This document shows, piece after piece, positions 1-32,335 of a stretch of DNA of 32,335 bases. The DNA comes from a virus: positions 1 through 32,335 of IMG/VR virus record IMGVR_UViG_3300030109_002410. One strand, given 5' to 3'. The translations under genes and the position numbers were made by a program. A model generated the notes under the pieces. It ran no database searches, was not told where the DNA came from, and saw only the letters and a program-made list of their open reading frames with translations. Position 1 is the stretch's first letter. Every line of letters begins with the position of its first letter.

Positions 1-9
1 GATAATATT

Positions 10-2868
10 ATGGCAAAATTAGAAGGACAAAAGATAGCAGATAGTTATGAACAGCTATTGCATACCGACAGAGATGGCGGTGGGAATGGAACTACTTTAG
101 TAAATATAAAAGATGGTAAGAATGATACTACATTTGCATTAAAATTAGCAACAGATAAAATTTCAGTAGTTGGAGATGACAATGTTTCTATTATTATAGA
201 CTCTACAACTGCAACTAGGAATGGAATTTTAAGTTTTACAAACTCTGCTGATTCTAAAAACTTTGAATTAAAACACAATAGTTTTGACCCAGAAGCTGGT
301 ACAAATCAATTAGAAATAAATTCTACTGATACTGCTAATATAATGGTTTTTAATTTAGATGGAAAAATTGGCTTGGGAACTGCGAATCCATCGGCAAAAA
401 TGCATCTTTATCAGCAAGGCGATGCAACCAATAATGAATTGATTTTAGAAATGGATTCAGCAAGTGGTGGAGCAACTGGTAATCAATACATTACTATGAT
501 AAGAGAAGATACAAACAGAGGAAATGAGATAAGATTTATAACTCACGCTCATAGTGGTTCTGCTGTACATAAATTTTCTTTAGGTCAAACAGATTCAGAT
601 GAAGCTGGGGTAGATGGTACTGAATTTTATATTGGTAGGTCAAGTCTTGGTGCAAATCCAGATTTTGTTATTAATTCTTCTGGAAATATAGGAATTGGAA
701 CTTCTTCTCCAGCAGTACCAATGCACATCAATAAAACTGCTCCAACTGGTATTGCTAAAGCAGATTCTTTTTTACACTTAGGTGTTGCAGTTGGAAACGC
801 AGAAAGAGCAACTATTGGCTTTGGATATTCTGGTGGTACAAATATTCCAGCGGCAATTTCTTATAAAAATACTAATAATGGCGGTAGCACAACTGGAGAA
901 TTAGGATTCTTTACAAGGTCTGGCACTAGTGATGCCGCTCCAACACAAGCGATGACTATAGATTCAAGTCAAAACGTAGGAATTGGAGGTCAACCATCAG
1001 CAAAATTGCATCTTTATAATTTAGGCGATGCAACCAATAATGAACTGCTTATTGAATGTGATTCATCAAGTGGTGGTGCAACTGGTAATAATATGATTAC
1101 CATGAAAAGAGAAGATACAAATAGAACTAATGAAATAAAATTTGTAACTCATGCTCATGGTGGTTCTGCTACACATAAATTTTCTTTAGGACAAACAGAT
1201 TCAGATGAGGCTGGAGTAGATGGTACTGAATTTTATATTGGTCGAGCCTCTGGTGGTGCAAATCCAGACTTTGCTATTTCATCTGCTGGATTGGTCGGAA
1301 TTGGAACTGCTTCTCCAGCAGTAGAACTTGATGTTTATGGTAGTTTAAATTTAAGAAGTTCATACAATTTGACTTGGGGTGGAACTGCTGGTGCAAATAC
1401 TCCTATAATTTATGGTGTAAGTGATACTACTAATTCTAAGTTAGCATTTCATAGTAGAGGTACAACAAGTGGAGCATCTTTAGTGCTAGATGTCAACTCT
1501 CGCATTTCATTATCTAATAATGATGGTGGTGCTAATAACACAACTTTTGGAAATTTAGCTGGAGCTGTCTTAACAACTAATGGAGATAGAAATTCTCTTT
1601 TTGGTCATTTAGCTGGAAATGATATTAGTAGTGGTCAAGAAAATACTTTAATAGGTTATATTGCTGGTGAAAAAATTACAACAGGGTTGTTTAATACAGC
1701 GATAGGTAGTCAAGCTCTTGTAACAAATGTAGATGGTGATTTTAATACTGCTATTGGATATGCAAGTTTATACAGTTTTGAAGCTGGAAGTGATGGCGAT
1801 GGTAATAATGTAGCTATAGGTGCAAATGCATCTTTTCATCTTGATTCTGGTCAATATAATACAATGGTGGGAACAAGTGCTGGTCAATCTTCTGCTGGAA
1901 CAGTTACTTATTCTGAAAATACAGCAGTTGGATATAAAGCTGGTTATAGTCTTACAACTGGAGCAAGTAATACTTTTGTAGGTAGGCAATCTGGTTTAGA
2001 AATAGAAGATGGTCACAATAATGTAGCTCTAGGTAATAATGCTCTAGGAGTATCAACTGGAACTGGATATGTTGTAGCTATAGGCAATAATGCTATGGGT
2101 TCTGGAAATGTAACTGCTGGTGCTGATGGAAGCGTTGCAGTTGGGGGAGATGCACTAAAGGCTCTTACATCTGGAGATGCAAATGTAGCTATTGGTTACC
2201 AAACTTTAGATGGGATTCAAGGCGCACATTACAATACTGCTGTGGGTCATCAAGCATTAACTGCTCAAAATACAAATGGAAATATTCATAATACTGCTGT
2301 GGGTTATCAATGTGGCGACGGAATTACTTCTGGAATTCAGAATACCGGAATAGGAGCTTCTTGCGCTTTTGATGTAGATGCTAATAATCAAACTGCTGTA
2401 GGTTATCAAGCCACAACAGATTCGGCTAATGATATTGCCATTGGAAATACAAGTGTTGATGAGATAAAAGGTCAAGTGGATTTTTCTACTTTTTCAGATA
2501 AAAGAATTAAAAAAGATGTTGTCGATAATGACCTAGGATTAAAGTTTATTAATCTTTTAAAGCCAAGAAAATTTAAAAAAATAAATCCGAATAAGTATCC
2601 AGATGACATTAGAAAGTCACTTGATGGTCAAGATACAGAAGGAAATAAGTTTGAATGGACTGATACTCAAGCTAATAAAATATGGGATGGATTAATCGCT
2701 CAAGAAGTTAAGGAAGCAATTGATGCTTGTGGTACTACCTTTAGTGGCTGGAATAAAGAAAAAAACTCTAAGCAATTAATTACTTATTCTACAATGGTAA
2801 TGCCATTAATTAAAGCAGTACAAGAGTTATCAGCAAAAGTAGTAGAATTAGAAAGTAAACTTAAATAG
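10..2868 (+). CDS. tail fibre with C-terminal S74 intramolecular chaperone
   Basis: A 952-residue receptor-binding fibre. The N-terminal part (about 1-120) presumably attaches to the tail. Two near-identical blocks (about 130-240 and 332-442, each beginning HLYxxGDATNNEL) are separated by GIGTxxP repeats typical of trimeric fibre shafts. Residues about 515-820 are repeats of the type NTAIGxxAL, like the YadA/Hia head beta-roll. The C-terminus from about 826 (SDKRIKKD, later GLIAQEVKEA, then a terminal coiled coil) is a peptidase S74 / endosialidase chaperone: it trimerises the fibre and is known in the family to cut itself off at the conserved Ser of the SDxRxK motif, which is present. The ATG sits only nine bases into the window, so its ribosome site is only partly visible. 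It is the first gene of the tail and lysis block. Confidence 0.9.
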   Translation: MAKLEGQKIADSYEQLLHTDRDGGGNGTTLVNIKDGKNDTTFALKLATDKISVVGDDNVSIIIDSTTATRNGILSFTNSADSKNFELKHNSFDPEAGTNQLEINSTDTANIMVFNLDGKIGLGTANPSAKMHLYQQGDATNNELILEMDSASGGATGNQYITMIREDTNRGNEIRFITHAHSGSAVHKFSLGQTDSDEAGVDGTEFYIGRSSLGANPDFVINSSGNIGIGTSSPAVPMHINKTAPTGIAKADSFLHLGVAVGNAERATIGFGYSGGTNIPAAISYKNTNNGGSTTGELGFFTRSGTSDAAPTQAMTIDSSQNVGIGGQPSAKLHLYNLGDATNNELLIECDSSSGGATGNNMITMKREDTNRTNEIKFVTHAHGGSATHKFSLGQTDSDEAGVDGTEFYIGRASGGANPDFAISSAGLVGIGTASPAVELDVYGSLNLRSSYNLTWGGTAGANTPIIYGVSDTTNSKLAFHSRGTTSGASLVLDVNSRISLSNNDGGANNTTFGNLAGAVLTTNGDRNSLFGHLAGNDISSGQENTLIGYIAGEKITTGLFNTAIGSQALVTNVDGDFNTAIGYASLYSFEAGSDGDGNNVAIGANASFHLDSGQYNTMVGTSAGQSSAGTVTYSENTAVGYKAGYSLTTGASNTFVGRQSGLEIEDGHNNVALGNNALGVSTGTGYVVAIGNNAMGSGNVTAGADGSVAVGGDALKALTSGDANVAIGYQTLDGIQGAHYNTAVGHQALTAQNTNGNIHNTAVGYQCGDGITSGIQNTGIGASCAFDVDANNQTAVGYQATTDSANDIAIGNTSVDEIKGQVDFSTFSDKRIKKDVVDNDLGLKFINLLKPRKFKKINPNKYPDDIRKSLDGQDTEGNKFEWTDTQANKIWDGLIAQEVKEAIDACGTTFSGWNKEKNSKQLITYSTMVMPLIKAVQELSAKVVELESKLK

Positions 2869-2877
2869 GAGAATAAA

Positions 2878-3204
2878 ATGAACTGGTCAGAATATAAAGC
2901 AAAGAAAGGTAAAACAGCCGACTTTGCAAACAAAGAAGTAGTAACTAAAAAAGCTGTCAAAGAGGTTAAAGACTCTGATGGTGTAGTAGTAAGAAAAGCA
3001 GAAGCAGAAGAAAAGAGAGCATACATAGCTATGGTTCAAAAGGCTTGGAATCCATCAACTGGAGAAAAGCTAGATGACCAAGAGCGAGAATACTCTCTAT
3101 CTCAGCTTGAATCAGAAAAGAAAAGATATGATGCTGATATGGCTAGAGCCAAAGCACAAAGCGATGGATTAGCAGAGGCAATAGCAGACTTTAAAAAACT
3201 TTAA
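2878..3204 (+). CDS. small charged protein after the tail fibre, unknown function
   Basis: A 108-residue hydrophilic protein, rich in Lys and Glu and mostly predicted helix; the C-terminal half (EREYSLSQLESEKKRYDADMARAKAQ) looks like coiled coil. It starts ten bases after the fibre stop with a good AGGAG site six bases ahead of the ATG, so it is co-translated with the fibre. The position suggests a fibre chaperone or small tail component, but no known family was recognised. Confidence 0.75.
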   Translation: MNWSEYKAKKGKTADFANKEVVTKKAVKEVKDSDGVVVRKAEAEEKRAYIAMVQKAWNPSTGEKLDDQEREYSLSQLESEKKRYDADMARAKAQSDGLAEAIADFKKL

Positions 3205-3230
3205 ATAACAAACAACAATAGGAGTCAATC

Positions 3231-3452
3231 TTGGCAAAAACAAAAGACAAAAAGCCAGAATTAACATTAGATGAAAAAGGATATTTTTTTGAAGATATGG
3301 ATGAAAAACAAAAAGGTATTTATCTTCATCTAAAAAATGTTAATGACAAAATAAATTCTAATGGTTTTCTTGGAGAACAATTAGAAGTTACTAAAGGTGC
3401 TTTAATAACAATGTTTAGAGATACATTAAGTGAAGAAAAAGAAGAAAAGTAA
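3231..3452 (+). CDS. small acidic helical protein, unknown function
   Basis: A 73-residue protein with a TTG start, chosen because an AGGAG lies six bases upstream and the reading frame MAKTKDKKPELTLDEKGYFF is coherent from there. It is charged, lacks a membrane segment and is probably helical (EKQKGIYLHLKNVNDKINS). Its last bases overlap the likely start of the lipoprotein gene that follows. Small acidic proteins of this sort are common next to phage fibre and lysis genes; no function is assigned. Confidence 0.7.
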   Translation: MAKTKDKKPELTLDEKGYFFEDMDEKQKGIYLHLKNVNDKINSNGFLGEQLEVTKGALITMFRDTLSEEKEEK

Positions 3453-3585
3453 TCAATCAACATCTTATAATATCCCTATAAAGTTTGTCTTTGTGGGGAT
3501 GTTATTAACTAGTTGTGAAGGTTGGTCTGTTATGGGTTATGCCTTAGATGAGTCACAAGAAGATAACACAGAGATAAATGAATGA
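3430..3585 (+). CDS. small lipoprotein, Rz1-like outer-membrane spanin candidate
   Basis: A 51-residue frame with a GTG start, giving a Lys-rich N-terminus (MKKKKKSNQ), a hydrophobic stretch (IPIKFVFVGMLLTSC) and a lipobox LTSC with Cys at about 29. The mature peptide (CEGWSVMGYALDE...) would be only about 23 residues. A short lipoprotein directly before, and overlapping, a gene for a membrane-anchored coiled coil is the arrangement expected of an o-spanin/i-spanin pair (Rz1/Rz in lambda), which fuses the inner and outer membranes at lysis. The start is the weak point: no strong ribosome site precedes GTG 3430, and it overlaps the previous gene by 23 bases. The stop TGA overlaps both downstream starts at 3578 and 3582. 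Confidence 0.6.
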   Translation: MKKKKKSNQSTSYNIPIKFVFVGMLLTSCEGWSVMGYALDESQEDNTEINE

Positions 3586-3898
3586 AGACTTTAAAACTGC
3601 TAAGTCTTATCGTACTGGCATCATTGATGACAATGCTTATATCACTATTAACTGGAAGCTATTGGTACAATTTGGGGTATTGGTCATTAGTTTGTCTTAC
3701 GCTTGGTATGACCTACAGGGAAGAATTAAAGATTTGGAAGAAGAGGTGTTGGATGCTCATGCTGAAATTAGGTTGTTGGTTGACAAACACCAGTTGGAAG
3801 AAAGTATACAATTAGAGGAAATGGAAACTAAGTTAAAATTCTATGAAAAAGAATTTAACATTAACCCACTTTCGTGGAGAAAAAGGAAAAAGAAATAA
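3578..3898 (+). CDS. membrane-anchored coiled-coil protein, Rz-like inner-membrane spanin candidate
   Basis: 106 residues: a short polar N-terminus, one membrane segment (about 27-45, LLVQFGVLVISLSYAWY), then a long charged coiled coil (LQGRIKDLEEEVLDAHAEIRLL...) and a basic tail WRKRKKK. This is the size and topology of an i-spanin (N-in, periplasmic coiled coil). It begins inside the end of the lipoprotein gene and ends TAATG into the next gene, so the cassette is translationally coupled. A second frame (ATG 3582 to 3815) shares the DNA; the 3578 frame is preferred because it joins perfectly to the next gene at 3898 and has the more protein-like composition. Confidence 0.7.
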   Translation: MNEDFKTAKSYRTGIIDDNAYITINWKLLVQFGVLVISLSYAWYDLQGRIKDLEEEVLDAHAEIRLLVDKHQLEESIQLEEMETKLKFYEKEFNINPLSWRKRKKK

Positions 3899-4215
3899 TG
3901 GATTTTATAGCGGTTTATGGCGAAGCGGGAATGATTGGAGTCGTAGGTGCTATGTTCGTATATTTAGTAGTTTCTCTTTCTAATAAATCAGCTAAACAAC
4001 AAGAAACTTTAGAAAGTCTAAAAGTAGAAAACAAAGGTCAAAGTGAAACATTAGAGAATATGGAAGGTATGATTATTAAATTAATAAACCGTTGGAATGT
4101 TTCTGATGATAAACTTGATAGAAAATTTGATGCCCTAACTAAAGACGTTAATTCGGTTGATAACCAAATTTCAGAAGTAAAAGGTTCTTTAAGTAGAATA
4201 AATGGAAGGCACTAA
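3898..4215 (+). CDS. holin-like membrane protein with cytoplasmic coiled coil
   Basis: 105 residues from the ATG that overlaps the previous stop (TAATG); an in-frame ATG at 3874 exists but lies inside the upstream gene. One N-terminal membrane segment (about 10-29, AGMIGVVGAMFVYLVVSL) is followed by polar coiled coil (KQQETLESLKVENKGQSETLEN) and a Lys/Arg-containing end. The layout resembles the BhlA/UviB class of small holin-like proteins. It could equally be a structural or spanin-associated membrane protein; assignment rests on topology and on its place among other lysis-type genes. Confidence 0.6.
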   Translation: MDFIAVYGEAGMIGVVGAMFVYLVVSLSNKSAKQQETLESLKVENKGQSETLENMEGMIIKLINRWNVSDDKLDRKFDALTKDVNSVDNQISEVKGSLSRINGRH

Positions 4216-4286
4216 TGATAATGTTTGGCTTACTATTTGTAATGTTTTTAGGGATAGTAATAATGGTTAAGGAAAATAATGGATAG
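4215..4286 (+). CDS. 23-residue membrane peptide
   Basis: A minimal frame, MIMFGLLFVMFLGIVIMVKENNG, starting on the TAATG overlap with the previous gene and ending just past the next start (ATG 4279). It is almost entirely one membrane helix with a charged tail. The perfect chain of overlaps on both sides supports translation. It may act in holin regulation or be only a coupling peptide. Confidence 0.45.
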   Translation: MIMFGLLFVMFLGIVIMVKENNG

Positions 4287-4425
4287 TTTAAAAGTATCTG
4301 GAACTAGCTTTGCAAGTCAAGTCATAGTCTTTATGGATATGTTACCATACTTTTTAGGGATTGCAATAGCTGTAATGAATATTATTTATTTGTATTATAA
4401 AATAAGAAACGAAAAGGAGTTGTAG
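4279..4425 (+). CDS. holin-like protein, T7 class II type
   Basis: 48 residues: a polar N-terminus (MDSLKVSGTSFASQVIVF), one membrane helix (MLPYFLGIAIAVMNIIYLYY) and a charged C-terminus (KIRNEKEL). This single-span, N-terminal-polar layout recalls class II holins such as T7 gp17.5. An AAGGA site precedes the ATG, and the stop is immediately followed by the next ATG. This is the best holin candidate in the window. No endolysin was recognised nearby, so the muralytic enzyme is either outside the window or part of a virion protein. Confidence 0.6.
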   Translation: MDSLKVSGTSFASQVIVFMDMLPYFLGIAIAVMNIIYLYYKIRNEKEL

Positions 4426-4602
4426 ATGTTAGGAAAAGTAGTAGCACAGTATTTATTAGACGATGAAGTTAAAGCTGATTTAATTGCATCTGTAAATAAA
4501 TCTGTTAATGTACCAATGATTAATGAAAAAACAGAAGCTAAGATATTAGAAGCTATCTGGGAATTATTTGAAATGGCAATTAAAAAAAAATTGGGAGTTT
4601 AG
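4426..4602 (+). CDS. small helical protein of the lysis/tail cassette, unknown function
   Basis: 58 residues, MLGKVVAQYLLDDEVKADLIA onward, ending in a basic tail (EMAIKKKLGV). It is predicted all-helical and amphipathic, without a clear membrane span. Strong AGGAG site eight bases ahead; the stop TAG abuts the next ATG. No family recognised. Confidence 0.65.
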   Translation: MLGKVVAQYLLDDEVKADLIASVNKSVNVPMINEKTEAKILEAIWELFEMAIKKKLGV

Positions 4603-4797
4603 ATGACACATTCAATAGTAACCTTAATCATAGCGTCTTCTTTGCATGGACAACCGCTAGAAGAAAATAAATATCAAGAGCAGTATGCAATGATGGAAGA
4701 GGTAAAAAAGAAAAAGAAGAAAGGTAAAAAGATTGGTGGAGCTAAAGGTAAAAAATCTAAAAAAGGTTTTTTCTCTAAAATATTTGGTTCTAAATAG
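4603..4797 (+). CDS. small secreted or membrane-tethered lysine-rich protein
   Basis: 64 residues: a hydrophobic N-terminus (MTHSIVTLIIASSLHG) that resembles a signal peptide, an acidic linker (EENKYQEQYAMMEE), then a highly basic tail (KKKKKKGKKIGGAKGKKSKK) ending FFSKIFGSK. A GGAG lies five bases before the ATG. A cationic, possibly membrane-active peptide beside holin-like genes suggests a lysis or membrane role, but a DNA-binding virion peptide is also possible. Confidence 0.6.
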   Translation: MTHSIVTLIIASSLHGQPLEENKYQEQYAMMEEVKKKKKKGKKIGGAKGKKSKKGFFSKIFGSK

Positions 4798-4809
4798 GTT
4801 GTGTAATTA

Positions 4810-5229
4810 ATGGCAAAGGAGCTATTAACAATTAAAGATTGGTCTGGGGGAATGAATAACAGGCGAGACCCTAGAGACCTTATAGAAAACCAGTACTCAT
4901 ATATAAACAATATGTCTATAGACGCTATTGGTAAAATAAAGAGTGCTGGTGAGATGTATGCTCACATAGAAGGTAGTGATGGTTCAACTGACTTATCTGA
5001 ATACATTGTTGAGTGTACTAATTCTGTTTCTTCAACAAGCGGTGGATATAATCTTTTTTATTTTGAATCTGACCATAGTAAAGACTCAGAGCAATCTATT
5101 GTAGAAACAAGAAGCGGTGCAGTTGCTTTACAATTAGGAACAAGTGTAGGGCAAATTAAATTTACCAAAGTTGAGTCTAATCCCGATAAAATTGGAGGGG
5201 AAGCTCCTCCAGAATTTTCTGGTAACTAA
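4810..5229 (+). CDS. N-terminal part of tail nozzle-like protein
   Basis: 139 residues beginning MAKELLTIKDWSGGMNNRRDP, then IENQYSYINNMSIDAIGKIKSAG and later YNLFYFESDHS. This opening is what I associate with the beginning of the large nozzle / tail tubular B-like proteins of marine podoviruses, where it is normally continuous with the rest. Here it stops at TAA, overlapping the ATG of the 932-residue partner (TAATG). Both pieces are therefore probably made by termination-reinitiation and assemble together. The C-terminus GEAPPEFSGN looks like a natural linker. Confidence 0.65.
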   Translation: MAKELLTIKDWSGGMNNRRDPRDLIENQYSYINNMSIDAIGKIKSAGEMYAHIEGSDGSTDLSEYIVECTNSVSSTSGGYNLFYFESDHSKDSEQSIVETRSGAVALQLGTSVGQIKFTKVESNPDKIGGEAPPEFSGN

Positions 5230-8027
5230 TGGCAAATTTACCTTCAAGTCACTATATGAGTTTAGTGGGTGGAGCTAATGCAGTAAATAGCGACATTTAC
5301 ACTAGTAGTAAAATACTTGCTGGAGATACTATACGTATTTCCGGAACAGGTAGTAACAATGGCGTGTTTTTAGTTACGGAAGTTATAAATACATTAAGTA
5401 CTGCTAGTGGAATAGGAACTTCTTTTACAGACGACACTCGTTCAAGTACAATTTTATCACCAACCAGCACAATTATAATGGATGGTGCAAATACTCAACT
5501 TATCGTAGGTTTGTCAGTTACAGGAACTAATATACAATCTGGAACTTATATTTCTTCTGTAACCTCAACAAGTGACCCCGCTACTTTTGTTTTGTCAAAG
5601 CCTGTTGCGGGAAATATTTCTGGAGGAACTACTTTAACTTTTGCAGATATGGATATTTATTATGTTCTTAAAGGAACTCCTTTAACATCTGAAAGCACCA
5701 CAGGTTCTTTTACTCCAGCTATTAATGTAATTAGAGCACCGGGAGATAAATTAATTGCATTGGGAAATCCTCAAGAAGCTGCTGGAATATCAGTTTGGTC
5801 AAACAACGCCACCACCAGCTATAGCACAAATAACAGCGGTTGGACAGCAAGTGCTATTAGTCCAACTCTTACAGGCGTGGGTGCTAAATATATTTATTAC
5901 TTTGTAGATGAGGCTTTAAGAGTTTGTAACACAAACAACTCAAACAGACACAGAACAAAATGGTTTGGGTTTATTCAAAAAAATCAATTTAATCGTTCAG
6001 CGGGTATGTCTTTTGCAGAGTGGCAAGAACACCCTAATAATTTAAGTCCACCTAAACTTGCTGGTCTTTATAGCTATGCTTTTGGAGGTGCTAATCACAC
6101 TATCGGAACGGCTGGAAATTACTATGCTAACAACAGAGGTGTTGCTGTTTTAAAACAATCTACACTTAATGATGGCAGTACAATTGCTAATACTAGGTTA
6201 ACTGGTGCTCATTCTTCAACAGTAACCGCTTTTAATTTTGAAGACACGGAAGATAAAGTAACTAATGATTTAGGAACAGTAGGTGAAGTTATTTCTATTG
6301 GAACCGCTTTAGGCACAGCACCATCAGAATTTTTATTTTGCAAAAAAGAATCTGACGGAACTGGTAGTGCAGTTACCTATCAAAGAGATTACGGTTCTGA
6401 AAATAGTGCAGTTGCTTACAGCAATCACGACACAACTATAGTAGATAGAGGATTAGGATTTAATCTTTCCGTAGATGTTGGAACAGGAGATGGAACTTGG
6501 GCTTCTGAAATATATGAATTTTATCAAACTTTTATTTATGAAGGTAATCAAGAGTCTTTACCTGTGTCAATGTCTGATGGAGCGTCTAGTATTGATAAAT
6601 ACACTTTAGACTTTACCGCATCTGATAACATAGATAAAGCTATGCAAGTTTCTATATATGCAGATTTAGTATATAACGCTAGAATTACAGGAGGAAGGAT
6701 TTATATTAGAAAGGCAGATAGTAGTGACGATTTAACTCTTTTTGCCGATATAGATATTGTTAAGGGCGTTAGAACAACGCTTGATGGAGACCACGTTCCT
6801 TGGACAGCCTCTACAGGTAAAGGATTTGCGGTTATTGGAGATGCGGTAGGAAACGCTAAATCTCCTAACCTAGATACATACACATCTATTAATGGGTTTT
6901 CCCCAGATGTAAATTTTGTTTCTATTGGTGGTATCAATGAAGGTTATCAAGCATCTGTTGTTGCAAACCGAAGAGCTTTTGTTGCTAACGTAAGATTAAA
7001 AGGTAAGTCTGGAGACGTAGTAAAACACGGTGACAGGATTATGTATAGTGAAATTAATAAGTTTGATACTTTTTTAAGTCACAACTATATTGATGTGTCT
7101 TCTGGTGACTATGGAGAATATACTGCATTGGCTTCTTATGCAGATAGATTGTTGGCTTTTAAAAACAATTTAGTCCATGTTATTAATATTACAAGTCCTA
7201 GTGTTTCTAATTGGTACTTAGAAGACACTATAAAATATTACGGAGTTAAATACCCTTATAGTGTTGCAAAAACAAAATATGGAATAGCTTGGGTTTCTGA
7301 CAATGGATGTTATTTATATGACGGTCAATCAACAAAAAATTTAACAGAAAAAAATATAGCTGTATCAGAATCATCTTATAAAACAACTAATGTAAATTGG
7401 TCTTCTTGGTATAGAGGAAGTGCTATACAAAAAGATGTTCAAATTGGTTATGACTCTACAAACAATTCTTTAATTATGTTTAGAAGCCCTAAAGACGCAT
7501 CAACTAATTCTAATCAAGCTTGGATATATGATTTTGATAATCGCTCATGGGTGTTTAATGATAATCTATTTGCAGATAGCGGATTATATACAAATTTTAT
7601 AACTGATTGGAATAATAATTTATCGGTGGGAATAAACAGTAGCGGAACAGTAGAATTTTTTAAATACATACCAGTAGTTACTTCTCAAGACGGACAAGAG
7701 TTTGTTACAAAAGATATTGATTTTGGTAGCCCCGGTTTAATAAAAAAAGTGTACGCTGTTTACGTTACTTATAAATCAGACGGAGCAGAAACCACTCCTT
7801 TTCAATACGCTATTGACGGTAAACAAGCGTTTAGTGGAACAGGTGGAACTTTTACAGGAAACTTTGCAGATACTTCTGATACATGGGATGTACTAAAACT
7901 AACACCTTCTTCTCCTATTTCTTGTCAAAGTTTACAAATTAAATTTGACCCACCTAGTGCTGGTAAATTTGAGATAAATGATATGACTATTGAATATAGA
8001 ACATTAAGGTCAAAGAAGGTTTCTTAA
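5229..8027 (+). CDS. tail nozzle / tubular protein B-like structural protein
   Basis: 932 residues, beta-rich. The first ~190 residues include two Ig-like or carbohydrate-module-like stretches (LAGDTIRISGTGSNNGVFLV; IVGLSVTGTNIQSGTYISSV). After these come the features of the nozzle family: YYFVDEALRVCN, KWFGFIQ, a repeated-blade region with RIMYSEINKFDTF, LLAFKNNLVHVI, GIAWVSDNGCYLYDG, and a C-terminal domain ending IEYRTLRSKKVS. It likely forms the distal tail tube or nozzle that carries the fibres. It begins on a TAATG overlap with the 139-residue gene and ends on a TAATG overlap with the next gene. Family assignment is from pattern memory, not search. Confidence 0.7.
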   Translation: MANLPSSHYMSLVGGANAVNSDIYTSSKILAGDTIRISGTGSNNGVFLVTEVINTLSTASGIGTSFTDDTRSSTILSPTSTIIMDGANTQLIVGLSVTGTNIQSGTYISSVTSTSDPATFVLSKPVAGNISGGTTLTFADMDIYYVLKGTPLTSESTTGSFTPAINVIRAPGDKLIALGNPQEAAGISVWSNNATTSYSTNNSGWTASAISPTLTGVGAKYIYYFVDEALRVCNTNNSNRHRTKWFGFIQKNQFNRSAGMSFAEWQEHPNNLSPPKLAGLYSYAFGGANHTIGTAGNYYANNRGVAVLKQSTLNDGSTIANTRLTGAHSSTVTAFNFEDTEDKVTNDLGTVGEVISIGTALGTAPSEFLFCKKESDGTGSAVTYQRDYGSENSAVAYSNHDTTIVDRGLGFNLSVDVGTGDGTWASEIYEFYQTFIYEGNQESLPVSMSDGASSIDKYTLDFTASDNIDKAMQVSIYADLVYNARITGGRIYIRKADSSDDLTLFADIDIVKGVRTTLDGDHVPWTASTGKGFAVIGDAVGNAKSPNLDTYTSINGFSPDVNFVSIGGINEGYQASVVANRRAFVANVRLKGKSGDVVKHGDRIMYSEINKFDTFLSHNYIDVSSGDYGEYTALASYADRLLAFKNNLVHVINITSPSVSNWYLEDTIKYYGVKYPYSVAKTKYGIAWVSDNGCYLYDGQSTKNLTEKNIAVSESSYKTTNVNWSSWYRGSAIQKDVQIGYDSTNNSLIMFRSPKDASTNSNQAWIYDFDNRSWVFNDNLFADSGLYTNFITDWNNNLSVGINSSGTVEFFKYIPVVTSQDGQEFVTKDIDFGSPGLIKKVYAVYVTYKSDGAETTPFQYAIDGKQAFSGTGGTFTGNFADTSDTWDVLKLTPSSPISCQSLQIKFDPPSAGKFEINDMTIEYRTLRSKKVS

Positions 8028-8659
8028 TGCCAGAAGATAGACTAATAAGAACCTTAATTAACACCAAACAAAGCTCATTAGAGTATTCGGGTAAACCCGC
8101 TATTAATTCTATGGTAGATGGACAAACCGCAATAGAAAGAAAACCCAATGGACAATTAGCTTTGTATAAAAAAAAGTTTGGTAAGTTATGGAAATCTTTT
8201 ATGTCTGACAATGGAGACCAGTATGTTGAAAGAGATTTAAACGTAACTGGAAACCTTACTGTAAATAAAAATTTTTACCAAGGTTACAATACTATTAAAA
8301 TATTTCCTACTGATTTTGTACCTAACGATGACTCTGCAAGACCGTTACAAGTAGTAGATAATGGAGGAAGTATTGTCGCTAATCACGCAGACCTTGAGGC
8401 TTATGCTAGTTATGAAATTCCAAAAGGTCACAACGCTATTTCGTTTTATCTTTATGGTAGCGATACAAACAATGTAGTAACTGCTTACAAAGCCAATATT
8501 GCAAACGCAGCGGTTTCTTCTGTTGGAACAGGTACAATTGGAGGAGAAGTTTCTATTAATGTTCCCTCTACTTCAACACAATATTTAATTATATATTGGG
8601 CACCAACTGCTACAGATGATGCCTTGTATGGTGGTTATATAGGCTTAAAAAAACATTAA
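8027..8659 (+). CDS. fibre-like virion protein
   Basis: 210 residues. The N-terminal half is Lys/Arg-containing (ERKPNGQLALYKKKFGKLWKSF), followed by a fibre-type turn repeat (VERDLNVTGNLTVNKN), then a beta-rich C-terminal domain (about 90-210) ending YGGYIGLKKH. It starts on the TAATG overlap with the nozzle gene. It is likely a small appendage, stopper or decoration protein of the tail; no family was recognised. Confidence 0.65.
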   Translation: MPEDRLIRTLINTKQSSLEYSGKPAINSMVDGQTAIERKPNGQLALYKKKFGKLWKSFMSDNGDQYVERDLNVTGNLTVNKNFYQGYNTIKIFPTDFVPNDDSARPLQVVDNGGSIVANHADLEAYASYEIPKGHNAISFYLYGSDTNNVVTAYKANIANAAVSSVGTGTIGGEVSINVPSTSTQYLIIYWAPTATDDALYGGYIGLKKH

Positions 8660-8677
8660 AAGATATTATGTATAGTT
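8660..8677 (+). promoter_or_regulatory. candidate phage promoter or operator motif AAGATATTATGTATAGTT
   Basis: Lies in the only real gap of the late block, just ahead of the internal virion genes. The core AGATATTATGTATA recurs at 30058-30071 (plus, before the small terminase) and at 27182-27195 (minus, in the non-coding control region). TATAGT could serve as a -10 box, but no matching -35 is seen. Confidence 0.35.
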
Positions 8678-8699
8678 TAGTATATTTAAAGGAGAAATT

Positions 8700-9857
8700 A
8701 TGAACACATTACTAGGACACGCACTTAAACCAACGCCTTATGCAAATGGTGGAAAAGTTTCTCCAGCAATGGCTGCCCTAAGAAGATTAAAAAGTAAACG
8801 AGAAGCTGCAACTTATGCACAACAACAACTTGATGCCGCAAATGAAAAAGCGGGTAAGTCTACTTTTCTTGGTTCACTTGGAGGATTGGCTGGTGGATTA
8901 GGTATTCCAGCTTTAGCTGGTGCTTTAGGTTTTACTCCAGTAGGTTTACCTTTAGCTGTATTAGCGGGTTTAGGAACTGCGGGTGGTGCTTACCTAGGAA
9001 AGAAAAAAGGTTACGGTAAAGACGTTGACATTGATGAAGATGTAAGATATGGGGGAAGCGAGTTTCTTGGAGAGGGAGGTCTTGATAGACAGGTAGTAGC
9101 ACAAGATGCGTTTACCGATGCTTTTGGTAGAGATTCTGTAATATCTGGTGTAAAGGCTGGATTAACAGCCGGGTTAGATAAAACTGGGGGTATGTATGGA
9201 AGTGCTGGAAAGTTTGGACAAAAATTAACTGGAGCTGGTCTTGGCTCTTCAACTGGAGCTGCACTAATACCTTCTTATACTCAATCTTTTGCTATGGATA
9301 CTGGATTAGACACCGCTGGTGTAGCTGGAGAAGGAGCTTTAAGTGGAACAGGTTCAGTATTAGATATGGGTGGATATGGAGATTTAAGTTCTAGTATTAC
9401 GCAACCAAAGTCTGGATTTGACCCCTCAACCACATTTGGTAATTTAACTGGTAGAGAGGCACCATTAGTAACAGAATTATCTGATTACGGTTCAGTAGAA
9501 GAGGCTTTGCAGTCTCCTTTGTTTGATTCATTAGAAGAACAAGCTCTAGCTACGGCTCCAGTAGACGCTTATTCAAGTGGATTGGAACCCGGTTTTACGA
9601 AAGCAAATTTTGATGCGGATATATTACCAGATGCAGACGTTAGCGATTTTAATTTTGAAGATGAATTTAGTGAGGCTATTCTAAATCAACAGCGTTTATA
9701 TTATGACTCTCCAGAAGGGAGAAAAGAATTAGGGTTGCCACAAAAAGGTTATTTCCAAGATATTTTAAAACAAAGCAGAAACAGGGCTAAAGAACGATTG
9801 TTTCCTCAAGACTCTTTTAATATAAACAATCTTTTAGCTATGTTAGGTAATAATTAA
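8700..9857 (+). CDS. internal virion protein with glycine-rich hydrophobic segment
   Basis: 385 residues with an AAAGGAG site before the ATG. Residues about 54-105 form a Gly/Ala/Leu-rich hydrophobic stretch (FLGSLGGLAGGLGIPALAGAL...) like the glycine-zipper, membrane-inserting parts of ejected proteins. The remainder is low-complexity, Gly/Ser-rich and acidic (DADILPDADVSDFNFEDEF). It is first of four consecutive large genes whose order and character fit a podovirus internal core or DNA-ejection apparatus. The N-terminus shares a short YxxGG pattern with the next protein, which may be a packaging or docking signal (speculative). Confidence 0.6.
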   Translation: MNTLLGHALKPTPYANGGKVSPAMAALRRLKSKREAATYAQQQLDAANEKAGKSTFLGSLGGLAGGLGIPALAGALGFTPVGLPLAVLAGLGTAGGAYLGKKKGYGKDVDIDEDVRYGGSEFLGEGGLDRQVVAQDAFTDAFGRDSVISGVKAGLTAGLDKTGGMYGSAGKFGQKLTGAGLGSSTGAALIPSYTQSFAMDTGLDTAGVAGEGALSGTGSVLDMGGYGDLSSSITQPKSGFDPSTTFGNLTGREAPLVTELSDYGSVEEALQSPLFDSLEEQALATAPVDAYSSGLEPGFTKANFDADILPDADVSDFNFEDEFSEAILNQQRLYYDSPEGRKELGLPQKGYFQDILKQSRNRAKERLFPQDSFNINNLLAMLGNN

Positions 9858-9858
9858 A

Positions 9859-10680
9859 ATGCCAAATTTATTAGACTTAGTTTTAAAAAAATATGAACAC
9901 GGAGGCTATCACGCTGATAACAGTATAGACTTTGACCCATTCGCATATACGACACAAGCAGACACACTAGGTGATTTAGGAATAGAAATAAGAAGCGATG
10001 ATGCTCTTGCAGAAATATCTACTTTTGACCCAATGGCTCAAAACTTAGCTATTGAGGGATATAATTTAAGGCAAGAAGGTTTTAAACAAGCAAATGAAAC
10101 AGCACAAAGACAAGGTGCTCAATCTTTACAAGACCTAGCTACACCATCTACAAGTGCTGGTTCTTCTGGATTTGGAGGCACAGGAGATTCTTTAAGTCAA
10201 ATGACAAATATAAGAAAATCTTTAACTCGTGATTTTGCAGATACACAAAGAGAAATAGGGTTAAGAAAAGACCAATCTTATTTAGACTTACAACAAGATG
10301 TTTATAATATTAATCAAGCTTACCAAGATACACTAGCACAAGATGTAGCTCAGTTAGATGAGTCTGATTATGGTTATACTGGATATGGAAGTTCATATAC
10401 TCCCGAAGCGGGAGGCGAACCAACTAGCTCTGGAAGTTTTGCTGGTGAAATTGCTACAGGTGCAGATGGTAATAATTATGAGTGGAGAAATGGAGCTTGG
10501 GCTTATATAAGTGGAAGTGGTGGAGGAGAAGCTGGTAATACCGACTATGCAAATATTCCGAATACTTATTCTGGAAACAATATTACAGTAGGTGGTATTC
10601 CTTATTATTGGAACGCTAATTCACAATCATACGTTCAAGGTGAAGAAGACACACCCGGTGAAGACCAAGATAAAATATAG
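9859..10680 (+). CDS. internal virion protein, helical N-terminus and Gly/Ser-rich C-terminus
   Basis: 273 residues, starting one base after the previous stop. An N-terminal segment (MPNLLDLVLKKYEHGGYH) is followed by a helical Gln/Asp-rich middle (AQRQGAQSLQDLA; LTRDFADTQREIGLRKDQ) and a Gly/Ser/Tyr-rich, poorly structured C-terminal third with acidic end. Its place between two clear internal virion-type genes and its composition suggest an ejectosome subunit. No catalytic motif is visible. Confidence 0.6.
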   Translation: MPNLLDLVLKKYEHGGYHADNSIDFDPFAYTTQADTLGDLGIEIRSDDALAEISTFDPMAQNLAIEGYNLRQEGFKQANETAQRQGAQSLQDLATPSTSAGSSGFGGTGDSLSQMTNIRKSLTRDFADTQREIGLRKDQSYLDLQQDVYNINQAYQDTLAQDVAQLDESDYGYTGYGSSYTPEAGGEPTSSGSFAGEIATGADGNNYEWRNGAWAYISGSGGGEAGNTDYANIPNTYSGNNITVGGIPYYWNANSQSYVQGEEDTPGEDQDKI

Positions 10681-10690
10681 GATATATTAA

Positions 10691-12634
10691 ATGGCAAACG
10701 GAAGAGTAAAAAGTATATTAGATTCTGGTTATGATACAACCCTCGCTGATTTTTTAGATAAAATACCCCAGTATGTTTTACAACAGCAACAGTTAAATGA
10801 TGCTAAAGAAGAACGTGCAAAAGACAGGCAGTTTCAACAAACTCAATATCAAAACCAATTAGCACAACAAAGAAAAAATAATGAGTTTAGGCAATCTCAA
10901 GCTGATTATACAAAAACTCGTGATAATTTAAATCTTGTATTAGATACTGTTAATAAAGCACCCTTTAATCAAAGATACTCAACTTTTAAAAATTTAATTG
11001 CTAATAATCCAGATTATACTGATGTAGATATTAATAACCTTGAAAGTATGTATAAAAGCAATGATGAATTGTATAAAAATTATCAAAAAATAGATGATGA
11101 TTATGATAAAATTAACGAAATAACAACCCTTGGTCAATTTGAACAATACAATTCTATGGTTCAAATAAGAGATGATTTAAAAAACATACAAGGTTCTGTT
11201 TCTGATGCTAATTTAAAAACAACAATAGACAATCAAGTTAATAATATTACTAAACAGGTTAAATTTTTAGAGTCTAATTCCGGTAAAAATTATCCAGACG
11301 ACCAAATACCAGATAATTTAAAAAATGAATTAACTAATTTGCGAAGCAGACAACAATCAAATTACAATACTCTTGATAAAACAAAGTTTAAGTTACTTGA
11401 ATATTCTGAATATATTCCCCCTAGAATAAACCAAAAGGGAGAAGAAATATCAGAGGGTTTTAAGTTGTTGCCATTTCCCGGGAAAAAAAACCTAGAGACA
11501 TTTCAAGGAGAACTTGGTCTTAATACGTCATTAATTAATTTAGGTGCTCAAGATGCGGCAGAATGGGAAAAAGAATATCAAACGCTTATACGTCAATACG
11601 AAAATGAAAAAGATGAATATAATATCAGTACACAATCTTTAAATTCTTTTTATAACAGAAATAATCTTGTATATCCAGAGTTAAATGCAGATAAAATGGG
11701 CACATTAGAAGACCCAAAAGAAATTAGAAGTGCTGGGTCTGACCCTAGTGCGTATTCAGAACTGTCTCCTTATCCTAACTTTAAAGGGTTTCAACCCGGG
11801 TTTCAACCCGAAATATTAACTGATGATACAAGCGTAATTGAAGACGAAGATTTAGCTGTTGTTAATAAAAATCCAGAATTAGCTGAACAATTTTTAAGAC
11901 AAATTGAAACTGGTGAAGAAAAAGACGCTAAGGCTTTTAAAGATAACTTAGACATACAAAATAATTATGCTGATATAATAAGTCAGTTTAATGAGTTAGA
12001 TAACAATATAAATCCAGATGCGTTAATAGGTGCGGGTACAGAAAAAATAGCTGTAGACGATAGAGAAAGAGAGGTTATTGTAGATGAAGAATTTAATCCA
12101 GCTAATGATTTTGTTGAAGATGAAGAATTAGCAACCGCTCCTATTGCATTAAGCCCAGTAAGTGCCGGTACTCGTTCAGATATGGAAGGAGTAGTTCCAA
12201 GTCAATCTGAAAAAATTAGCACAGATGATTTATTTGCAGACCCACCCAAAAGCACAAAAGAAAATTATAATTTAAAAGATGTAACTGGAAAAAGAGGGCA
12301 ACTAACGCTTACTTCAAGATACGTACTAGAAAACCTTGGTAAAGATTTAAAATCTTTTGCTACATTAAAGGATGTTGCAAAACCTAATGTAAGAAAATCA
12401 GATACTTTTAATCAAAAACAAATAGATGATAGAATTAATTCTTTATCAGAAAAAATAAAATCTAAGATTGGTAATTATATAAGTCCGGAAACAGGTGAAT
12501 TTAAAAATGATAAATACAACACTCGTGTATATAAAAGTTTACAGGATAGGATATTTCCAGAGTTAAGCATAAAACAAATACAAGATTTAATTAAGCAATT
12601 TTCTACTGCAAAACTTAAAAATAAAAAATCGTAA
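10691..12634 (+). CDS. large internal virion protein, coiled-coil and Asn/Gln-rich
   Basis: 647 residues. A long N-terminal coiled coil (LQQQQLNDAKEERAKDRQFQ...) is followed by helical repeats (YDKINEITTLGQFEQYNS; RDDLKNIQGSVS) and an extended acidic, disordered-looking region, with a basic helical end (IKQIQDLIKQFSTAKLKNKKS). It resembles the gp15/IpB-type internal core proteins of T7-like phages by size, helix content and position, not by recognised motif. Inside the gene, bases 11786-11809 hold a perfect 12-bp tandem duplication (encoding GFQPGFQP). Confidence 0.6.
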   Translation: MANGRVKSILDSGYDTTLADFLDKIPQYVLQQQQLNDAKEERAKDRQFQQTQYQNQLAQQRKNNEFRQSQADYTKTRDNLNLVLDTVNKAPFNQRYSTFKNLIANNPDYTDVDINNLESMYKSNDELYKNYQKIDDDYDKINEITTLGQFEQYNSMVQIRDDLKNIQGSVSDANLKTTIDNQVNNITKQVKFLESNSGKNYPDDQIPDNLKNELTNLRSRQQSNYNTLDKTKFKLLEYSEYIPPRINQKGEEISEGFKLLPFPGKKNLETFQGELGLNTSLINLGAQDAAEWEKEYQTLIRQYENEKDEYNISTQSLNSFYNRNNLVYPELNADKMGTLEDPKEIRSAGSDPSAYSELSPYPNFKGFQPGFQPEILTDDTSVIEDEDLAVVNKNPELAEQFLRQIETGEEKDAKAFKDNLDIQNNYADIISQFNELDNNINPDALIGAGTEKIAVDDREREVIVDEEFNPANDFVEDEELATAPIALSPVSAGTRSDMEGVVPSQSEKISTDDLFADPPKSTKENYNLKDVTGKRGQLTLTSRYVLENLGKDLKSFATLKDVAKPNVRKSDTFNQKQIDDRINSLSEKIKSKIGNYISPETGEFKNDKYNTRVYKSLQDRIFPELSIKQIQDLIKQFSTAKLKNKKS

Positions 12635-12640
12635 TTATTA

Positions 12641-15600
12641 ATGCCAGAAGAATATGATATATATGGTGCTTATAACGAGCAACTAGATAACGCTGTTGCA
12701 AATCAAGATAGATACCAAGACCCTTACAGACAAGATGCTCTTCAATATTATAGCGACAAAACAAGTGGTCAATTTGAGACAGTAGACAAAACAGAGCAAT
12801 ACGAACCTCAAGCTAAAGAAGAGCTTACTAATACATTAAAAACTTCTAAAAAAGATAAAGACCTTTATGGTTTTATACCGGGAGATTGGCTTCCTAATTG
12901 GGTAAAGCAAGGTTATAATAACAGTATTGAAGGATTAACTTATAATATTGCAAAAGGTGAAAGTTTTTATGACCTAGGAGAGTATGCAAAAAATCCAGAA
13001 GATATACCAATTCTTGAAGACATTGGTTCTACTTTAATTTCTTTTATTACTCCTACCGATATAGCAGCATTAACCGCTGGTGGAGGTCTTGGAGGGTTAG
13101 CTTATAAACAAGGATTAAAAACCGCAGTAGGTAAAATTATTAAAGATGGTATAAGAGACAAAGTTGCTAAGTCCGCTATTAAGGAATCTGTTGAACAGGC
13201 GGTTGGAAAAAATGGTTTAAAAGCTACTCAAATTTTAATGAAAAATGGCGTAAGTAAACCTCTTGCAGAAAAAGTTATTCAAACTTCTATGAAGCGTGTT
13301 AACAATCAAGTATTAGAAAGTGGGTTTATGGGAGGTTCAACTCTTGGTTTTTATGGGGGTCTTCAATCCGCTCTTGGTCAAGAAGTGTCTACTGGTGATA
13401 TAAGCCTAACTCAAACATTGGCAGATGCAAGTAAAAGCTTTGTATTGGGTAGTGTAACTGCCGGTAGTGGCAAGGCATTTAACAATAAATTAATTAGTTC
13501 TTTAGGTAAACCAGAAACAGCCACGCAAAAACTTGCTTACAATATTGCTGGTAAGGCACTAGAAACTGCTCAGTTTGGAACATTAGCCCCCGCATTAGAA
13601 GGAGAAATGCCTACTGCAAAAGACTATGTCCATGCAGCCGGAACTATTGGAGGGCTTTGGGTACAAAAAGGAATTACAAAAAAAGCAAAAGAGTTGTCTG
13701 GTTTTGACAATCCATACGTTACAGCAAAAGAATATTCTAATGTATATGGTAAGAAAAAATTTGATTTAGAAAGTCAATCAGATATTTGGGTAAATAGTAA
13801 AGGTCAAGAAATTACCAATGTAAAATTTAAAAAGAAAAAAAATAACGAAGGAGTTGAGTCTTCTTATATTGAGGGAAATTTAAAAAAGAAAGACGGTAGT
13901 GTTTCTGAAACACAAACTACTATAGAGGGCGATGTTTTTGTTAAAGAAAAATACGCAAGGTCTACAAAGAGAAGAGATTTAGATAGCGTAAAGAAACTTG
14001 AAAATGTAAGACGACAAGAAGTATTTGGTAGAAAAAAGAAATTAAAAATATCAGACAAAAAATTTAGAGACTTAGTATCTGGCATTACAGGAAAAATAAT
14101 AGACCCTAAAAAAAATAAAACTGGGTATAGTACTCTTTCAAAAATTGAACAAATTAAATTTTTAGATGTAATGAGAAAAGAATCTTTAACAAAAAAGATT
14201 TTTACAGAATTTAAAAAAGAAGGAACTAGCGAGTTTATGATTCCTAAAAGAAGAATAAGCGAAGCTCTTACATTTGATTTATTAAAACAAGCTAAAAACA
14301 GAGTAAGAACTAAAATTGGACAAGAAAAAATTAATGATATTAACGCTTCTGATGCAAGAGGGGTTGCATTAACTGGAACTTATTTACAGCAACTTACAGA
14401 CATTGGATTATTTAAAGGTGGTATTTTTAATAAAATTTTTGGATTAAACAAAATTAAAACTAATAAAGGTCTTATAACTATAAGAAGTGAAAAACAAGCT
14501 AAGGCTTATGCCGAAGACCTAGGAAGAAGATTAGCTGACCCGAAAGCAAGAGGGCACGATGATGTTAAAAAAACAAGAAAGATTTTAGTTAACATATTTA
14601 ATGATGCACAAAAAGCTGGGGTTCCAGTAGCGGGTTTTAGAGAAGATTACTTTCCCAACCATATTAAACAAAAATACTTAGAAACTATGGGTCAAGATAT
14701 TTATAAAATGGATGCCATAGATGTTAAAATAACAGGTCAAAAGCTTTCAGAAAGTAAAGACTCTGTAAGAAGAGTTAATGAAATAGTAAATGGGAACACA
14801 ATTGTTAGTATAAAAAACACAACAAAACAAGCTTTAGAACATATAAGAGATGGATATTTAAAACAAGCTGAAACAAAAGGGGAATCTATAACAAAAGAAC
14901 AGGCATTAGCTAAAGCTTGGAATCAATTAAGAAATGATATTTATGGACAAACTTATACTACGGTTGGAAATTTAGAAAAATCTAGGAAAATAGAATTGCC
15001 AGATTTTATGTATGAAAGAGATGCTAGAATTGTTCTTGCCAAATACGCAACAGATGTTGCAAAAAGAATTGCTTATGTAGAAAAATTTGGTGCTAAAGGT
15101 GAAATAATGGACACCGCATTAAAAACATTAAAATCTTTAGGAGACTCAGCAGATAACGCAAAAACTAAAAATTTACTTTATCAAGAAAAAGCTTTATTAG
15201 AACAAATTTTTAGCTCTCATACTGGTTTAATAGAAGTTGACCCAACTAAAAATTGGGGAAATGCAAGGGCAAGAGAAGCTTTAAAAACCATTGTTGATTT
15301 TCAAGTAGGAACTAAAATTGGTCTTGGCTATGCAACCGTACCTAATATAACTCAAACATTAATATCTACAGCAGTAAAAGCGGGTTATTGGAACACGTTA
15401 AAAGGAACTCATAAATTAATTTTTGATAAAGATTTTAGAAGAGAAGTTCAAAAATCTGGTATAAGTACATTGTCTGTTTTTCAAATGGTTTCTGGATTAG
15501 AACCATCTAGTTCTATGATGGGTAAATTTGCAAACTTTACAACTAAGATTAGTGGATTCCAAGCAATGAACAAAGCTAATCAATATATTTCAGCGGCAGC

Positions 15601-16621
15601 TGGTAAATTATATGTTGAAGGCTTAATGAAAACTAGCCAAGGAAAAGACTTAATAGGTAGAACAGGTTTATCTTTTAATGCTAGAAAAAATTGGGCAAAT
15701 AAAAATCTACAAGAATTAGGAATTGCTCAAGGAACAAAAAAACTAACCGACCAACAAATGCTTGAAACAATGTACAGGTTTTCAAGAGACGCACAGCTAC
15801 AAAGGAATGTTTTAAACGACCCATTATTCTTTAATGACCCAAGATTTAGACCCTTTATTTTATTTAAAAGGTTTGGGTATAAGCAATTTAATTGGGTTAG
15901 AGAAAATGTTGGTAAAGACTTTGCTAGGGGAAACGCATTACCTCTGTTAAGATTAGGTGTTGGAGGTGCTTTAGGAGCACAATTTATAGTGTGGTCTAAA
16001 AAAGCTTTAAATAATTATTTATCAGATGAAATAGTGTATGATGAAAACAGATTGTTTATACCGGGTTTACCAGAGCAAACTATAATTCAAGAAGGCATTG
16101 TTAATACAGATATGTCTAAATATACTTGGTCAGATTTTCTTGACCACGTAGCCTCTGTTGGTGCGATGGGTTTTGTAGCCGATATAGCTGCATCAGAAAG
16201 CAAATTAAGAGCACTTGAGTTTTTAGTAAAACCAGCAATATATCAAGATACAATGAAAATTGTAGACGCTTTTACAAGAATGTATAAAGATTTAAATGAT
16301 TTTGGTGTCGGTGCTTATGCAAGAGCACCTAAGTATATTGCTCCTATATTTGGTACTGTTCCTAGAAGACTTGCAAAGCAACTTGAAACACCGGGTCAAC
16401 GTGAGACATACCAAAGATATAGAAAGGGTATTATTAAAGGTAGAATTTTAGATGCTTTAATTAATGGACAGCCAAAAGAGGCTGGTAAACTTATCAATGC
16501 TTGGAACTCATCTAATCAAGACAAGCCTATGACAGATACAGATATAAGTATAAATGCTGTGTACGATAGGCTTAGAAAAAAATATGAAAAACGATTAAGA
16601 GAAACAGGATTGAAGTTATAA
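12641..16621 (+). CDS. very large internal virion / DNA ejection protein
   Basis: 1326 residues, the largest gene in the window and the last of the late block. Residues about 120-160 and 230-260 are Gly/Ala-rich and hydrophobic (ISFITPTDIAALTAGGGLGG). The middle is Lys-rich and helical. A C-terminal region contains FRPFILFKRFGYKQFNWVRENV and a hydrophobic segment (LPLLRLGVGGALGAQFIVW), ending basic (RLRKKYEKRLRETGLKL). Length and position fit a T7 gp16-like ejection protein, but no lytic transglycosylase motif (such as an N-terminal Glu in an SLT fold) could be seen, so a murein-cutting role is not claimed. Confidence 0.6.
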   Translation: MPEEYDIYGAYNEQLDNAVANQDRYQDPYRQDALQYYSDKTSGQFETVDKTEQYEPQAKEELTNTLKTSKKDKDLYGFIPGDWLPNWVKQGYNNSIEGLTYNIAKGESFYDLGEYAKNPEDIPILEDIGSTLISFITPTDIAALTAGGGLGGLAYKQGLKTAVGKIIKDGIRDKVAKSAIKESVEQAVGKNGLKATQILMKNGVSKPLAEKVIQTSMKRVNNQVLESGFMGGSTLGFYGGLQSALGQEVSTGDISLTQTLADASKSFVLGSVTAGSGKAFNNKLISSLGKPETATQKLAYNIAGKALETAQFGTLAPALEGEMPTAKDYVHAAGTIGGLWVQKGITKKAKELSGFDNPYVTAKEYSNVYGKKKFDLESQSDIWVNSKGQEITNVKFKKKKNNEGVESSYIEGNLKKKDGSVSETQTTIEGDVFVKEKYARSTKRRDLDSVKKLENVRRQEVFGRKKKLKISDKKFRDLVSGITGKIIDPKKNKTGYSTLSKIEQIKFLDVMRKESLTKKIFTEFKKEGTSEFMIPKRRISEALTFDLLKQAKNRVRTKIGQEKINDINASDARGVALTGTYLQQLTDIGLFKGGIFNKIFGLNKIKTNKGLITIRSEKQAKAYAEDLGRRLADPKARGHDDVKKTRKILVNIFNDAQKAGVPVAGFREDYFPNHIKQKYLETMGQDIYKMDAIDVKITGQKLSESKDSVRRVNEIVNGNTIVSIKNTTKQALEHIRDGYLKQAETKGESITKEQALAKAWNQLRNDIYGQTYTTVGNLEKSRKIELPDFMYERDARIVLAKYATDVAKRIAYVEKFGAKGEIMDTALKTLKSLGDSADNAKTKNLLYQEKALLEQIFSSHTGLIEVDPTKNWGNARAREALKTIVDFQVGTKIGLGYATVPNITQTLISTAVKAGYWNTLKGTHKLIFDKDFRREVQKSGISTLSVFQMVSGLEPSSSMMGKFANFTTKISGFQAMNKANQYISAAAGKLYVEGLMKTSQGKDLIGRTGLSFNARKNWANKNLQELGIAQGTKKLTDQQMLETMYRFSRDAQLQRNVLNDPLFFNDPRFRPFILFKRFGYKQFNWVRENVGKDFARGNALPLLRLGVGGALGAQFIVWSKKALNNYLSDEIVYDENRLFIPGLPEQTIIQEGIVNTDMSKYTWSDFLDHVASVGAMGFVADIAASESKLRALEFLVKPAIYQDTMKIVDAFTRMYKDLNDFGVGAYARAPKYIAPIFGTVPRRLAKQLETPGQRETYQRYRKGIIKGRILDALINGQPKEAGKLINAWNSSNQDKPMTDTDISINAVYDRLRKKYEKRLRETGLKL

Positions 16622-16623
16622 AG

Positions 16624-16651
16624 ATAGGCTCTTTTCTTTTTCCTAGTCTAT
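16624..16651. terminator. weak hairpin between convergent gene blocks
   Basis: ATAGGCT (16624-16630) can pair with AGTCTAT (16645-16651) with one G-U pair and a 14-base loop. It lies in the short gap between the end of the rightward late block and the leftward early block, where a bidirectional terminator is expected. There is no convincing U-tract on either side. Confidence 0.25.
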
Positions 16652-16675
16652 ATAGCATTAAAAATATCCATTCCA

Positions 16676-16804
16676 TTATAATTTACGTTCTATTCTATCC
16701 AATCTAATAATAACAAAAACCCACAGCGATGACCACATTATCGTTTGAATAATTGTGTCAAATGCCTGTGTTTGTAATACTTCCATTATATAATACCAAG
16801 TCAT
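16676..16804 (-). CDS. 42-residue single-span membrane protein
   Basis: Protein MTWYYIMEVLQTQAFDTIIQ then TIMWSSLWVFVIIRLDRIERKL. A strong AAAGGAG lies six bases ahead of the ATG. One hydrophobic helix is followed by a charged tail. It starts two bases after the MazG-like gene stop and is the last gene of the leftward early operon. Function unknown; small terminal membrane proteins in phage early operons often act on the host membrane or exclusion, but that is only analogy. Confidence 0.7.
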   Translation of the reverse strand: MTWYYIMEVLQTQAFDTIIQTIMWSSLWVFVIIRLDRIERKL

Positions 16805-16806
16805 AA

Positions 16807-17154
16807 CTATCTCCTTTGTGGTCTATCGTCTTTATTTTTTACATCTTCGTGATGTAAGAAAGATAATAATAAAATTAAATAATTAATAATATCAGATACT
16901 CTTGATTCTAAACTTTCGTTACTAAAGGTCTGTCCTAATTTAAAAAAAGTCATTAGTGATTTAATATGTTTAAGTAAATAAACAGCTAGTATTTTTACAG
17001 GACTTAAACCCAACTCTTCCCCTATTCTCCTAAAATTTGTATGCACATCTAAATCTTGATTTCCTTCTGTATATTCAATTCTTTTTTTATCGCTTAAATC
17101 AAATGTTTTTTTAATAAACTCTTCTCTAAATAATTTATAATCTTCTGACTTCAC
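16807..17154 (-). CDS. MazG-like / Nmad1 (DUF1599)-type protein
   Basis: 115 residues, all helical. GTG start with AAGGAG six bases ahead. The sequence IEYTEGNQDLDVHTNFRRIGEELGLSP, then VYLLKHIKSL and ESLESRVSDIINYLILLLSF matches the pattern of a small phage family with a MazG/dUTPase-like helical fold (acidic Asp/Glu of the first helices, the NF motif, KH, and RxxDxxNY). Family members are thought to act on nucleoside triphosphates or modified nucleotides. Exact substrate cannot be read from sequence. It follows the replication-associated gene by ten bases. Confidence 0.6.
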   Translation of the reverse strand: MKSEDYKLFREEFIKKTFDLSDKKRIEYTEGNQDLDVHTNFRRIGEELGLSPVKILAVYLLKHIKSLMTFFKLGQTFSNESLESRVSDIINYLILLLSFLHHEDVKNKDDRPQRR

Positions 17155-17164
17155 TACACTCTCC

Positions 17165-17770
17165 TTATTGTTTTGGTGTTGGCGTGTACTCTACAGCACA
17201 GCAACTAGAACCACGTTTTAACGCCCAAGAATCTGATGGCATTTCTTTCTTACCACATCTACTGCAATATGCAATATAACCCATACCAGATTTCATCAAC
17301 TTAAACATCTCTTTTGCTTTTTTCTTTACACTCCATTCTTTATTGTTGTCTCTCCACTTAACAAGTCTTCTTGTTATCTCAAATGTTTTTTGCATTTCAA
17401 ATCTCATCTTCAAACCAGACTTATTTTTTTCTGTCCAATAATCAAAAAAATTATCTACTTGTTTAGGGGATATGTCTTTAACCCCCCAAGAGGCGGCAAG
17501 ACAATCGTTTTTAAAATCTGTTTTTCTATCCTGTATTGTTTTAATTACTTTCTTTACAGGTTTTTTATACTTAAAATAATTTGTTTTATTTATATCTGGG
17601 TGTAGTTTTGAATTCTCAATAACGTAATTAGCAGAAACATCAATCATCATATCTTCAAGTTTTTTTAAAAGCAACTTTAAATATACAGGACTATAACTTT
17701 TATCTTTTGTGTTTTCTTTTACACAAGTAATAGCATCGTCAATTGCAATTAAATTAAACTTATCCTTCAT
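17165..17770 (-). CDS. replication-associated protein (replisome-organiser type C-terminal motif), with zinc knuckle
   Basis: 201 residues from ATG 17770, which overlaps the end of the upstream zinc-ribbon gene by 11 bases; a longer open frame upstream is overlap and was not used. Residues about 100-140 (SPKQVDNFFDYWTEKNKSGL, KMRFEMQKTF, RRLVKW) match a motif I know from phage replication initiators and DnaT/replisome-organiser-like proteins (YWxxxNKSGxKMRFExxKTxxxxRRLxxW). A C-terminal Cys cluster (C159, C162, C180, C181) could bind zinc. It is the only gene here that looks dedicated to replication initiation and might recruit host helicase. This is inferred from motif alone. Confidence 0.5.
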   Translation of the reverse strand: MKDKFNLIAIDDAITCVKENTKDKSYSPVYLKLLLKKLEDMMIDVSANYVIENSKLHPDINKTNYFKYKKPVKKVIKTIQDRKTDFKNDCLAASWGVKDISPKQVDNFFDYWTEKNKSGLKMRFEMQKTFEITRRLVKWRDNNKEWSVKKKAKEMFKLMKSGMGYIAYCSRCGKKEMPSDSWALKRGSSCCAVEYTPTPKQ

Positions 17771-18107
17771 TTTCTTTACTTTTTTTATTATTGTAGTAAT
17801 ATTTACTTTTATTTTCTTTTCTATTGTAGTAATACTTTCCCTTTCTACCTGTTTCAATACCTTGACATATCTTACACGTAACCCTTGGTAATTTATACGT
17901 AGGTAAATGTCCGTAAGAATGAACAGAACCAGTATATCCAATTTCCCACACACGCTCACAACTTTCACAGTATTTTAATCTTTTTGATTCTTTGATATGC
18001 CCCATACTATTAAGACCCTTTCTCTTTTTAGCCTCATTAGTTTTATTTTCACGACCAGTATTTAAAACCCAACTAATTCCATTATTTATTTTTTTCACAA
18101 TAATCAC
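17760..18107 (-). CDS. zinc-ribbon protein (second of a tandem pair)
   Basis: Up to 115 residues from GTG 18107, inside the end of the previous gene; an internal ATG at 18005 with AAAGGG upstream would give 81 residues starting MGHIKESKRLKYCESC. Contains CESCERVWEIG ... YKLPRVTCKICQG, a CxxC-CxxC ribbon followed by a Lys/Asn/Tyr-rich basic tail (GRKGKYYYNRKENKSKYYYN). Similar to the gene just upstream (both have CxxCxRVWE, a Tyr-Pro loop and a second CxxC), so the two are probably tandem paralogues. Probably binds nucleic acid. Confidence 0.6.
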   Translation of the reverse strand: MIIVKKINNGISWVLNTGRENKTNEAKKRKGLNSMGHIKESKRLKYCESCERVWEIGYTGSVHSYGHLPTYKLPRVTCKICQGIETGRKGKYYYNRKENKSKYYYNNKKSKENEG

Positions 18108-18393
18108 ACACCTTTATTCTTTTTTTATATTTTGGAATGTCTGTGTAAAAAACCAATGTTGTTTTCTTACTAGATATTCTCGCAGATTGAAACTCATACT
18201 CCCACACCCTATTACAAACCGTACATACATAAGTTGTGTCATCTGCTGATTTTTTAAAATTAGTAGATTCAATATCATGCCTTGGGTCTTTTGATTGACA
18301 CTTTCCTAGCATAACATCAGCGATGATTCCATCCCTAGAAACAATATCTCTAATGTTTTTGCCAATTAAATCTATTTTCTTTGTTTTTTTTAT
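18082..18393 (-). CDS. zinc-ribbon protein with possible ATA start
   Basis: The frame is clearly coding upstream of its first ATG (18312): the 27 codons before it read IKKTKKIDLIGKNIRDIVSR then DGIIADV, in the style of the rest, with an AGAGG eight bases before ATA 18393. No ATG, GTG or TTG lies between the in-frame stop and 18312, so either ATA/ATT is used, the true start is ATG 18312 (76 residues), or an ancestral ATG mutated. The rest has RHDIESTNFKKSADDTTYVC, CTVCNRVWEYE and KVCDYCEKNK: a two-CxxC zinc ribbon related to the next gene. Confidence 0.55.
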   Translation of the reverse strand: MKKTKKIDLIGKNIRDIVSRDGIIADVMLGKCQSKDPRHDIESTNFKKSADDTTYVCTVCNRVWEYEFQSARISSKKTTLVFYTDIPKYKKRIKVCDYCEKNK

Positions 18394-18503
18394 GTTTTAA
18401 CCTCTTTTTAAAAACTTGCTTAAAAAAACACCCTCTAATTTTGCGTATATGCTCGTATTATTTAATTTAGGTATCAATGTTCACCTGTAATTAAGACAAA
18501 AAC

Positions 18504-18525
18504 GTAGGGGTGATTAAACCCCCAC
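18504..18525 (-). terminator. rho-independent-type terminator after the ssDNA-binding-like gene
   Basis: On the minus strand GTGGGGG, an 8-base loop and CCCCTAC form a seven-pair stem with one mismatch, followed by GTTTTTG. It sits 25 bases after the stop of the 79-residue gene. The genes after it would need read-through or a new promoter, and I see no good one. Confidence 0.5.
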
Positions 18526-18550
18526 ATTAATGCCTGTTTTTATTTAAAGA

Positions 18551-18790
18551 CTAAAATGGAAGGTTATCGTCTGATTTGCTCGATTTCTTCACATCTTCGT
18601 CTTTTGGTTGAAAAACTCCCCTAAGATTGGTTTTTCCAGCCTTAGTTTTGTTTATCCAAAGAGATGCTTTCATATCTACGCCACCTATTTTAGCGTCTCC
18701 AGTATAATCTGGGCGATTATCTCCATCGTCTTTGTAACCGTTCTTTAATAGACTCATACTATTGTCTTTCAACTCATAGTTTTGTGCCAT
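18551..18790 (-). CDS. small ssDNA-binding-like protein with acidic tail
   Basis: 79 residues with AGGAG eight bases ahead of ATG. The body (SLLKNGYKDDGDNRPDYTGD, GVDMKASLWINKTKAGK) is a compact beta-type domain like the small DUF736-like phage/plasmid proteins, and the C-terminus SKSDDNLPF matches the acidic tip (DDxxPF) by which bacterial SSB binds its partners. It probably coats ssDNA or recruits SSB partners during recombination or replication. It is preceded by a strongly structured leader (18812-18880) and followed by a terminator, suggesting separate regulation. The OB-fold is inferred, not proven. Confidence 0.6.
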   Translation of the reverse strand: MAQNYELKDNSMSLLKNGYKDDGDNRPDYTGDAKIGGVDMKASLWINKTKAGKTNLRGVFQPKDEDVKKSSKSDDNLPF

Positions 18791-18811
18791 TTTTCCAACT
18801 CCTATTGTTAA

Positions 18812-18880
18812 GGGGTGTTAGGTTTTTCAGTTAGCCAACCTATTTGCGTCATCTTTTTACTTAGCAAATACCCAACACCC
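18812..18880 (-). promoter_or_regulatory. structured 5' leader: compact three-way junction RNA
   Basis: In the 94-base gap before the ssDNA-binding-like gene the transcript can form three perfect helices with no unpaired base between two of them: outer GGGTGTT (18880-18874) with AACACCC (18819-18813); ATTTGC/GCAAAT (18869-18864 with 18847-18842); AGGTT/AACCT (18841-18837 with 18824-18820). The loops are 16 and 12 bases. The ribosome site AGGAG follows directly after the structure. No U-tract follows, so it is not a plain terminator. Possible roles are autoregulation by the ssDNA-binding-like protein, a riboswitch, or RNA processing. Confidence 0.55.
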
Positions 18881-18884
18881 TTTG

Positions 18885-19274
18885 TTAAAAAATCTTTCCA
18901 ACACTACCCATTAATAACTTAATAGGTATTAATAATATTTTTGATTGTTCATCATCTCCGCCCATTATCATCTTTATCTTTTTTTCTTTGAGTAAATATT
19001 TGCATATATTTTTTAACTCTTCTACTGGTAAGCAAATCATTCCCTTTACTTTTTTGTCTAAAGATAAAATATGAAACCACCAATCTGACTTAGTCACAGA
19101 TAAACCCGAAGGCTTGTTGCGGCACATAACCTCTATAGCTATGTTACCAGTTTCTATCCACTTATCCCTTTCGGTCTTAACCTCTACTTTACCCTTTGAG
19201 TATAAAAGTTTTTTCAAACCTTCTTCGTACACCTGTCCAAACTCCAAGTCTAAGTCAAATTTTGAGTTATACAT
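18885..19274 (-). CDS. putative PD-(D/E)XK-type nuclease
   Basis: 129 residues from ATG 19274, which overlaps the previous stop by eight bases; an earlier in-frame ATG lies inside that gene. The order FGQVYEEGL, KVEVKTERDKW, TGNIAIEV, KPSGLSVTKSDWWFHIL recalls a common phage nuclease family in which an N-terminal Glu and the ExK pair (E31, K33 in VEVKTERD) form the active site. Likely a structure-specific endonuclease or recombination nuclease. It sits between another nuclease-like gene and the ssDNA-binding-like gene. Prediction by motif only. Confidence 0.55.
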   Translation of the reverse strand: MYNSKFDLDLEFGQVYEEGLKKLLYSKGKVEVKTERDKWIETGNIAIEVMCRNKPSGLSVTKSDWWFHILSLDKKVKGMICLPVEELKNICKYLLKEKKIKMIMGGDDEQSKILLIPIKLLMGSVGKIF

Positions 19275-19596
19275 CAAGTTTTTCTTTAACAATGGACAAC
19301 ATCCAAACAAACTTATCATAATCTATAACCATCATCGCCCTTCCTCTGTCTTCTCTTATAACAACACCGTCTTCTTGTTTTTCGGGTTTTAACCAACTAG
19401 CTATAGTCTTTCTTCGTTTGCACCCATACCACTTCCCTTCAATTTCTATATCTCCAAGTTCGTGTTGTGCTCCACCCCTATCTCTATTATAAGCCTCAAG
19501 ACCAACTTCCTTTGCGGTGCGAACAGCATATCTTTGTAACTCCGCACCTCTTTGTCTATTACGCCTTCCTTGTCTTACTTTTTTTGGGTCTTTCAT
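19267..19596 (-). CDS. Holliday-junction resolvase-like protein with altered active site
   Basis: 109 residues, excellent AGGAGG five bases before ATG. RRNRQRGAELQRYAVR, then NRDRGGAQHELGDIEI, YGCKRRK and GVVIREDRG follow the pattern of small phage resolvases of the PD-(D/E)XK fold: an N-terminal Glu (E19), the GDI Asp (D49) and then an (E/Q)xK. Here the last motif is G58-C59-K60, so the usual acidic residue appears missing. It is either a divergent enzyme or a DNA-binding relic. Confidence 0.6.
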   Translation of the reverse strand: MKDPKKVRQGRRNRQRGAELQRYAVRTAKEVGLEAYNRDRGGAQHELGDIEIEGKWYGCKRRKTIASWLKPEKQEDGVVIREDRGRAMMVIDYDKFVWMLSIVKEKLDV

Positions 19597-19604
19597 ATTG
19601 CCTC

Positions 19605-20000
19605 CTAAAAAGGTGTGTTTACCACTTTAATAACTCTACCAACAGGATATTTAACATAGCTATCAAACTCGTTTCTAAAGTTTTTTTGATATACTTCAAG
19701 AGCAACAATCTTACCAATAATTTTATCATCAAGTATGTGTTGCATATTGTTTATGCCCATCGACTTTAAAAACTTATAGTACCCCCAGTTTTTTTTAGCA
19801 TCATACAAATATCCTTCTTGTCTTTTATATTTAAAGATGCCATTATCCCTAACAATAGAGTCCTCAACCGCATAAATCGGTTTAAAAACATCGGCTATAT
19901 AGCTCCCAAAACGAACACTTTTCGCTATTTCAATGTTTGTAATTCTAGCTGTATATTTACCGCTCTGTATTTCACTATTTTTTATCATTTGATAACGCAT
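19605..20000 (-). CDS. DUF669-like recombination/ssDNA-annealing accessory protein
   Basis: 131 residues from ATG 20000, overlapping the previous gene by 26 bases; a second start, ATG 19988, gives MIKNSEIQSGKYTARITN. The sequence SGKYTARITNIEIAKSVRFG, later RQEGYLYDAKKNWGYYKFLK, resembles the DUF669 family of phage proteins found beside RecB-like or Erf-like recombination genes. Mostly beta in the first half. Its neighbours (Cas4-like nuclease, resolvase, ssDNA-binding-like protein) form a coherent recombination/replication block. No catalytic residues seen. Confidence 0.5.
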   Translation of the reverse strand: MRYQMIKNSEIQSGKYTARITNIEIAKSVRFGSYIADVFKPIYAVEDSIVRDNGIFKYKRQEGYLYDAKKNWGYYKFLKSMGINNMQHILDDKIIGKIVALEVYQKNFRNEFDSYVKYPVGRVIKVVNTPF

Positions 20001-20409
20001 TTATTCTCTCCAAACATCCTTGTAAATTATCTTTAGTAATGTCTCCTCTCTTTAAAGACTCTAGTACAGACTCTTGCTTGTCTTTACTAAGAACCTTTAT
20101 TTTCTCTTTTATAATATACTCTATCTCAATCTCTTCATTGACTTGCTTAACAACGCTTTTTGGCATAATTGTATTAAGTGCTCCAGATATATGCCCCTTC
20201 GCTAATTTATTAACTACAGGCTTAGTTGTTGTTTGATTACTCTTAACACCTTTAGGTAATTCTCCACTTACAACGAACTTTACCCAATTGTTAATTGAAT
20301 CTGCTAAATCACTTGTTAATTTCATACGACTCTCGAAGGCAGCAACTGCAAATCCGTGTCGTATCTTTCCTTCCGTTATTTTATCCCAATCGGGTTTTTT
20401 GTTTTCCAT
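19975..20409 (-). CDS. phage protein of the recombination block, unknown function
   Basis: 144 residues, joined to the Cas4-like gene by TAATG. N-terminus PDWDKITEGKIRHGFAVAAFE is a recurring opening of small phage proteins next to RecB-like nucleases. The rest is Lys/Glu-rich helix ending SNDKK. A role as nuclease partner or DNA-binding adaptor is inferred from linkage only. Confidence 0.6.
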   Translation of the reverse strand: MENKKPDWDKITEGKIRHGFAVAAFESRMKLTSDLADSINNWVKFVVSGELPKGVKSNQTTTKPVVNKLAKGHISGALNTIMPKSVVKQVNEEIEIEYIIKEKIKVLSKDKQESVLESLKRGDITKDNLQGCLERINALSNDKK

Positions 20410-21140
20410 TATAACTCACTTTCTTTTTCTTTTTTTAATCCACCACCACACACTTTATAAAACCCACAATATTTAGGGTTACACTCCCACGAATAGGCTG
20501 GTGCTACACCTAATTCAATTGCTGGGTTTCCTACTTTAAATCTGTTTTTTAAGCCGTGCCAATAGTTTTTAGCCTCTTCTATATACTCAACACTAACATT
20601 CATTTCTCTCATTCTTGATGTATCTTTATTGTAGTAAATCAATGCTAACTTTTTCATTTTTTTATTGTATGTATTCTCATACCACCAAGCGTATGTACCT
20701 AACTGTAAATAATAATTAATAGAAGGGTTTTTGTCTGGAAAACGACCAAACAACTTACTCCATTTAAAAGAATTACAGGTTTTTATATCATACAAAGCAT
20801 CATCATCAACAACTATAATATCTAAAAACCCCCGAACATTTACCTCTGGTATTTTAATTTCTTTTTCAATAAATATTTGTGTACCATTTTCCTGTGCATA
20901 TTCTCCAAGAGCATCCTGTATATCTTCGTGTACAACATCGCCTAACCTAAACAACCTCAAGGTGTTCTTGTCAATTCCTGTTGGTTTAACCTTTGCTACG
21001 TGCTGAAAATAATGCTTTCTCATGCACATTCCAGAAGAAGATGCGTGATACCATTCTTTATGTTCTGAGTATCTTTTCTTTTGATGCGTTGAATTAACCT
21101 TTGCTATATAATTATCATATATTTCTATAATATCAATCAA
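20409..21140 (-). CDS. Cas4/RecB-like PD-(D/E)XK nuclease with predicted Fe-S cluster
   Basis: 243 residues, TTG start with an AGGAGG seven bases upstream. Active-site features in order: H71 in GDVVHEDIQD, D107 in VRGFLDIIV, D118 and K120 in LYDIKTC, then Q146 and Y150 in QLGTYAWW. One N-terminal Cys (C39 in SSSGMCMRKHYF) and three C-terminal Cys (C220, C225, C231) match the four-Cys 4Fe-4S arrangement of Cas4 and AddB. Such enzymes are 5'-3' ssDNA exonucleases, and phage versions serve recombination or replication. The family usually has Asp...Glu-x-Lys, here Asp...Asp-x-Lys, which still fits catalysis. No CRISPR array or cas1/cas2 is present, so this is a DNA metabolism gene. Confidence 0.8.
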   Translation of the reverse strand: MIDIIEIYDNYIAKVNSTHQKKRYSEHKEWYHASSSGMCMRKHYFQHVAKVKPTGIDKNTLRLFRLGDVVHEDIQDALGEYAQENGTQIFIEKEIKIPEVNVRGFLDIIVVDDDALYDIKTCNSFKWSKLFGRFPDKNPSINYYLQLGTYAWWYENTYNKKMKKLALIYYNKDTSRMREMNVSVEYIEEAKNYWHGLKNRFKVGNPAIELGVAPAYSWECNPKYCGFYKVCGGGLKKEKESEL

Positions 21141-21141
21141 C

Positions 21142-21354
21142 TTAATCCCTCCTCGACATTTCAGTTGTTGCCCATTTATCCAATTCTGTTAATTCTTTAG
21201 AACTTTCTTTTTGAACAATCTTTATGGCTTTTTTTATACCCTCTATTTCATAAAGCAATGTCATATTGCGGCAATCGTCTTCTTCAAACTCTTTGCCAAG
21301 TTTAGTAATAACATTTCCCAATTCGTGTTCTATGGTCTTTAAAGTAAAAAACAT
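21142..21354 (-). CDS. small helical protein upstream of the nuclease, unknown function
   Basis: 70 residues from ATG 21354, chosen because AGGA lies just ahead and the upstream part of the open frame runs through a hairpin. Sequence MFFTLKTIEHELGNVITKLG ... IKIVQKESSKELTELDKW is amphipathic, coiled-coil helix. Stop TAA lies one base before the Cas4-like gene's TTG, whose ribosome site is inside this gene (SRRD codons), giving tight coupling. Confidence 0.65.
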   Translation of the reverse strand: MFFTLKTIEHELGNVITKLGKEFEEDDCRNMTLLYEIEGIKKAIKIVQKESSKELTELDKWATTEMSRRD

Positions 21355-21371
21355 CTCTTTCCTATTTTTTT

Positions 21372-21425
21372 GAGGACAGCCCACCGAGGTATAGCGTGGA
21401 GTGAGGTAGGTAGTGAACTGCCCTC
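21372..21425 (-). promoter_or_regulatory. hairpin-containing leader between HNH gene and next gene
   Basis: On the minus strand GAGGGCAG (21425-21418) pairs with CTGTCCTC (21379-21372) with one G-U pair, enclosing a smaller CCAC/GTGG helix. It starts at the HNH stop codon and ends before the ribosome site of the next gene. It is markedly GC-richer than the surroundings. No U-tract follows, so a leader RNA, a processing site or the edge of an inserted element is more likely than a terminator. Confidence 0.4.
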
Positions 21426-22051
21426 TATTTAAGTTTATTTTTATTATCCAGCGATATTTTCTCCACTTTATCGCTCATAATTTTCTTATACTTCTTATTT
21501 AATTGTTTTCGTTTATTATTAAACGCCTCATCTGTTAAAAAGTTCCAGTTTTTTCTCTGTGTTTCATTAAAAAAATCTTCAATAAGTCCTTGTATCTCTT
21601 TCCAATAATTAAAGTCTTTAGATGTTTTATAAAAATGACAATTTTGACACCTTACTTCACATTTATCTATTTCTTTTTTTACAATACCCCAACCAAACCC
21701 TTCTCTAACTAATTTTAAAACACCTTCTGTTTTAATAAATCTATGTTTTTTATATTTTGCTAGATGGTCAAAAACCATTGAAGATGGATGGTAAGTTTTT
21801 TTACAATCAACACAAGGTTTATTTAAATATTTTGTAATAACTCTAACATAATTATGTAACGCTCTTCTTCTTTTATTGTTTGTTATCTTAGCTAAACATT
21901 TTTTTCTATTTTTTTTATAATACGCTTTAGCTATTATTTTTTGACACTCCTTACACTCTAACTGTAAATTATCTTTTCTTGCAATATTTTTATTAAAATG
22001 TATAGTGTCTTTTTTTTCTTTGCACTTGTAACATTTTTTTAAATTATTCAT
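21425..22051 (-). CDS. HNH homing-type endonuclease
   Basis: 208 residues. An N-terminal zinc ribbon (C7xxC10 ... C33xxC36), a basic linker, then an HNH module: C80xxC83, SMVFDHL with catalytic-type H96, and CEVRCQNCH (C131, C135, C138, H139). The C-terminus is Lys-rich (NKNKLK). Free-standing HNH genes like this are common mobile genes in phages; they cut related genomes that lack the insert. The gene is flanked by structured non-coding DNA on both sides, unlike the overlapping genes around it, which supports independent arrival. The ribosome site is poor. Confidence 0.85.
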   Translation of the reverse strand: MNNLKKCYKCKEKKDTIHFNKNIARKDNLQLECKECQKIIAKAYYKKNRKKCLAKITNNKRRRALHNYVRVITKYLNKPCVDCKKTYHPSSMVFDHLAKYKKHRFIKTEGVLKLVREGFGWGIVKKEIDKCEVRCQNCHFYKTSKDFNYWKEIQGLIEDFFNETQRKNWNFLTDEAFNNKRKQLNKKYKKIMSDKVEKISLDNKNKLK

Positions 22052-22059
22052 AATTCATT

Positions 22060-22112
22060 GGGTGGATTTACGTAAATATGGAGGAAAGAGATGTGAGTAT
22101 TTACCACCACCC
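22060..22112 (-). promoter_or_regulatory. long hairpin upstream of the HNH gene
   Basis: GGGTGG/CCACCC (22060-22065 with 22107-22112) encloses GTAAATA/TATTTAC (22072-22078 with 22098-22104), with a 19-base loop. On the minus strand the loop contains CTTTCCTCC, an anti-ribosome-site sequence. It lies in a 103-base gap before the HNH gene and overlaps the 12-bp palindrome ATTTACGTAAAT. It may dampen endonuclease expression or mark the edge of the mobile gene. Confidence 0.4.
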
Positions 22113-22154
22113 TAGGGTTAAACTTATCACTCTTGCCTTTAAAATTCAACTTAT

Positions 22155-22409
22155 TTATGAGCTAAAGGTATAGTAACATTGCCAACCCACCTTTGAAATC
22201 CAAGCAACCTCTTTGATTTTTAACTTGCAATGAAGTTTAATATAATCAAGGGTTTCTTTTCTAATTGGACACCACAAATCATAACTAAACATTTGCTTAC
22301 GTTCTTTATCTATGCGGCTAAAACGAACTTTATTCTTATCAAGTCCTTCCATGCCTAATAAAAGCAATATCTTATTTTCAATTGGGTAATTCTTTGTCTT
22401 TAATTCCAT
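22155..22409 (-). CDS. small protein of unknown function
   Basis: 84 residues, starting MELKTKNYPIENKILLLLGM and ending SKVGWQCYYTFSS. A GGAG-containing site precedes the ATG; the gene overlaps the previous one by 32 bases. The composition is a mix of beta and helix, with basic KLHCKLKIKEV. No family recognised. It is followed by the HNH element, and its end shows no sign of interruption. Confidence 0.6.
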   Translation of the reverse strand: MELKTKNYPIENKILLLLGMEGLDKNKVRFSRIDKERKQMFSYDLWCPIRKETLDYIKLHCKLKIKEVAWISKVGWQCYYTFSS

Positions 22410-22575
22410 TGGTATCTCTCTCCGTAAATATTTTAACTACATCATTTCCAAATTTTCTCACTATAGAATCAAATATCTGACGATATTCATATAATTCTAT
22501 CTCCATTTCCTCTAACTCTTTTAATAGGCTTTCATTTTTTTCTATTAAAGTTGTTATTCTTTTATCCTTATCCAT
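22378..22575 (-). CDS. small coiled-coil protein, unknown function
   Basis: 65 residues from ATG 22575 (GGAG six bases ahead, lying within the last codons of the upstream gene). MDKDKRITTLIEKNESLLKE then EEMEIELYEYRQIFDSIV is a heptad-like acidic coiled coil. The start is two bases after the cyclotransferase gene stop, so it may be a partner or regulator of that enzyme. That link is inferred from position only. Confidence 0.65.
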   Translation of the reverse strand: MDKDKRITTLIEKNESLLKELEEMEIELYEYRQIFDSIVRKFGNDVVKIFTERDTNGIKDKELPN

Positions 22576-22576
22576 T

Positions 22577-23200
22577 TTATTTCTCCATTTTAGATATGGT
22601 GTCACTTATATACGTAGCAATTTCTTCAACATTTAAACTTACGTGCTTTAATTGGTCTATCAAATCGGATTTATCTAAATCTCTATTTACACCTTCTGTA
22701 TAAGCATATATTTGAGTGACTTTTGATTTTATGTTTTTTAATATTTTATTATAATCACGAAATCTATGTCCATCTTCTATTTCAATTGCTTTTTCAATTT
22801 CATCATCAGAAAGACTAATAGGTCTTTTAATTTTCCAAACACCTGTTTCAATTGGAGTAGACGTAGCACTACTAATTGAAGAACCATCTCCAATAACGTA
22901 AAGCATAGCGTCTTCGGAAAGATGCTCACTAATTACATCTGCCCAAGAAACCATTTTACGAATAAATAAACCACTACGAACACCTTCAACCATATCCAAT
23001 GTTTCCAAGATGATGTCATCAACTTTATACAATTCGCCATAAAAAGAATGTCCTTTACTTTCACAAACCATAGGATAACCAAACCCTGTGTCGTACATTC
23101 TATATCCATCTACTTCTACATCTTCTATATACTTAGCACCTTCCATATATCCGTGAAGCCTTCCACGTTTTTTAAGTGTGCCATACACGATTACATACAT
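22577..23200 (-). CDS. gamma-glutamylcyclotransferase-like (AIG2 fold) enzyme with C-terminal extension
   Basis: 207 residues, GGAGG before ATG. Residues 1-80 are the AIG2/GGCT fold: VYGTLKKRGRLHGYM (substrate loop YGTL), GELYKVDDIILETLDMVEG with the catalytic-type Glu at about 72. Family enzymes release gamma-glutamyl groups as 5-oxoproline or cyclise glutamyl-amines. Residues about 105-207 are a Ser/Thr-rich linker and helical domain (NVEEIATYISDTI) not found in minimal members. Its presence with an amidoligase and class-II amidotransferase (27280-29212) matches a linkage known for amidoligase systems. Overlaps the upstream gene by ten bases. Confidence 0.75.
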   Translation of the reverse strand: MYVIVYGTLKKRGRLHGYMEGAKYIEDVEVDGYRMYDTGFGYPMVCESKGHSFYGELYKVDDIILETLDMVEGVRSGLFIRKMVSWADVISEHLSEDAMLYVIGDGSSISSATSTPIETGVWKIKRPISLSDDEIEKAIEIEDGHRFRDYNKILKNIKSKVTQIYAYTEGVNRDLDKSDLIDQLKHVSLNVEEIATYISDTISKMEK

Positions 23201-23703
23201 ACTTCCTCCATTTTCTTTTTAAATATCTTAGGTATTTTTCTACCTTTCCATTCTGTTTTATTGTTTAACTTTTCTGCAATATAATACTTTCTATAAGATT
23301 GTACTGCATCATACTTACCATCTACTTTTGTTTTATACTCTACAGGCATTGCTAATGCAAAATTACTTTTCTGTTTTACTTTATCAATATTCAGTTTTAC
23401 TGCATTATAATAACACCACTTGATAACATCTAAAGACTTGTGAGTTTTGCCGTACCTGTATGTATACTCGTTTGATAAGGCAAAGCCGTGTTGTATTAAC
23501 CACATAAAATTAGCCATAGATTTTCTTGTCCAAACACTACAAGGGTGATTATAATGTGTACGCCTGTATGGTACATCAAACTTATCTCTGTCAAATACAG
23601 AACACAACATTTGTGCTGATTCTAATATCATTTTAACTACGTGCTTATTGTGTTGTAGTTGTGCTGATTTTACAGGAGAATTATCTAATACAAATATGTT
23701 CAT
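23191..23703 (-). CDS. conserved phage protein (NIFVLD ... HVVKMILE family)
   Basis: 170 residues of a family seen in many phages: MNIFVLDNSPVKSAQLQHNK, HVVKMILESAQMLCSVF, YRRTHYNHPCSVWTRKSMAN, then EYTYRYGKTHKSLD and FALAMPVEYK. Conserved His, Cys and Trp residues suggest an enzyme or nucleic-acid binder; I do not know its function. Joined to the upstream gene by ATGA and overlapping the cyclotransferase gene by ten bases. Confidence 0.65.
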   Translation of the reverse strand: MNIFVLDNSPVKSAQLQHNKHVVKMILESAQMLCSVFDRDKFDVPYRRTHYNHPCSVWTRKSMANFMWLIQHGFALSNEYTYRYGKTHKSLDVIKWCYYNAVKLNIDKVKQKSNFALAMPVEYKTKVDGKYDAVQSYRKYYIAEKLNNKTEWKGRKIPKIFKKKMEEVCM

Positions 23704-24005
23704 TGTTTATTCTCTTTTGTTTGACGTTCCCATTTTTTAATCCATTTTTTAATTTGCTTTATTTCATCACGACATTCTTGTTTTTGTTCTGTCGTTCCTT
23801 CTTTGAAATCTTCATTTCTTACATGACCATCTTCATAATAAGTTGCTAGAACATACTTGGCATCACTAATTAAAAGTTTAGGCATTTCTTTTTTATAGTC
23901 GTAATAATCATAGCCATTTGATTCTATTACGCACGTACAAGCATATTCTAGTTCTCCAATTTCCCACATTTCATCTCGCATTTTATAATACGTTGCTTTG
24001 TTCAT
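23700..24005 (-). CDS. small protein of unknown function, first gene behind promoter A
   Basis: 101 residues from ATG 24005 (GGAG five bases ahead; a GTG six bases upstream is less likely). MNKATYYKMRDEMWEIGELE, Cys pair (ACTCVIE), acidic Tyr-rich middle (SNGYDYYDYKKE) and basic helical end (IKKWIKKWERQ). It is the first gene after the 24035-24063 promoter. Confidence 0.65.
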   Translation of the reverse strand: MNKATYYKMRDEMWEIGELEYACTCVIESNGYDYYDYKKEMPKLLISDAKYVLATYYEDGHVRNEDFKEGTTEQKQECRDEIKQIKKWIKKWERQTKENKQ

Positions 24006-24034
24006 ACTCACTCCATTTACACTTTGTTATATAT

Positions 24035-24063
24035 GTTATACGTGCAATTACTTAAAAAGTTCC
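24035..24063 (-). promoter_or_regulatory. early promoter A, GGAACT-N17-TATAAC
   Basis: Minus-strand -35 GGAACT (24063-24058), 17-base spacer, -10 TATAAC (24040-24035), followed by ATATATAACAA. Promoter B at 26539-26567 has the same boxes and spacer and a matching stretch after the -10. The spacer here contains TTGCACGTA, close to the iteron core TGCACGTA. It drives the gene starting at 24005. Confidence 0.55.
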
Positions 24064-24070
24064 AAACTAA

Positions 24071-24634
24071 TTATCCCCATTGGTTTGCCATTGCATCTGC
24101 TATCCCTTGAAATGTTCTACTTCTTGCAATAGAATTTCGGGGGGTTTTATACCAACCCTTTGTATACCTATGTCCGTTTTTTGTTGTAATGTACGTTATC
24201 TCAACTACTTTAGTTGGTTCTAGTTTAGGTAAACCCTTTAACCATAAACACGTTTTTTTAGAATGGTCGTGTCCGTGATGATAGGGTTGTATTATTTGGT
24301 CATACTTAGGCAATCCAGCTTGTTTACTTGGAACAGGGTTTTCAATACATATCTTAGGTATATTCGCATTAAGTAAACCCATAAATAAACTTGTGTCTAT
24401 TTCTTTCTTTTCTATCTTGTTTAACCTTGCCCTGTTCCTACATATATACGTACATACAGGGTGACCTATCATTAAATCCCACCCTTTATCTAAGTGGTTC
24501 ATTACATCATCTTGAATGTGGTATTTACTTGGTATCTCTGTTTCCATTAAATCACAACTCCAAGCCTCGTGACCTTTCTTATTAAAAGCCTCACGAATTA
24601 TACCACTCATCTCACACGCTATCAGTACTTTCAT
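24071..24634 (-). CDS. C5-cytosine methyltransferase-like protein of phage type
   Basis: 187 residues. MKVLIACEMSGIIREAFNKK is a Rossmann SAM-binding start; D28 in WSCDLM; GHPVCTYI (57-64) stands where C5-methyltransferases have PPC with the catalytic Cys (C61); CIENPVPSK (96-104) is the ENV-type motif; RSRTFQGIADAMANQWG closes the fold. Small phage proteins of this kind are often annotated DNA methylases. Whether it modifies DNA is uncertain, because the target-recognition region is tiny. Might protect phage DNA from host restriction. Overlaps the upstream gene by 23 bases. Confidence 0.7.
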   Translation of the reverse strand: MKVLIACEMSGIIREAFNKKGHEAWSCDLMETEIPSKYHIQDDVMNHLDKGWDLMIGHPVCTYICRNRARLNKIEKKEIDTSLFMGLLNANIPKICIENPVPSKQAGLPKYDQIIQPYHHGHDHSKKTCLWLKGLPKLEPTKVVEITYITTKNGHRYTKGWYKTPRNSIARSRTFQGIADAMANQWG

Positions 24635-24827
24635 CTTTTTTATACTCCTTCATATATACATTTCTTAGAGCATTTAACAATAAGACCTTCTCATTGTTAT
24701 TCATTTTGCTCCACGCTTTCGCACCTACTACTTTTAATTGCTCACGTAACACTCTACCAATACCCATAAGTGCTTGAGCCATTCTATAACTATAATCTTG
24801 CCTATCTTTATAATCTTGTCTGTCCAT
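24612..24827 (-). CDS. small helical protein of unknown function
   Basis: 71 residues: MDRQDYKDRQDYSYRMAQAL then REQLKVVGAKAWSKMNNNEK and VLLLNALRNVYMKEYKK. All-helical and basic; the N-terminus has a short repeat (DRQDY x2, also visible in DNA). AGAGGA lies five bases ahead of ATG, within the preceding gene's end. No family recognised. Confidence 0.65.
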   Translation of the reverse strand: MDRQDYKDRQDYSYRMAQALMGIGRVLREQLKVVGAKAWSKMNNNEKVLLLNALRNVYMKEYKKDESTDSV

Positions 24828-24828
24828 C

Positions 24829-25230
24829 TTATTCCTCTAGGGGGGATTTAAGAAAGTCCTCGTAGAAATTAATACCCTTCACTTGATTATTTTTAGGTTG
24901 ATTTACTGCAATGGACATAACATATTTATCATTAGGTCTGTTATTTTTAAACCATAGTACGTAGGTTTTATTTCCAACCTTATGAGGTGTTGCAATCCAA
25001 TCTGCTTTGCATTTATTTAAGTGAATTTGAATAGATGCTTGAGTTTTACTTACGTTCATTGAAGTGTGATATTTGACATTAATTGTAATTTTTTTACCCT
25101 TATTAATTACCAACAGGTCTATGGTCTTGTCATCTACGACAGGCTCATAAACCTGTATATCCTTATAGTTTTCTAATAGGTTTTGTATAACAATTAATTG
25201 CCCTATATACCCCTTACGAGTAGTATTCAT
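24829..25230 (-). CDS. PD-(D/E)XK-like nuclease-fold protein with altered active site
   Basis: 133 residues. TRKGYIGQLIVIQNLLENY resembles the N-terminal helix of archaeal Hjc/restriction-type nucleases; DDKTIDLLVINKGK provides D38; ITINVKYHT gives N51-x-K53 where Glu-x-Lys is usual. Later KADWIATPHK and TYVLWFK fit the core sheet. It is either a nuclease with Asn in the site or a non-catalytic DNA-binding relative. It overlaps the upstream zinc-finger gene by 17 bases. Confidence 0.55.
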   Translation of the reverse strand: MNTTRKGYIGQLIVIQNLLENYKDIQVYEPVVDDKTIDLLVINKGKKITINVKYHTSMNVSKTQASIQIHLNKCKADWIATPHKVGNKTYVLWFKNNRPNDKYVMSIAVNQPKNNQVKGINFYEDFLKSPLEE

Positions 25231-25396
25231 CTTCTATTGAGAATTCTACGTGTTCTCTGTAAGCTTGTTCCTCTTCTTGCCTACGTTCTTCTGCAAATAA
25301 TTCCTCGTCTTCATCTACACAACTATAACACAGATTTTGGTCTAAATCAAATTCTGTTTCATCATAATCACTTTCACAGGTTAAACAAGTCCACAT
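25214..25396 (-). CDS. small acidic zinc-finger protein
   Basis: 60 residues, strong GGAGG six bases before ATG. MWTCLTCESDYDETEFDLDQ then NLCYSCVDEDEELFAEE: two CxxC pairs form a small zinc ribbon, followed by a very acidic, Glu-rich tail. Such acidic ribbons in phages often act as protein adaptors or DNA-mimic inhibitors of host proteins; the target here is unknown. Confidence 0.65.
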   Translation of the reverse strand: MWTCLTCESDYDETEFDLDQNLCYSCVDEDEELFAEERRQEEEQAYREHVEFSIEDEYYS

Positions 25397-25416
25397 AATG
25401 TACCTCCGTATTTTAT

Positions 25417-25617
25417 TTAGTATTTAATTAATTTTAAAATTCTTGCAACTTCGCTATATCTACTCATTAGATTTAAATCATAAACTCGATTTATTAAAAT
25501 ATCATTAATAGAATCTTTTGTATAAATAGAAATCTTATTTAGATAATATTTTTCAATTTCATTTTGAGATGGATTACTTTCTAAAAATTTAATCAATTTA
25601 TGTATTTCTCTGCTCAT
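25417..25617 (-). CDS. small helical protein of unknown function
   Basis: 66 residues, MSREIHKLIKFLESNPSQNE ... RYSEVARILKLIKY, all helix. Coupled to the ParB-like gene by ATGA. No motif recognised; HTH-like spacing in the second half (INRVYDLNLMSRYSEVARI) is possible but not convincing. Confidence 0.6.
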   Translation of the reverse strand: MSREIHKLIKFLESNPSQNEIEKYYLNKISIYTKDSINDILINRVYDLNLMSRYSEVARILKLIKY

Positions 25618-26066
25618 TTTTTTAAACTTTTAGACCTTCGCACATAAGCATATATTTGTTTAAGACCTAATTCATTTGCAATTACTCCACGATGATGTCC
25701 ATCAATTTGTGTTATTTTACCATTCTCATAATCAAATATTACTGGCTCTATTGCTTGAATACCACCTTTGTCCATTCTGCTTTTAATATCGTTCAATATC
25801 CTTGTGTGGTAGCCATCATAATCATCCCATTCAAAGTCATCTCTTGTCATATCCTTAAATCTACTCTTTGTATAAACATTAACTACTGGATTTTCATCAA
25901 TGTTTAATAATTTCAAGTCATAGATACCATCTTTTGCCACACAAACAGATGAAGTCTCAATCATATCTTTACCAAGAACTGTAGATTCTATTCTTAATCC
26001 ATCTACCCATTGGCTTTCCTTATCTAAAGTATAACCTTCTGCTTTATTATATGTCATATTTTTCAT
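25614..26066 (-). CDS. ParB/sulfiredoxin-fold protein
   Basis: 150 residues. The C-terminal third, AIEPVIFDYENGKITQIDGH then HRGVIANELGLKQIYAYVRR, has the Srx/ParB signature (I-DGHHR-x-AN-x-LG ... AYV; residues about 121-145). The N-terminal half is beta-rich and unlike ParB. In phages this fold occurs as small nucleases, CTP-dependent switches or DNA-modification helpers, so partition is not implied. It begins on a TAATG overlap with the 45-residue gene and ends ATGA into the next. Confidence 0.75.
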   Translation of the reverse strand: MKNMTYNKAEGYTLDKESQWVDGLRIESTVLGKDMIETSSVCVAKDGIYDLKLLNIDENPVVNVYTKSRFKDMTRDDFEWDDYDGYHTRILNDIKSRMDKGGIQAIEPVIFDYENGKITQIDGHHRGVIANELGLKQIYAYVRRSKSLKK

Positions 26067-26203
26067 TATTTACCTACCTGTTTTATTTTCCATTTTTTAG
26101 ACAAATCTAAATGGTTAATTATCCAATGCCTTATTTCACTTTTATGTTTAAAGTCAATAGTATAATTTTCTTTATCCGACTTACTTTTTATTAAATATTT
26201 CAT
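26066..26203 (-). CDS. 45-residue basic protein
   Basis: Protein MKYLIKSKSDKENYTIDFKH then KSEIRHWIINHLDLSKKWKI and KQVGK. GGGGG five bases ahead of the ATG acts as ribosome site, and its stop overlaps the ParB-like start (TAATG). A short beta hairpin then helix and basic tail; the W-I-x-x-H-L pattern is typical of small phage proteins. Function unknown. Confidence 0.7.
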   Translation of the reverse strand: MKYLIKSKSDKENYTIDFKHKSEIRHWIINHLDLSKKWKIKQVGK

Positions 26204-26206
26204 TAC

Positions 26207-26497
26207 TTACCCCCTTATAATTTTATTTAATTCATTAGTGGTTTTCATATGAAAAGAATTTTTAATAAATAAATTAGGTCTTAACTGTGTTTGTTGTTTG
26301 CTAGTTGAAACGCTATATTTATCTTTATTTTCGTACCATGTTTGGGTACTTGCTTTGTATACATACATAGGAAAATGTCTTCCATATGAATAAACTATAT
26401 ACTTGCCTTCATTCCACTCTGCAAACGTGTTTGAACCTCTAAATTCGTCTTTGTCTGTGGTGTATTCAGAACCGTTTTTATTTGCTATTTTTACCAT
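26207..26497 (-). CDS. conserved phage protein of unknown function, first gene of the second early operon
   Basis: 96 residues, GGAG seven bases before ATG, downstream of promoter B. Core FAEWNEGKYIVYSYGRHFPM then YVYKASTQTWYENKDKYSVS and SKQQTQLRP is a beta-rich module that recurs in phage early regions (Tyr-Ser-Tyr-Gly-x-His-Phe-Pro, Trp-Tyr-x-Asn). I recognise the pattern but not a function. It lies right next to the iteron region, so a replication or regulatory role is possible. Confidence 0.65.
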   Translation of the reverse strand: MVKIANKNGSEYTTDKDEFRGSNTFAEWNEGKYIVYSYGRHFPMYVYKASTQTWYENKDKYSVSTSKQQTQLRPNLFIKNSFHMKTTNELNKIIRG

Positions 26498-26538
26498 GTT
26501 ATCACTCCGTTTTTTATTAATTAAATACTTGTTAATAT

Positions 26539-26567
26539 GTTATACAATAGTACCCCCAAAATGTTCC
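26539..26567 (-). promoter_or_regulatory. early promoter B, GGAACA-N17-TATAAC
   Basis: Minus-strand -35 GGAACA (26567-26562), 17-base spacer, -10 TATAAC (26544-26539), followed by ATATTAACAAGTA, nearly the same as behind promoter A. It drives the operon starting at 26497. A further GGAACT at 26725-26720 has a poorer -10 (TTAACT) at the same spacing. Confidence 0.55.
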
Positions 26568-26757
26568 AAAATAGTAAAACTTTTTTTTATTAGTGGGTAA
26601 ATTAGTGGGGATAGTAAACTCATAATATTATAATAGTATTGTAATAGTACTATAGTAGTTTTAAAAGTTTAGTATAGTATTGTAGTATCATAGTATAGTT
26701 AACGCACGGAATTAAAGAAAGTTCCATACTATTTTAAATAAATTGTAAAAAAGTACC

Positions 26758-26920
26758 TACGTGCATACTATTTTTAATAAAATTAATTACTTACGTGCAT
26801 AAATAAATACTTACGTGCATATTTTATACCTACGTGCATAAATTTTTACTACTTACTTGCGTTTACCTACGTGCATACTAATATTTTTAATACTTGCCTA
26901 CCTACTTACCTACGTGCATA
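26758..26920. repeat. six iteron-like TACGTGCATA direct repeats
   Basis: Exact copies at 26758, 26792, 26812, 26831, 26868 and 26911, all in the same direction, with start-to-start spacing 34, 20, 19, 37 and 43. Several are preceded by CC or ACT (CCTACGTGCATA). The core resembles TACGTGCA in promoter A (24039-24046). Likely binding sites for a replication or regulatory protein. Confidence 0.75.
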
Positions 26921-26940
26921 CTTTAAAAAATAAAAAAAAT

Positions 26941-26956
26941 TTATCATTTTTGATAA
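26941..26956 (-). terminator. AT hairpin with U-tract, possible terminator of a leftward small RNA
   Basis: TTATCA-TTTT-TGATAA is a perfect six-pair stem; on the minus strand it is followed by ATTTTTTTTA. It is weak (one G-C pair), but lies just downstream, in the minus direction, of the GC-richer island at 26985-27110. Confidence 0.35.
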
Positions 26957-26984
26957 AAGAGTTATAGGAATGTAGGCATTGGTT

Positions 26985-27110
26985 ATGAAGCTGGTGAAGG
27001 CTTAACAATTTTTACGGCTGCATACAGTTTTAATGCTGCATAGCCAGATAGGCTTTTCCTTCCAGTCACCTACCCCCCTCAGAGTGCCCTGTGAGAGAGC
27101 TACCTACGTA
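26985..27110 (-). ncRNA. candidate structured small RNA or origin element
   Basis: A stretch clearly richer in G+C than its surroundings and without a frame. It holds two direct GCTGCATA copies (27017, 27035), an outer pairing GGT-GAAGG (26993-27000) with CCTTC...ACC (27058-27070), and AGCC (27042-27045), which can pair with GGCT on either side (27016 or 27051). CTCAGAGTGCCCTGTGAGAG follows. Strand is a guess from the hairpin/U-tract at 26941 and the repeat motifs upstream. It could equally be a double-stranded origin element. Confidence 0.4.
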
Positions 27111-27135
27111 TTTTGCTATATTTTAAGATAATTTT

Positions 27136-27225
27136 ACTATACATAATCTAGTTTTCTGTGTTATGTATAGTTCATTTTAATTATACATAATATCTAAATT
27201 GGTGTTATGTATAGTTATTTTTAGG
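27136..27225. repeat. two 45-bp tandem repeats, each with a palindrome ACTATACATAA/TTATGTATAGT
   Basis: Unit 1: ACTATACATAA (27136-27146) and TTATGTATAGT (27161-27171), a perfect 11-base inverted repeat with a 14-base loop. Unit 2: the same with one change at 27180-27190 and 27206-27216. GTGTTATGTATAGTT is identical in both units. On the minus strand unit 2 contains AGATATTATGTATA, the motif found at 8661 and 30058. Possible phage promoter or repressor sites. Confidence 0.6.
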
Positions 27226-27230
27226 CAAAA

Positions 27231-27266
27231 AAAATAGGGAAACCCAATTAAGAGCCTCCCTATTTT
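27231..27266 (-). terminator. strong terminator of the amidoligase operon
   Basis: AAAATAGGGA (27231-27240) and TCCCTATTTT (27257-27266) form a perfect ten-pair stem with a 16-base loop; on the minus strand it runs into eight T. It begins 13 bases after the amidotransferase stop. An A/T flank on the other side could also stop rightward transcription. Confidence 0.8.
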
Positions 27267-27279
27267 ATTACACTACTTA

Positions 27280-28026
27280 CTAAATACTGTAATGCTCGTT
27301 ATCACAAGTTGAGCACATACCGTTATTTTGCTCATATAATGTTGATAAACTAGCTTTACATTGCTTACAACTATATCTAATAACTCCACCTAGATATTTT
27401 TTCTTCTTCTTTTTCTTCGGCTTTGTGGGTGAGTGGAGACCGTGACCTCCCCAATAATAACTCCCATAGTTATAATGTATCGTACATGATTCAAAGGTTT
27501 CGTTGGAATACCATATTCCATTATCCCAAAGCCCTTTGTGCTCATTACACATTGTATAATTGCCATCATTATCTAAGAAAGCTAGTTTACTATTACTGCT
27601 GATAGCTTCCTCAATTAATGCTATTACGCCTTGATTATTCAAAAAATCCTTTGGTAATAGTTTTAAGACCGTATCATTAAACATTGATGTATCAGACCTA
27701 GTCTTATCATTATCAACAAAGTGAATTACTCCATTATGAGCAAAGCCAAGATTATTATTGACTTGGAAAGGGTGACAGTTTGATTTATCGGTCAAACCGT
27801 GTGTTGTGATTCTGAAATGCAAGATTGCGGTTGGATTGTCATTCTTAACCATAGCTTGACAATATGAACCCCAAAATTTATCAAAATCAAAAAACCCCTT
27901 TCTAATGGTTAATGAACCCTTACTAGCGAACATAAAACCCGCCCCATCTGGATTATTTTCAAAGCAATTTTTAGCGGTTTCCTTAGATATGAAAACGCCC
28001 TTTGGTTTCGTTGCAATTATACACAT
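27280..28026 (-). CDS. class-II glutamine amidotransferase (Ntn hydrolase) with C-terminal zinc ribbon
   Basis: 248 residues. Starts MCII, placing the nucleophile Cys at position 2, exposed after Met removal. NPDGAGF (25-31), HFRITTHG (70-77, Arg-THG motif that binds glutamine), CHPF (84-87), AHNG (96-99, oxyanion Asn-Gly) and SDTSMF (111-116) match the GATase II family (GlmS/PurF/AsnB type). A run of seven Lys (204-210) links to a zinc ribbon, C220xxC223 ... C238xxC241. It would hydrolyse glutamine (or a gamma-glutamyl amide) and pass on ammonia. GGAGG eight bases upstream lies in the end of the amidoligase gene, giving coupling. No synthase domain is attached, so the partner is likely the amidoligase. 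Confidence 0.85.
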   Translation of the reverse strand: MCIIATKPKGVFISKETAKNCFENNPDGAGFMFASKGSLTIRKGFFDFDKFWGSYCQAMVKNDNPTAILHFRITTHGLTDKSNCHPFQVNNNLGFAHNGVIHFVDNDKTRSDTSMFNDTVLKLLPKDFLNNQGVIALIEEAISSNSKLAFLDNDGNYTMCNEHKGLWDNGIWYSNETFESCTIHYNYGSYYWGGHGLHSPTKPKKKKKKKYLGGVIRYSCKQCKASLSTLYEQNNGMCSTCDNEHYSI

Positions 28027-28027
28027 A

Positions 28028-29212
28028 TTATAACACCTCCAAGTTATCTGAGTTATATTCTAAATTGACTAAGTTGGTCATATGTTTTTTAGTCATCATG
28101 TTTTGAGATTTAGTGAACATTGGATAACCTTTCTTATGAAGAAAAAAACATAAGTTCAAATATGAACTTTGGTGTTTCTTCAAAAATCTAAGATAACTAA
28201 GTCTCCCAATTTCGGTTGCGTCTTTCAAGCTTGTAACATCTCCCCAATGAAGAACACTTCTTACAAAATCCATATTTTTCAAAAATGAATTATAATTTAG
28301 TGTACCTCTAAAGAGCCTAAACTCTATTGTGTTTCTAGGGTGTAGATTAATTGCACTTGACCTATCAAGATACTCTCTTATCTCTCTGTAATTACTGTTA
28401 GCCATAAATGAAAATGGCTTTTTGAAATTATCAAGGAAATACGAACCTAGTTTAGGCTTCGCCCATTCATTAAGAGCACTTTCTCGTCTTTGGGAAATAT
28501 CAAGAATTAATTTGTAATAATCCTCATTAAAAACCAAAGATAACACTTTATAGAGCGTAGTTGGTTTAATGCTATTCCTTGAAACGTGAACGTGCATACC
28601 TGAGTCACTAGCTTTATGAGAGCGAAAGGAATCCTTCCTAAGCATTTTAAATAAGGTCTTAAATACTCTGTGACCGTATTTATTAAAATACTTCCATGTG
28701 AAAGGGTGTGATACAATTTCATTATCACAAGTGCTATCAGATTTAACATACAATAACTCCTCGTTATTTGTTAAACCTTTGCCTAATAAACCTATCATTG
28801 AAGCGAGTTTATTACCGTATAAATGGTTGTAACCGTCGGTTTCAATCTCAACGCCAAAGTGTCTATAACCCTTATCTCTCTCCGAAATAATACATTGACC
28901 CTTATGAACTCGATGAAATAAAGAATTAGGTTTCTCACTATATCCTAGAATACATCTAGTATTAGTGATACAATTCTTACAAACATTATCATCATTCATA
29001 CCCATTCTTTTTCTACCACAAGAAACACATCTTTCTAAATCATCAAAACAATCATGGCAGATAGGTTTCCTAGTTGAATAGTTCATGTTTAGCCCTGTAT
29101 CGGGGCACCTTTCCTCACACACCACACAAATACTTTGTGGAGGTTGTGGGTTAATGAACGTTTCAAAGTCACCTTGACTTAGTCTATCTTCTATTGATTT
29201 TAATATACTCAT
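28028..29212 (-). CDS. amidoligase (COOH-NH2 ligase, glutamine-synthetase-like fold) with N-terminal zinc ribbons
   Basis: 394 residues. N-terminus: four CxxC pairs (C29/C32, C52/C55, C62/C65, C78/C81), i.e. tandem zinc ribbons. Then the amidoligase core: HFGVEIET (118-125, metal and ATP site), KSDST...NEIVSHP (157-170), SGMHVHVSR (204-212) and NTIEFRLFRGTLN (304-316). This family forms amide bonds between a carboxyl and an amine using ATP; the named chemistry is family knowledge, and its substrate is unknown. The operon with a class-II amidotransferase is a known pairing. It starts at ATG 29212 behind a promoter at 29255-29282. Confidence 0.85.
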   Translation of the reverse strand: MSILKSIEDRLSQGDFETFINPQPPQSICVVCEERCPDTGLNMNYSTRKPICHDCFDDLERCVSCGRKRMGMNDDNVCKNCITNTRCILGYSEKPNSLFHRVHKGQCIISERDKGYRHFGVEIETDGYNHLYGNKLASMIGLLGKGLTNNEELLYVKSDSTCDNEIVSHPFTWKYFNKYGHRVFKTLFKMLRKDSFRSHKASDSGMHVHVSRNSIKPTTLYKVLSLVFNEDYYKLILDISQRRESALNEWAKPKLGSYFLDNFKKPFSFMANSNYREIREYLDRSSAINLHPRNTIEFRLFRGTLNYNSFLKNMDFVRSVLHWGDVTSLKDATEIGRLSYLRFLKKHQSSYLNLCFFLHKKGYPMFTKSQNMMTKKHMTNLVNLEYNSDNLEVL

Positions 29213-29254
29213 CGGTTGCTATACCTCTTTATTTGTTAGTTAAAAATATATGTA

Positions 29255-29291
29255 ATTATACTCTCTTGTAGTACATTGTTCATTACAAGAG
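29255..29291 (-). promoter_or_regulatory. leftward early promoter with operator-like inverted repeat
   Basis: Minus strand: -35 TGAACA (29282-29277), 16-base spacer, perfect -10 TATAAT (29260-29255), 43 bases before the amidoligase ATG. CTCTTGTA (29263-29270) and TACAAGAG (29284-29291) are a perfect 8-base inverted repeat covering the spacer and -35, as expected of a repressor site. Confidence 0.5.
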
Positions 29292-29529
29292 TCTGTGTGG
29301 CGTTCGGTATTTCGAGCATAAACCGAATTATTTTAACTACCTCATAAGAGTCACTAGCCAAACAAGTAAGCCGAATTGTCAAAAATCTAATATCATTAAT
29401 GTACTCACAAATTAATTAACATTCAAGAGTCAAGGCTCAATAATATATGTGCATATGCAAGGGAAATTCTCAACGCCGCCGAAGTGAAACCGAATTTTTC
29501 AACGTGGAATTTTCAACCCGAAACCGATT
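29286..29529. repeat. short repeat families AAACCGAATT and AAGAGTC
   Basis: AAACCGAATT at 29320 and 29487, with variants at 29369 (AGCCGAATT) and 29521 (AAACCGATT). AAGAGTC at 29287, 29346 and 29425. TTCGGT (29303-29308) forms a hairpin with ACCGAA (29322-29327). These could be regulator sites or parts of a packaging site. Confidence 0.5.
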
Positions 29530-29633
29530 AGGGGCGTACTACATACAATAATAAGAAGGACACCCATATTAATATATTTTTTTTAAATTTTTTGGGGTTT
29601 TTACATTTTACTATTGTATTAAAACTGTGCGGG

Positions 29634-29731
29634 TACTATTTTATATAACTATGTTATATATAACATATCTAATACTATTATACTATTCTACTATTTTATA
29701 TATTGACAGATACTATATACTATTTTATATA
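29634..29731. repeat. three TACTATTTTATATA repeats and an 18-bp palindrome
   Basis: Exact 14-base copies at 29634-29647, 29689-29702 and 29718-29731, with many further ACTAT steps between. TATGTTATATATAACATA (29650-29667) is a perfect palindrome; its half ATGTTATA also occurs at the -10 boxes of promoters A and B. Confidence 0.65.
29703..29731 (+). promoter_or_regulatory. candidate rightward promoter for terminase genes, TTGACA-N17-TATATA
   Basis: Perfect -35 TTGACA (29703-29708), 17-base spacer and -10 TATATA (29726-29731), about 87 bases before the first rightward gene. The -10 overlaps the third TACTATTTTATATA repeat. A second TTGACA (29792-29797) has no -10 at proper spacing. Confidence 0.45.
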
Positions 29732-29818
29732 GAATAGTAATACTATGTTACTACGTCAAAACAACTTTATATATGTAAAATCATTTTACATTTGACATAA
29801 TTTATATTAAATTAGTCT

Positions 29819-30058
29819 ATGAGTAAACAATACAGTAACGAAAACACCTTTGCTAACTTAAATGCAATAAAAAAGTTATCAGAGGAGATAGAGTTAGTAG
29901 ACATAATGAATCCATCAGAGGATTGCGTTGCAAAATTAATGGAGTTGGTTTCAAGGGCAAAATGTATTGAGGAGTTTCAAATATTAGAGGGTGGAGATTT
30001 ATTGTTTGAGGGGAGTGTGTTGGTAGATAGTCCGGGTGTGGGAAAGATTCGGTGCTAA
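29819..30058 (+). CDS. small acidic protein ahead of the terminase, unknown function
   Basis: 79 residues: MSKQYSNENTFANLNAIKKL, an acidic helical middle (SEEIELVDIMNPSEDCVAKL), then a Gly/Val-rich end (EGGDLLFEGSVLVDSPGVGK). No ribosome site precedes the ATG, so translation may be leaderless-like or the start uncertain. First gene of the rightward block, six bases before the small terminase gene. No family recognised. Confidence 0.55.
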   Translation: MSKQYSNENTFANLNAIKKLSEEIELVDIMNPSEDCVAKLMELVSRAKCIEEFQILEGGDLLFEGSVLVDSPGVGKIRC

Positions 30059-30064
30059 GATATT

Positions 30065-30808
30065 ATGTATAAAAGAACTATAAAGGGAGAGCAGTATGTC
30101 CTTTACAAAGATGAAGAAGAGTTTTATAAATATAACCCACAAAAAAAAATTCAAGAGGATTGGAGAACTGCACAAACTGGTGATTGGATTAAATCGGATG
30201 ATGGTAAAGTTACTGTGGTTATTAAGCGTGGTTATATTGATAAGCTTAATAAAGACGGAAGCCAGTATATTAGAACCTTGCTGGGAATGGTTAACTGCAA
30301 TAAAACAAAGTTTTTTGGGGGAGAACCTGTAAAGGATATATGGAGGTTTGGCAAAGTATCTTGGTATGAAAAAACATTAAACGGTTCTTTGTCTACCCAA
30401 AAAAGAGTATTTGCAAAATACATTGCATCTGGAATAGAACCATTAGACGCTTATAAGAAAGCTTATCCAAAATGCAATAGCGACATATACGCTAAGCAAA
30501 GAACACAAGTATTATTAAAAAGTGAAAAGGTAAAACAATTGATTGATAAAGAAATAGAGTTGTTATTAAACGACACAGGAATTACAAAATCATATTTATT
30601 AGAACAAACTAAAGACATTGTAGACAAAAAAGATGGGCGAGATTCAGATAAGCTTAGAGCTATAGAAACTCTTATGAAAATTTCCGGCTTATTGAATACA
30701 GAAAAAACATCAGAATCCGTAGCGTTGATTCAAGAATTTACAGGATTTAGTAAAGAAAAGCTTAATGCGTTTAAATCGGGGGTTCTTCCAAGTGGAGAGG
30801 AAAGCTGA
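30065..30808 (+). CDS. terminase small subunit
   Basis: 247 residues. The N-terminal domain (about 1-105) contains a small SH3-like stretch (TGDWIKSDDGKVTVVIKRG). From about 110: STQKRVFAKYIASGIEPLDA then YKKAYP, YAKQRTQVLLKSEKVKQLI, and GITKSYLLEQTKDIVDKK, the helical DNA-binding and oligomerisation part typical of phage TerS (Terminase_2 type). It recognises packaging DNA and hands it to the large subunit two genes on. Ribosome site is weak (AAGA); the ATG lies inside the motif AGATATTATGTATA. Confidence 0.8.
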   Translation: MYKRTIKGEQYVLYKDEEEFYKYNPQKKIQEDWRTAQTGDWIKSDDGKVTVVIKRGYIDKLNKDGSQYIRTLLGMVNCNKTKFFGGEPVKDIWRFGKVSWYEKTLNGSLSTQKRVFAKYIASGIEPLDAYKKAYPKCNSDIYAKQRTQVLLKSEKVKQLIDKEIELLLNDTGITKSYLLEQTKDIVDKKDGRDSDKLRAIETLMKISGLLNTEKTSESVALIQEFTGFSKEKLNAFKSGVLPSGEES

Positions 30809-31058
30809 AATATTAATACCAGTAAGACTTGCCGACAGAAAAGAAATAAGAAAGCTGATTTATGGAACAGCTTATTGCCCAGCGTGTGATTGCCAAGTTA
30901 TTGGCGATGACATAATGAATAAATTACCCATTATAAATCCAAAAGACCACCTACAAGGCTGGATGTGTAGTATATGCAATAGTGAGTTCGACTTAAACGA
31001 TAACATTGTATATATAGGAGATTTTGATATATTTAGCCAAGACATTGGAGAAGCTTGA
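30765..31058 (+). CDS. zinc-ribbon protein between the terminase subunits
   Basis: Up to 97 residues from ATG 30765, overlapping the small terminase by 44 bases; a GTG at 30792 would give 88. YCPACDCQVIGDD (C38, C41, C43) and GWMCSICNSEFDL (C68, C71) form a zinc ribbon, and the end DNIVYIGDFDIF is acidic. Its stop overlaps the large terminase start (TTGA). A packaging accessory role is plausible from position; not a known terminase subunit. Confidence 0.6.
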   Translation: MRLNRGFFQVERKAEILIPVRLADRKEIRKLIYGTAYCPACDCQVIGDDIMNKLPIINPKDHLQGWMCSICNSEFDLNDNIVYIGDFDIFSQDIGEA

Positions 31059-32335
31059 AAAACTTTAATATAAACCCTAGCCCTAGCGATATGAAAGAAA
31101 GGGATATGGTATTGCAAAACGCTTTTAATGATTTAATATATTTTGGTAGGGCGTTTTTACCTAGAGATTTTTTAAACAAGTCTCAATCAGCTCCTTTTCA
31201 CTATGAGATGGCTAAGAAAATGATTGATACTAAACCCGGTGCTCGTATATGTAACATTATACCTAGAGGACATGGTAAGTCTGTTATTGCAAAAGCTGCT
31301 ATTATGCACAAACTTTGTTTTGCTAAAAGCGATAGTCAGCATTTTATTGCATGGGTTTCCGAAGAACAAAGTCAATCCATTGACCACTTAAAGTATTTAA
31401 GGTCTCATTTTGAAAACAATAAGATGATTAAGTATTATTTTGGAAATATGGATGGAGGTACGGTAGGTAAAAGGTGGACAGAAAAAGATATTGTAACTCC
31501 TAAAGGAGATAGGGTTATATCCAAAGGAACTTCTCAGAGGTTAAGAGGTAGGGCAGAAGTAGATGTGCGTTACACAGGAATTGTGCTAGATGATTTTGAA
31601 TCAGAATTAAACACTAAAACCCCAGAGCGTAGAGCTGATATTAAAAAATGGATTGTTTCTACGGTATATCCAGCGTTAGAAGAAACTCCGGGTAATGAAG
31701 GTTGGATATGGCTATCGGGTACAATTGTTCATTTTGATTCTTACTTGCAAATGACTTATGATGGTTATAAAAAAGCAGTAGAAGAAAACAGACCTTATCC
31801 TTGGGATGTAAATTTTTATAGAGCTATTGAAGACGGTAAACCTTTATGGTCTTCTCAGTTCTCTCCAAAAAAATTAGAAGCAAAAAAACGAGAGTTTATT
31901 GAGGCTGGGCTAGTAAATAAATTTGCTCAAGAGTATATGAACGATGCTCGTGATGTAACCAATGCTGCATTTAAAATAGATAGAATACAGTATTACAATG
32001 GTACGTTTAAAAACAAAGGGAATATGCCTTACATTTTTGAGGGAGAAGAAGCGATACCCATTAATGTATACATTGGAGTTGATTTAGCGGCAACGGCAAG
32101 TGAAACCTCTGACTATCAAGTTATTATGGTTATGGGTATTGATTCAAATAATAACCGTTACATACTTGATTACTACAGAGAAAGAATCCCCGCATTTGAT
32201 GTTCCAGCTAAAATAATTGAATACGCTAAAAAATATTCTCCTATAAGAAGAGTAACTATTGAAACTGTTGCAGCTCAAGAAATGGTAAGAGATATGGTAA
32301 CTCGTATGTCTGTAAAAGAAAAAAGACTTATGCCC
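31055..32335 (+). CDS. terminase large subunit, truncated by window end
   Basis: First 427 residues only; continues past the right edge. Start is probably TTG 31055 (overlaps the previous stop as TTGA, with GGAG four bases ahead); ATG 31091 is the alternative. ATPase motifs: Walker A IIPRGHGKS (about 68-76), Walker B GIVLDDFE (about 175-182, with Asp-Asp). The RNase-H-like nuclease begins at VYIGVDLAAT (about 339-347, D343 metal-binding). This is the motor that packages DNA into the procapsid and cuts it. The next genes (portal, capsid) lie outside the window. Confidence 0.9.
   Translation, partial: MKNFNINPSPSDMKERDMVLQNAFNDLIYFGRAFLPRDFLNKSQSAPFHYEMAKKMIDTKPGARICNIIPRGHGKSVIAKAAIMHKLCFAKSDSQHFIAWVSEEQSQSIDHLKYLRSHFENNKMIKYYFGNMDGGTVGKRWTEKDIVTPKGDRVISKGTSQRLRGRAEVDVRYTGIVLDDFESELNTKTPERRADIKKWIVSTVYPALEETPGNEGWIWLSGTIVHFDSYLQMTYDGYKKAVEENRPYPWDVNFYRAIEDGKPLWSSQFSPKKLEAKKREFIEAGLVNKFAQEYMNDARDVTNAAFKIDRIQYYNGTFKNKGNMPYIFEGEEAIPINVYIGVDLAATASETSDYQVIMVMGIDSNNNRYILDYYRERIPAFDVPAKIIEYAKKYSPIRRVTIETVAAQEMVRDMVTRMSVKEKRLMP

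Follow-up and report, generated by a model that had tools for sequence, protein, structure and literature searches.

At the locus a small lipoprotein gene (LP), a membrane coiled-coil gene (CC) with a second frame nested inside it (EMB) and two further membrane protein genes (HOL and P48) follow one another on the plus strand of the window, by which we mean the whole 32,335-base stretch of DNA that was analysed. The window is a virus record of 33% G+C with a tail fibre/spike gene upstream of the cassette and a terminase at its far end. Its source is best explained as an uncultured marine tailed phage, with LP and CC as the outer-membrane part of its lysis cassette. Terminase comparison gave a loose placement only (best rows at ~27% identity, marine podoviruses among them), and three MAG contigs bear the labels of three different groups and indicate no host. 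In tblastn searches against cultured phages no homologue was found for the window CC, three other CC types or HOL, and the single match of LP (E 0.9) was disregarded. A search of solved structures returned coiled-coil or chance matches only. Elsewhere in the window, at 22577-29212 on the minus strand, lie gamma-glutamyl cyclotransferase-like, DNA methyltransferase and glutamine amidotransferase-like genes.

LP (3430..3585, plus strand) starts with GTG and encodes a 51-aa, o-spanin-like prolipoprotein with an LTSC lipobox. The signal region MKKKKKSNQSTSYNIPIKFVFVGMLLTS leads directly to the predicted lipid Cys at codon 29 (3514-3516), and the mature part has 23 aa (CEGWSVMGYALDESQEDNTEINE). Lipidation is predicted for the family as a whole, in which this Cys is conserved and is followed by one or two residues, GW and a short hydrophobic or glycine-rich stretch, typically SVMGY or SVGGY. 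The window LP is a short form. Most relatives have a long form (~77 aa), of which 32 aligned sequences share C, GW, E, DS, H, Y, C, H and E without exception. At the other extreme the mature LP of L007, L050 and L165 has shrunk to 13-15 residues, with GW.(V/I).G as the core. In the alignment of the long form (A4, first row L021 4316-4546) the invariant H53, C66 and H69 could form a metal site or a disulfide. The structure model of LP is of low confidence (pLDDT 64). Among six short LPs, the more diverged pairs have pS of 0.40-0.65 against pN of 0.11-0.22, with both values lower in near pairs, and this pattern indicates that LP is evolving as a protein under purifying selection. The LP start shows a peculiarity of its own. 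In L021 and other long-form loci a small conserved peptide (approximately M.K.IKKL.NGDF.VVSTSYDIPV) overlaps it in a different frame; in L021 the ORF of this peptide ends just inside LP, with its stop ~172 bases before the CC match. Across the first 8 codons of 63 distinct LPs, 3 stops occur in the overlapping frame, where 25 would be expected. In the window an STSYNIP motif lies inside the n-region of LP itself, as if the overlapping peptide and LP had fused.

CC (3578..3898, plus strand) has an ATG start and encodes an i-spanin-like membrane protein of 106 aa with 80 relatives. An N-terminal part of ~26 aa is followed by a TM helix, a long helix and the conserved C-terminus KFYEKEFNINPLSWRKRKKK; common to 50 aligned relatives (alignment A2) are KFYEKEFNINPLSW and a basic tail. 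AlphaFold2 predicts a short hairpin at residues 12-23, a single helix at 26-93 and a short C-terminal helix, with a mean pLDDT of 79 overall and above 90 for residues 31-80. Flanking charges suggest an N-in, C-out topology for CC and the opposite one for HOL. Searched against spanin families, the window CC had no match; 24 of 50 CC relatives matched the Rz-like family phrog_739 weakly, as HOL does as well. The conserved N-terminal segment and the strongly basic, conserved C-terminus are, to our knowledge, not typical of i-spanins.

The two genes overlap by 8 bases in a node, ATGAATGA (3578..3585, plus strand), that holds the CC start at 3578, a second ATG at 3582 and the LP stop TGA at 3583-3585. 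The ORFs of LP and CC and the second ATG lie where the preliminary description had placed them, and the LP stop indeed overlaps both ATGs. The second of these, however, opens a conserved frame of its own and is no alternative CC start. This frame, EMB (3582..3815, plus strand), spans 77 codons in the +1 frame of CC, and its predicted product has a hydrophobic N-terminal and a basic C-terminal half. Inspection by eye of the window EMB and of the aligned EMBs showed no lipobox, and Pfam gave no match of note among 34 members. At least 60 codons of the frame are open in 52 of 98 distinct CC genes, 40 with LP upstream and 12 without; in 39 of the 52 the context is (A/G)TGA(A/G)TG, with CC starting 4 bases before EMB. 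Close double starts of a related, not identical, motif (AUGUG/GUGUG) can yield both frames in Escherichia coli, according to the part of that report available to us (PMC9841429). The other 46 genes have no EMB or one of fewer than 60 codons; 23 of them have LP yet no long EMB, and a group of 13 shows a single interruption of the frame, around codon 22 or 35. CC genes with a downstream LP2, a lipoprotein described below, have no EMB. Ten loci (L021, L030, L033, L044, L046, L048, L093, L097, L101 and L102) have in common a stop around codon 35 that is followed two codons later by an ATG, with the remaining frame stop-free, which may mean two peptides or readthrough. Readthrough from LP across its TGA into EMB to give a unimolecular spanin was considered and set aside: it is possible in long-form loci, where the two share a frame, but not in the window.

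Downstream, HOL (3898..4215, plus strand) encodes a holin-like protein of 105 aa with an N-terminal TM segment and then a coiled coil, acidic before the TM and basic after it, which by the positive-inside rule predicts N-out/C-in. It has weak holin and Rz-like PHROG matches, and 77 of the 98 distinct CC genes have a homologue of it no more than 1.2 kb away. P48 (4279..4425, plus strand), a holin/antiholin-like membrane protein of 48 aa, follows HOL in many relatives. Both genes, which the preliminary description had taken for holin-like, are genuine, and the cassette they form is conserved. They are followed on the same strand by a small conserved protein of 58 aa (4426..4602; near-identical gene at 6785-6958 of L015) and by a cationic peptide of 64 aa (4603..4797) with a signal-like N-terminus and the sequence KKKKKKGKK...KKGFFSKIFGSK, an amphipathic, disruptin-like candidate whose pattern recurs in 25 loci or records, one of which (L072) is false. 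In many relatives an M15 endolysin gene or the likewise conserved MUR gene lies downstream of P48. The M15 protein of L015 matches the endolysin family phrog_465 (E 5e-37) and exceeds the Pfam cut-off for Peptidase_M15_4; an enzyme role for MUR is a guess, since its sole match is the unknown family phrog_3108. Neither profile matched in the window, whose larger genes likewise gave no endolysin in PHROG scans; these scans took in only part of the small ORFs, and the contig may be incomplete. The compact lysis cassette that had been proposed thus has its lysis context in the relatives, but is partial in the window, in which no endolysin was found.

Retrieval of loci by CC and by LP led to the same pairing. 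A CC-only scan of viral contigs gave 80 loci, and an LP profile, built from ten seeds (nine of these loci plus the window, so that the model later found its own seed loci), placed LP homologues directly 5' of CC in 36 of the 80. Together with the purifying selection this establishes the small lipoprotein gene as real. An LP-only search gave 235 relatives, and among the best 80 CC is directly next in 68 and HOL in the other 12, two of which hold a further LP-CC-HOL set. With 14 contigs dropped, CC follows LP in 54 of 66, the fairer count because those 14 had already come via CC. The loci in all these and the following counts are not independent. In all LP-CC loci the lipoprotein comes first. 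Both this order and the close association of LP with a gene for a membrane coiled-coil protein held up, and at the level of sequence comparison LP and CC are demonstrably conserved genes. In the FINW clade LP is absent and an unrelated, longer lipoprotein, LP2, lies downstream of CC; it occurs at most 300 bases downstream of 12 distinct CC genes. In L062-L080, LP2 follows CC in most loci. That CC associates with either of two unrelated lipoproteins, LP upstream or LP2 downstream, is the pattern expected of a partner gene. Beside 23 of the 98 distinct CC genes, T4-like contigs included, there is neither LP nor LP2, and 12 of the 23 are EMB-open; the threshold of this count scores L050 as LP-less, although it has a short LP. 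A whole-record search of 19 contigs without LP at CC found LP in one only, away from CC.

The EMB frame might be an artefact of unusual codon use in CC that leaves one frame stop-free by chance, an explanation we consider highly improbable. It draws on the fact that CC largely determines what EMB can encode: compared with simulations that keep CC and the stop avoidance, EMB is only slightly above in hydropathy (mean z 0.73) and charge (mean z 1.23), and its membrane character may for this reason be partly forced by the frame. The distribution of stops speaks against an artefact. The window and 11 close relatives all (12/12) lack a stop in the 77 codons from the second ATG. In the window CC (row L001, identical CC) the +1 frame has 2 stops, neither of them before the end of EMB, against ~10 in simulations that draw synonymous codons from the window's codon usage (P<0.0025); the same usage gave the expected stops at all loci. 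Among the 15 distinct CC genes of the window type, the number of stops over codons 0-70 is 0, where 119 would be expected; there are 15 at the EMB end (17.4 expected) and 21 past it (28 expected), so avoidance is limited to codons 0 to ~75-80 and ends at the stop. These 15 genes were defined by CC identity (group A; the grouping took in 95 of the 98 distinct genes) and are the only clean test, because groups B, C and F were formed after the open frames had been seen. In the window group, moreover, avoidance depends on the next base, with ATA and GTA avoided only before A/G: in CC the ATA share is 5% before A/G and 69% before C/T, against 38% and 46% in structural genes, and the GTA share is 0% against 58%. 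Avoidance is absent from CC of other clades, where FINW, T4-like and some other groups, controls picked in part post hoc, have stops at the expected rate. It is absent as well from LP, HOL, P48, LP2, M15 and MUR, which have no comparable stop-free frame bar the short stretch at the LP start. Over ten non-independent pairs of the window group, four-fold sites had changed at 0.12-0.47 in the overlap and at 0.39-0.67 in HOL, with the overlap lower in nearly all; outside the window group the result was mixed. The pattern of stops and codon contexts shows that the EMB frame has been selected to stay open. That EMB is a lysis membrane protein is a guess, and on holin-like action, a guess as well, we are evenly divided.

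For the function of LP and CC, two other readings were weighed. Both could be lysis genes and yet form no spanin pair, with LP a small lysis lipoprotein that acts by itself and CC a holin-type or scaffold protein. The very short mature LPs of L007, L050 and L165 would suit this, as would the 12 of the best 80 LP loci (of 235) with HOL instead of CC next to LP and the occurrence of CC without LP; the adjacency of LP and CC and the replacement of LP by LP2 beside CC across a whole clade argue against it, and we regard it as possible, but doubtful. Alternatively, the cationic secreted peptide at 4603-4797 could open the outer membrane in the manner of disruptins, which the accessible part of the source describes as amphipathic antimicrobial phage peptides (PMC12819732), while LP, CC and EMB do something else. 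Its signal-like N-terminus and KKGFFSKIFGSK tail are conserved near CC, even in the LP-less L049, and like disruptins of the phage phiKT type it is small, secreted-looking, cationic and amphipathic, a likeness of composition only. Most LP-CC loci, however, have no match to its pattern, and such a peptide can coexist with a spanin, so that this reading appears unlikely. We favour, with some confidence, the interpretation of LP and CC as a spanin-like pair whose order, lipoprotein first, is opposite to those of lambda and of the T4 construct, with EMB as a third membrane protein expressed from the shared start node. The spanin-like pair of the preliminary description thus stands as regards the lipoprotein gene, its pairing, its order and its lysis context, whereas spanin function itself is an interpretation.

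Several properties of known spanins bear on this interpretation. The predicted periplasmic length of LP plus CC is ~83 residues (~60 + 23), within the 62-300 given for two-component spanins in the consulted part of a spanin survey (PMC6139136). The window pair has no periplasmic cysteine, as in 21 of 526 known pairs of the same survey portion (PMC6139136), and all 32 long-form LPs (A4) have an invariant one. Like lambda Rz/Rz1, the locus combines a putative inner-membrane helical coiled-coil protein with a small lipoprotein in a lysis cassette, and the gene of the former carries a second gene in its +1 frame. Here, however, the nested gene is EMB, which shares the frame position of an embedded Rz1-type o-spanin but lacks its lipobox, while LP lies upstream with its short overlap; no sequence similarity to Rz/Rz1 was seen. 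The earlier contrast with lambda was therefore correct in that the lipoprotein is not nested, but it missed the nested EMB. With T4 PseT.3/PseT.2 and other separated spanins the locus shares adjoining, non-nested i- and o-type genes, and the CC-LP2 loci share the gene order as well, but the window has the lipoprotein first and no homology was seen. LP has an N-terminal lipobox like the unimolecular spanin T1 gp11, but no C-terminal TM, and its frame in the window is not that of EMB. In the embedded and overlapped classes the o-spanin is nested in or runs beyond the i-spanin, and for the separated class the available part of the survey states no order (PMC6139136); LP, which precedes CC wherever the two are paired, fits neither of the former two. 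Embedded, overlapping, separated and unimolecular classes also appear in the accessible part of a 2025 census of viral lytic proteins (PMC12596118). In open-licence full text we found neither a lipoprotein-first spanin nor a non-lipoprotein gene nested in an i-spanin. If the function holds, a gene order opposite to that of the embedded and overlapped classes, together with the nested non-lipoprotein gene, would constitute a new two-component spanin arrangement.

From this we infer a membrane topology, a spanin function, a dual initiation and a role for EMB as follows. LP would reside in the outer membrane as the o-spanin, and CC in the inner membrane as the i-spanin, with its N-terminus in the cytoplasm and its helix in the periplasm. 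After the endolysin has cut the wall, LP and CC would join across the periplasm and bring about fusion of the inner and outer membranes, as described for Rz/Rz1 in the consulted parts of two sources (PMC5295617; PMC6139136). Ribosomes finishing LP would restart at one of two starts 4 bases apart, ATGA(A/G)TG, and make either CC or EMB. The latter would be a small hydrophobic, basic membrane protein and probably a third lysis component, as a holin or holin regulator. Whether the node indeed couples the amounts of three lysis proteins, with EMB an undescribed component overprinted on the i-spanin gene and kept in many marine phages, seems to us evenly balanced.

Overlapping lysis genes are routinely overlooked; in the part of the spanin survey available, the o-spanin was unannotated in 196 of 528 pairs (PMC6139136). 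The present cassette is widespread in uncultured marine phages, and its hidden LP and nested gene match no family searched. An i-spanin-like gene that is accompanied by an upstream or by an unrelated downstream lipoprotein, and that has a non-lipoprotein gene nested in it, offers a natural test of the evolution of spanins and of overprinting, and LP, CC and EMB provide a compact three-gene set for tests of outer-membrane lysis.
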